Notes under the pieces: model-generated
Told to the model about the DNA's origin: nothing
Seen by the model: the letters and a program-made list of their open reading frames with translations, nothing else
Database searches by the model: none
Part shown: one piece after another, positions 1 through 64,000 of the stretch
Layout: the number at the start of each line of letters is the position of its first letter
Position numbering within the stretch: position 1 is the stretch's first letter
Position numbers and translations under genes: made by a program
Assembly: GCF_025024155.1 (NCBI RefSeq)
Contig: NW_026251720.1
Span: 434,001-498,000 of the forward strand
DNA from: Gamsiella multidivaricata
Lineage: Eukaryota > Mortierellomycota > Mortierellomycetes > Mortierellales > Mortierellaceae
Length of the DNA stretch: 64,000 bases
Reading direction: 5' to 3'

Positions 1-620
1 TAATGTTAAACGTTAGTGTAACAAGGTCCATCGATTCCTCGAACTGCTTCCGCCCGAGCTGACGCGTCGCCTTGGCTCCCACACGCGCAAGCGACTGGCT
101 AAGGTTGCTGGCGTATCAAATTTAGCGGCAGGGAGGGTCATTCGTTGCTATGAGAGCGAGGATAGTTTTGAAGACGATGAACCCCCAGACCCAATAGTGC
201 CATCACCAATACAAGGTCAACCTCAAAAACAACTGGAGCCTCGATATAGGGAGGCATTGACGGAAATCGTGACGAAGTTCAACAACACTGGAGCAAGGAA
301 CACCTCCAGGACAATTGTACAATAATCAAGCTCACGCTTTGATATGGACGCGTGGCAGTGCACAGTAACACGCGACGTGAAATTACTTGGGTTGCACTGG
401 GGGCGAAGCACTCGACTGAACAAGCAGCATGATTTTGAGGCCAATATCAAATACCGAGCGTCAAATGTACAAAAGCGCCTCGCCAACCTCGAATCTACCA
501 AGGGCGAATATATACCGATGCGGCTTGTGGTATCTTTGGATGAATCTTACTATTTCAACCATTAGTTGACCAAGAGATGGGTTGGGTTCCGACTGCAAAA
601 AATAGGCTGAAACTAACCCG
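1..620 (+). mobile_element. Tc1/mariner-like transposase relic, N-terminal half
   Basis: A plus-strand reading from about 58 gives a helix-turn-helix-like stretch (KRLAKVAGVSNLAAGRVIR) followed by a proline-rich linker. After a frame break and stop near 325 comes a second open stretch (344-565) with an AN..YRA..VQKRLANL segment and LDESY at about 535-552. LDESY matches the first catalytic Asp region of fungal Tc1/mariner-like DDE transposases. A TAG at 563-565 interrupts the frame just after it, while the next codons (LTKRWVG) still look coding. The copy is therefore dead. The C-terminal half of a similar transposase lies at 6697-7070 on the same strand. Family assignment is from motif resemblance only. 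Confidence 0.45.
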
Positions 621-1133
621 GCTCACGACGGTTTAAGTCCAGCCCACGTTCACTATTTGTGGGTGGACAATCCAACATTTACTAAATTCTGCTTCAGTAT
701 GCCGGGCGCGTTGTTGGCTGTAAATCTGGTGTTGGTCGCAGCGGTGGTGCTGGTGGTATTGGCCAGGGTCGGTGAAGGATGTTGGGACGATACTCTCCGC
801 AGGGGGTTGTTTAGAACCGGGAGTGTATGTTTCTCTTGCGAGTATTACTTAAGACATCGGGTTGCCATGGCCAACGTTCACGGGCGCACAATACACCGAG
901 ACCCTAGCTTGATCTCTTCATTGTTCATCGTTTTCTCCCGCTCTTTGGTTTTTATAACCCATTGAGTGATTTAGTTTGTGCTCTTGACTACCACTTTTAA
1001 GTTGTGAACTTGTCATGGACAAAGGTTGTTCTGTATATTGTCTTCAGAAAGCGCAATCTATGTGCTAAAACACTGGCAATGGGTAAAGATCAAGGCACCG
1101 TTGCTAACTTCCTATTTGCATCAGCTTCACCTT
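621..1133. other. No recognisable gene
   Basis: This stretch between the transposase relic and the NLR pseudogene has one 102-residue open frame (657-965, plus) that starts on a non-ATG codon and resembles nothing I know. It may be decayed transposase sequence, because it follows that relic on the same strand, but I see no motif to show it. Confidence 0.4.
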
Positions 1134-2222
1134 TCAAGCATGAGAAAAGACATTTGCCGAATCGACCGGCTTCGCTGACTGTACAGCGAGAGAATCGGTC
1201 GTGGCAATGGAATCCATCGTACTGTGGTTTGACGGCACCTTGAGTTTATGCGCCACGGACGCCATGGTCATTAGCTTTCTGCTTGCCTCGCGAAAGCCCA
1301 AAGGTGGAATCGGCTTGCCCACAGTGCCACGTTGTTCTAATAGCCGCATATTTATCCTGCTTAAGCCTTGCACGTTTTGGATAGAGGTAGCTGACACGGT
1401 AAGTCTGTCATGCATCGAAATCCAATGCAGGCGCACCTGATAGCGACTCGCCTCTTCTATGACCTGCCACATGCGAACAGACTTATAGACACAGCCAGTT
1501 GCGAAATAGGTGCCGTTTGGAGTAGCGTTCCAGGCGATGCTTGCGATAAATCCATGGAAACCTTCAGCAACTGCCAAACACTGACCCAAATTCACATCCC
1601 ACAGTCGCACCGTCTTGTCCCAACTCCCTGAGGCGATCTGCTGGCCGCTGGGCGAATACACCACACTCGTAACCCAGTCGGTATAGCCGCTTAAGATGGG
1701 ACTAGGTGCACCGGTTTGCGGGTCCCACAGTCGCACAGTCTTATCCCCACTTCCAGAGGCGATCTGCTGGCCGCTGGGTGAATACATCACGCTCTCAACT
1801 GAGTCGGTGTGACCACGCAAGGTGTGGGCTTTTGCCCAAGTCGAAGTGTCATATACGCTTGCCGTGCCATCGTAGAGGCCTACCGCACAGAACTTCCTAT
1901 CTGGCGAATACGCGCAGGATCTCACCTCGCTTTCTTCTAAGAGGTACGGCCATTCGCCAAACTGCACGCCCCCCATCTGTGCGTTGCTTAAATTGGCCTG
2001 ACGCAGCCAAATATTGCGGAGATTGACTTTTCTCAAATCTACCCCTTGCAGCTGTGCAGAATCAAATTGGCCCCCACTCAGGTCCGCTCCTGGAATCTGG
2101 ATGCCTTTCAGATCTGCACCGTTGAACTGGATCCCGGCTTTGATCAATATCGTGGTTGCATTGGCCGCCGCCTTGCGTGCCTCTTTGTTGATTTTGGAGC
2201 ATTCGATCGATGCGAGCAGCTG
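1134..2222 (-). pseudogene. NLR pseudogene, 3' segment: pentapeptide repeats and WD40 repeats
   Basis: The reading begins after an in-frame TAA at 2223-2225 and has no ATG of its own, so it is the continuation of the NACHT segment upstream. It starts with about eight A(D/N)L-type pentapeptide repeats (FNGADLKG, IPGADLSG, and so on), a right-handed beta-helix signature. About four WD40 repeats follow, two of them with SPSGQQIASGS..DKTVRLWD. It ends in a non-repeat tail (SIQNVQGLSRINMRLLEQ). WD40 propellers usually have seven or more blades, so this one is short, probably from loss of repeats. Fungal NACHT-WD40 proteins are thought to act in non-self or bacterial recognition, with the repeats as sensor. 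That role is family knowledge, and this copy is broken. Confidence 0.8.
1599..1806 (-). repeat. Two near-identical WD40 repeat units in DNA
   Basis: The blocks at 1599-1680 and 1726-1806 align with few mismatches, and their shared core is offset by about 126 nt (42 codons), the size of one WD40 blade. Both encode the SPSGQQIASGS and KTVRLWD motifs. High DNA identity between blades, rather than only protein similarity, is typical of fungal NLR WD40 repeats that undergo repeat exchange. Confidence 0.8.
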
Positions 2223-2456
2223 TTACTTGAAGAGAGGTTCCTGTTGGACACGCTCTGCTAAAAATTGAAGAATCGACGGCTCACCCACAAAGCTTCTCCG
2301 TGCCAAAGGCGAGTTGAGCATCGCCTGTGCAATGGCTGCCACGGGTTCCTCTACAGTAGCCTGGTCTTCGAAGCTCATGACCGAATCGACGCTCCCTCGA
2401 CGTGGCAGAGTTTGAGGTAAGGCCGCGCGACTCGCGCTCTCTCCGTCTCGCGGCTA
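2223..2456 (-). pseudogene. NLR pseudogene, linker between NACHT and repeats, bounded by two stops
   Basis: The frame of the NACHT segment continues here past an in-frame TAG (2454-2456) through RRGSVDSVMSFEDQ and ILQFLAERVQQEPLFK to an in-frame TAA (2223-2225), then runs straight into the pentapeptide repeats. The sequence between the stops is still coding-like and in frame. Two point nonsense mutations therefore explain the breaks better than an intron. Confidence 0.75.
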
Positions 2457-3772
2457 GAACACCGCTCGGGCCAAGCAGTATTCCAGCAGTGATTTATGGA
2501 TAAACCGGTACTGATTGCCACTGCGCGTCAGAGAACACGCCTCACGCAAGAGCTGTTGCTTCTCGTTCTCCCGGCTAAAGAAGCTTTCTTTCCATGTCCC
2601 TTGATCGCGAAATGGCGAGTACTCGACCACCGGATTGCCCGCTTGCTCCTCGTATATCGCTACCGCTAGCGCTTTCAGAAAGCCAACTCCGTTCTGTGCA
2701 AAACCATCGTCGTACAAGTTCTCGAACACCTTCTTCTCTTGATAGCTCAAGTCCTTCTTCTCAACGAGTCGCTTCTTGCCTCGCTCCAACCATTGCTCCA
2801 CAAACTGGTCATACAACGCAACTCTCGTCACCCGAACAGCCGAGAGGCCTTGTCCTGGATCCACCATGCGCGGCAGTACCTCCAAGGACAGCGTCAACAT
2901 AAAGGGGTTCTTGACCAGGTCCTGCAGGCTGGGAATCAGATTAAGGGCATTCAAGTAGTCCGTCACTTGCCAGAGCGGCCTCGTTGCGGAGACATATTTC
3001 CTTATGTGTTCTTGAATTTGATCCATAAAGAATGGCGCAATGACCGCCTCTTGAAATGCTGGCTCTGCTTGGTGATTGTGATCTGCTGGCTGGAACCGAT
3101 CCCGATAATCGAGTCCAAGGTACTCGCTGCCGCAGCTAATGACCATCTGAGCCCTCCATCCTCCCACCTGATTCAGTCGGTTGCTCGTGTACAGGTTATG
3201 TGTCTGCTGGCTTTCATCATATCCATCACAGATCAAGATGAATCTGTGGTGGTCTTTCAGTTCTCGGATCTGGGACTCGGTAAACTCTGCCTTCCGTAGA
3301 TGTTTGGCAATCAGATCCTGTTCTGGCTTGTCGATTGCGGGTAAGCTGATAAAGAGCGGAATCCTGCCTTCCTTTTCCTTATAGGCATCCCACAAGTCGC
3401 ACTCGAGCTGCCGGTTAAAGGTCGACTTGCCTCCACCTGAATCACCTAGGTCGAACAGCTTGTCATCGGGCGCTTGCAGGTTAGCCTTGGCTTGAGGGGG
3501 GATGTACACGGCTCCGCCTCGTTCCTTCAATTGTTGCTTTCTCAGTCGTCTCAAGTCGGTTTCAACATCGGGCTTGTTCTGGACAAGGTCAAGCAATGAT
3601 GGAGATCCGACGGTTGGTAAGGCGACCTGCAGAGGATGTAAGCTTCGGGTTCCCTTTCGGCAATCCTGATAAAGAATCCTCTTCGTCTCATCGCCATTCG
3701 ATTCCAGCTCCTGCAACAAAGACTCGACACCTACACCATATATCGCGTAGATCACAATAGAATAACGTACAG
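2457..3772 (-). pseudogene. NLR pseudogene, NACHT NTPase segment
   Basis: This reading carries a P-loop LGDSGGGKSTF (about 3420-3450) that still fits GxxxxGK[ST]. Next come LFISLPAID, a Walker B-like FILICDGYDES and a GWRAQMVISCGSEYLG sensor segment, the normal order for a NACHT STAND ATPase. Immediately upstream of the P-loop, KLFDLGDS is shorter than I expect in relatives, where about 20 more residues (a hydrophobic beta-strand) precede the loop, so an internal in-frame deletion is likely. The 5' end joins the N-terminal segment across an inferred 59-nt intron (3773-3831). The product would end at the TAG at 2454-2456, just after the NACHT C-terminal helices. Confidence 0.8.
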
Positions 3773-3831
3773 CTATTAGTACCTGCTAGGCCGTGAACTT
3801 CATACGTCATACTAAGTCGACAGCCTCTCAC

Positions 3832-5180
3832 ATATCCGTTCATCATACATACTTGGCATAGCTGAGCCAAATGTCGAAGCCAGCTGCATAAGAATGTGAA
3901 GGATCCATTGCTTGACGAGGGCTTGCTGGCCCCATACTGCATCGTTTCGGTACATCTCGTCCAGAAACGCAACAGCGCCTTGGCGAGACTCGATGTCCCA
4001 TAGTGGATTGGCAGCAAGGTCCCTCAGCCGCTGGCATACTCCTAATTGAAAGGCTAGATCACGCCGGCAAGGTGCTTCGCAGACCAGGGTCTTGAACTTG
4101 GCGAGTTGACCGTCCCGAAGCAGTGTGTCTGTCCCGCGCAGTGCTGTATACCAGACACGTTTCTGGCTGAAGCTGAGACCGACCTTGAGAGATTCCAGCA
4201 GTCCTTGTCCACTTTCGACCAGTGCGCTCACACCTTCATACCCGATTTTCGCTACCTGGATCACCTCTCCCAGTCCCTCCTGCAGATGTCCGAGTCCTGT
4301 GATGAAGCCATTGACGTCCAGGCCTTTTACTGCGCTAACTAGCCCCGAGACACCCCTCAAAACAATTCCAGTGCGCCGCATCGTTGCTTGCCAGGGTGAT
4401 TCATTGTCTGGGACGCACTGCAGTGCTTGGAAGGCGTAGGCAGCCTGGTACACTAAGTAAGGGTCGCTGCTGCCTTGCAACTCATTCAAATAGGCAGAGA
4501 GTGGCTCGTGCAGCTCTACACGCTTTAAGCCTGAGACCTTGGTATCGGCCATGGCATCCAGGACATTGGACACTGCGAGTGTCAGATGGTAGATATGAGC
4601 CGGAGACTGATTGTGAGTATCTTGTAGGCGGGTATTGAGGATACGCAAGATCGTGACTAGGTCATCAGCGTCGAGATAGCCTGGAAAAGCGCCTTGGATC
4701 AGTTGCGCCAGCCCCTCGAGGGACTGCACATCCAGCAGGCTGGACTGTTCGATGCCATTGACAAAGAGCATGAGCAAATGTTGAAAATCGTCCTTCTCGA
4801 GAACTGGGCCCAGGCATATGGCTTCTGCGACGGCCTTGGCATCCTTGAGTTCGTCGCGAGTGAATGCTCGGATCACATCTGTTGCCAGTGTCCTGAGTCT
4901 CTCCTTCTCCTCTGCATTCTTTTCTGTAGATTCCACCCAACTTCCTGCAGCTGGTTCAAAGACCTCTTCGGGCGACGGCGTCACTTGCAAAAGACTGAGG
5001 CAGTAGGCGAGCTGGGAAGTATCACTGAGTCGCTCATCTGCCTCTGGTAACGCGATCTTGACGGTGGGCTGACGCATGTCATCGGGAAAGATATCCTCAG
5101 AGACCCGTACCATGTCGCGGTGGGCACTGTCGGTGGCAGAGGAAATTACAGGACCTGGATCTTTTGTAGGACGCACATGG
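3832..5180 (-). pseudogene. NLR pseudogene, N-terminal helical-repeat segment
   Basis: This exon of about 450 codons is almost all alpha-helical and rich in Leu and Ala, with Y..AYAFQALQ-type helices resembling armadillo/HEAT repeats. It also carries the ALPEADERLSDTSQLAYC motif that I associate with NLR-like proteins of Mortierella relatives. There is no in-frame ATG at its 5' end. It begins at a splice acceptor (AACAG before 5180) and links in phase to the exon at 5286-5579. It ends at a GTGAG donor (3831), whose 59-nt intron ends TACTAATAG and restores the NACHT frame. The family function is inferred: such N-terminal regions usually hold the signalling or oligomerisation part of an NLR. 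Confidence 0.75.
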
Positions 5181-5285
5181 CTGTTGAAGTCAGAGGACAG
5201 TCAGCAAAGTGAGAGATGCGTTAGGTACGACACACGAAGTAGCCGGCCAATGCGAACAAGTAAAGAGCAGGTACCTGGCGCTTAC

Positions 5286-5579
5286 CCCCACCTTTCTGCC
5301 CTCTTGTAGCTGACCTGTGCCATTTCGCTATATCCTAGGCTCTCCAATAGGTTGGCGTGCTCGAGACAGACGCCGGCGAATCCATCATGAAGGGCTTGAT
5401 CCTCGACGGATAGGGGAACTGTAAGAGTCTTTTTCGCAGCTCTTTTCATCCGGGATAATGTGGCCTCGGCGTCGTCGCACAACACTAAAGCACGCATTCT
5501 CCACGTAAACCTTGGCGAGCTTCAGTTCCTTTTGTGGCGAGAGAGTCTTTCGTGATGACGAAAAAGTTCTGTCAAACAT
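5286..5579 (-). pseudogene. NLR pseudogene, 5' exon (TPR-like), frameshifted
   Basis: The ATG at 5577-5579 opens FDRTFSSSRKTLSPQKELKLAKVYVENA. The reading then must move to another frame near 5490 to continue as ALVLCDDAEATLSRMKRAAKK and the TPR-like end LLESLGYSEMAQVSYKRAERW. Both frames are coding-like on either side, so a small deletion with frameshift is the simplest reading. The exon ends at a GTAAGC donor (5285), and a 105-nt intron joins it in phase to the segment starting at 5180. This is the likely true 5' end of the NLR gene. Confidence 0.7.
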
Positions 5580-6696
5580 GTTGCGTCTCTGAGAGGGTTT
5601 CTCCTGTTATCCTGTTATGATAGAGCAGATGGCGGTGATATTAGTGACCTTGTGGTCGGTTGATATACTTGTGCGAGTAGCCAGTATACGTACTTATAGT
5701 TGACAGACACTTCAGTAACGCAATGGGGACCAATAAGTCGCAATGGGCTGGCATACTATAGACGTAGTGGTAACAGAATGAGCTATTGTAAATAAAGACA
5801 TTAATATCCATAGTAGCTGCATGAACCAGATCACATGTGGCTGCTCGGCCAAGTGATGGCGCCCTACCACAAAAGTGTTTATTCGACCCTTGTTTCCTTT
5901 GGTTGGATGCAGAGGTCGTCCTGAAGATTTGTCCTCTTTGTGCCTCTTACCAGCGATACCAGCTGCCCATCGTGAAGCATGCAGGGTTAATAACCTTAAA
6001 ATATGTCTATAGACTACTGTCGAGTGACAAGAAACAGTGCCTCACCTCAACAGGAGTCTGTTTCTAGAATTCTTTCACCAGCCGAGGAGATGGTCCGTCC
6101 CTGTGCAATGTTCTCTATTCCAACTCTTTGTTTAAGACGGTCTGCACACGAACAAGGCGGTCGAGTGGAGTGATATTCGCTTCCTCTCGTCACTTCTAGC
6201 AGAGATTCCTGTGGTCATGAAAGGAGGGAATATTATTCATTGCACATGAATGGCTTGTTCTCTTGATCTCGGCCACTCTAGCAGTAGCACTCTTGGCTCG
6301 ATTGTGGTTGTTCAGGCACATTCAGAGATGGTACTTTGGCAGATAAACTGTGTCTTTGTTACCAATGAGTCGGAGTCGCCGCTGGGCTGTGCTTATTAAG
6401 ATCGAGCAGATACGTACGAGAGACGTACTTTAGACAGACAGGAGAGCGAGAAAAGATGAGAAAGATAAGAGACAGTTCCTGATGGATTGAAGAAGGGTGA
6501 ATGTGGGAAGAAGGGAAAGTGGGGAAGTGGGAAAAGAGGGGAAAAGAGTGCAAAGACACACATCCATCGCTGCAGCATTCGCCAAACGGAGCCATGCTTG
6601 TAGTCAGATTACTCCTCTCGCCCTCGTGTAACGTGTAGTGGGGCTCTCGGATGCTAAAGAGAAAAGGAAAATAACAGACAGCTTCAACCACCAGAA
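5580..6696. other. No recognisable gene
   Basis: AT-rich sequence upstream of the NLR pseudogene. Open frames here are short and of uneven composition, and none matches a known family. The 6430-6560 part is a purine-rich run on the plus strand. The first part would contain the NLR promoter, but I see no clear TATA element. Confidence 0.4.
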
Positions 6697-7070
6697 ATGA
6701 AATTTACATCTATGGACAGTGCGTTGTATCATGTTCGTTCCAGCGACAAGTCGCCCAACAAACAAGCTCGGAGGTATGTGATGAGACAGTGGCTGGAAGA
6801 TCACGACATAGTGAGCTCAGTAGACAATCCGACAAAGACCCAATTCTACGCAATGATCCAGGAGGCGACAAAGGACGAACAGCCGGCCTCTAACACGTGC
6901 GCTATTGCGGGGATGCTTGGCCACCAGATCCTTAAAACACCTTCCTACCATTGAGAACTTCAGCCCATACGAGGAAAACTGGGGTATAGTGAAACAGGAG
7001 CAAGCTACCGATTATAGTGGCGAAGAAACAGTGCTTTCTGCCCGCTGCAAGATGAATCGCATTTTCTCAT
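6697..7070 (+). mobile_element. Tc1/mariner-like transposase relic, C-terminal half
   Basis: The reading from 6697 carries MDSALYHVR, matching the region of the second catalytic Asp, then MRQWLEDHDI and a TPSYH block that matches the usual PPYHP region. A frameshift near 6950 moves the frame to ENFSPYEENWGIVKQEQA, recognisable as the catalytic Glu region (usually NPIEN.W..VK). Both frames are coding-like, so it is a dead copy. It is on the same strand as the N-terminal relic at 1-620, with the NLR pseudogene between them. Confidence 0.6.
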
Positions 7071-7089
7071 AAATTCTATTGATAGTTCG

Positions 7090-7320
7090 GTGGCTATTTA
7101 TTGACCTGTCGGAGATGATGCCCGCCACAGGAGAGGAGATCAGCAAACCGATGGCATAACATGCAATCAGATGCACCGTTGACTGTCGACCCGAGACCCA
7201 AATTCTCGACGATGAAGGGTGTCAAAGGCATGATGATGCTGTAGCACAGTGGATCCACGAACAAGGCCAACGCGGCCGTGAATGACAGGAAATGGTCCTA
7301 GCTACGGAAGAGACTGAATT
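7090..7320 (-). pseudogene. MFS transporter fragment (N-terminal), frameshifted
   Basis: The minus-strand reading gives FLSFTAALALFVDPLCYSI, then IMPLTPFIVENLGLGS. After a frameshift near 7150 it continues as YAIGLLISSPVAGIISDRS. These match the first and second membrane helices of vesicular amine/drug-antiporter-like MFS transporters, and the last part is the cytoplasmic motif A region (G..SDR). A TAG lies upstream of the first helix. Only about 75 residues of the transporter remain, and nothing further 3' continues it, because the transposase relic starts at 7070. It is likely a truncated copy dragged into the accessory block. Confidence 0.6.
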
Positions 7321-8601
7321 GGGTGCTCGTGTCCAGGGCCCGGTCGACAGATCTAGGTGGACCTCGTGCCATGGCAGACGAGGTCGTCAAAGAGGATCGG
7401 GGGCTTTTCTCGGTGACGAAGGATGGTTCAAGGTAGTGGTTCAAGGTGACGGAGCAAGTGATTACGGATTGACTGGGTTCCACCATACCTCGTTCGATGT
7501 CAATGGCTTTCAGAACAGGACCTGAACACATGGGCGAAAATGAGTCTGTGGCCGTGGCGGAGGGGCTATCCCGAAATTCGAGGTTTTCAGATATCGAAAC
7601 AGCATTGTATTTCTACAAAAGGAAGGGGCAGCAGAAGCACAGGGCATGGTGTAAACAGACAATGGTTCTTTTCACGAGACGAGTGATCATCTTTAATGGG
7701 GATGGAAGGACATGGTTATCGGTACTACAGATTTAATTCGCTATGCGAGACAAACAAAAAGAAAGAGATGGCAGTGTATATGAACTAGAAACGCTATTGA
7801 ACTTGAAGAACTAAAGTGTCGATGGAGGACACTTCCTTCCTTCCTCTCCGTACCTATCTATCATCATGAAGTCCGTTACCGGGTATAGGTTCCACCCCTG
7901 GATTGGGGCTCAAGCACTTCTTGCATGGTAATTAAGGACCACAGTCAGTGCCTGTGTCTCTGTTGGACCTGGGAGACTTCCTTTTCCGCTGTCCTGGGAC
8001 TCGTTTGAACAGCCAGTGAATAGCCCTGCAGCAGCGAACTCAATTGCTCTCCTCCTCGTTCGGGTGAAGACCCTTCGCCCAGCAGCCAATGACGCATGTC
8101 CCATAACCTTAAAAAACACTCCGATTCAGGCAGCATTTATCCCTTTTGACACAAAGCGGGTTTCAGGACAGCATTCGGTTCCTCTTATGGGGTCCATCCT
8201 GATCCTCCGCGAGAACGACATGGACATCAATGCTCCTTTTGGGGTCCATGGGCCACTGCGGGATGCGTGCACAGCAGCTGAAGAGTAGCGGAAGCAGGCT
8301 AGGCTAGGTTAGGCTAGACAAGGCCCAAGCAGACTGGGCCGACTAATCTTCATCCGTGTCACTCTGACTATCTCGATTATGGGACAACGGTAGTGGACCC
8401 TGCAGATCACTTTTAGTCCTTTTTTGTGATGCTGGACCAACGTTGATCCAAAAGGAGTGCAGGGTAGTATGCACAAAAGTGTCTTGGGATGAAGCTTATT
8501 CATTTCGTCTATCTATCTACACGTATCTAAAAGACTGATGCTACCATCAACAACATCAACAACAACAACAACAGCCAAAAAAAAAAAAAAAAAAACCGCA
8601 C
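7321..8601. other. No recognisable gene
   Basis: The first 200 bases may hold the decayed N-terminus of the MFS fragment (a minus-strand frame to 7531 without recognisable helices). Beyond this I see only short frames, a degenerate ggctagg/ggttagg repeat at 8297-8318, a CAA-type repeat at 8548-8573 and an A-tract at 8577-8595. The last part is the 3' flank of TRAPPC13. Confidence 0.45.
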
Positions 8602-10439
8602 TCATGCATGCTCCACAAAGCAATTCGTCAAATGGTCGAGCTCGATCGTATATCCCGAAATAACGTCCACAATCCGAATCCCTCCAATCTTTTGCACCCC
8701 ACTCGTCAACGGGAACCAGTCCAAACGCACGCGTACCTCTCCTCCCACCGGAACCGCTCCCAGCTGCCGACTGTTCGGTCCGCTCAAAAGAACCGATCCC
8801 ATCTTTTGCTTGACACCCGTCAGCATCAACTTCATAGAGTTCTGATCCTGAGATATACTCGAGGGCTGTTGCTGCTGTTGCTGCTGGTTCGACGGTAATG
8901 AAGGGCTGTCCAGCGGTCGGTTAGGCGGGACAACACCCCCTCTTGCGACCGCGGCTGGGGGTCGTGCCAATACCCCTCCGAGTGGTGGTTGGCCAGGAAA
9001 CTGTGAAGAACTGGACTGGCGCGTGGGTTGATTAGGTTGGCTGCTGTAACTTTGTTGCTGCGGCTGCTGTGGCGGTTGTTGTTGCTGTTGCTGTTGCTGT
9101 TGTCCTGATGCGGATCCCCCAAGGACTGGTTCTTGATAACGATATCGATCGAAAAGACCTCTTCCAGCCGAATCCTCTCCGGCACCTTGACCACCTGCAC
9201 AGCAATCTCATCCAGCGGGGAAGGTTTGCGCGTCAACTGGCTGGTCTGTAGCCGCCCTGTCTCGCCAAACTGCGACCTCCAGAGGATATCCATCTTGCCA
9301 AGGACGTTCGTTGTCTTTGCCAAAAGTTCCTTCCCTGGTTTCGGAGTCAGTACATAAAGATATTGTCGAACATCGTTGGGTGCAAAGTAGTCGTGTTTGC
9401 CGAAAATGCTCACTGGACCGCCTCGTTTGCTCTCCGTCGTGATTTTTGTGTCCCCGTCCTCGTCCTCGTCCTCGATCACGACGTTCAGATCTTTGACCGT
9501 GAATGCATCGGCAACTTCGAACCGCATCCGCTCCATCCACATCGTGACCCCAGAGACATTCTGCACCATTGCCTCTAACAGAACCAATCCGCCCGTGGAC
9601 ACATTCGCTACCGAGACTGGGGCGCCGCCGTTACCGTCCTGGGTCGAGACTGTTGTGGCTGGAGGATGGTTGACCTTGGTCTTGACCGAGAGCGGGTTCA
9701 TTACCTGGAACTTATAAAACTTCCTGAATGATTTCTGTTGCCCATCTAATGTCGTGTACTGGATCGAGCAGACCAGAATATGGATTCCCAGCTCTTTGAT
9801 TTCGTGCGATACAATCATCTCGTTGGTCTTTCCGGACTCCAGGAGTTGGATATGCCCGCCCGTGGCGGGTGAGGGCGGTACTTCCGATGGTGATCTTCCT
9901 GGCACATGTTGGCGCTGTCCAGCGAGGGTATCTGAGAGTGCAAACCGCAAGGTCGAGGTCTGGAGCTCTGCCTTGAGGATCACGTCTCTGACTGGGTGGG
10001 CTGATTCGTTGTTGGCGCAGATGTAGGATGTGAATGTCTCGCCAAGATAGATATTTCCAAAGGACGCAGGCATGGTAAGGAGCTCCGAGACCCCGAAATC
10101 GCCCATGTCCAGTGCTTCGACCTCATTGCTACTGCTATTGCCAGCATGCGCTTCATAATCGTTGGTAGGATGCACTTTAGCTGGTGGATGGACCCGTTCC
10201 AGCTGGGTGAGCGACAGGTCCGAGAGCGCTTCCGTCAAGATGGATGTCATATTCGGTCGCTCTCCCACGGGTGATGCCGTGGTAGCAGCAGCAGCTTCCG
10301 AGACGTTGGGAGATGTCGCAGCGTGAGGTGCTCCAAAGAAGAGGCCATGACCTGTAACGAGCGAAGGACGTGAGAGGCGCATGACCTTGAGAGAGATGAG
10401 ATGGCTCTCACGTTGCTGGTCCTGTCCACCTGCAGCCAT
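8602..10439 (-). CDS. TRAPPC13: Trafficking protein particle complex subunit 13 (TRAPPC13-like)
   Basis: Subunit of the TRAPP tether/GEF complexes that act on Rab GTPases at the Golgi and in autophagy (family knowledge). The start is the ATG at 10439: the following RESHLISLKVMRLSRPSL matches the conserved N-terminus of the family (DUF974). The middle has the beta-sandwich pattern FGNIYLGETFTSYICANNES, and the C-terminus RVRLDWFPLTSGVQKIGGIRI is typical. Two frames must be joined. A 68-nt intron at 8906-8973 (GTATTG donor, CCTAAC branch-like site, GACAG acceptor) does this exactly, giving 589 residues. A Gln/Asn/Ser-rich low-complexity stretch lies before the join. Without that intron the C-terminal domain would be out of frame, so this splice is important to verify. 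Confidence 0.9.
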
Positions 10440-11029
10440 GATGGTTGCCTGGGTCGTGTGATGGGTATGTGTCCGTTCTGGGAGTCCGAGATGTAGTCCG
10501 TGCAAGTCGCGTCGCGTCTCTTGGCGGCAGAGTGAGGGGCGATGGTGATGGAATCGGTCTGCACTTGGAAGCAGGTTTTCGTACAAGATGGTTGCGTTCA
10601 CGTACAGTCGAGCCCATTCTGTCCTCTACTTCTACCATGCCCAAAACAACGCGCTCTGGTCACACAGCCCCAGCCCCTAGTCCAAATCATACAAATCTCG
10701 AAAGAAGCACACTCTTTACGATAAGTGTCAATTCTTTTCAAAGTATCGTGCAAAGCAACAGCATAACCCATTTGTATCCATGTCGCTATATCAAGAATGT
10801 TGGATATGCACCCCTACACAGCCACCCGCATACTCAAGGAGCAACGGCGACACGGCCGCTTTCGGTGACAAAAGCGATTGTACACACCATACGAAGACCA
10901 ACAGAGATTGTGGAAGTGGTCTTCTATGCCTGCAGGAGCCTTTAGGTACCGAAGTCAATTTTTGCCAGCTTCTTAAGCACACTCCTAATCTATATATTTT
11001 AACAGGCATCAACGTGCCTGATTATCGTC
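10440..11029. other. TRAPPC13 upstream region, no gene seen
   Basis: Upstream flank of TRAPPC13 followed by unremarkable sequence. Several open frames overlap on both strands, but none has a recognisable motif. I see no clear TATA box. Confidence 0.4.
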
Positions 11030-12540
11030 TGAAAGGAACTGCTGTGGTGATATGGATCCTCCTGAAGGGTTACTTTCGTCTTGAGTATCTGCCAAAGCCG
11101 ATTGGCTTTTCGAATGGCTAGCTTTGAAACTTCAAGAAACAGAAAGGATTCAAGAGATACATCGGCCATGGGTGAAAGCGGGTCAGTCGACTTGAGTCTC
11201 TACCAGACCCAAATCGGAACATCCAAATGACGCTCGAGGATTTTGACCCAGACAACATCTAAAATTGCGATGAAACGGGTCTCTTTCTAAAGGCTATGTC
11301 AAACAAGACTATTGCCGCCGGTCCTATCCGCGGCAAGAAGATTGCTTGAATTGCTCGAGTGTCAATTTTATTGTGCTGCAATGCCATGGGCACAGACAAG
11401 CGCAAGCCTTATATTCTTTCTAAGTAATGAAGCATTATCCAAAGACTATGACAGTGGAGTTGAAAAAGGTAGCTTGCTTATTGATATTGATATTGATTTT
11501 TTTCTTTTGATCTGCAGCTAAGCACCGTCCAAACGGGTTGGCCAAACGACGTTGATGGAAATGGATGCTGAATTTCAAGGAAGCGGTTACATGACACACG
11601 ACCTGTTCGCCGACAGGCTCTGGGAATTAGACTGGGACATGCACAGGAAGAGACGCAAGATCGCTTTGCTGATCGACAACGCACCAAGGCATGGCAAATA
11701 TGAAAATCTAGGTCTTCCCAATGTCGCCATCATGCGGCTACCACGAAATACAACATCCATGACCCAACCACTTGACGCTGGTACCACCCGACCTTTCAAG
11801 GTCTTCTATAGTCAAGAGATGCTTGAGGTTGTCTGCGGTCGTCGTGCTCAAAAAAAGATTATCTACGGCAACGGTTCCGAATGGGAGGCTCTGGGCATAT
11901 CTGTTTTGTCCAGGTTCCAACCCTGTCTGAGTACCATAAGATTCATTTATAGGCTTTGGGAGTCAATACAAAGGCGGATCAAATCAATCGCCTTCAGGAA
12001 GAGCTCATGGAACGGTATACAGGAAACGAGGAAGACATTGCCAGTCAGAACCTTCTCTGTCCTGAACTACCTCAGTATGATTCATAGTGAAGGGCCCTTA
12101 CAAGCAATCCTCGGACTCGTCCTTCAGATAATGGGTCGCGAGGAATACAAGGAAACGTTCTGATCACTCAAGGAGAATGATTTCGCGGATGAGGATAGTT
12201 TCGATAATGATATGTTGAATGACGATGACGACTCTGATACTGATTGCGAGGACACCAAACCAGTTACCGATCGTCAAGAGATGCAGGTAGTCAAAACTGC
12301 TCTCCACGGTCGCACTGTGGATAAGATGGTTCCCATCGAGGGTTTCTCTTCACCACCTTCAAGTCCTATCCAGATGAGGACTATTCTCGAGAATCTTTCC
12401 AAGAGATTGTAAACGGGTTCATGAATACTGACGCCGATCAGCTGAATCACAATTGCGATGTTATATTGAGAGCTAACCTTCGGGCAGCTCTTGATATGAT
12501 GGAATTGCTTATTGATTCGCATGGGCTAAGGAATATATAA
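11030..12540 (+). mobile_element. CENP-B/pogo-like (Tigger) DDE transposase relic
   Basis: Pieces of a JRK/CENP-B-type transposase appear in order but in several frames: LEDFDPDNI and NCDETGLF (first Asp, about 11235-11285), AGPIRGKK with VSILLCCNAMGTDKRKP (to about 11430), IALLIDNAPRHGKYENL (second Asp, about 11655-11710), and LPRNTTSMTQPLDAG (third Asp, about 11735-11785). The longest intact piece is 11552-12163. A C-terminal acidic stretch (NDDDDSDTDCED, 12212-12256) and an end reading ANLRAALDMMELLIDSHGL follow. A possible intron or insertion with a gatatt repeat lies at 11470-11518. Multiple stops and frameshifts show it is dead. I see no terminal inverted repeats. Confidence 0.75.
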
Positions 12541-12855
12541 ACATGAACATGCCTAAATAGATTATTATGTATTTTTCAATTGGACTAAATACTTGGCTGC
12601 TTCTCCAACGCAAGATGCAAAGTAGAACTTGCGTTGGAGTGCGACTGTGTTCGCGCTTTCCATCCAACTTCTAGCCTCAGCCCTCCACTGAAGGCGGTAG
12701 CATCGAACTCTGCGCCAGGACAATTATTCATTATGCATACGCGCATGGGGTTTTCGTGAAGTATGTCTGTATCGTGCACCACCAGTCTGTGGATGAGTCC
12801 GTTGTGTTTTAAGGGATTTGTAGCTAAAATGATATGCGACCATAGAGAGATCGCC
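12541..12855. other. 3' flank between two relics
   Basis: Lies between the transposase relic (plus) and the end of the unknown gene (minus). A 110-residue minus-strand frame covers it, but it starts out of frame with the upstream gene and has no recognised motif. It is probably 3' untranslated sequence. Confidence 0.4.
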
Positions 12856-14565
12856 TTAATAAAGACCTCCTCGGCGGCGCTTTGGTGAGTTTTTGGGCGT
12901 AGATAGAGTGCGGGCATGGGCTGGTGGAGTAGAAGAGCGAGCTGATCCTGACATCATATCCTTGAGTCCATTGACATCAGTATTGGACCAATCCTCTATA
13001 AGCCTTGCCATTGCTTCCATACGATTCCTGAGCAGCAAGAAATCTGTCACAACCCCTAAGATTGTGCCAGCAGTTTTGTCTGTCCATTTCAATGGAACTG
13101 AAATACTCTGCTCTCGTGTCAGGCGGTAGAAACGACCTTCCATATACCGCAGGGAGACCATTTCGGCCCGCATTCCAGATACAAGAAGACCATAGACTTG
13201 TAGATCTTTCTTGACTTCACCTGCCCTTCGACAATGACAATGGCTAACAATGGTGTCGAGCATGTCTTTCAAAACCTTTGCCAGTTTCCTTCCATCACTC
13301 AAAACCTTGGTTCCTGAAGAGCCTTCATCTATCCTCCCCATTTCCACTGCACCAATCTCATACTTTCCTTCTCCGCAAGTGATCAGTCCATCGGTCTTGC
13401 GACCTTGGGCCTGACGGGTATCAAGCTCACGGCCCTTTCACTTACGTAGAGATGAGGCATTCGAGCACACCTCACCAGGTTGAAACTCCAAGTCCTCACT
13501 ACCCCACTCTAAAACTTCAAAAAAAATCGACCAGACTTTCATAGCATACCAGGACTCAGACATCGAATTCGGTAGCTTGTTCCCATGTTTCTCATAAAGA
13601 GAGGACAGACGTAATATCACACGATACAGCATTAAACGGAAGTCATCAACCTCACGCTCGTCGACTGTGGTAGGCAAAGCATTCTGGCCAGAATGTTTCC
13701 ATCCACAACTCAATTGCTCCCGCAATGCTCCTGGCGCCAACGAGTACCGTAAAATGTCCTCTTGCATCCACTGTGGCAATGCCGGTCGCGGCGTGGAGTC
13801 GTGTCGCCTGACAAAATCCTTGAAAAGGACTCGATCTCCTTCTTCAAAGCAATACACAACCGATCCTGTTTGGTCCAACACAAAGGAGTGCAAGGCTGAC
13901 TCTACATCCAACGTCATTACATGCTGATAGAGAGTATCATCGGCATTGGTCCCAGTTGATAACAGCCATGGCGCTCCCTGGTAATCATTGAAAGCAGTTG
14001 AAAAATCGGTCCTCATACGAGACAGCGCCCCAGGAGTAAGGATGCCGCCGGACACGGACGAGAAAGACTCTGGTGATGAATCCGAGATTGGTGACGACAA
14101 TGTCGGTGGCTGCACAGGTGAGGATTGCTCCGAAGCAGAGCCTACATTCAGGTACATAGCCACAAAGTATTGAATACATTATTTAGCGATTGTAAAGATA
14201 TTCAACAAAACACAAAACAATCCCTTACATTGCATAATGAGCTGCCTGACTTCCTTCACGGACAGTTTTGATGCCCGCAGAGCTGCAGCCTCCCAATCGC
14301 CACTACACCGTATAAGATCCCGCAACTAAGTATCCCATTCTTTGCTGACAACTTCTGGCGTACAAATAGCATTCGCTGCACGAAAGACAACATAGTCTTC
14401 AACCGAGAGGTCGGCAGGACGAGACAACTCCATAAAATATTGGGCGCCTGCCCTGTTTGATTTGAGAAGCCTGTTAACTGACGTTTGGTCTTTGGCACCG
14501 GTGCCTGATGTATTGTCACCTGCATTGCGAACTGGCGTTTTCTCACCGCCAGTGCTCTTGGTCAT
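12856..14565 (-). pseudogene. Lineage-specific protein of unknown function, two in-frame stops
   Basis: The ATG at 14565 follows a pyrimidine-rich acceptor-like sequence, so an earlier exon is possible. Exon 14229-14565 joins in phase across an 87-nt intron (GTAAGG donor at 14228) to 12856-14141. The frame contains TAG at 14326-14328 and TGA at 13438-13440. Coding-like sequence continues directly after each (LRDLIRCSGDWEAAALRASK; ELDTRQAQGRKTDGLITC), so they look like nonsense mutations. The QGRKTDGL block, the FYRLTREQSISVP block and the basic tail SPKRRRGGLY remind me of a multicopy family of unknown function in Mortierella relatives. No catalytic motif is visible. Without the stops it would be about 540 residues. 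Confidence 0.6.
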
Positions 14566-14957
14566 CGCTAAAAAAAAAAGGTAAAGAGTATAATGGTTAA
14601 TGACAGCGTCAGCATCAGGCATCTTGTGTACCACAAAAAGAAAGCCATGCCCGAGAGAAGGTTTGCCGGTATGCAAGAATAGAGTCGAGCACTGCTCTAA
14701 AAGCATGGACAGCCCAAGAAGGTTGTGGACCCTTGTTGAACTGGTCATCGGCGTCGTGTACTGAGTGCCAGGCCACCTCCGCACCATACACAACAAAGTG
14801 GGGAGATGGGGAACCCTGACAGGTCAAACACCGCCTTGCTCGTTCTCAAGTCAGATAACTAAAGCATATCATCACCATTACCTTGTTTGTCCGATGAATA
14901 TTTGTCGATGACTATAATAAGGAAGTACCAGCGCAGAGGATGAAAGCAAGCACACCA

Positions 14958-14970
14958 GAAGAAAAAGAAA

Positions 14971-15002
<32 letters not shown>

Positions 15003-15008
15003 AAAAAG
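14958..15008. repeat. GAAAAA microsatellite running into an A-tract
   Basis: About six tandem GAAAAA units followed by an uninterrupted A run. Purine-only strand bias. Confidence 0.9.
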
Positions 15009-15735
15009 GAAGCCGATGCTGTGGAAGCAGAACGTGTAATGTTGAGGTCGAGAGATATCTGCAAACAACTGGAGTGTCAGTTTGTCAGTTGATAAAAGAG
15101 AGCGGTAGAGCAAGCTCTGAAGGGCTGTTGATGAATCCAAGGATAGTCGTTAACGGAGCCTTTTTTTTTTCTGAAGGAAGGATCATCAACTGGACGGATG
15201 TAACTCGCTACAAGAGAGGGAAAAGGGAAGGAGAGTTAGAGACAAGATTTTGACAGTCCTGCTCTACGTTCAATAGCGTTCCTCCAGGCATTGTATCAAA
15301 CAGAACGATGACATGCCGCACAAGAGAGCAAGGCCATGCAGAACCCTTCTGAAGGTCATCAATGTCGCAGCCACTCCTCCGCTCAGCAGAGCCCGTAGCA
15401 TCTCTGCTGAAACGAAAGAAGCGGGGCCACTCATCACATGGTGTTTCTGGGCGGGATAACATCAGGGTTGGTGAATTACCTTTCAGTCGACAGAAGAGAC
15501 TGGGAAAGTAAACGCGCTTGGAAGTGCTGTAGAGTGAACTAAAGAGCTGGTGGGAAAACGACCAAGTGAGATAATAGAGAGCTGAGCGAATGAGGTGATG
15601 GAGAGGTGAGCAAGGGAGGTGATGAGAGGTGGGTAAGCGAGTTAATGAGGATAAATGGGGCAAATGAGAGTCACTTTCATTTGATCTCACGACGTAATTA
15701 GGGGGACTCTCGTACGCGTGCAATACAAAAAGTAT

Positions 15736-15741
15736 TTTATT
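15736..15741 (-). terminator. Poly(A) signal AATAAA of the IDP gene
   Basis: AATAAA on the minus strand, 24 nt after the IDP stop codon. Position and sequence fit a cleavage signal. Confidence 0.5.
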
Positions 15742-15764
15742 CAATTCACTCGTCCGATATGTTT

Positions 15765-17812
15765 CTACAGGGAGGGCTTGAGGCCGCGCTTCTTTTGCAG
15801 GTTCTCTGCGAGACGATCCAAGAACTCGAACGTGTTGAGATAGTGTCCACGCTTCAGGTCCTTGCCATGGATAATCAGCGCCAGATCCTTGGTCATCTCT
15901 CCGGCTTCAATGGTATCGATACAGACGCACTCAAGCTGCTGAGCAAAGTCCCGCAGTGCCGCGTTGTTATCCAGCTTGGCACGGAACTCGAGACCCCGGG
16001 TCCAGGCAAAGATGGACGCAATTGGGTTGGTCGACGTCTCACGGCCGCGTTGGTGCTCGCGATAGTGGCGTGTCACCGTTCCGTGGGCAGCCTCGGCCTC
16101 GCAGCACTGACCGTCGGGCGTTAAAAGAACCGAGGTCATCAAGCCGAGGGACCCGTATCCCTGGGCTACGATATCTGACTGCACATCACCATCATAGTTC
16201 TTGCAGGCCCAAACGAAGCCTCCAGAAGACTTGAGCATCTGTGCGACCATATCGTCAATCAGGCGGTGCTCGTACCAGATCTTTTTGGCCTCGAATTGTG
16301 CCTTGTAGTCCCGTTCATAGATTTCTTGGAAGATGTCCTTGAATCGGCCATCGTACTTTTTGAGGATGGTGTTCTTTGTTGACATGTACAGAGGGTAGTT
16401 CTTGTCCAGGGCGACCTTGAAGCAGGAGTGCGCGAATCCTTTGATCGACTGATGTTTTGCAGGGTCAAAGATATGTATCAACATTGAAACGTTGGCAATG
16501 AAATAGTCCATATCGATCGACAAACACATTTTAAGCATGACAATGATCCATATCCTACCTCGTCGTGGTTGTACATGCCCATGGCCACACCAGGGCCCTC
16601 AAAGTCGTATACAACATAGCTCTTCTTCTCCGAACCATCTTTTGGCGTGAACACGAGTTCCAAGCGGCCGGGGCCATTGACGACCAAGTCCGTAGCCTTG
16701 TACTGATCGCCGAAGGCGTGGCGTCCCAAGATGATGGGCTGAGTCCAGCCAGGAACCAGTCTGGGAATGTTTTTGCAAAGAATAGGTTCACGGAACACAG
16801 TACCGCCGAGGATGTTGCGGATCGTGCCCTACAATGCCGCAGCGAGTTCAGGAATAAGTAAGGTCGTATCTCTCAAGACGCTAGCGAGGATGGCGATCAT
16901 CATCGAGTCGGCAGCTTACGTTGGGCGACTTCCACATCTGCTTCAGCTTGAACTCCTCGACACGGGCCTCATCCGGGGTAATGGTAGCGCACTTGATGCC
17001 GACTTTGTACCTCTTGATCGCCTCGGCGGCATCGATCGTGACTGTGGAGACAATGAACGCGTTGTAGCGAATCCAGAAAAGGACCGTAGACGATCGCATT
17101 AGAAAAAAGAAAAAACCATAATGGCCAAAATGGGGGGAGGGATCAGAGGACGGAGAAAGATCATCCGGTAAACTCTTTTCAAGATGCAATATGCACGATA
17201 ATACATATAGCATTTCAGAGCACACATCTTGGGGTCCGGTCGATCTTGACGCGATACAGGTGGATCTTCTCGCTTCACCGATCACTGCTATTCTTCTAAC
17301 TGTTATCCGGTTCGTCTTATACCTTGGTCATCGGTCTTGTCACGGTGCTCGATTCCGAGGTCAAAGAACTTGATGTCAAGGTTGACGTAGGGGAGGATGA
17401 GCTATTGCAGCATCAAAGTTGTTATGGGCCAAGTAGTGATGAGTGCCTACTTTGCTTGCATCTATGCCAGAGATTCAACTTCTCGTACCGCACTTTGGGA
17501 CGCATACCTTGTCTCTGATGACATCCCAAATGATGCGAGTCATTTCGTCGCCCTGTATGAGGATGCCATTTCAACAGCCGTTGTTAGTAAAGGTTCTCTC
17601 GGTCGATAACTGGCTGCCGGCTGGGGGGATTTTGTTTTTGGATGAACCGGTAAGCTACCTGCATTTCGACGACAGTACCGCCTGGGAAAGTGGAATAAAA
17701 ATAGTTGCCGTGTTACAAAGAAGAGGATGACCAGCTGCATCAGATATACCCGATACATTCATAACTCTGAGTGTTAAGTATGCGTACCGTGGATCCTGTT
17801 ATGAGCGGTCAT
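15765..17812 (-). CDS. IDP: NADP-dependent isocitrate dehydrogenase, cytosolic type
   Basis: Oxidative decarboxylation of isocitrate to 2-oxoglutarate with production of NADPH, a reducing source for lipid synthesis. Seven exons: 17788-17812, 17659-17681, 17508-17552, 17323-17401, 16920-17041, 16559-16828, 15765-16448. Together they give 415 residues, the usual length for the homodimeric eukaryotic enzyme. The start [20 protein letters not shown] aligns with cytosolic forms and has no mitochondrial presequence. Key motifs are [18 protein letters not shown] (substrate-binding Arg134, equivalent to human Arg132), [24 protein letters not shown] and the NADP-binding [10 protein letters not shown]. 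The first three exons are only 25, 23 and 45 nt. The C-terminus KPSL is not a canonical peroxisomal signal. Confidence 0.97.
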
Positions 17813-18473
17813 TGGTGAATGATATCTGATAGTAGCAGAAAAGCGGGTGGGGGGATAAGTCGAGTGTGTTGATAGAGTGGAGAAAAGAGACGGGGATTGG
17901 GAAACGGACAAAGACGCAAGTAGGAAGGGGTGACGACCCTTTTATAGCAAACCTTCCCGAAAAAAGTGATCGGCTTTCGTCTAGGCCGCAATTCTTCTTT
18001 ACACGAACGTTGTGGAGACAATTGGACCATCGTATAACGCTCATTTGGAAATAACCTGCCCAATGCTCCCACGCTGTCAACACTTGCTACAGAGCGACTA
18101 CCTTCAGCCGCTAGCCATCGAAATGATTTAGACAAGTGGAGCCTCCATAACCTACGATGAGGTTAGGTCCATAAAGGTATAGAAATAAAGTTGCAACTGA
18201 GACGATTCATGACGCAGCTCCGAGAACGTACAGGCAAGATGAGAGTAGAATATATACAAAAACACTTTTATTTTTTTCGTCAACGTCTGATAGTGGAGTG
18301 TGTATCGAGAGCTGCTTGTGCAAGTCCTGCGATTATGGTTGTTCTAGCGAGAAAATGGTGTTTGGTGTAAGAAAAAAATGTCGTCGGGAGGATGCCGTAC
18401 GCGTGTACATGCTGCGATGTCAGGTAGCGCTACCACATCCTTGAACATCGCCCTCCGTTTTCGAGTGTCCCGT
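17813..18473. other. IDP promoter region
   Basis: Carries the IDP TATA element (17939-17946) and, beyond it, the 3' flank of the small Cys/His gene. No open frame with a recognisable motif. Confidence 0.5.
17939..17946 (-). promoter_or_regulatory. TATA box of IDP
   Basis: TATAAAAG on the minus strand, about 127 nt upstream of the IDP ATG, a good match to the TATA consensus. Confidence 0.55.
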
Positions 18474-18776
18474 CTAGTGCTTCTGCTGAGAGTGCTCGAG
18501 CTCGTGGAGCTGCTTCACGTCCGCTGGACTGCCCTCGTTCTCGATCTTCCGGATGGCTGCGGGGTGCAGGTCCCACTCGTTCTTGCCACATTGACAGGGA
18601 CTGTCCGTCTTTTGCTGCTGTACTTGGCCTTGTTGGCTGTGGTCATGGTGATGTGAGTGCTGCAGGTCGTCCTTTGCATCGTTGTTCTCGAGCGCCCGGT
18701 TGGCGTTGGGGTGAAGGTCCCAGTCGGCTCTCCTTTCTGCGCAGGTGCAATCGGTCTTGGCTGTCTGTGTGTTCAT
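18474..18776 (-). CDS. Small duplicated Cys/His-rich protein, unknown function
   Basis: Intron-less reading of 100 residues from an ATG at 18776. The protein is an internal duplication of about 44 residues. Each half has a Cys pair (CTC or CQC), the motif WDLHP followed by an Ala/Asn/Glu helix, and a His-rich end finishing HSQQ. The first half has a run of HSHHHDHSQQ. There is no signal peptide or membrane segment. The CxC pairs and His clusters suggest metal binding or redox chemistry, but that is inference. I recognise no named family. A good TATA box lies about 100 nt upstream, after a CA-rich leader, which suggests a strongly or inducibly expressed gene. Confidence 0.7.
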   Translation of the reverse strand: MNTQTAKTDCTCAERRADWDLHPNANRALENNDAKDDLQHSHHHDHSQQGQVQQQKTDSPCQCGKNEWDLHPAAIRKIENEGSPADVKQLHELEHSQQKH

Positions 18777-18875
18777 GGTTGTGCGGTGTGAATCTGTGGT
18801 GGTGGTGGTGGCGGTGGTGGGTGTGGAAGTTGGTTGTATGAAGATGTGTGGGAAAGGAGGATGTGCTACGTCGAT

Positions 18876-18883
18876 CTTTTATA
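18876..18883 (-). promoter_or_regulatory. TATA box of the small Cys/His gene
   Basis: TATAAAAG on the minus strand about 100 nt upstream of the ATG at 18776. The leader between is rich in CCA/CAC. Confidence 0.6.
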
Positions 18884-19427
18884 GGTGCAGTCGAGACATA
18901 ATTTCTGGCGTCTCTGCAATGATGATGCATGGGTGCGCCTTATTTGGGGGCATAGTGAAACCTAGCCAACAATTGCTCGCCGAAATAGCGCCCTCAAAGA
19001 GGCATCTCGCCCGAGTCCCGAGCACCAAGACACACCCCCTCCGCGCTGTTTCCCAACACCCCTCCACTGCACTCTGGGCAACTCAAACTCACTTTGGCTT
19101 CTGTGGACAGACCCTCTTCCTCCAACACTGTACACTGCCACTTTGTATTCCGCCGTATACCATCGATTGTCCGGTCTGCAGCGAGTGGGATCAGATGATG
19201 CCATCGAAGGCGTTCATCGCGCGCCGTAATGCGACTCTCTCTTCTAAACGGGCTTTTCTGCCTGCCTCGTCATGTCCGTTCCTTGTTTGGCTGAGACTTG
19301 TCGGCTCCGTCTGCATCGCTATCCGAGGAGGCCACAGGCCCACCGCCAGACCCAGAATGGGCATCCCATGGCGGAGTCTCCTCCCAGCTCCGTTAACGAC
19401 ATTATTGAACTAATACACTCAACCATC

Positions 19428-19952
19428 CTATGAAAGAGTATCAGCACGCTCATCACTATTCTTGACCAGCGATCCATGGATCCCCTCCCCCTTTTTTTTA
19501 ACCTCTTGATATTTATGAGTGAAGCCTACAGAGTTGGACCCTAAAGAAAACACTAAGAGCATTTCTTCAATTTCGACTTTGCCCAAAAGAGCATTAAATA
19601 CACACTCGTCATGTTCATAAAGACCGTCTAAGCATCCCATCAAAGTTCCAAGCTGGCGGCATAACAAAGAAAGCAGCTCGAAACCAATACATCCTTAAAC
19701 CCCCGGCAAAGATATCATCAATGCGTCAAGACATCTATCTCCCATCTCTTCAGTGCTGGCGCTAGATCTTATTAATGCTATATAGTAAATGTGCTTGTTA
19801 TAAAATGGAAAGGAATCAGACGCAAAAGAAAGTAGGTTGTAGGAGAAAGCGCAAGAGGCGTTGAAACGGTTCTTGCCAGAACGACATCTCTTTCTATTCG
19901 TCTTCTTTTGCAGTGCATCAATGGCTGAATGTGGTCCGTGCGGTTGTGCCAT
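19428..19952 (-). pseudogene. Possible decayed gene fragment, unknown
   Basis: Two open stretches (19695-19952 and 19428-19667) are in the same frame and separated by a single TAA with coding-like sequence on each side (EEMGDRCLDALMISLPGV, stop, GCIGFELLSLLCRQLGTLMG, then DECVFNALLGKVEIEEMLLV). The frame begins with an ATG at 19952. Composition is protein-like, with amphipathic helices, but I recognise no family. It could also be chance. Confidence 0.25.
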
Positions 19953-20085
19953 GAAGCTATCTCTTTTTAGTCAGGGTATGAACTGGTATCGAGGATTGCC
20001 CTTGGGGAAATCGTATTCTCAAACAAAAGGTTTCTACAGGTGAACAGGCGCACATCTTCATTATGAACCGTTTACTCCTTATTTT

Positions 20086-21438
<1,353 letters not shown>

Positions 21439-21720
21439 GATTCTTTGGGGGTCGGCTGTTGGTATAGTGTATTGATCGAGACTCATTAATACATCGTGCT
21501 CAAGGTCTACCACGACTTTGCCTTCGAGATCTTGAGACGAGCTCAGTTGCGACTCCAAGCCACCATTTCTTGGGGAAACGATAATTGCGTATAAAGTCCA
21601 GGCAGGGAGCGCAGCAGAAAGTGGTTACAATCAAAACGCGCACGTTTATTACCAAGCTAAATAGGAAAAAACAGTAGGGTGGGGGTTTACTTATGAACTA
21701 TGCGCTTATCGAGCGTGGTC

Positions 21721-24700
21721 TCAACGTGTTGCAATCTGGACAAAGCTGAACAGCTGTGAAAGGTCCACATAACGACGCGCATTCTTGTCGATATACTTGT
21801 CCGCACATGCCTTCATCTGCCGGATCAGCTCCCTGTTCTGCTCAATTTGAACACGCACTGCGCCATTCTTGTCAAAATCAATCTTCTCCAGTGCCTTGTT
21901 GACGTCAAAAATATGACTAAAGAACGACAGCTGGGTATAAAGGGCTCCGTCGGAATACTATCACAAGAAAATTATAGTCAATTAATAAGTTATCTAAATG
22001 CATAGTTGTGTACAGCAGCCACGAACCGACTGACACTTACTTCGCTGCGCATGCTGCCTCGGCATCCCTCGACAAGGCACCGGCGACCCACAACACTGAC
22101 CATCCTCGTCCGGTTGCGGCAGCCCTGATCGTCGCAAACCACCCATCCTTGATAGTATCTCTGAATATACTTCCGGATCGCCCCTGTTAGCTGCACGCTT
22201 GCGGATGCTGGTTGAGCGATCGACTTACAGTTGGGACATTGAAGGCCAAAGTAGCCTGTCGAGTTCTAATCAATAAAATAAGTTGTCGGGTTATTAACAG
22301 CACAGGCAATAACACCCATAACAGTCTCAGTGTTTGTCAATGTTCATGATCGATACGTACTGTCTCCATCAAGAGTGCGGAGCAGGCATATGTTGCTTGG
22401 CAAGCTCGACACCGCAGTTCCAGGGGTGCAGCATCCTTGAAACGCTCCGCATCAGATAATTGAGACGCCAGCGTCTGCAACTCCTCCTCCTGTGCAGTTG
22501 CCCGAACTGCCGATCTGAACTTTGACGTATCCAAGCCAAGGCATTCCGCCAATCGCGTTGCATCCGTGCCCTCGATAGGGTCACACAGACGTTCCAGGGG
22601 TGGATGGATCTGCTGGTTCAAGTAATACTCGTAATCTATGAAGACAGAAATGAAAGTTGGTGTTACTTTGCCGTCGCTGTGTTCCTTCATCCGGAAATGT
22701 TCTGTCGTCGTGATCGAATAAACACTTACCAATAGTAAGGCCTGATCCTGGTTCCAACACTTCTTCCGGATGATAAGCCCGTTCTGCATAGCTTCCTTTG
22801 TGCGTTGGCGAGTTCTCGTCTATGCAGATAACGTATGGAACGGTATCGCCTGCTCTGATACTAACGCCCTTGCGTTTAAGTCTGAGTGCGACCTGGACAT
22901 GCGGCTGCGACTTGGCGTCAGCATAGTCTTCGGGTGCTTTAGTTAGACCCTAAAATAGATATTTTTTTGTACAGTTGCTTGTTAGTTCGTATTCAGCAGA
23001 GGCGCGGCAAGCAAGCGCTTTTGAGGTCCTTAAAATGGGTACCTTGTTGACAATGAACATATCCATAGGAATAAGACCCTTCCGAGTCTCCTCGCCGACT
23101 TTGCGAAGGTAGCTATGAATATTCTCAATAACTTGTTCTTGGTCCTGATCGTTGCTCGAGAGGATCTCTGTCAAAACGTACCTATATTATGAAAAATGAC
23201 ACCGGCCAGCATTAACCTCTTGACCAAGCCAACATCACGCGGAGCAGTTGCCAAGTACTACTTACTCAGAGACATCCCGACTCAGTGCACACCAGTCTCG
23301 ACGAACCATATCCAAACCCTTTCTCTCCTGAATGGTCTCGTACTTGCCATTCTTCTCAACGACCATCAGGGCTGCATACTTCTTCTTCTTCAAAAGTAGC
23401 ATCCGCTGGTACATCCCATCCATTTCGATCTCCAGCAGTTTATACCGAGTATTGACAATCTTTTTCAAACCCTCAGCGATCGGTTTGACCTCCTCGACCT
23501 TCCTTGTGTTCGTATTAATCATGATTGAATCCGTGTCTCCATAAATGACCTATAGGATAACAGTGTACATGGCGGTCAGACACCTTGAGCATTTCAAATC
23601 GCCAGCTCAGCTTATCAAAGAAAGCGGCAGATAAACTTACATCGAGTCCGCTTTCCGTGGCAAGGTCGACTGTATTTTGCAGAATCTCTCGTCCTCTTGA
23701 TGTAATCAACATGGCAAGCGGCTTCGCGTAAAATCTCGAATAAGCAGCTCCAAGACAACCGTACATCGAATTAGCTGTCAGCTTGAGACCCTTCTGACGA
23801 ATGTCGTACTGAAAATGTGATCGGCAAAAAAGGGTATCATCATAGTTAAGATCAGTTTGTCAAGAAAAAGACATGATACGTTCCCGATAACAAAAAGAGT
23901 TGCACGTAAAATACACGTACCTCTTCGTATTTAACACCTGTAGCGGTCTTCATCAGCTTCTTGACTTCTCTTCTGCGCTCGACCAGATTCGCAAGAAGCT
24001 TTGGTAGAATTCCCTGTGGCAGACCCTCCTCTGGATAATCCGGAAGCGCATCATCATCCTATAGTAGAAAAAAAGTGAGTAGTTAGAGCACTGCAAGAAA
24101 AGCAAGACGCAGCTCAGAACCTGCTGCTGACTACTCTAAAAACGCAAATGCCTACCTTTTCCTTGTCATGCTTGACCGTCGTAAAGCAGATGTTGTACTC
24201 CTGGATAATCGAGGGATACAAACTGTTGAAATCCAACAGCAACACAAAATGGTCGTAGAACCCCTTCTTGGGTTCCAGGACCAAACCTCCCGAGTACTGG
24301 GGTTTGCGTCTCGTTCCCTTCTTCGGTGCAGTCGCATCATCCTGATCGTCCACATCCATTCCATTGACCATTGGTGGTGCCTCCTTGTCTTTGTAAAAGG
24401 ACTTGTCTGGACAGATGTACTTGTTTCGATGGAACTCGTGTAACAGAAGATACTCATTTCGCACAGCACGGCCAGCAGTCAGCGTCATCGACCATAGGTT
24501 TCCCGAAAGCGACGTCAGTTGTTTTGAAAGGGGCAGTAGCTGCAGTGAAAACATGAGTTCTGCGCAAAGGTATGTGTCGAAATCAATATGGCGTAACATC
24601 TTCTCGAGCTCCTCCGCACGACTAAACTGCGACGGGATTTTCTCGTAGTTGACATCCTCGCGGTTGATTTTTAGTTGAATCGACACTAGATTCGTCAAGC

Positions 24701-27700
24701 TGTAACTCTTCGCACGAACATGTTCCTTCGCTCCAATGTAGGTGTCGCACATAAGTCGTCCCGACATGATGTTCTTCTCCTGCGCTGTCGTATCTCCCAT
24801 TCCTCCTGCGCCTGCTTGAAGCTTGGGCCAACTATTGCCGACCATTCGAAAATATCGTTACCACAACTACATCTTCCATCATATAATAAAGAATATTCAT
24901 GACAAGGGTAAAGTCCCTACATTGTACGGCGAAGTCTTCCAATACTGGACCAATGGTCAGCTTTCGTATGCTTCATGCGGTGGAGCAGCACATCGAGATC
25001 GAACCCCACAAAGTTGTGCCCGACAATAACATCGGGATCAGAGCTGCGGATGCGAGCGAGCAACAGGTTCAGCAGCGATCGTTCAGACGCCTGCTTCACA
25101 ATCTTGACCTTGCTCTTCTTGATAACATCGTCAAACATCGGCGGGAATGGGGAAGTTTCCAGCTTGCGAATATATGTCTGTTTCGACACAATCCTCCTAT
25201 TGTTCTCCACGGGCTCATCCAAGCGAACTAAAATTTTGGCAGGAAATGTATGTCGTGATGAGTACCAATTGTATCTCCACTTATCGCAGATATTAGAATA
25301 CGTCCTAGCTTCACTTCACGAACCTTCATGGTAGACAGAGGTGCTCGCAGCAACGACCTCGTTCGACTTGTCCTTGGGGTTGAGAACCGTTCTCAAACTG
25401 AGCGACATGACACACAAGGGTGGTGGCGGGAGATCGGACGAGTCATTCAGTGGTTTAATGTCCTTTGGATTGCCTACTGTAAACTCGCTCTTACACCATG
25501 AAACCTACAAATTTGGTACATTCTATTAGTACATACACTCTGAAAATATAACATACCCCCGAGTGCCAATTCACAATTACAATTGTTTACCTTGGTATTG
25601 TTCATCTTTGCCTGTTTGATTTCCAGCCACGATGGACCCATCAAGTTGCGCTTGATTATAAAGTGCTCCAGAGCGCTTGTATTCGCACCAAAAACATGGC
25701 TGAAAGTCTCGCCTTTGAGATCCGTTGGCAGACTTGGCACTATAGGAACCATAGCAGGCGATAGCAAGGAGTTAATACTTAACAATTAAGGCGGCTCCGA
25801 TACGATTTTAGATCATCCAGCAGGGAGATGCCACCTACAGGAATAATTATAAACGACCTTGAGATACTCAGCAGAGGACGGAATCCCTGGTAAATCAAAG
25901 GCGTATTTCCTCTCCACTTGTTTTGCGGCCCATGTCGTGACCTTGTACGATTGTAGGATCTCCCCAAATTCCGTGTAGACGTCCTCCATACCGACATCAA
26001 TTTCGGTCTCATTGCCTTGCTTGTCGACCCGTTTAGCACGGGGCAGGAGAAAAATATTGCGCTCCATATTGTGTACCGCAACACAACAGCTGATGTGGGT
26101 GTTTGATGCTCTTTGTAAAACCTAGAAATCCCGAATTGATGGTGTACTTTAGTACTAGCTTTGAGAAAGCATCCAAATGATCGCTCCATGTCATCTTGAA
26201 ATGAATACGATGAGGCATACCTTTCCAAACAGATAGATAATACCACGAACTTCACATGCGTCAATCCAGTACATCCTCAGCGTGCCGTCCTCCTCCTTGA
26301 TGCTAGCTTCCTGAATATCAGTGGCGCTGTCCGTCTCGACCTTGGTCTCTGCATGCACCTGATTGAGAGAGTCGTCGACAGTCATCCAGTCCTGACGAGA
26401 GTAGCTCTCGAGCTGCTTGATAACAGTTGCCTTTTCCTTCTTACTCGTGTCGTTCACCAACTTCATAGGTGCTCTGGATTCCTTGACCGCAATATTCTTC
26501 ACCGCCAGCGGTGTATAGTCCTCGTCGTTGACCTGGAAGGGGTTGTGCTCGGTCTCCCACTTGATTTCCCTCTTCACTGCGATCTCGGGTGGTGGTGTTT
26601 CCTCCACAACATCATAGGCGTCATAGATATCATCCTGTTCAAACGCCTCCATTCTCGAAGCCAGGCTCCGTGGGATATCGTCAAACTCCTCGTCCTTGAT
26701 CTTTAGAGGACCCATTTTCGAAATGAGAACCCGCTATTTGATGCCATAGACGAGAAGAAAAAAAAAAGATTAGGCAAGGATCAGGTCATAATCTTTGAAA
26801 CGATGCAAGCAAAGAGACTATATGCTTACCGTAGGGGTCTGGAGTACGGCTTTTTTGCTAGGCAGGAGCGGCTTCTTCGTAGGAGTGGTATCGACCGGGT
26901 CATCCAAGTCCTGAAGAAGCGAAGCTACGAAATTATCATCGGCTGCGGATTGTTTGGTCTATTGAGAGCGGAAATGAATCGGTAGCATTAGTCATAGCCT
27001 AAATCAGGGTAGGGTTATACGGCCTAAACCTCAACTCGATCCATTTATCATACCTGTACAGGTCTCGCGACTCTAGGTCGTGATTCGGCCTTCATGAATG
27101 CATCCAAGATGTTCTCCTTTGCTTTGGGTTTCGGAGCATCTTTGTGAGAGCTTTTTCCCTTTCCATTCTTCTTGGATCCTATGTGTCATAACGTTGCGGA
27201 TGAAAAGGATGTCTGTGAGAAAGAAAACAAGAATATTGACCAACCAAGAAGCCTCGAGCATAGTGTTCAAAGTGGCATAGATACCTTTGGTTGATGTTTC
27301 TCCATCCGGGTATTCGTCAGAGTAGTATCCCCGCTCTCCATCATCGTCATCGTCCTCATAAACATAACCTCGACCATCATCATCCTCTACAAAGTCGTCA
27401 TGATCCTGCCGCAGCCTCTTATTCAGCCTGTCGTCGGCAATTTCGTCGTACAGATCCTCCGCCTCGGCAACCTATCAAGATGAAAAAATAAAATAAAATA
27501 CCGACGGCTTAGTAAATAGTGCGGAGAAAGAGCTGGTTGGCATGGCTTAAGTGCCAAATAGATGTAGCCGAGATTGCATCTCACAGTGTCCCGTACCTCG
27601 TATTGATGAATGCGCGACACGCCTGCCTCTTTTGCTGCTCTAGCGGCCTTGAGCTGAGCAATGGCCGAGCTGCTTGACCGTTCCGTGGCCCTGCGTTTTA

Positions 27701-27713
27701 TCCTGCCGCTCAT
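21721..27713 (-). CDS. POL1: DNA polymerase alpha catalytic subunit
   Basis: B-family polymerase that, with primase, starts each Okazaki fragment. Eighteen exons: 27597-27713, 27285-27471, 27054-27178, 26830-26958, 26221-26733, 25839-26121, 25591-25739, 25324-25504, 24921-25227, 24156-24831, 23921-24058, 23641-23808, 23266-23549, 23043-23181, 22730-22949, 22361-22635, 22041-22265, 21721-21957. All phases agree, giving 1450 residues, close to human POLA1. The N-terminal Pol-alpha domain includes [10 protein letters not shown]. Polymerase motifs are [10 protein letters not shown] (864-873), [12 protein letters not shown] (from 944) and YGDTDS (994-999). The exonuclease-like domain is present, as in all family members where it is inactive. 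The C-terminal Cys-rich region has [20 protein letters not shown] and C..GC pairs for the zinc and iron-sulfur-type modules that bind the B subunit. Confidence 0.97.
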
Positions 27714-28717
27714 GTTGGGGAGGTGTGGGGAGGAGATGAAGGAAAGTGCCGAACAGAGAAACGACTAGGGATAAACAAAAAACGCGCTTGGAACAGACAC
27801 ACAGAGAAAATCAGAAATCACGGCCAAGATAAACAAAAACACTGAACGCGCTTTTTAATTTGACTGCTTTTGGATCGCCGCGATTTTGCACCACTGGAAA
27901 AAGAGGCCCAGCTGAATATCTGCCACTGAAAAAAAAAAAAAATCCATCGTAACCGTATCCTAGTCGCAGCATGTTTCAGTGGATAATGTTTGCTCCACAT
28001 TACCGAGGAGATTGAGGGGGAGGGGAGGTAAAAAGCAAAAATCAATATCAGTTGCTGGACCACACGTAACCAAGAAGCAGGTAGACCATTCCAGTTGTGG
28101 CGAGGGCCGTTCCTGAATTGGAGAAACAGCCATGCAGTTGAAGAGCGGTGTAACGGTTTTTGCAGTTACGGAAAGCTGGATGACCAATAGCAACTGAGCA
28201 ACGAGGTCTAAGATATTGGTGTGCTCCAGCCCAATATGGTTATCCTCGACAAGTCCATGTAGAGCATCATCTCTTTCGTTCTCCTTCTAAAAGACCCATC
28301 AACATCAGCAGGCATCAACACCAGGATCGGCGCAGAAGACGCTCATACGATTTCGTCGTTGAATTAGTCTTGTCATCGGATTCAGCTGGATCAGTCCAGG
28401 GGCAAACAGATCATTACTGGACAAACGCACTAGCCCGTGCGCATTGCTCTCTTTGGGCATACACACATACCTCAGGAAACAGCGTTCTTTTGTCCGCCCC
28501 TGCTTTTGATACTCACCAGTACGCACGAACTGTCTGCCTTCTTCATTGCCATTATCACAACCATTCAAGATGCCACCTGTAAGATACTATACGACTCGGC
28601 TATATTTTTTGTATTTTACCTCTGATATTTTCTCTATGGTGCTGGATCTCACACGCATGCATTGATTCAATGTTTCAATATCTCTAGTTACGACCGCCGA
28701 TCTACTCGGCGCGGGAC
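27714..28717. other. Divergent intergenic region between POL1 and the GT31/GT32 gene
   Basis: Should hold the promoters of both genes. An A-tract is at 27928-27940. No open frame with a recognisable motif and no strong TATA box was seen. Frames at 28305-28625 overlap one another on both strands and are rejected. Confidence 0.45.
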
Positions 28718-31700
28718 ATGCCAACGCCATACTTGAAGCTCAGTCGAGGACTCCGGGTGTTATGTCTTTGCCCAGCAGTATGGGGTATCTACATCCATCT
28801 TCAACAGGCAAATGCTATTCAGGGTCGAGATGCTCGTGCCTTGATGATGATGAAGAGCTCTGCCCTCGATAACTATGTCGGCATCTTATGGGTGAGTGGC
28901 ATTCATTTCTTTTTACTTTTTCTTTTCATTTTAGCGGACCAAATGAATCCAGGGACCAGGAATGAAAGCCATTGGGCAATACGGACATTTTCCACACTAT
29001 GACCTGACTAAATGACCTATTCTCTTACTTTTATTGTCGTATTTATTTCTTTTATTAGTGTACGCTGGGTGGTCTTTGGAGCTTCTGGTTGACGAACAAT
29101 TTGATCCGCCGCTGGTTCACCCACTACGAACCTCGCCCAGCCATGATCCGACTCTTCACCCTCGCCGTCATCTTCTGGTTCTCGGTCGTGTCCTTCGTCA
29201 GCTACTTTGGGGCCGACGAACCGATCTGGCCCTGGATGGCTATCTGTGCCATCCTCGCCGTCGCCCAGATCATCCAAACCATCCACTTTCGCTTCCGTGG
29301 CGTCTACCGCCTCGACCCCCAGCGCAACCCCCGTGGCGTCGACCCTCGCATGATCATCCTTCGAACCGTTCTCATCCCAGGAGGCGTCGTATCCTTTATC
29401 ACCATGATGATGCTCCTCCATCAGAATAACACCCGACCCTCCTCCGCCGAGACTCTTGCCTCCACAGGGGCTACGGCCATTGCTGCGATTAACGCTGCAA
29501 AGCAGATCATGGGATCCGCACAAACCCAGGTCATGATCCTGATCTTGACATCGTGGACAGAAAAAGGATTTCACAAACGGCAAACCTTTCGAGGGACGAC
29601 ACTTCGGCTCCTGCCCCCAGCATCCGCTCAGTTCGCGTTCACTTACAAGTTCATTTTAGGAGAGGCGCCGAGTCCGAGGGCGAGAGAGTCCATGGGACCC
29701 AGGATCAGGGAGGAGCAGGAAGAACACGACGATCTCTTGATCCTGCCAGTCTCGGACACGTACGAGGATTTGAGTTATAAAGTCTTCAAGGCACTGGAGT
29801 GGAGCAACAAATTCAAGTTTGATTTCCTTTGCAAGACGGACGATGATATTTTCGTGCGATGGGATGTGGTCGCTCGAGAGTTAATAGAACTGGGACCGAC
29901 ACACTATTACTGGCGGGGGCTGGGATACTGGGACATTCCACCGATCACGAACCCGGACAACAAAAACATCGACAACCAATTCAAACTCGGAGTCTTCCCG
30001 CCCTTTGTCGCCGGATCACTTTACATCTTCTCGAGAGACGTCGTCACCCTGCTCACCTATCCCGGACCACGGTTCTTCACCAAAAATGAAGACCAGAACG
30101 TCGGAATCTGGCTGTACTCCTACAACATCAAACCCATCCACGACAAACGCATCCAACAGTGGGACGTATGCGAGAACGACATGATCGCTAAACACTTCAG
30201 CGACGCCTTCACCCCTGTCGAATCCATGCATGAGATGTATCGGAACGTGATCGAACGTCGTCCTCTCTGCGAGGGCTTCCGACAAGTGTATTGTGCTGCA
30301 TGCTATTCATGCCTCGGTCGGAGCAACCACTGGAAAGACTGGGGCGTCGCCTGTGACAGTGTCAAAGGAATCACCAACCTTCAGAAAAATGGACTCTACC
30401 AAGGAAAGCTTACCGTCGATATCAAGGATCCCATGCCGACTCTCGGCGCAAGGGACGAATGGATCCTGCCAGGACTCTTGACAGACACCAGCAGTATCTA
30501 TTCGGATTCAGACGACTGGGCAAGGCTGCACTGGGCGATTTGGACTACGGATCCGGTGACGACATGGCAGCCACGACACTTCCAGGCCATCGAGACGCTC
30601 TTTGTCCACAACCCGAATGCCGTCCTCATCATCTTGTCGAATACCCTGTCCGCGGATTTCTTCGTGGACTATACCCGGCAAGGATATCGGATTCACATCC
30701 TCGCCTTCTCCAAGGACCTACTCTTAAGGCGTAAGTGGTTCTTCAGCCCCAATACCGAAGATTGGCTCAAACGATGGGACGAGTGGGCCGATGCTGGCAA
30801 GTTCTTCCCCGTACACCTGGCGGACTACTTGCGATTGGTAGCCTTGTACAAGTACGGAGGGCTTTACATGGACATGGATGCACTGTGGGTACGTGCCCCA
30901 GGGGATGGCATGACCGAGTTCATTGGCGCAGATATGTCTGATTACGATGGCGATCGAGTTTGGACCTTGGACGACAAGAACACCTATCTGGCCAACGGCG
31001 TCATGCGGTTCCAGCGCGGCCGATCCATGTTCCGACACATTGCCGACAGCTACTTTACGCTGACGAACTATGACCCCGAGTGCTTCAACTGTGGTGGTCC
31101 CAAGGCCTTTACAATGTACGTGAAGGCACATCGTGCCACACTCGAGAACAATGGCCTGAGGATTCTACCACGCGAGGCGCTCTATCCGTACAACTGGAAG
31201 GAGATCGAGGCCGCGCTCAGGCCATCCAAAAATCCAGAGGAGGAGATCCAACGGGTAGAGCAGCATGGCATTGGGCTGCACCTCTACGGTAAGGTCACGA
31301 GCAAGAAGGCAATTGAGGACGGGAGCGTCGTCGCAGCGGCCCTCAAGGTCTGGAACCTGGATATCTTTCCCAACGCGCCGCTGTCCTCACCAACCCTTCA
31401 AGGGCCCGATACACTGTACTACCCTGTTACTTCTGCGTCTTCTTCCTCGCCCCCATCACTGTTGGTGGCGCCCCAGGGCTCGCTTCTCGAAAAGGAACCC
31501 GGCACATTCCGTGGCATCGACGCTGTATTTATTAGAGGCATTCATCGGTCTGCTTCCTCCTCGAACGCTCCTATCACCAAAAAAGCGGCTGTTATCATCA
31601 CCGTGCAAGAGGGCTTCATTATCTCGGATGTCTCTGCGGCTGGCGCTCGGAGGATCGAGATGGATCTGGGCGAGAACGTGACCATGGCACAACTGAACAC

Positions 31701-31845
31701 GGCTCTGTCGAGGATACGATATGTGCCTCCATCAAGTTCATCTCGCATTTGGGATGGATCCGATCAAGTCAGGATCCAGGTATCATTCGGCGATATGCAG
31801 CGAGAACTAACTATCCCGGTCGTCCGGAGGACGATCAAGGCGTAA
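28718..31845 (+). CDS. Bimodular glycosyltransferase: membrane region, GT31-like, GT32-like, C-terminal beta domain
   Basis: Two exons, 28718-28891 and 29059-31845 (GTGAGT donor, TTATTAG acceptor), give 986 residues. The ATG at 28718 fits a protein with about five hydrophobic segments in residues 1-180 (around 10-30, 48-75, 87-110, 113-135, 156-178), so it is probably a Golgi/ER multi-pass protein. Residues about 190-470 resemble the beta-1,3-galactosyltransferase family (GT31): FLCKTDDDIFV (DxD-type site, about 315-323), PPFVAGSLYIFS and KNEDQNVGIWL. Residues about 510-790 resemble GT32/alpha-1,4-galactosyltransferase enzymes: NPNAVLIILSNTL, HLADYLRLVALYKYGGLYMDMD (DxD about 662) and CGGPKAFTMY. 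The tail (about 865-986) looks like a cadherin-like beta-sandwich (AQLNTALSRIRYVP). Substrates are unknown. Confidence 0.9.
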
Positions 31846-33368
31846 TAGGAACAGCACCCTTCCCCTCCCCCCCTGTACAATAAATCTCATATTTATTTAT
31901 TTTGGACACATAGTAACTGCAGTCTACCTGCACGATGATGGCGTCGATGAACAAATGGCGCAGAAAGCTCTATTATGCGGCCCATATAGTAAGGGGGTTG
32001 TTCTCGGTCTGACGGACTCAGACTGCACCTCAGACAATTCGGTGGCTTGTCGCTGCTGCTGCAATCGAAACGACCGCCAGCAACGGTGAGCTGGTCCAGG
32101 GCTCGTCGTACATCAATTAAAAAGCGGTCAGCGAGAAAAACAGAAACCCAAACGCAGGCCAGCACAACCCTGTTAATTCGACACATTAGTAAAAACGCAA
32201 CGTAAAAACACATTCAAACAACAACTGCTTCGTTCTGGTGAGGCAACCAGACCAGGCGAAAGTGCCCTGAGTAAATAGATGACATTTTTTCAAGCCAGCT
32301 GTGAAAAAGTCGAGCTTTAGTGTTTGAAGTGTGTCTAATTTACAAGAACGAAGGAACAGAAGATGACTTGATGCTTCACAACGATTCGGGGTCGCCGAAT
32401 GGACGGGTGTATGTTTTAAAAGATGTGCTTCAAAAATAGCCCTCTGGAATCCAGACTGTGCAGGCGAATTTGGACTGCCCTTCAGACCTGGAACGACCCC
32501 CTAAGTATACCCGTTGCGGGAAGCTCTGAATCCCTCAGTCACTGTTAAGGGGGAACCGTGGTCATCCCAACATGTGGTTGATTCTGAGCTTGCGATGGTT
32601 GTGTGGGGGGCATATCAAAGAACCCGGCCGAGGACCTGACGGGATGAAAGTCTTGAGCTAGCCGTGCGATTTTTGTACGCGCCATCAAAGGTCCCTGTGA
32701 GGGGTACGATGGCAGGTGGCGCGAATCGAAAAAAAAAAAAAACAAAAAAAAAAGCGCAACGCAGTACTCGCGGCATGCTCCAAGATATTATTCTAGCCTC
32801 CTGCATCACCGAAAAAGGGTCTTGTTTTTATTTTTATGTGCCTACATTTCCTGGTTCTGCGTGCCAAGTACTGTACTTTTTTTTTTTTTTTATGGCATGA
32901 TGCGAGTGGGTAGCACCGTACAAATACAAAAGCAAATGAACAATGGGAAGCAAATATACAAAGGGAAATGGAGCCAGCGAGTGACAAAGACAACATTAGA
33001 ATAAAAAGAACAAATCCATGCCTGTTCTTTATTCGCGCACTCTACATTGGACTGGGCGGTCAGAGTAGCGTGTGTGTGACTAGGCCCATGCCTTAAACCA
33101 ATCTCAATCCAGGCAGCCAACAGGTGAAATTAAGAATCGATGACTGAATTTTGGATCTATTGTACAAACTATACAGAGTGGAACGAGAAGAGCACGATAC
33201 TATAACAATGGCAGCCTATTGCTGTAAGACGGGAGGCCAACGAAGAGGAGAGAGGGCGGGTAATCATGAACTGAATGTGCAAGTATGAACAGGAAACAAG
33301 TGAATAAGAAAAGACAAGAAAAAGAAAAAGAAAAATATCATCCGAATCATCATCATCATCGGCCTTCC
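31846..33368. other. Convergent intergenic region, no gene seen
   Basis: Lies between the 3' ends of the GT31/GT32 gene and KCS1. It contains the poly(A) signal at 31879-31884, A-rich tracts at 32729-32752 and 32878-32892 and a GAAAAA-like run near 33310. A short minus-strand frame (MARTKIARLAQDFHP, near 32690) is too short and isolated to call. Confidence 0.45.
31879..31884 (+). terminator. Poly(A) signal AATAAA of the GT31/GT32 gene
   Basis: AATAAA 34 nt after the stop codon, followed by a T-rich stretch. Confidence 0.55.
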
Positions 33369-36300
33369 TTACTCCCAAACATCCTTCCAAAGCTCGTCTT
33401 CCTCCTTCAGCCATTCCTGGGACACGGTCCCGTCGCCGCCATTCTGGTCCCAGATATCGCGAAAGATCATCATCAAGTTCTTGAGGCCCAAAAGATAGCC
33501 CTTGTCCGGCTCATCAGGGTGCATCGGCGGGTATGGTGGCATGTTTCCCTGGTTGTAAATCCCCGCTGTGCAGTGCGCAAAGTCGATGACTTTGAGATCA
33601 GTGCGAGGCCGATCCTGAAGCCTCCTGTGAGGATGGAGAGGCCGTTTAGGATGCTGCTGTTGCTGTTGCTGAGGTAGCTGAGGTACAGTCGTGTCTGTGT
33701 GCGATACTGATGCCTCAGCCGATGCTGCATTCTGCTGACCCACTGGTGGTACAGTCGAAACATCAGTATCCGTCGTGTTCAAGCCGGATTCCTCAGTGCA
33801 ACCGCGACCAGTAGCTACGCCCTGAAGTGGTGACTTTGAAGGTCCGCTATCGCCATCGTAGTAGATCAACAAGCTGCTAGCGTAGAAGCGATAGCCATTG
33901 AGGCTCTTGATGATCTTGGCAAGGTCTTTCAACTTTCTTTGCAATATCGGTATATGGCTCAGATCCACCTCGCGTCCGTTGTAGAAGAATTCGCGCAACG
34001 TGAGCGGGAGGGTCTCTTTGGTCAACTTTCGGCCATAGTACTTATTTTGGAACAGGAAGCGACGCGTGATAACATTGTAAGCCTGCATAAGAAATAGTAT
34101 TAGATGTGCTGATTTGATCAGGAATCAGGGTCGAAGAAAATATAGATCAATCCAAATACGAACACATTACCTGCATGCCACAGATCCTGATGCCAGTCTC
34201 ATAACTGGTCGTCTTTTGGCACTTGCGCATCTGACCTCTCATCTTCTTCTCGTTAGCCCAGATTCCATACTGTCGGGTACCCATTTTGATGTCAAGGATA
34301 CATGGCGCCTTGAGACCGTCGGTCAGATCCTCCAGGAGAATGTACTTTCCCGGCACGGCATCGGAAGGCAGTAATTCCCGTTTGAACTGCTCCATTTTGT
34401 CGGTTTGGGGGGCATCTCCACTCTTGATAAGGTTCGGCTGGGAATCAGATCTAAGGCCAGGTCGTCCACGACCAGCGTTGTCGACGATCCATTCATTGCG
34501 ACCGACAGGAATGACGACAGGATTCTTGTCCTCTGGTTGTGTAGCGCCCTGTTGTTCATTCGATTGAGCCTTGAGCATTGTCTCGGAAACCTCCAAGTCG
34601 TCCATCTGGAATAGGTCGTTGTTCATGTCACTCAGGTCCATGGCTGCTGATTCGCCCTCTCCCCTAAACCTCTGTGTGGTTGCTTGCTCCAAAACGCAAT
34701 CTGATGGTGATTTGTGGTCGGTGCTGTCGGCTGAATACTTTTCAGCACCGCTGGAAAAGCGCGGTCCTGAATCAGAGTCGTAATGGCCAGCATCTGACAA
34801 CTCCCGTCTCTTGTGCTCCTCGCGCGAAGCCATGGCCAGATTCAGATTCGAGAGCGAATGTCGGCGTGGTACCTGTTTGACCATTTCTTCACAGCCTTCA
34901 TCTGGAGAATCGTGAGAACGAGAACAGAGCTCATTGCGTGACCTTGACGTGAACCCAAAGTGTTGTCGGAAAGCCTTAGCGCGAGCCTTTAGGGAATGAG
35001 GAGAAAGTACTTCCCGCAAAACCTTCTCCTTCAGCGCTAGATTGATCCTTGTAAGGCCTCTGATCTTTGTGAGGCTGGTAGGGCTCGATATGGACGATGG
35101 GATGGGAAGACTGGAGTGAGTTGGAACCGAATTTGATCCCATAAAAGAGCTCAAGTAGCGATTCTGACCATTGATAGAACGACTGTCGAGCGACCGACCC
35201 TCATCCATGATGTCAACGGTCGATCCAGGGAATCTGCCGGGGGTCGAGGGCCATTTCCAGGACTTTTTCATTTTTTCCAGCATAGCATCCGTGACGATAT
35301 GGCGATTCTTTTCCAGCACAACTTCGGGGACGAGCTCTCCTGGACGGCCTCCATCCTCTGGGTTGGGCAGTTGACGATAAGTGACGTTCAGGACGCCCAG
35401 ATAGGCAGGGATGAAGGGTAGCACTTCTGGGTGGTGTGCCTCAAGATACTCGTAAAAGACCTGCTCGTTCTCAGAGACAGGTTTGCAGATTGCTTTGTTG
35501 GAAAAGCGCAAGAATGATGCATGGCCCCCCACTTGGTTCGTGAACGGCACCAGAGGCAATGCGGGTGAGTCCGAATGATATGCACTTGTTTCTCCACCAA
35601 AGTCCTCGTCAGCAGAGTGCCATGAGTCATCGCCGTCGTCCTCGTCCTCAGCTTCATCATTATCCATGTCGTCCTCTGCATCAGCGTCGTTTGCGAAGCT
35701 GTGGTCGTCCGGATCGATGTTCGATGCTGTATCGTGATAGTTGTCGAGATCCACATCCGCGATATCACTGTCCAAGTGGTGCTCCGGTGTGTCGGATGAT
35801 GACCAAAATGAGTGTTGGATCTGTGCGGATATGGCTGAAGGTGACTGGACTCGCGGACTAGTGGGAATGTACAACTTTTTTCCGGACAACTCTGGAGTGG
35901 GCAGGGCGGCGAAGGAGGGAGAAGTCTTTTGGAAGGTGTTCTTGGCTCGAAAGGTTGGCGAGAGGACTTCAGGGCGCGAAGTAGAGGTGGAACTGCTGGC
36001 ACTGTTGATAATGATGTTATTGCTGTTACTGCTCGCGGCAAGGGTGTTGGCGGCCAAGAGTGCTCCCAAGGACTTGCGCTTGTTCAGAGCCGACAGAGGG
36101 GAGCGAGTCGAGTCGTTTAAAAGATCTGCCTCGTCTGGGCCAGACATGGGTGAGTCTGGGACAGAGTCTTCAGAGCAGATTGAGGTACCTGGCGAGTTTT
36201 GTCCACTGGAGGTATAGTGGATGTTGGAGGAGGACGCGCTGTTGATCGCTGGCTGGATCCTGCCATGGCCATGGGAGTATAGATCGCTCTTGAGTCGTGC

Positions 36301-36549
36301 TGGAGGGTTGGGTCGCTGCTTAAGAGAGGGGGGCAGTGAGGAGCTGAAGGAGATGACTGTCTGGTTTGGTCTGGTGTTGGATAGACCAGACGCGTTGTCG
36401 GTATAGTCGACTGCTTCAACTGAAGCGGTGGCATCGCTACTGCTGTAATTACCGCTGTCGGCGTTGTTGTCGTGGTCGTTATCGTTTCTGTTGCTGTCGT
36501 TGATGGTGAGGTCGAGAGGGTGGAGTTCCTCTGCTGTGTGAAAGGACAT
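33369..36549 (-). CDS. KCS1: Inositol hexakisphosphate kinase
   Basis: Makes the inositol pyrophosphate 5-PP-InsP5 (IP7) from IP6, which controls phosphate homeostasis and polyphosphate synthesis through SPX proteins (family knowledge). Two exons, 34171-36549 and 33369-34082, give 1030 residues. The first in-frame ATG is at 36549 ([14 protein letters not shown]). Residues 1-560 are Ser/Asn/Asp-rich and mostly disordered. The kinase region starts around [21 protein letters not shown] and [10 protein letters not shown]. The IPK signature PCILDIKMG is at 749-757, SSLLIYYDG at about 862-870, and DFAHC at about 960-964 (usual DFAHT). A Gln/His-rich insert precedes DFAHC. The 5' leader is a long pyrimidine-only tract. 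Confidence 0.95.
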
Positions 36550-39234
36550 GGTGGGCTCCTGCTGCTTCCTGGAGGAGTTTTTTTCGGTGGTTGTTGTAAA
36601 GGATGTCACGGATGTAGGCAGCGAAGGCTGGTCATTTGCAACAGCAATAAAGCGATGCAAGTTCAAGAGTAGGGAGTGCGGTGTATTTGGGCTGAGGTGT
36701 TTGTTGGCCCACGATGGGAGGGGGAGAGGAGGAGAATGAGGCAAGGAAAGAGGAGAGAAGGATGGAATGGTGGCAAAAAAAGGATTGATCAAACAATCAA
36801 ATCTGATCAAAAAAAAAAAAGAAAGAAAGGAAAGGGAAGGGGAATAAGGTTGATGGGCCGCTTGACTGCGGTCTTTATTGTCTTGTCTGTGGAATAAAAG
36901 AGGGCCAAAGCAAGGGAGGAGGATGCGATGGGTGTGTGTGTGTGAGAGAGTGAGAGAGAGAGCGTGGGGAAAAGAGAATGAGACGGGGACAGGGACAGGA
37001 CTAGGACCAAGGGAATGGGGAGGAGTGGGGAGTGGTCAAGGCCCGGTGGAAGAAGGAAAAGGAATGAAATGAGATGAAAGAGGGGAAAGGGGAAAAGAAG
37101 AGAAAAGAGAAGAGAGAAAAGAGAAGAGAGAAAAGAGAAGAGAGGAAAGAGAAGAGAGGAAAGAAGAAGAAGGAAGAGGAGAATAGAAAGAGAAAAGAAA
37201 TAAGAAATAAGGAAAAAGGAAAAAGGTCCTGGCGCTTTTGAAATTGCTCGCGGGGCTATGACGACGTCGAAAAGAAAGCGTAAAGTGTAGTTTAATGCGA
37301 AATACTGAATACGCGGGTTTGAATTGCAATTGCCCAGCTGCACCTTGCCCTTCCCCCTCTCTTTCCTCGGGGGAACAGGGGACAGGGAAACAAACGGGAA
37401 CAGCCACTTGTTCGGTGGGACTTCGACACCTGCTTCGCTTTGCTTAGCTTGCTAGCCTCGCCAGCCAACCCCCGGGAGGCATACCACACATACCCGCCAG
37501 GAGCAGTTCAGGATCCAATGGAGGGCAGAAAGCAATGGGCGCCGTTGTCCCTTCCCGACCACTGCCACTCCACCCATCAGTCCATACACCTCACCATCCT
37601 AGACCAGGCTCCATTGTGGACACAGCAGCCGACAGCGACATGAACATGGGCTGCCATCACTACCATCGACCATTGCCTCGACAAGCACACAGAACGGTCA
37701 AAGCACAAAGTATTATATCCTGTCTTGTCCTGACTTTGTTTCCCTCTCATTATCTTCAGCTTCAATTGCCTTGCTGCAGGAATGAAGCTCTCAACTAAAT
37801 AAAGAGAACAATATATTTGCCACGGATAGGATTTCTGCTTACACAAAGCACATGAAATGAAGAACGACCTGCCCTTTGTCCGCATTTGATAGATTATGAG
37901 GAAATCGGCCCCTCCCTTCGAAGATCAAAAATGAACACATGCGTACGCACGTATGAACGCCCGAACATACGAGCAAACAACCTGCGCGTCTAATTCAGCA
38001 CACAACACACAACAGATCCCAAAGCGCTTGTTTGTATGCCCACTCCGATCTACAGCAAAGTAATAATCGCTGTCCAATCAAGCTGTGCCATGCTTGCGAC
38101 CCAATTGCTGTTTACCTCTGTCGCCAATTAAACAAATTCACAGATGGTCAAATGAACAATTGCTTCAATTACTTCAATTGCTGCAAGTGCTCATTACGGA
38201 AACACTTTTTGCTGTCTATTACTCTCTGATTTCTCGGGTATCAACAGAACGCTGTAAAAAAAAAAAGGAGGATAAACAGAGACAACCATGGATCGTTCTA
38301 CTGCTGCCCTTTGTTTTACTGCTGTTGTTACACGTTTCGCATTGTTCATGTCAATGCTGCTCACTATGACAATATTAGCACGGCAGCCATCAGGACCGGT
38401 GGAGACACTTGGATGGTCTTCCCTCTCCTCGCTTGTCAGATCGAGCACAGACACCACGTCCTTAAGATGTCAACGGGGATTGGATGTCACTTCACAAAGT
38501 TCAAAACCCTCGACTACGAGGAGTGGCACTAATGCCTTTCTAGCAGACGATTCGTCAACAGAAAATACGAACAGATTGTTGGAGCGAGCATTCGTGTATT
38601 CCTTTGCCTATTCCAGCAACGGCTCGTGGAAAGCAAATCAAAGGTCAGGGCAACCGCTACGGTTCATTAATGTCGGACTGATAAAAATTCATGGGCCAAC
38701 CAGATGTTGCACATGGTGGGTGCGTGGATGTCAACATACGTGGAAATGCAAGCTATATCAGATTCAGAATGGTGCGCTAGGCGAGAAATAAAAATCGGTT
38801 CATTTCTATGCTGGCGTTGTTGTTTGTAAGTCTAGAGTTGAGAGCGTGCATGCATCCATTGGCTGTGATGCTTCCTCATGGTCGCTCTGCCAGTCGCACG
38901 GCAGGCAAAGTCATGCACCTCCCCACAATTATCTCCTCTGCTCATTGGTCGATACGATGTATGTCATTCTCATAAGTGAGGCGAAGCTTGCATGCAACGA
39001 ACCATCTTTCAAAAGTAACTTTGGTTGGACGGGTGCTCTTTTTTTTTTTTCAATCGACTTGGCCTGACCGCAGCGCAGATCTGTAATTTCGGACTTTGAT
39101 CCAATCTGCTTCGCCCCTTGCAAGCTGGGGGGAGCTTCCCATAATTGCAAGGTAAGCAATGCACACATCTTTTGCTCATTTGCTCATCATCAGGCTGAAA
39201 AGATCTTTCTTCCATCATCCACCTTCCTCGCACC
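36550..39234. other. Long divergent intergenic region between KCS1 and the ArfGAP gene
   Basis: The part next to KCS1 (to about 37240) is the purine-strand tract listed separately. From 37250 to 39190 I see no recognisable gene. A 167-residue plus-strand frame at 38288-38791 starts with ATG and a hydrophobic stretch, but it has no family resemblance and is not called. Nothing clearly marks promoter elements. Confidence 0.4.
36770..37240. repeat. Polypurine/polypyrimidine tract upstream of KCS1
   Basis: Nearly all purine on the plus strand, with AAGAG/AAAAGAGAAGAG units (about 37070-37190) and a short GT run (36933-36944). On the KCS1 strand it is a CT-rich tract beginning about 220 nt upstream of the ATG, so it could be promoter or leader. 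Confidence 0.8.
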
Positions 39235-41156
39235 ATGTCCACTCGCCACGCCCGTACTGCGGACAAGTCCGCCAACGACAAACACACCCGCATCCTCAAG
39301 GCTCTCCTGCAGAAGCCTGACAACAAGTTCTGTGTTGACTGTCGCAAAAAAGGTACCAACCAACCAACGCTGCTCTTCAGCTGTTGTCTCGATCGAAATA
39401 TCCGCCTGCTTGCTCTTCGTATATCTTTCACTTCCCCCCATGCCCTCATACTGAAATTCAATTGCTTTTTCTTTTTTCTTTCCTCTATTTGAACCACCAT
39501 AGATCCTCGCTGGGCCAGGTGAGGACTGATTTTCTATGGATTACCTTGGATTTGTAGCAGACTTTAGGGCGCACGACATCGTTGACTGACAAATGACCTT
39601 GGAGTTTCTTAGCTTCAACCTCGGATGCTTCATGTGCATCCGATGCTCGGGCGTCCATCGCTCCATGGGAACGCACATCAGCAAAGGTAGCCTTCATTTC
39701 TATGGCATTGATGTGTCTCTTTTGGTCTGGTAAGTCCCATTTCAGCAATTAATCTCATTATTCTTCGAAATCGTAGTAAAATCCGTGGACTTGGACAGCT
39801 GGACAGTAGAGCAAGTGGAAAATATGATCAAATGGGGTAATGAAAAGGCAAACATGTACTGGGAGGCGCGCCTGCCAGAGAGCAGTATCCCTAACGAAAA
39901 GTAAGTCAGTCCCAGGATTGTTAGGATGACATCCCCAATTTTTCGTAACAATCGATGCTCATTGTATGGACCAAATGCCTTTTACGATAGTACCTCTGGA
40001 ATTGATCCTTGGATCCGAACAAAGTATGAGCACAAGCAGTTCGCCAGGAAGGGATCACTCCCCGATCCATCCGAATTGGGGCCCATTGATGAAGCGATGC
40101 TCATGCAGCTGGTAACGAGTCGGACCACAATGCGGCGAAATATGCAAGGCGATTTTCTTATGCATGCGGATCAAATTATTGACAAGCCATTCTTCGTGCT
40201 TCTTCTATTTATAACGGCTAATAGTATGGAAAGTCAGAGTCGAACTCCAGGCCCCAGGCACAGATGAATCGTTCAGCAGGATCTTCTGGGTCATTCGCAG
40301 CCCTTGCTCCTCCACCTGCCAACCCCGTTAGATCCTCGACCCCCAAAAAGTCCACCTCGTCCTCAGGTCTCCAGGGCGCCGATCTTTTTTCCATTGGACA
40401 GAAACCTACCTCTACAAAGACCTCTCAAGCATCCGCAGCTCCAGTCGACTTTTTTGGCCTGAATGACCCTACACCAGCGTCGCCTCAGTCAATGCAATCA
40501 CCTAAGCCTGCAGTGAACACTGCAGTCCAGGATCTTTTCTTGATGAATGCACCTACAACATCTCCAGCACCATCCTCCAGCGGCATACAGGCTCCAGCTG
40601 CGAAGGCGGCCAATGCGGACTGGAAGAACTCTATCATGTCCTTGTACGGAAATCAATCTTCAGCACCCAAGCCCAGCACCGCCAGTGCATTTGGAATGGG
40701 TCAGCCTGCTGCGCCATTTGGACAGTTACAAGGAATGGATGCATTTGGATTCGGACAAGCATCAGTTCAGCAGCAACAGCAGCAACAACCGCAGCAGCAC
40801 AATCCATGGGGCAATGACGACGCATTTGGCGCTATGCAGCAGGCTTCAGCACCTACCTCGTCATTCGATAGCTTTGGTATGACCTCCAACAATAACAATG
40901 GCTTTGGTGCCACTAACGGCGGTCAGAGCAACGGTGGCAGCAATGGTGTTCCTCAAGGAGGCGATTTCTTTAGTATGATCGCAGGCGCCGCACGATCGCC
41001 CACTACAAGTTCACCACAGAGCAACAACAAGAATAACGGGTATAACACCAAGACTTGTGCACATTTGGCGTATTCTACTGCTGCACCGTGATTATGTATT
41101 GACATTTACTTTATTCTTTTGACGATAGGGCCTTTGGAGACCTCACTTGGAACTAA
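39235..41156 (+). CDS. ArfGAP-domain protein (AGE2/SMAP-like)
   Basis: GTPase-activating protein for Arf GTPases in vesicle coat dynamics. Seven exons: 39235-39352, 39503-39518, 39613-39686, 39777-39900, 39991-40111, 40225-41039, 41129-41156, giving 431 residues. The zinc finger reads CVDC (exon 1), DPRWAS (made mostly by a 16-nt exon) and [14 protein letters not shown] (exon 3), with the catalytic Arg in [19 protein letters not shown] follows. The rest is low-complexity Ala/Ser/Pro/Gln with FFGL and GFGQ repeats, as in trafficking adaptors. The last intron (41040-41128) gives the compact end GAFGDLTWN. If it is not spliced, the frame runs to 41091 with a different tail. Confidence 0.92.
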
Positions 41157-41234
41157 AGAGCTATACCATGGAGAGGCGGCATGGCGGCGTTGGCCCGCGA
41201 GTGTAGAGCGTCTTGATACTCCTATTACTTCCAT

Positions 41235-41240
41235 AATAAA
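41235..41240 (+). terminator. Poly(A) signal AATAAA of the ArfGAP gene
   Basis: AATAAA 79 nt after the inferred ArfGAP stop and 219 nt before the next gene start. Confidence 0.4.
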
Positions 41241-41458
41241 GCGTAATGTTCACTAATCATGCCTACAACTCTGCACCAAAGGAAATAAAATGGGCCACAC
41301 GGCGTGCATGATGCTACCTTGGAGAGTTGGGACGCCTTTTCCCCCCCCTTTTCCCACACGCTTTTCACCACTCCGTTTGCTTCATTTCCACTTCCCTCCA
41401 TTCTACGTCTGTCCCCCACTCCGGTCCTGCACGAACAATCGACTCCCCTTCCAGGACC

Positions 41459-44426
41459 ATGGGCACGGAAACACCACCGCCAGCTCCGACTGAGCATAGC
41501 ATCATGTCCAGGAGGAGACCTCCGTCGCTCGAGAGTCTGCCGCTCGAATGCATCCAGACGATTCTCGAGAACCTCGCCCTCGACTGCCATGCTCTCTACA
41601 GCCTCCTCCTCATGAACCGGTCCTGGTTCCAGATGGTGATCCCCTTCCTTTACCGGAGTCCCATGGCCCTCATTGACGCCACCTGGCCAAAGCTCTCGTC
41701 GTACTCTCAGATCCTCAAAAAGGATTTGCCACCACCGCCCACCCCTGCTTCGCCCTCACTCTCTCCTGCCGCTGTCGTCGCCACAGACTCGCAGCAGTTA
41801 TCGAAACCCATAACGGATGAACTGCAGACCAGCTCTCAGACAGGATCTTCCTCGGATGCGATAGATTCAGGATCTCGCCCTGGAAGAAGCCTCAGTAGCA
41901 TCCGACGGACCAGCACCACATCTTCCAACGGCGGTGGAGGCGGTAATGGAGGCGCAGGATACGGATTCGGATACGCGTTTCGGACACCCAGTCGAAGCAG
42001 CAGTCATAGTAGCACCAGGTCCTGGGTCGGAGATGCATTTTACTATGGCAGGAACGATGCCGTCCTCCAGAAGGATCAGCGCGAACGACTCGTCAAGCGG
42101 AAAAAGATGCAGGTCCTCTGGGTACTCCTCAACTGCACCCTCTCCGAGGACGAACACGAGGCTTGCTTGGCTGTCGCGTCCACCACTACTACTACTACCA
42201 CAAGGGGTGAAACTGACGATGACAACAATGATCAACATGAAAAACACCGCAAGACCATCGCATCATCAACCATACTTTCTCAGGATTTGAACCAGGACCT
42301 CGATATCGACCTCGAATACTTCCGCCCTATGATCGATTACCTCACCTACTACACACATTTCCACCATCCAGGACTTCGCTTCATCATCTGGAAACTCTTT
42401 CCCAACATTGATGACGCCTTCACAATTGAATGGCGTCTCATTAACCACTGCCCGGAGCGCATTCGAGAGCTCTTTCTCGAAAGTGTTCAGCTTCAGGATA
42501 TGGTCCCCCTGGTTTCGAAACTGAAAACACTCCACCGGATCAAGGCCTGTCACGAATCTTGGGATGTGAATCGGTCGATCGAGTTTATGAGGCGACACAA
42601 CCAGCTCTTTGGCACGGTCCGAATGCTCGAATTAGAGGCCTATTTGCCGGACAAGCACGACACGGTCATGGACGATAACCTGAGTGATCTCATCTCTCAA
42701 GTCGAACATTTGAAAATTCTGGAGCTTGCGGGATTCGAGTCGTTACGGGCGCAGTTGGATCTGATACCTCGGGAGAACTTGAAGGTCTTAAGACTGAACT
42801 GTGGGACTCTAAGCCCTGAGTTTGCGCCCAACCCTATGGGCTTCGAGCCACCACATGCAGCGGCGGAATCACAAGGCGAGACATCAGGACCAGATTCGAA
42901 TAAGGAGAGCAGGATGTCCGTGAATACGTTCTTAAGTCAGTGTCGTCAACTGGAAGAGCTGCTACTCGATCCGGTCGACGAGAACATGCTGGAATGGGCG
43001 GTGAAAGAGCGCAGGGATTTTGAGGTACGATATATTTTTTTTATTTTATTTTATTTTGCAGAAAAGATCATCAATATTATGAATACGTTTTGCTCATGGC
43101 TTTGTAGTGAAAAAACTCACAACCCCGATACTAATTTAGGCCGGCCTGCTGTCCTCAGTCCCAAGCTCCCCGTCGGTCTCCAACAATCTTGCCCACAGCC
43201 CGATGCCCTCTCTAGTCCCACTTAAGATCCTCGAACTCTCCGGATCCGACAGCGAACATGTCGCCACCACAATCTCTCAAGCAGCTGAGGCCTTTCAAGA
43301 CACACTCGAGGTCATCAAGGCCAACTCCTTCTCCTACAAGACCAACCGCACCCTCCGAAACCTCTCCTGGAGATGTCCCATGCCTCGGTTACGCGTCCTC
43401 AAGGTCGTAGGGCGATCGAACCTGCCGCTTGATTTCCGGTCGCTTCAATACTGTCCAGCACTCCGTGTCCTAGACCTATCAAAATATTCGGGGATGCGCG
43501 CCTGTTCTGAGGCGCTGCTGTTGAACTTAAAGTACTTGACTCAGCTTGAGTACCTGGGACTCTCTAGCTTTGATCATTTGACGGATTCAACCTTGAGGAC
43601 GATATTGGGATGCATGCCGAGACTGAAGCACTTGAGGCTCGCGATCGGGGACTCGAGCGTATCGTCATCATCGGCTTTGGCGTCCAGTTCCATTTCATCC
43701 GCAGCATCTCCGTCCTATAATAACACTGCTAATAACAGTACAACAGTCGAGGGTAACAAAACTTTGGGAAGCCCATGGAGATCATCAGGCGTGTTGGGTC
43801 CTGGTTCAGGAGCCGGTAGCAGGAGTAGCACAAGCGCCAGTGGTAGTGGCAGCAGTAGCAGTGCAGACATGTTTCCCCGTTCGCCCTTCGCAGCGTTGTC
43901 GCTCTCCTCGTCCTCAACCGCGCCATCGACAACCTCTCCGGCGACCAGTTCATCTGCGGTCTCTCCAATCCTCTCCGCACAGCAGCAACAGCAGCAACAA
44001 GCCCCACAACAGTCTTCAGGCTCCATGTACATCATCACCGGCCAGATCCAGAACCAGTATTCCCAATACAGCTACCACCACCCGCCGCCTCCACTGCCAT
44101 CGACCTCAACAGCTCCCTACAGTGGCAACCTCATTAACAACAGCCACAGCACCACCAGCCTGGGCGGTCTTGGCGACATGGCCTCCTCCGCAAGATCGAC
44201 TTCCTCCCTCATGGATCGGTTCTATATGGAGAACAATTATCTTTCGCTCGAAGGCATTCTCGATGCGATCGATGGACTGTCGTCGGACTCAAAGTGTCAG
44301 CTCGAGAAGCTCTCGATCGTCTTGGGCAAACTCGAATTCGAAGAGCATTATCGACGACTGGAGTTGTATAATCAGCAGCATCAGGATCTTGAGATTACAG
44401 TATACCGATATGCGCATGCTGTTTGA
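41459..44426 (+). CDS. F-box and leucine-rich-repeat protein
   Basis: Probable substrate receptor of an SCF ubiquitin ligase. Two exons, 41459-43024 and 43140-44426, in phase, 950 residues. The ATG at 41459 is the first in-frame one. The F-box covers about residues 18-68 (LESLPLECIQTILENLAL..LLLMNRSWFQMVIPFLYRSP). LRR-like segments appear at LKILELAGFESL, LRVLDLSKYSG and LEYLGLSSFDHLTDSTLRTILGCMPRLKHL. Three low-complexity inserts (Ser/Gly, Thr runs and Gln) break the repeats. Target unknown; the F-box role is family knowledge. Confidence 0.85.
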
Positions 44427-44442
44427 ACATACTTTTCTTTGT

Positions 44443-44448
44443 AATAAA
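44443..44448 (+). terminator. Poly(A) signal AATAAA of the F-box gene
   Basis: AATAAA 17 nt after the stop codon, in the 218-nt convergent gap before the SKI2 3' end. Confidence 0.5.
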
Positions 44449-44644
44449 CGAGATCGACACGTCGTCCACTCTCTATGGACCTTTCTTTGTTTCTATATTT
44501 TATTTATTTTATTTTCTCAGATACTAGTGATTCCTTCCTTGCCCATTGTTGATTAATTAATAATACTATTCAACAAGAACAAGATGCACGCAGGCGAGGA
44601 AACAAAAGAAAATAGGCTGTCAGTCAACACATTCATATCGACAT

Positions 44645-46567
44645 TCAATCAAAGAACAAGCAATAAAAATCTCGAGATAAGAAACATACCAAACTGGCCG
44701 CAAAGACGATATCGCGTTTGATGGCCTGGCCAGCCAACTCCATCTTCGTGTACAGGGCCGCATCTCCAATCATCCTCGCCGCGTTTCTCACTTCGCTACA
44801 CGTCTCGTCCAGCCGATGGATCGTCCTCACGATCGAACCTATTCAAATTGAGTAGTAAAAAAAAAAAAAAAAAAGCAGATACAAAGGTAGATGAGTATTT
44901 TCAAGTCCAACAAAAAGAAGAGCCCGCACAACCATTTCCACCCGAGCTGTGCCAGTAAACTATACGTACCCTCCTGAACATCTGTCAGCTCCGTGATCTG
45001 CTTGAACGTCATCCCCCTCGCCCACTCATACACCACCTCCGCCAGTCCAAACCTCAATGCCGACGTCCCCGGTGCCGTCGCAGACTCCAGCCCATGTGCC
45101 TTCTGCACCTCTGCCATCCTCATTTCGATGGCCAAGATCATCTCCTTGCCCTTCGCTAACTGCGGTGTCAACACCGGCTCCGACGCATTCTTCTCCTGAC
45201 AGACGAAACACGACAACAGCGCCACGATCTCCTCTGGCTCGAATTCTGATAGCATGTTATCCAGGATCAGCTCTGTCAGGATCAATTCGTCTGCGGTGTT
45301 GATCTCACAGGCCACACGACCCTTCAGTTGAACAGTCGAGTTTTCGGGATCGAGATAATTCAGTTCTTTGAGAATTGCGACTCTTTGGTGGTAGTCCGGC
45401 AGCAGCTCGAGGTTCTGATCAGAGATTGTCCGCTGCAACTCCTCCAGTTTGTACTGCAGCTCTCGCTCCTGATGGATCATTGCATACTGTTATCAAATTG
45501 GAGACATAAAAAAAAAAAAAAAAATAGTATCGAGTTTAGTGGATGGATAAAAAAATAACATAAAATAAAAAGTCTCTTTCAACCCACTTGAACCTCCATC
45601 CAACAACAAACAAGCGCTTGGTAACTTACATGAGCCTTCAGATCCGGACACTTATTACACTGGCACTGCAGGATCTTTCCGAACAACGCCTGCTTCTGAG
45701 CCAGATACTCTCGGAATTCCAGATCCTTGATCTTGCTCCAGTTAAACTCTGTTACCAGGCCCGCCTGTCGTTCCTCAATTTCTTCCACATAGCGGATCAA
45801 ATCCCTCCGGACCTTCGTCACCGCCTGAACATCCTTTCGCATGATCGCTTCCACATCTACCTGTAGACTCGTGTCCGTGATAGTAAAGATGTCATGGTAT
45901 GCTACGGCCTCGACCACCTGGCTGCTCTCCTGCTCACTCGGCGTCTTCAGCTGCGTAACCGGAACAAGAACGTCCTTGTCCACACCGGGTTTATCTATAA
46001 AACGATCAGCGCGCATGAACGTTGAAGCTCATTTAGCGACCACCCCACTTCGAAAGCACTCGACGAATGCTTAAAGAGCCATTGAAATGCAATCTCATAC
46101 CTTGTTTTGGTTCAGTAAGGATACAGCACCAGAACGATTTGGATTGCTTGGCCGCCATGTCCGCCTCCGCCACCGTCTTTAGAATAACAGCAAGAGTATT
46201 TCTATGGAACTGTCCGCCAAAAATGAATGAAATTCAAAACGTTTCGTTAAATAACAGATTCCCGAGGCATAGATTCACAAACACATTCGGAGTCCTAAAA
46301 AAAAGTGCCGCTTACACTGCTATTCAAAACGACCACACGGCCGGCGCTCAGAGCCTTGAGACCGAATGTTTGCCTCACAATCCGGTCCATCAATTGGTGA
46401 TTGATGATTACCATCCTGGAGGACATGTTATAGAATTCATCAATGTCCTTGTTGCATATAAAGCAATCCAGTTTCTTGAGAATTTCCATTGACTTGGCGC
46501 TCTATTTAGAGTATAATTTTTTTAATGCCCAAGATATGTAGACGACCACAACAAATGCAAGAACTTT

Positions 46568-46600
<33 letters not shown>

Positions 46601-49600
46601 CTACCTCAGCAAATAGCTTCTCCTTCTCGGGCATGGCCTTTTGAGCCGTGTTCTCTGAGAAACTGCGCTTAATCATCTCCTCGACTCGAAGCGCCTCCAC
46701 GCGAAGCAAGTTTAAAATCATGTTGTACGTCAATCGGAACTGCGATAACAACTTTGTGGCCTTGCCCAACAACATCTCTTGCAGCTCGGTTGCCTAATAT
46801 AAACAATACACCTCAATATTAGAATTTAAAATTCCATTGAACAATAAGAAAATACTTTTTTTTTTTCGCGAATCGCGATATTATCTTACCTCTGGCGGAT
46901 CTCCATTGCATGCGATAATAACCAATCCTGTTGAGTCCAGACCACGTCTTCCAGCACGACCCGACATTTGGGTATACTCACCTATTTCCAAACAGAAAAA
47001 ATAAATAAATAATTGAATATGATGTTTAGTAAACGTGTATACGACCAGCCTGCGTCTAGAAAGTGCTCAAAACAGAGGCTCTTGTTACCTGGCAAGAGAT
47101 TGCGAAAACTACGTCCGTCATGCTTGCGGATACCCGAAAACACGACAGTACGGGCAGGCATGTTCACACCCTATGACAGTTTATCAAAATTCCAAAAAAA
47201 AAAAAAAAAAAAAAAGTATCAATGGGACCGTAGAGATGCTCCTTCCATACTTCGTGCTTCTCCAAAAAACCCCACTTACCATCGCAAAGGTTTCAGTAGC
47301 GAACAAAACCTTTACCAATCCGCGCGCAAACAGGATTTCGACCATCTAAAAGGTTCATTTAACCAAAACACCATGTCAATAAAACCATATCTCATTGCGC
47401 CCACAACAAAATCTCGATAAACCCCCTTCCAAGAAAAGGAAAAAAAAAAAAACGAACCTCCTTGATGATCGGCAAGAGTCCAGAATGATGGACCGCGATA
47501 CCTCTGCTCAATAGATCCCGCATTCTCTGAATCTGTGGTAACTCGCGATCGGTGCCGTGCAATCTCACGAGCGACTTTTCAAAGAACACATGCACCTCAC
47601 TCTTCTGCGACGAGGTCATCAGATCTGTGCTCGAAAGTCCCGACGCATTTTCCTCACACTTCTTCTTCGAGAATGTGAACACAACCACGGGCAACAACTG
47701 CTTCTTGTTCAGGTATCCAACCAAATGTGTAAACAGGTTCTTGTCCTGCTTGTCGTTCCTCCAGCCACCACCACCTCCTCCGGTATTCCCTCCACGCCCT
47801 CCACCACCACCGCGTCCTACACCTCCGCCTCCGCGACCTCCTCGCAGTGCCAATTTTGTGTCGGCCTCCTTCTTTGAGAGGGCATCGACTGCGTTCTTGT
47901 AGCCGAGATTGAGCCAGGTCTGCTTCGCGTCGACAATCTTGTAGACCTCCCGGTTGGCGAACAAGTGGTGCTCGAGCGGGACAGGACGCTTCGGAGTGCT
48001 GATCACATAGATATCCTTCTTCTTTGTCCGTCCGACCCAGTCTGCAAACTCCTTGGTGTTGGGTACTGTGGCCGAGAGCAAGATCAGGGTAACATGTGCC
48101 GGCAGCATGATAATAACCTCTTCCCAGACAACTCCACGCTCCAGATCGTTCACATAGTGGACCTCGTCAAAGATCACAAACTCGACATCGCGGATCAAAT
48201 CCGCACCTCGATACAGCATGCTCCTTAAAATCTCCGTCGTCATAATCAGACACGACGCCTCCGGGTTGATCTGCACGTCTCCTGTTAGGATACCAACCTC
48301 CTCGAACGTGCCCTTGAAGTCCCGGAACTTCTGATTCGAAAGCGCCTTGATGGGTGAGGTATAGATGGCCTTGGTCATGTGCTTGGCCGCCAACGCGATT
48401 GCATATTCTGCCACGACGGTCTTTCCGGCACTGGTGTGGGCCGCCACAAAGACACATTCGCCCTTTTCCAGATGGTAGACCGCTCGCTTCTGGAAGGTGT
48501 CGAGTTCGAATGGGAAGGGATGTGCCATCTCCGGTACGAGCGTGTGGAAGTCGTCAAAGGATTCATTCACATCCACAACATGTGCCCACTCGCGACTCTT
48601 AGTCTGCGCTGCAGTGATGGTCCGCTTGGGTGCTGCTACTGGGATAACAGTGTCAAGGATGGCGTCCACCTCGTCTGAGGTCTCTGTCTTTGGTTCAGTC
48701 TGCGGTTGCGTCGTCTCGTTTGCTGTCATTGTTGCGGTCATTGCCTCAGGCTCTTCCTGGGCTGGACGCGGAACTGGGTCCATCAATGCCTCAAAGTCGG
48801 CCTCCTCATCCATATCTTGCTCTGCGAGGATATCTGCAATGTTGAACATGGCTCCGTCCTTGCCCATCTCTGCCTCCATCTTGTCATCTGCATCTTGATC
48901 TGAGAATAATCCTCTGCTGAACCCTGGTGGTTTAGTCAACAAGCCCTCGGATCCCAAAGACAAGTCTTCAACAATCGCCCGTGCGATATCCACGTCATCC
49001 ATTCCAAGCGCCTCCTTCTCTTTTTCCAAGACACTGGCGCCCTTGATCTCTTCCGGATCCAATCCACCAGGCGTAAAGGGAAAATACCCAGCTTTTCCTC
49101 TGACAAAATCGGCTCTCTTGCCTGGTGCACGCGAGAAACTGGTCGAGTTCTTAGCGGTCATGATCGATGTCGAGGCCACAGTATTGGTGCCGGCCAGATG
49201 TGTCGTCCGCAGGTCCTTTTCGTAATATCCCGCACGCTCGCCATAGACATTGTGGGGTTCCAGGGCAATGGTTGATTCCGCGGGTGAGGGGTCGAGCGAG
49301 AGAAGGGTCGTGAACTCTTGGTCGCGATCAAAGACCTCCTGACATTTGTTGAGCCATTCGGTCGAGAAGGTGTTGCTTGGGAAGAGGTGTTCTCGCTCGA
49401 TGTCCTGTTTGATTTTGTCGAATGTTTGAGGTCCAATGATCGACTCTGGTAACTATCATAGCAGACGGAATCCGTACTTGGTTAGAAGATACTATGGTGT
49501 TGATCGCATTTCATTGCACGGTATGGAACAGTGCCAGTGCATCCCATACCTCGAACTTTTCGGGCAGGTTCTCTGTGGGCACGCCAGGGAAGGCTGCGGA

Positions 49601-49711
49601 TTTGAGACGCGCCAGCAGATCCAAGGTATCTACGTGATCGTGTCGCATGACGAGGGAAATCCCAGAAGAGTTAATGAAAAGCTGCTTATGATGAAACAAC
49701 GAGCCTGGCAT
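44645..49711 (-). CDS. SKI2: Superkiller RNA helicase (Ski complex, 3'-5' mRNA decay)
   Basis: DExH helicase that feeds mRNA into the cytoplasmic exosome. Eleven exons: 49520-49711, 47458-49452, 47280-47345, 47089-47170, 46890-46981, 46605-46793, 46316-46501, 46101-46209, 45630-45994, 44970-45486, 44645-44838, all in phase, 1328 residues. Motifs are AHTSAGKT (about 401), [16 protein letters not shown] (about 493), SATVPNT, ATETFAMGVNMP and [10 protein letters not shown]. The C-terminal helical domain ends [11 protein letters not shown] as in yeast Ski2. A Gly/Arg-rich insert sits between the RecA domains. The exact last residues are unsure because GTATGT after AASL could be a donor for a further exon. 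The N-terminal exon (ATG 49711) is inferred from phase. Confidence 0.95.
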
Positions 49712-50337
49712 CGTGTCTGAAAGGCGATTCTGTTTCCTGTCTGTACCTTGTGAGGGCATGTTTAGCTGGTGTGGTGTGGTCTGGTCTGGCCCCTGTCGCT
49801 CCTGGAAGGATCGTTTGGTCTCTTCAGCATTAACCCATCGCAACGCCCTCAGAAAAATGCGTCTCTGCGCTGCAAAAATCGGACTGCTTACAGCTCCCAC
49901 CATCCACCAAATTCATCGTCCCTGAGTGAACGCGTCCCATAGAGTAAACGCCCACGCTTAGAAAGCTTATCTTCTGATGCTGTCTGCCTCAATGTTGATA
50001 CCGAGGCTATAGTCTACCAGTCAACATTGTCCACCATCCCGGAGCATCCCCGTATGTTTACGGTGTGTACAAACCAGGGCATGTTTGGCTGGCCTGGTCT
50101 GGTTTGGGCGCAAGGGAAATCGGGTGTGGGGTGCCTTACCCCACGCCGCGTGACAAGCAAAGCACCAACCCAACCTTATGGACCATCGCCGGAAAATGCC
50201 CGTCTTTTTTTATTATAAAGCTTCTTTCTCACACTCCTTCGGCATCACTCTCCACTCCTCCACGCTGTCTTCCCTCATTCGTCCATTCTCTCTTCCACGC
50301 ACTCGACCCATCAACCGAACAAACACTCTCTCCAGTC
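49712..50337. promoter_or_regulatory. Divergent promoter region of SKI2 and the isochorismatase gene
   Basis: 626 bp between two divergent starts. It contains two related copies of gggcatgttt(a/g)gctgg followed by ggtctgg-type runs (49754-49788 and 50077-50109), and a TATA-like element next to the isochorismatase gene. No coding signal. Confidence 0.5.
50214..50220 (+). promoter_or_regulatory. TATA-like element of the isochorismatase gene
   Basis: TATAAAG after a T-rich run, 118 nt upstream of the ATG. The spacing matches the TATA boxes of IDP (127 nt) and the small Cys/His gene (about 100 nt). Confidence 0.5.
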
Positions 50338-51351
50338 ATGTCTGCCCTTCGCAACGTCGGTCGTGTCCACCAAAAGTCCACTGCGTTCTTTCTCTGTGAT
50401 ATCCAAGAGAAGTTCCGCACCCACATCTTCCAATACCCCTCCGTCGTTGCCACCGCCCAGAAAATGGTACAACCTCTCGCTCTGCATCGTATTACCTCCC
50501 TCATGGAGCTTTTGAAGACCGAATTGATCGAGTAACCGACGGCTGGCTGTATCGCTCGTTTGCCTCCATAGATTGCCGCCCACAAGATCCTTGACATCCC
50601 TTTGATCGTTACGGAGCAGGTTCGTGAGAAAAATTATTACGCCTCCAATGAACACAATATCAAATGCTCAATTGCCACGCACACACACACTCTCTCCTCC
50701 TTTCTTAAATAGAACCCCAAGGCGTTGGGCGCCACTGCGAACGAACTGGATCTCTCTCAGGCAAAGATCAATATTCCCAAGACAAAGTTCTCCATGTTCG
50801 TGCCTGAGGTCGAGAAGGAGCTCAAGGGTATCAAGTCTGTTGTCCTCTTTGGCATTGAAGTATGTCATTCTCTTTGTTCTCTGGTATACTTGATTGAAGA
50901 CCAATGATTTTGGGAACAATACTAACACCTTCCTCATCTCTTCCCGAACTATGAACCACGCTAGTCGCATGTGTGTGTGCTGCAGACAGCATTGGACTTG
51001 CTGGAGAATAACTACGATGTCCATGTGCTTGCAGACGGAGTGTCGAGCATGAACAGCTTCGAGATCGAGCACGCTCTGAACGTAAGTTGATATATATTTT
51101 AAAATTTTCGATTTTCCACATGTGTGTCCAATGGCTCATCAGAGCTAATCATTCTCTGCCTCATACACTCTCATCATCATAAACTACAGCGCGTCAAATC
51201 GGCAGGCGGATATGTGACAACAAGCGAGTCGATCCTCTTCCAGTTGATGGGAGACTCGAAGCACGAAAAGTTTAGATCGATCTCGAGCCTCGTCAAGGAG
51301 ACCAAGGATGCAACCGCAGGCAACAAGCTCTTCATCAAAAGCAACATTTAA
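50338..51351 (+). CDS. Isochorismatase-family hydrolase (ISOC1/ISOC2-like)
   Basis: Cysteine hydrolase of the isochorismatase fold; the natural substrate of eukaryotic ISOC proteins is not established. Five exons: 50338-50466, 50572-50619, 50713-50859, 50965-51081, 51190-51351, all phase 0, 200 residues. Catalytic triad candidates are Asp21 in [10 protein letters not shown], Lys82 or Lys84 in [11 protein letters not shown], and Cys112 in [16 protein letters not shown]. The order matches the family (D, K, C). No targeting peptide is visible. Exon phases of zero throughout make the model firm. Confidence 0.95.
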
Positions 51352-52132
51352 AAAGCAACCTCAATGCACCGTGTAGATCGCAACAAAATAAAACCTGTTC
51401 CGCATGTGAAGTACATTGAGCATGAAAGAAAAGGAATGGACAATGGTTAGGCCCAGAGGACAATGATCTACTGGCGAATCCATGGTCAAGATCCAAGCCC
51501 ATCCTAGCCAGGAGAAGGCAAATAAAAAAATAAAAAAATAAAAAAAAGAGAGGGGTAGCGCCATGCTCCAAAGTGTGCGCAGGATGAGTATGCAGGAGAA
51601 CAGGTCGTGCTCGTTAGAGCACGAAGGACTCCTTTTTCTCATTTATATCCGCATGGCTCTTTGAGTAGTACCGTCGACTCCAGTCAAGTACGGAAGGCAT
51701 GAGAGAATGTCTCTTGAAGTGAGCTATTGCTCCTCCACATTCGCTATTCTTGGGTTGATCTTCATGAGAAGAGAACAGACAATGAAGTAAAGAGACAGAG
51801 AACGATCAGGACTGGAGTGTTCAGTGTTTTCTTTGCAATACGAGCAGACCAGTGTATTTTTAAAAGGGCGAGAGCAGGGATGGAAACAAAAAAAAGGCAC
51901 AACTGAGAGAGCAAGGGACATGTACGATGGCATAAATGGTCGAGCAGGATTTGCCCATGTAACCAGCTTGAGAGTGTCCACAATTTTGATATCCCTTTGA
52001 CAAGAAGACTGAAGAACAAAGGAGGTGGGTAGGGTGTTTCCTGGGTTCATATTTAATAGCCATGGTTGTCTACACCCATTTACAACATTCAAACACTCAT
52101 TCGACACCCCCAAAGCAGACGCGACAAAGAAA
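51352..52132. other. Intergenic region, no gene seen
   Basis: Contains the AATAAA at 51387-51392 for the isochorismatase gene and an AAATAAAAA run at 51520-51548. Minus-strand frames at 51335-52149 overlap each other and lack motifs. Confidence 0.45.
51387..51392 (+). terminator. Poly(A) signal AATAAA of the isochorismatase gene
   Basis: AATAAA 36 nt after the stop codon. Confidence 0.5.
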
Positions 52133-53131
52133 ATGGGTATCCCCATCAACTTCGGGTCGCCTCCTCCGTCCTTCAGTCCGACTCAATCTGCCATGCCCTC
52201 CTGGCCCAGTCATCCTTCTCCGACCTCTTCCTCTTCCCCGGAGCATTATGGCCACCACAGCAACAGCACCCAACCTCCTCCTCCTTCCACAGGGGGTTCC
52301 TCCTCTTCTGCCTCCACTGGTGTGAGATCGATCACTTCCACAGCAGCGATCGATACCACCACCAGAACCAGAACCAGCCTCACAACTACCACAGCTAGCC
52401 GGGCAGTTGCCCGTCCACACCCAGAACGGCGCAGAATCAGCCGTGTCCCCGCCTTCACGACCACTTCCTCATCTCCACCCGACAATCACAGCAATCCAAC
52501 CGGATCAGGGTCACCGCAAGCAGCAGCAGCAGCAGCAGGCTCAGGAGCCAATATCGATCCCACCTCTGCGTCAACCTACCCTTCTACCAATACCATAACA
52601 CCATCACCACCAGCCTCACAAGGACCCCACCCAGTCTGGCATCCTTCCTCTTCACTCCTCACACTATACCTTACTCGCCCGTCTCCACATTCTCCTCTAG
52701 TAGCACCATCACATCACCCCTCTCAAGGACCCAGTTCATTATGGAGCCGCCGCCTCATAAACACCAACCACATCGACAACCAACACCGCCTCGATTCCCA
52801 AGGGAGAACTGTATACAATACTAACAGATACAACCACGATGACTATCACCATCAACATCGTCCATACCACGACCAACCATACATGCCTAACGGACCCTCC
52901 ACAAACTCCACCCTCCCCTCCACAACAACGATACTGGACGAATATAACACCAACGTTCACTCGAACGATACCTCTCTTCCATCCTTCCTCCAGGGTCTTC
53001 CCTCAAGCGCGCGCGCCATCGTCCGAGCACATCCGATCTACCAAGGCGCCATCCACATCTATCCAGAGAACCACGAGCCCATTTACATGTATGGCCGACC
53101 CATCCTCTCCTCTCCCTCCTCGGCCTCGTAA
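52133..53131 (+). CDS. Low-complexity protein of unknown function with an ordered tail
   Basis: Single-exon reading of 332 residues from the first in-frame ATG (MGIPINFGSPPPSF). Residues 1-285 are rich in Ser, Pro, Thr, His and Asn, with an Ala run and PPPP, so probably disordered. The C-terminal 45 residues look folded: LQGLPSSARAIVRAHP, then YQGAIHIYPENHEPIYMYG with alternating hydrophobic residues. I recognise no family. The frame is open through a GC-poor region where chance frames would be shorter, and codon use resembles neighbouring genes, which supports it as a real gene. No signal peptide or membrane segment is seen. Confidence 0.6.
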   Translation: MGIPINFGSPPPSFSPTQSAMPSWPSHPSPTSSSSPEHYGHHSNSTQPPPPSTGGSSSSASTGVRSITSTAAIDTTTRTRTSLTTTTASRAVARPHPERRRISRVPAFTTTSSSPPDNHSNPTGSGSPQAAAAAAGSGANIDPTSASTYPSTNTITPSPPASQGPHPVWHPSSSLLTLYLTRPSPHSPLVAPSHHPSQGPSSLWSRRLINTNHIDNQHRLDSQGRTVYNTNRYNHDDYHHQHRPYHDQPYMPNGPSTNSTLPSTTTILDEYNTNVHSNDTSLPSFLQGLPSSARAIVRAHPIYQGAIHIYPENHEPIYMYGRPILSSPSSAS

Positions 53132-54084
53132 TACTTTTGTAAAAAGAAAAAAGAACAAAAGAAATCTCGGTCAATAGTAGTAATAATAATAAAAAAATCA
53201 TCCAACAATTTCAGATCCATAGATCTTCTTGCAGATACGTGCTTTGTGCTGTGTTACTCAGCCCAATGCTATGCTCATGCTCTCGAAACTTGATCTCCCC
53301 CCCTGTTTTTACTTCTACGGCTTTGTTATTTGATCGTCATGAGGAAAAAAAAAATGACAATGCACTGCTTTGCATCAGGATCAAACGGGTCCGTAACTCC
53401 CTCAATACCCACACACACACGCGCGCACGCGTCGCTGTTTTTTTTTGTTTCTTTTCAGTAACTAGCGTTTTCTATGTATATGTATCTATCGCCTTATATA
53501 CATATAAATATATAAACAGATATATAGACTACACACCAAGGACTTTAGGATCCTGATGAATTTCAAACCCCACTCTATCTGATCTCCGTTCCAGCCGCGA
53601 AGATCCAAGGTCCGTAGTCTAACATGTTGTACGTGTTTCTGCATAATCAACCAAACTCTGCGCTGGTTCCGATTTCAGGGTCCGCATAAAAAATAAAAAC
53701 CAGCGTGGGAAACCTACCACATGCCTAGACCACAGAGCGGGAAAAAAATAATCTTACTATTGCTTTCTATATAATAAAAAACGAGAACATGGACACAACA
53801 TGCAACCCAAGCGTATGTGAAGTGTGCCATTGTTTACTTTTTACATCGACATTGGTCCTCATGCTGACCTGGCACGAATTTATCGAATCTATAGCCCCTG
53901 CTGCTGGACCTGTCCGAGCACCTCGGACATGCATATGCGGTCAAACTGGCCAGTCCAGAATCACCTCCAGGGACTGCCCTGAGAACCCCAGTAACGCGCC
54001 CGAAAGGCAAATTCATTTTTAATGGGGGTGGATTTACAGATAGTCTGAACTAACTGCTGATGTACTTCTCACCAAACGCGTCGA
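53132..54084. other. Intergenic region, no gene seen
   Basis: AT-rich, with a CACACG/CGCG-type run (53410-53430) and an ATATA-rich stretch (53480-53525). No recognisable gene. Confidence 0.45.
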
Positions 54085-54650
54085 TTTAATTGCCGCTTAC
54101 AATCGCCGGCATAGCGCATTGGATTTAGATGCGCTATTCGTCGGCCGAATGCACTACGCGGTCTCAAACTTTGCGAGCAGCGTGGATCGTGATCGTTACT
54201 GCTTCCGTCTTTTGCTCCTGCATGTCAGAGGAGCGACCAGCTTCAGACACTGGCGAGCTTTATACCGCTTACTGCGAGGCCGCCAATGCGCGTGGATTGC
54301 TGGAGGATGACTCTGAATCGCACCGGTGTCTTCAGGAGGTTGCAGGCCACCCAAAGCCCTGCGGGCCTTACGCCATCTTTTCGCCCATGGCTCTGCATCT
54401 ATGCAGCCCATCCAATCCTCTCAAATGATGAGAAACGTTCGCTGAGGATCTATCTCAGGCAGTGACTTTCTGTACGTTGCTGGAAATCGCTCGAATGATG
54501 AAGAGGATGCCAAGAGCACTGCGCTGTTCCACGTCAACAAGCTTTTGAAAGGAGCCGGGACCAGTCTGGCGCTCTATGAAGAGATGCCTCGAGACTTTCA
54601 CAACCTCATCGATCGTCAACCCGACAGTGACGAAGCGCTTGTGGTTGCTC
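54085..54650 (+). mobile_element. Helitron helicase (PIF1-like) relic
   Basis: Pieces in three frames follow the order of the region before the helicase core of Helitron Rep/helicase proteins: VGRMHYAVSNFASSVDRDRYC with FRLLLLHVRGATSF (54142-54245), then ARGLLEDDSESHRCLQEVAG with LHLCSPSNPL (54290-54425), then WETFAEDLS and LLKGAGTSLALYEEMPRDF (54430-54605). Frameshifts near 54245 and 54430 and a stop at 54426 make it dead. No Rep domain or helicase core is present and I see no Helitron ends. Confidence 0.6.
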
Positions 54651-56413
54651 GTTACAGTATATCGTACTGTATATATTTTTTGCCAGTGCAGTGCTTCTGT
54701 TCACTAAAAATCGCCACAGACGCTTTTGACGAATGGGACCTTATTTCTTAAATGTCTCAGTGCTTGAGCAAAAGGCTCACCATCAACGCTGGGGAAGTAG
54801 AAGCTGTATGGTAGCACAATCAACAACTGGGGAAGCATGATCCAAATAATGGAAAGTCCATTGCGCTGTTCTGTCGACTTTAACGATATAAGTGCTGTGC
54901 TCAGATCCTCACAGTACACATATATATAAAGGCCTGAATTTCCTTTCTCAAGTAATCGCCAGCATCAATTCCTTGACAAAAACTGCAAAGAGTGAATCTC
55001 TGCTCGCTTCTAGTTCCGTACCCGCCCCTCGATCCCCGCCGCGCCCTTGCTCTCATTCTCGACCCCCCGCCGCGTCTTTGCTCCTCGCTCTCGATCCTCG
55101 CCGCATCCTTGCTCCTCGATTCCTGCCTCCTCCGGTTCTGAGTTACATACATCGTGCTGCCATCACCATCGTTGTGCTGAATTATACACTCGATTTAGCA
55201 CCGACCGCACTTGCAGTCGTACCAACATCAGAGACCACGCATCCACCGGCACTGTTTGATAGAGGCGCTGCCACCAGTTTTAACTATTACGGATAGTCTG
55301 TAGCGTGACCATGGAGGAATGGCTAAGGTTATGCTTAATGTTCTTGTTCATTTTTACGGTGTCTTGGATATCAGCAATGATTCACAAACGTTTTAATTAT
55401 TTAACCGATAGAGGACAATGTGTAATACAAGTCAACGTTTTAATAAATACCATGATGCAGTCGTCGGGTCTACATCTAGTTCTCCCCCTTGGCTACCAAC
55501 CCTCAGGTTGATCAGATCGATCTCCGAAATACATAAACTTCTGATCACTCAAACTAGTAACGGATTGTACCTGCGATACACATAACCCCCAACCCCGCTT
55601 GCAGCCAAAGTGCAACAGCACCATGGCTCAGTCTGCATACGAGAAAAAATAGAAGGAGCATTTCCATGCTCCGCTTCTAGTATTATATAAGCGAAATACA
55701 GTTTCTTTATTGTAGCACTTGGGAGCATATTGTTACAGAACGAAAAAAAAAAAAAAAAAATGCAAATGGAAAGAGGGTATCAATCAGAAGGAAGAATAAA
55801 GAAGATCAGGGTGTTGGGAACCCTTCAGACTGGTGTACACGAATTGGATGATGGGAAATGAAAAGAAATATCCGCGAAATGAAATTTTTGCGGCGGACCC
55901 AGCTCTATAGCTCCTTTCCTGTCCCATACGTGGCACGTATACAACAGCACCACAAGAAACAAGGGAACAAGGGAACGGTTGGACAAAAATCCGTTTTGGC
56001 TTTTTCTTTGGGCGTCCGCAACATTTTTCCCTCTCTTCCCAAAAAACTGGTCAGGGTCCTCCTGCTGCTGCTGTGCCCAAAAAGAAAAAGGGAAGGAAAA
56101 GAAAAGAAAAAAATGAATCATCTCCACAGGAAAGAAGCAAAACTCAGCTGCATGCATGCATGCATAGATCCAAAAAAGGACTCGAGGGGATAAGAAGGAT
56201 AGGAGCTAGAGCGAATTAGACGCTGAGCAGACCTCGCTCGCACCCTGCCTGACTCAAACACTGAGAAAGGAGAGGATTCAGAATGGGAGGGGAGGTAAGC
56301 GGTGTGGCAGGGGCATATAGGAGAAAAATGCTCAAGTGCTAAGCATACAAGCTCGTCCGCCCAAGCGGAATTGGAAAAGCGCTGGCCGGGGTGGATTCCT
56401 GTACGCGCACGGA
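54651..56413. other. Intergenic region, no gene seen
   Basis: A 134-residue plus-strand frame at 54892-55296 is Pro/Ala/Leu-rich and lacks motifs, so it is not called. An A-tract is at 55744-55760, a GAAAAG-type purine run near 56085-56112 and a TGCATGCATGCATGCAT run at 56151-56167. The right end is the 3' flank of the gene at 56414. Confidence 0.4.
56149..56166. repeat. TGCA tandem repeat
   Basis: About four tandem self-complementary TGCA units. Confidence 0.8.
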
Positions 56414-58297
56414 TTATTCAAACCCCTCGTCGTCGGCAGTGGCGTACCCAGAAGAGGAGACCGAAAGGAAAGAGTCTGCCGACAGAACCGAGCTCCAGGA
56501 ACCGACGAATAGCGGGTGGTAATCCTCTTCTTCCGATGATGTCTCCATAGACATCGACACCGACATCGAGGATTTCACTAATTGATAGTAGGATTCAGAC
56601 ACATGTTATTATAGTGCCCTTTTCCTTGGTCTTAGCTCGGTCTGCCTTCGTCATCGCCAGAAATCGCCATCATCATCATAGGAAACATAGCATGGAGGGG
56701 AATGCAGACAACATCATTTTGATACAGCGTCCAAAACGTGCAAAGGCTTACCATGATGGAACACATCTTTGCGACGGGGAAGGTATCCTCGAGGCCTCAA
56801 GGGTGCAATCAGCTTTCGCGACCGAATCATCCCCAATTCACAGGCCATCATCCTCAGATAGTCCGTGTTCGAACGTGTCTCTCGCCCAGCCAAATGGCGA
56901 GGCAGCGGCAACTCGTCAACAACACTCGTCACTGTCGATACCACATTCGAATGGCCACTGCGGCAACCAGCCGGCAGCTTTGGCATGCTGCGCTTCACTA
57001 AAGGAGGCGTAGTCTGACTCTCCTTTGCCGATACTGTGGTCTTGGTTGTGGTTGTCGTGGCAATAGGAGCCGCAGGCCGCGAGGGCCTCTTAGCCTCGAC
57101 CACAAGTGTTTCGCGGTAGGTGAAGGTCTTGAGCGGAATGATATCTGATCGCATGACCTTGAATTTGTCCATCGCCGCAACAGATACCGGGTATGAGCCC
57201 GAGAAAATACCTTCGTTGCTGGTGGTGGTGGTGGTGGTACTACTGTCGTTGCTTGTAGTGGCATGGATGTTGGGTAATGATAGTAGAGCATCGTCCGTCA
57301 GGTTCGAGGAGCTGGTGACCAAGGGCCTCGCATCCAAAGTGACCACCGGAGAGCTGTTCGAGACCATCAGAGCAATTGGGGGTGCAAAATCGCGTCCATG
57401 ACAACTGGTGGTTGAACGACGGCTCATTGCCTTCCTACTGCAACTGCCAGAGGTCTTGTTGCTGTCGCCCTTGCTGTTGCTGGAAACCCATGAGGGCAGG
57501 TGGTGGTGTGCGGTGGCGAGGTACTGGGCCTTGAGACTGGCCCAGAAGCCGGGGCGGCAGGAAAGAGGGGTATCAGAGAACATGAGGTTCTGGAGGGACT
57601 GGAAGAGGGATTCGTGCTCCATGCTGGTGCTGTTGGATGTGTTATGGCTGTTGAGGGTCGGTAAGAGCTCTAAAGAGGGTGGTAAAGAGGAGGAGGAACG
57701 AGCTCGTCCACGGGCGGGGCTGTGCTTGCGGCGAGGGGGGATGATGCCGTAGGGCTGCGGGGCGTTGTGTGCAGGTGAGAGACGCATGGATGGAGGCACC
57801 GACGAGGGCTGTAAGCAGGGGGAGGACGATGGGTGTATGACGGAGAGCATGTTGGGAAGTGTGCTGGGGAGTGCAGAGGCTACGGGTATGAGGAATGGGA
57901 TATGCTCCTGAGCGAGAGAAAAGGACAAGAGAAAAGGACGAGAAAGGACGAGAGAAAGGGACGAGCGAAAGAGAGGTGTGATCTATTAGAAGAGAATTTG
58001 GAGGGAAGGGCAGACAGGGGAGAGATATGAATATATATATATATATCGGGTGCGATCTGGAGTGACTGACCAGTAGGGGGATATAATATAATCTATCTCG
58101 ATATCTCACACATCCACATCCACTCACACTCACTCACCTTTTTTTTTTTTGGTCCGCATGCTATATTGGGCTCCAGTAGCGTGTCTTACCTCCTCGCAAG
58201 GCATGTCTCTTGATTGGGGAGCTGGGATAGCAGCAGAAACCATATCCACTCTCATGTCCATGTCCATGTTCACTCCCATGTTCATATTCATCTTCAT
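56414..58297 (-). CDS. Ser/Thr-rich protein of unknown function, three exons
   Basis: Exons 58190-58297, 56752-57907 and 56414-56577 join in phase (GTAAGA..CAG and GTAAGC..TTAG) to 475 residues. The ATG at 58297 opens a Met/Asn/Asp-rich repeat (MKMNMNMGVNMDMDM) and is the first in frame after non-ATG sequence. The middle is Ser/Thr/Pro-rich with a Thr run. The part that looks folded or functional is RETRSNTDYLRMMACELGMI, followed by the basic PLRPRGYLPRRKDVF. The last exon is acidic and Ser-rich (SSEEEDYHPLFVGSW, then GYATADDEGFE). I recognise no family. If the second intron is retained, the protein ends at 56714 with a different tail. The basic and acidic ends suggest a regulatory or scaffold protein, but this is speculation. 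Confidence 0.6.
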
Positions 58298-59185
58298 TTC
58301 AGCCTGCCCTGTCTGCTTCACATGGCTAGCGAGAAAAGGAAGTTGCCTCTCCGTAGCATCTCGGGATAGCAAGTGAAAAAACAACAACAAACAACAAACA
58401 ACAACCCCACATGAGATCGTCCTTTTGCTTTTAGAATGTGATTGTCACCATCGATCTGAAGTGAACGTGCAGTTAGTTGTGTGCACACCACTTATCTCTC
58501 CATCCCCCTCCTCTGCTTCGTGTAACCTTCTCTCCGCCATCGGATATCGGATGAACACGCGAGCACACGATCTTCTGGCAAGACAGATAAACGACATATC
58601 GCACCTGCATCCTCACCCTTCCTTCCCTCCATAGTCTATCAAATCACATCCTACCATATCCATATCCATATCCATCGATATTGTCACACATCTCATCCGA
58701 TGTTCGGGACCCTTAAATATCCTCTACATACACATACACATGCACACCCCTCACCGCCATCCCGTACTCGGTTCTAGCTTCTCATTCGCTATGCTTTTTC
58801 TAATCCCTATGACATACATAAATCCTCAGGGGGACCATAAGCTTATTTCCTCTTTTTTTTTTTTTTTTTTTTTTGGTCAAAACTGAACAGGCGGGGGGTC
58901 GCCGAACCCGATTTAACGGACTCGGTCCCAATTTTCCACAGCGGTCTATGAAAAAAGCAAATAAAAAAAAACGTGGCCTACTTGATTGATTACAATATGC
59001 AACTACGTCCCACGACTAAACCCTGTAGATGGACCCAGAACAGTTCATTTACGAATCTAGAACCATACGCAAGATCCTCGACAACAAAAGACAGAAAAGA
59101 AAAGAGGAAAAAAAGCTGTTCTTGTTTGTGTCAAAATACATGTTGTTTTTTTAATAGGAGTATCAAAGACACTACTTGTCTCGTC
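58298..59185. other. Intergenic region, no gene seen
   Basis: Contains a T-tract (58852-58874), CAACAAACAA repeats (58381-58402) and short CATATC repeats (58657-58675). Part is the promoter of the Ser/Thr-rich gene and the 3' flank of VPS18. Confidence 0.45.
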
Positions 59186-62100
59186 TTACTGCACGCCCCA
59201 CGACAGCTCAAGCTCATGCTCGTCGTTCGACAAAAATGGCTGGTCAATCGTCTTGATCATCAGCTCACCGCAGAGTAGGCACTCCGATGCCACCAAGTCG
59301 TCCAGCTCATCCCGCAGCAGTTCCAGTCTTGGTACAACAACTGCCATATCATCTCCGCCTCCTGTTCCTTGGCCTGCTCCACCTGCTCCTCCACCAAGAC
59401 CCAGGCCCAGTCCCGCCCCATCCTTGCCATCTGCAAAGATCACATCCTTGAACACCCCTGCTGCCGTCCCTGCCGCTGTGCCAACGATTGCCACACCTCC
59501 ATTCACCATCATCTTGCCACCCGCACCAATGGCTCCGCCAATGGCCATCACTGCCGCTCCTGTATGTCCGATCAACTGGTTGGGTAAATGACTGAGTCCA
59601 GCATGTGAGCTGCCCTGTGCATCAACGCCTTTCAAGTTCGAATTGCTAACAGAAAGTGGCTGAAGTGTATGACCGGTATTCATCAGCATCATCTTTTGCT
59701 GGTTCTGCATCTCACTCTGGATTTGCTCCTGCAACTCGTCCAAATGCTTCAGCTGCCTCGTAGACAAGAACGGTGTCAGTTTCTTGATTAGACAATCTGC
59801 ATGGAATGTGTGCTGACACGGAAAGATATAGAACTGTCGTGTCAACAGCGGGTAATCGCAGGCAGTGCACCGCTCTGTCGAGGCCACAACCGCGAAACGT
59901 GATCGGAGTTCGCGGACATCAATGCGGATATTCTCTGCACTCTTGGTCGCCTCGTCCATCTCCGTTTTAAGCTCGTCAATATGAAGGTTGTATTCCTCAA
60001 GCGCCTTGCAAATCTCTTCCTTGAAATCGTCAATGAGCACAAAGTCTGGGAAAAACGGTAGGATGTCCTCGATTTTCAAGAGATCGGAATTCGACAGGAA
60101 TTCCATTGCTGCCTTGATATCTTTCCTTTCCTTGACAACATGGCGAGCAATCTTGAGCCAGAGTGACTTGCGCAGCATCTCATCATCCTCCGGCTTGTCT
60201 GCATTGATCTGCGCCAGCTCGAGATCATTGTGCTACAGTGAACGTAACAAAAAGGATAGCCAGGTTGATTTTTAGCAAATGGACGTCCCACAATATGAAA
60301 CGCTCAACAGCATATGCATTTCTATATCCACGCAGGAGAACACACCCTCAAGGCCAGATCGACGGCTTCACCATAGAGACCCATGCTGCTGAAAATATTG
60401 ACACAGCTTTGGATCCTGTTGTTCTGGGTACAGATTCTTAATGCATAATCGAGGTTGTAATGCATAGCTCGACCCTATATGGCAATGGTTCAGAATACAG
60501 CTTTAGCTACCTCAGGAATAAGTTGCCAATATCTTCGATCGCTTGAAATCATACCAACACCTACCTCAGTGGCCAAAAACGACAAAAGCGAGGATTCATC
60601 GCGTGTGGGCTGTATAGCGTAGAGGGTAAGCAAAAAGTTGTGGATCGCAGGGTCGGTGTTCTCCAGATTGGTAACCACATAGGACAAGTAACGGATCGCC
60701 TGATTCTGCGCTCCCGCCTCCAGTGACTTGTGGTCGTACTTCAAAAGCGCAGGGATGAGGTTTCTGGGATTAAGGTTGGGCTGTCGCATCCAGGCGCTCA
60801 CAGTCTCGTATGGTGCGTTTTCCATGAGCACAGGCGAGAAGCGGTAATAGGTGTCGAGCGATTCCTGCTTGCTCAAGACCTCAAGCGCATTCCTGTAGTT
60901 CTTTTGCTGGATCCAATGGGATATCACGCGTTCATAGTCCCCAATCAAAATGGCGTAGAAAAGCAACTGTTCAGTCCGACCATGAGAAGCCAGTAACTTG
61001 TAGGTCGTCTTTTTATCGAGGTACATCTAATCAAAGGAAGGATGTTAAATTCAAACATCTTAGTTACGCCTCACAGCTCATATGCGCAGATAGTGAGTAA
61101 TAAGCATAACCCACTGTACCTTGTTGGTTTCTAAGAATCCCTTGAATTCATCTTCCAACACACTTTGCTCCGCTTGCAGGTTCTGGACATTGGATTCTGC
61201 TGCTGACGATGCGGCCTGGTCCTCCAGCTGATTCATTTTGCTGAGGTATATCTCGACAAGCCATGTGCAAACGATCGTTTTTTGAGTGATATCCTATCAT
61301 AAACATTCGCACGAGAACCACTGTCAACTCGATAAAACTATTTGAAGTAAGGCTCTTCAAACACAGTCAAACACTGGCACCTCTACAACTCACCTGTTTT
61401 CGCAGCTTATCGATTTTGGCGAGGAGATAGCTTCGGAGGGCATCTCTTTCGTCACGCTCCACAAACTTGAGCGCCACTTCCTCAAAAGGAACTGTTGACT
61501 GGGCATAGTACTTGGCAGAAAGCATGTAGCGGCTTCCGGAAAAATAGTTATCTGCTTGCAGTGTAAACACGCGGTCTCTTTGAATGGGGTTCTATTTGTA
61601 CGATGACCGGTGGTATGGCAATGGAAATGTTAGTCTACTTCCAATAACCCATGAGCAATCTGCCGAGGATATACATGACAATTGGCATTTTCCTCGTACC
61701 TTGGTATATTGAAGAGCAAGGTCATACTGCTTCTTCTCGAGATAAAGGGTCCATACATCCCGATCCTCCTTGGTGATAAGCAGTTCAAAGAGCGACAGGC
61801 CGGTATAGATCCAGAATGTGTTTTTGCTCGTATCCACTGACATTCCTAGCACTTCCTCTTTTGCTCTCTATATTGAAATAGACAGTCGAACGCACATAGT
61901 GTCAGTTTAAGGCTCGAGAATCCATAAAAATGCCGCCCCATAGTCTCGAAGCGCTTCACGTACTAAGGGAATCAGTTCGTCAAAGACGAGCTGATCGTTG
62001 AGTTGGTTGACAGCTCTCACACGCTCCTTGTAGAGCAAAATGAAATGAAACTCTGTCAAGGCAATGGCAATCGGGACCTCTACTGCGGCAGAGGCGTCGG

Positions 62101-63567
62101 GTTCGAGCCGCGTGGCGGGATACGGAAGCAGCTGGGGTGTGTCGATCACAGATTCCCCAGCATTTTGTGATCCAAATACGAGATTTCCATGATATACTCC
62201 TGGTCCTGTCAGCCATGCAAATGTCTTGGCCACGCCCTGATACTGAAGGTCCTGGAACGGACTGAAAAAGTGTAGCTCACTGTATGGCAGGTCACCCGGC
62301 AACTCCGAGAATCCTAATGAAGATGATAAAAACATCAATCTTTGCGTTTTTGTAAAGCCAAGAGTCACCCCCGTTTCCTCAGAAAATACGGTCCTGACGC
62401 CATACCTGGATTGACCTCGTATTTGGAAAAAAGGTTCTCAAACAGGGCCTTGTCCTCTGAGCCTCCAATTATTCCGCCAGAGCTGCTTGGTGTGACAGAG
62501 CCAATGAACTGGTAGATGCGTGTGGGCGTTACTGCTACCACGACATATTTCCGCAGACTAGCTGGAAACTGCTCCATCCGAAGGCCACTGATAGGCATGT
62601 TGGATCCAATAGAATACACTTGCTTAAAGTATCGTTCCTCTTTTTTGAACAACTCGGCTGTTGGCTCCAGTTCTGCTTCAAAGATAAGTCCGTTCCTGGT
62701 TCCAATCAAAAACTCCTTTGTTGAAGACTCGGTAGGTCGGTCCGATGAGCGGTTCCATGCAATGGATTCAATCACAATGCCCTACAGTTTTACAAACAGG
62801 AAGATGGAGGATTTCCTTATTTCAAATAAGCACATCATGAGAGGCATTCAAGCAAGACCAAGATACTGTGTGATATAGTAGGTTGAGAACATCGTACCTT
62901 GATTTTCGACAGGAGCTTTGCCTTCTTCCACTTTGCAAAGAGGTAATAGTTATCGCCCGTCTCTGTCGTGATGATCAAATGCCGCCCTGTCGGGTCGAAG
63001 AACATCTTGTAAATCCTGCCCTCTGTTGGTTTCCGCGGAATCTCGATATCTATACGTTATAACGTTTAAAGCAATGTCAGCATCATGCATGGAGCTTTCA
63101 TGGACAGTCTGTCAAGACTAGCAAACGGTGCTCGAAAAAAAGTATGAATTCCTGTACCCTCTACTTCATATGCCTTGTCAAGGTCGATACGCAGCAGATG
63201 CATGCTTTCCATGGCCATAAAAAGAATGTTGTTGGAGACAGCCAGGGCTGAGAGTCGACTCGGAATCTGGCAGTCGACCGGGTCGAGCATGAAGATGCGG
63301 GACTCATCTTCGATAAGTCCAGTGCTCACGTAGCCGCTCTCGAGCTATGTTAATCACAAGCAGCAGGGTCAGGTCAAGGATGCGCTTTGAGAGGGAGAGA
63401 GGCGGATATATGTTGTGCACTCAAAGCGCGACAAGTAGTACCAGGACGAGGTTGTTGGGCTCCCATCCTTGAGAAGCCTGGGTGATGATGCCGCCATTCG
63501 ACGAGCCGAGGTGTCCCGAGGCCTGGTTGCTGTCGAGATGCTGCTCAATGATCTCGTCCAAGTTCAT
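59186..63567 (-). CDS. VPS18: Vacuolar sorting protein VPS18 (CORVET/HOPS core)
   Basis: Core subunit of the CORVET and HOPS tethering complexes for endosome and vacuole fusion. Eleven exons: 63442-63567, 63158-63344, 62898-63049, 62406-62781, 61964-62313, 61700-61867, 61394-61591, 61120-61293, 60565-61026, 60346-60474, 59186-60232, in phase, 1122 residues. The start MNLDEIIEQHLD is the first ATG. The N-terminal half is a beta-propeller (Pep3/Vps18 domain) and the middle is alpha-solenoid with clathrin-type repeats (KTTYKLLASHGRTEQLLFYA). The C-terminal RING reads CTACDYPLL (896/899), FPCQHTFHADCL (913-921) and ECLLCGELM (1092/1095), split by a long insert as in other VPS18 proteins. Here the insert is Gly/Ala-rich and hydrophobic. 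Confidence 0.97.
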
Positions 63568-64000
63568 GACGAATCACTCGCGTTCCCTCAGTGTGGTTGT
63601 TGGAATGTTTTTGTGAATTCTCGAAAAGGACAAAAGAGAGGAAGAATACAACGGAAAGTGGGTCTAGGACGAGATTAGCATGGTCACTCGCACGTCACGT
63701 TGCCAAGAAAGCACGAAACGCGTTCCCCGCAAACGTGTCTTCTTTTCCGCACGTCTGAACGCCTGCACGCCTGGGGGGATCTGGCGTCAATAAAAAAAAA
63801 ACGTATCTTCTTTTCATAGGTTTTGGTTCCTCATTTTGCATTAGTTTAGCGGGGGCCTTTTTTGGCTATCATTTGGTAACTATCGGCCGGCTGACAGTCC
63901 AAGCCGAGGCTTGGCCTGTGGCACGCCTGCACGCCTGGGAAGACCTGGCGTCAAATCCCTCCGATGGGGCAGGAGCATGCTCGAAAGCATTTTTATATCC
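63568..64000. other. VPS18 upstream region with a direct repeat and a hairpin
   Basis: Contains two copies of a GCCTGCACGCCTGGG..CTGGCGTCAA block (63761-63790 and 63925-63954) and a perfect 7-bp inverted repeat CCAAGCC..GGCTTGG (63899-63914). No open frame of note. Confidence 0.6.
63761..63954. repeat. Direct repeat pair at the right edge of the window
   Basis: The two copies share CGCCTGCACGCCTGGG and CTGGCGTCAA with a few changes between, 164 bp apart. A related cgt(g/a)tcttcttttc motif also occurs twice (63734 and 63801). Confidence 0.75.

Follow-up and report, generated by a model that had tools for sequence, protein, structure and literature searches.

The window analysed here is a stretch of 64,000 nucleotides from the Gamsiella multidivaricata genome. 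As judged from its sequence, the locus under study is one gene, real and conserved, that encodes two apparently intact catalytic domains, of the glycosyltransferase families GT31 and GT32, together with a membrane region of the EOS1 family. The features of the gene are listed below. Residue numbers refer to a 986-residue form of the protein (the longer three-exon model adds 13), and counts of catalytic residues here and later refer to 58 alignment rows over 880 amino acids.

28570..28578, + strand: probable first coding exon (Met-Pro-Pro), from splice signals and the N-termini of homologues P0002, P0010 and P0040
28579-28687, + strand: intron 1 (GTAAGA...TCTAG)
28688..28891, + strand: second coding exon, holding TM1; the junction reads through as in P0001
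28739..29424, + strand: five hydrophobic segments, residues 8-180, across the intron; match to PF12326 (EOS1)
28892-29058, + strand: intron 2 (GTGAGT...TTAG)
29059..31845, + strand: third coding exon, 928 codons plus stop in a single open frame
29521..30204, + strand: GT31 catalytic domain, residues 213-440
29839..29847, + strand: GT31 DDD motif, residues 319-321
30088..30093, + strand: GT31 ED motif, E402 D403, aligned with EDV of B3GalT6 and B3GalT5
30169..30354, + strand: Cys-rich segment (C429, C462, C470, C473, C476, C490), every one of them conserved in 57 or 58 of the 58 rows
30475..31329, + strand: GT32 catalytic domain, residues 531-815 (PF04488 and PF04572)
30871..30879, + strand: GT32 DxD motif DMD, residues 663-665
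31279..31281, + strand: conserved His799 of HLYGK, putative third metal ligand (His in 55 of 58 rows over 880 amino acids)
31396..31842, + strand: C-terminal beta-sandwich, about residues 838-986

A previous sequence-only reading described a long uninterrupted exon and a joined protein of 986 residues. The exon is open as described, and its junction with the preceding exon stands; the ATG chosen there (28718) is probably internal, with the start lying upstream as in P0002, P0010 and P0040. The 9-base exon at 28570-28578 is probably the first coding exon. The three-exon model begins with MPPLRPPIYSARD, and similar N-termini are seen in P0010 (MPPLRPPFYSRD), P0040 (MPPLRPPIFSLQD) and P0002 (MPPQRPPLYSVRD).

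On the opposite strand, an inositol polyphosphate kinase (PF03770; 33369-36810, over two frames) adjoins the fusion gene. The same strand carries TRAPPC13 (8832-10601), a piece of a family B DNA polymerase (24114-24845), a piece of a Ski2-type helicase (47392-49179) and frames matching WD40, pentapeptide, NACHT and ARM_5 (1134-5176), a NACHT/WD40-type gene or gene pieces. ARAGORN finds no tRNA in the 64-kb window.

Domain make-up of the protein

In a Pfam scan of the 928-amino-acid exon, four families exceed their cut-offs: PF01762 Galactosyl_T (8.6e-22; 78.3 bits, cut-off 23), PF12326 EOS1 (1.2e-14; 55 bits, cut-off 23), PF04488 Gly_transf_sug (1e-11; 45.8 bits, cut-off 23) and PF04572 Gb3_synth (1e-6; 29.3 bits, cut-off 22.3). 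GT7 is absent among the five families found at E ≤ 1, and the second catalytic domain is of GT32 type. An NCBIfam scan gives one chance match (0.09). The proposal that a GT31-like and a GT32-like domain share one chain, each with a DxD-type site, is therefore upheld: PF01762 and PF04488 both pass curated cut-offs within one exon, with DDD in the first domain and DMD in the second.

A structure prediction, modeled from the last exon only and thus leaving TM1 outside, places two catalytic folds, and solved GT31 and GT32-like enzymes match them. The GT32 core blocks mostly have a pLDDT of 84-96, and 19 of 29 ten-residue blocks of the GT31 core have a pLDDT of at least 84. Since the overall pTM is 0.54 and confidence is low in the membrane region (pLDDT 43-76) and in GT31 residues 291-320 (pLDDT 41-63), the model does not fix how the domains are placed. 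Sequence and predicted fold together show that a single chain holds two active sites, both apparently intact.

The GT31 domain has the GT-A fold of its family in the predicted model, and its DDD and ED motifs align with those of B3GalT6; D403 is presumably the catalytic base. These residues are widely kept in rows over 880 amino acids (D319 in 52 of 58, D320 in 58, D321 in 55, E402 in 55, D403 in 54). In the GT32 domain, D647 and D663 are kept in 57/57 non-gap rows and R650 and D665 in 56/57. D647 and R650 precede the first Asp of the DxD motif by 16 and 13 positions, the same distances as for D179 and R182 of Cryptococcus Cgm1; this spacing is common to GT32 and GT44. By analogy with a prediction for H318 of Cgm1, His799 is a putative third metal ligand. 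As to whether the GT-A fold is nearest to GT32 or to GT8, GT24 or GT44, the comparison is nearly tied among YeGT (15.4), UGGT (14.5) and Och1 (14.2), and the sequence match to Och1 is weak (0.027). Gb3_synth, a region of the A4GALT-type subset, is over its cut-off in both fusion genes of the Gamsiella genome; the single open frames of the genome's two other GT32 matches show no Gb3_synth match at E ≤ 1.

Residues 816-986 match no Pfam family at E ≤ 10, hence no cadherin. The C-terminal domain had been called cadherin-like, which holds loosely, in the sense of a beta-sandwich.

The hydrophobic segments lie at about residues 8-30, 51-71, 87-105, 113-132 and 156-178. Window-averaged hydrophobicity gives clear peaks for the last three and weaker ones for the first two; in the model TM2-TM5 are helical, with another helix ahead of the GT31 domain. 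A multi-pass N-terminus of about five helices, as first read from the letters, is thus borne out; its EOS1 identity had been missed. For the N-terminal 260 residues the EOS1 match reaches 3.1e-18 (66.7 bits, cut-off 23), with a best stretch over profile positions 3-86 of 163 and a second stretch besides. Three Pucciniomycotina match essentially the whole profile (2-163 of 163; Mixia 1.2e-44, Meredithblackwellia 1e-40, Phenoliferia 2.1e-42), and two Mucorales match positions 4-162 (P0073 2.3e-17, P0076 9.8e-19). Reversed and shuffled N-termini of the window protein and Mixia (four sequences) are without any EOS1 match at E ≤ 10; the match is thus not a product of composition alone.

Over the 58 rows, the mean number of Lys plus Arg is 2.4 in loop 2, 5.6 in loop 4 and 0.1 in loop 3, a pattern that fits cytosolic loops 2 and 4 and lumenal catalytic domains; the values for loop 1 (2.3) and for the residues that follow TM5 (3.1) are uninformative. 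In the catalytic part, eight cysteines are conserved, each in 57 or 58 of these rows. Taken together, loop charges and conserved cysteines suggest that the catalytic domains face the lumen of the ER or Golgi.

Distribution and history of the fusion

We collected 75 homologues, as candidates limited by length and shared words; domain presence is taken from precomputed Pfam lists and domain order from the alignment. EOS1, GT31 and GT32 occur together in 57 of the 75 (P0055 via PF04572 alone), and PF04572 is listed for 37 of these 57. GT31 and GT32 without EOS1 are found in six (P0004, P0019, P0020, P0061, P0065, P0066; 657-904 amino acids), EOS1 and GT31 only in nine (P0040, P0064, P0069-P0075) and GT32 only in three (P0039, P0067, P0068). 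P0064 does show Gb3_synth in a direct Pfam scan. The domain order recurs across taxa: columns for TM2-TM5, GT31 and GT32 are at least half filled, in that order, in 59/75 homologues, 57 of which also fill the columns of the C-terminal sandwich. Holders of the fusion include Mortierellomycota, Glomeromycota, Calcarisporiella, Basidiobolus, Jimgerdemannia, Bifiguratus and Pucciniomycotina. In P0041 (Entrophospora), EOS1 begins at residue 223, with approximately 170 more residues before it than in the window protein.

The homologous proteins from the Mucorales Phycomyces, Fennellomyces, Zychaea, Cunninghamella, Pilobolus, Halteromyces, Gongronella and Choanephora show GT31 and have no GT32 domain, and the Geosiphon homologue has GT31 without GT32; these absences concern the homologous proteins alone, as distinct from separate GT32 genes of those species. 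A stand-alone form of Eos1 exists in yeasts. A shared-word search over capped candidates for such a form, which cannot prove absence, lists eight matches, seven of them EOS1 plus GT31 and one a 190-amino-acid EOS1-only model (P0082) that covers only profile positions 4-40, and a further search of this kind lists none; no yeast-type Eos1 is among the matches listed.

All eight residues compared (319, 321, 403, 647, 650, 663, 665, 799) are kept in 46 of 58 rows, the window protein included. The other 12 rows have departures or gaps, nine in GT31 and five in GT32, with P0038 and P0057 in both. In P0017, P0031 and P0033 the first Asp of the GT31 DDD is Glu and D403 is changed; in P0032, P0034 and P0036 the third Asp is Asn. 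The GT32 residues are intact in all six. P0031 and P0034 belong to a second-paralogue clade of Mortierellomycota and P0017 to the first clade, in a 45-row tree that leaves P0032, P0033 and P0036 outside. Such altered GT31 sites beside intact GT32 sites suggest a division of labor between paralogues.

The Gamsiella genome has a second EOS1-GT31-GT32 gene (C159:236000-240500, ORF 586-3444, minus strand), 63-66% identical to the window gene in two pieces. It corresponds to P0029 of the same species: the 952 aligned positions hold no mismatch, and the single gap apparently stems from an intron left in the raw frame. A genome-wide EOS1 search finds only these two genes, a lower bound because introns break matches. 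A third homologue (C13:439000-442500, minus strand) has a hydrophobic N-terminus and GT31 only, with an acidic tail in place of GT32. Its first piece matches Galactosyl_T (1.8e-6) and not EOS1 in Pfam; it keeps EDD but shows SAQ in place of the EDQ seen in the others, and its GT31 domain is possibly non-catalytic.

In trees built separately from the N-terminal and C-terminal halves of 35 long rows, Mortierellomycota, Glomeromycota, Pucciniomycotina and Basidiobolus each form a starred clade. Because the same four main clades appear in both, the fusion seems to be ancient and to have been passed on as one piece. The deep order conflicts, with Pucciniomycotina joining Glomeromycota in the N-half tree (95) and Basidiobolus joining Mortierellomycota in the C-half tree (97); the Bifiguratus GT32 branch is very long (1.87). 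In the 45-row tree, built by a quick method with a midpoint root, Mucorales fall in a starred ten-row set with Jimgerdemannia and Bifiguratus, both GT32-bearing. This grouping does not favor GT31-only as the ancestral form, and we infer a loss of GT32 in Mucorales, the direction of change being conditional on the quick tree and midpoint root. Geosiphon falls with Glomeromycota, where a second loss or a short model would be needed.

It is tempting to go further and picture EOS1 as a membrane module dedicated to a glycosyltransferase, with an EOS1-GT31-GT32 ancestor in fungi from which Mucorales shed GT32 and of which yeast Eos1 is a remnant or split-off partner still serving Golgi glycosyltransferases. 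We offer this only tentatively, as possible; if true, it would account for the effect of eos1 mutations on N-glycosylation.

Possible function and related systems

On balance we favor the view that the protein is a bifunctional glycosyltransferase of the ER or Golgi lumen, whose GT31 and GT32 domains act in turn on the same acceptor; the addition of two sugars in succession to one acceptor is plausible. The EOS1-type domain would serve as the membrane anchor and leave both catalytic domains facing the lumen. The inverting GT31 domain would attach a hexose in beta linkage, for which Gal with UDP-Gal as donor is the likeliest choice; fungal GT31 also takes in a galactofuranosyltransferase, so the donor need not be UDP-Galp. 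The retaining GT32 domain, with its Gb3-synthase-type region, would next add an alpha-linked hexose, possibly 1->4, onto the beta-Gal, and the C-terminal sandwich may assist acceptor or membrane binding. We infer the order, sugars and linkages, as well as the acceptor, which might be the outer chain of an N- or O-glycan, a wall heteropolysaccharide or a glycolipid. Because relatives from several groups of fungi have the arrangement too, it is probable that the connected parts act one after the other on a single molecule. Nevertheless, the two steps look separable, given Mucorales without GT32 and paralogues with a degraded GT31 site and intact GT32, and the likeness to bifunctional heparan or chitin polymerases drawn earlier is weakened by the same proteins.

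The proposed order resembles a Cryptococcus pathway in which Ggt2 (GT31) has been placed at the beta-Gal step, its activity being undetected, and the GT32-related Cgm1 adds alpha-1,4-Man to beta-Gal. YeGT is the best structural match both reported for Cgm1 and found here for the GT32 domain. Ggt2 and Cgm1 are two separate proteins, in contrast to the single chain in the window, and are likened to it by description rather than sequence; the authors of Cgm1 put it in GT139, a clade apart from GT32. Among the closest known GT31 enzymes are human B3GALT6, B3GALT5 and B3GNT2, single-domain, single-pass proteins that lack EOS1, GT32 and the sandwich. Fungal Och1 and enzymes of GT32/A4GALT type are likewise close; the GT32 domain of the window protein differs in being fused behind GT31, and it matches YeGT and UGGT as well. 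Yeast Eos1 has 366 amino acids and no glycosyltransferase domain; compared at the family level, it shares PF12326 with the window membrane region. The N-glycosylation phenotype of yeast eos1 is described in passages citing Nakamura 2007.

One acceptor choice within the favored explanation is a glycosphingolipid headgroup, with GT31 and GT32 extending a lipid-linked sugar and the sandwich aiding lipid access. We regard this choice as doubtful: the sandwich match has a Foldseek E of 1.6e-3 for what is a common fold, and EOS1 points to N-glycosylation. Neogala-series glycolipids were considered as a product and set aside; the literature passages searched do not mention them.

It is unlikely that only one site is catalytic in vivo while the other serves for binding or as a chaperone, an arrangement found in heteromeric pairs of glycosyltransferases. 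The six homologues with altered GT31 motifs and the SAQ-bearing, GT31-only homologue on C13 speak for such an arrangement; the window protein and most rows, in contrast, keep every residue checked.

Chondroitin synthases (GT31 plus GT7), WbbM and LARGE (a two-domain transferase) also have two glycosyltransferase domains per chain; they differ in family pairing and lack EOS1. A processive polymerase alternating two sugars, like chondroitin synthase, is very improbable here. Structure matches, including CHSY3/CHPF and WbbM, have an rmsd over 20 Å, so the domain arrangement of the window protein differs; the second domain is GT32 rather than GT7, the named Mucorales homologues lack GT32, and some relatives have one intact site only. 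That two adjacent genes were joined by mis-annotation or assembly is scarcely credible, given the single open frame, the three regions in order in 59 of 75 homologues and a linker (residues 501-530, near 30400-30500) that has no gap in 42 of 58 rows and is 90% or more complete in the remaining 16.

Two-domain glycosyltransferases are already known; what is new is the EOS1 link and the pairing of GT31 with GT32. EOS1, a yeast family of unclear mechanism, is here tied to catalytic domains in one chain, a hint at the role of Eos1. In arbuscular mycorrhizal fungi and in soil fungi of the Mortierella type, the protein is a candidate for making a two-sugar unit, and as a natural fusion of inverting and retaining transferases it would be useful for comparing how two sites in a chain cooperate. 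Among the open-licence PMC articles found (PMC5225481, PMC5872309, PMC6582843 and PMC12215403 among them), no title names a protein with EOS1 and GT31 or GT32. According to passages of a 2026 survey (PMC13161914), which do not mention the fusion, beta-1,3-galactosyltransferase 6 (GT31) is absent from flagellated fungi, Dikarya and Zoopagomycota; the fusion is nevertheless present in Pucciniomycotina (Dikarya) and Basidiobolus, and family limits may differ. The source record of P0049 calls it "Glycosyltransferase Family 31/32 protein"; annotators are thus already aware of the GT31/32 pairing.
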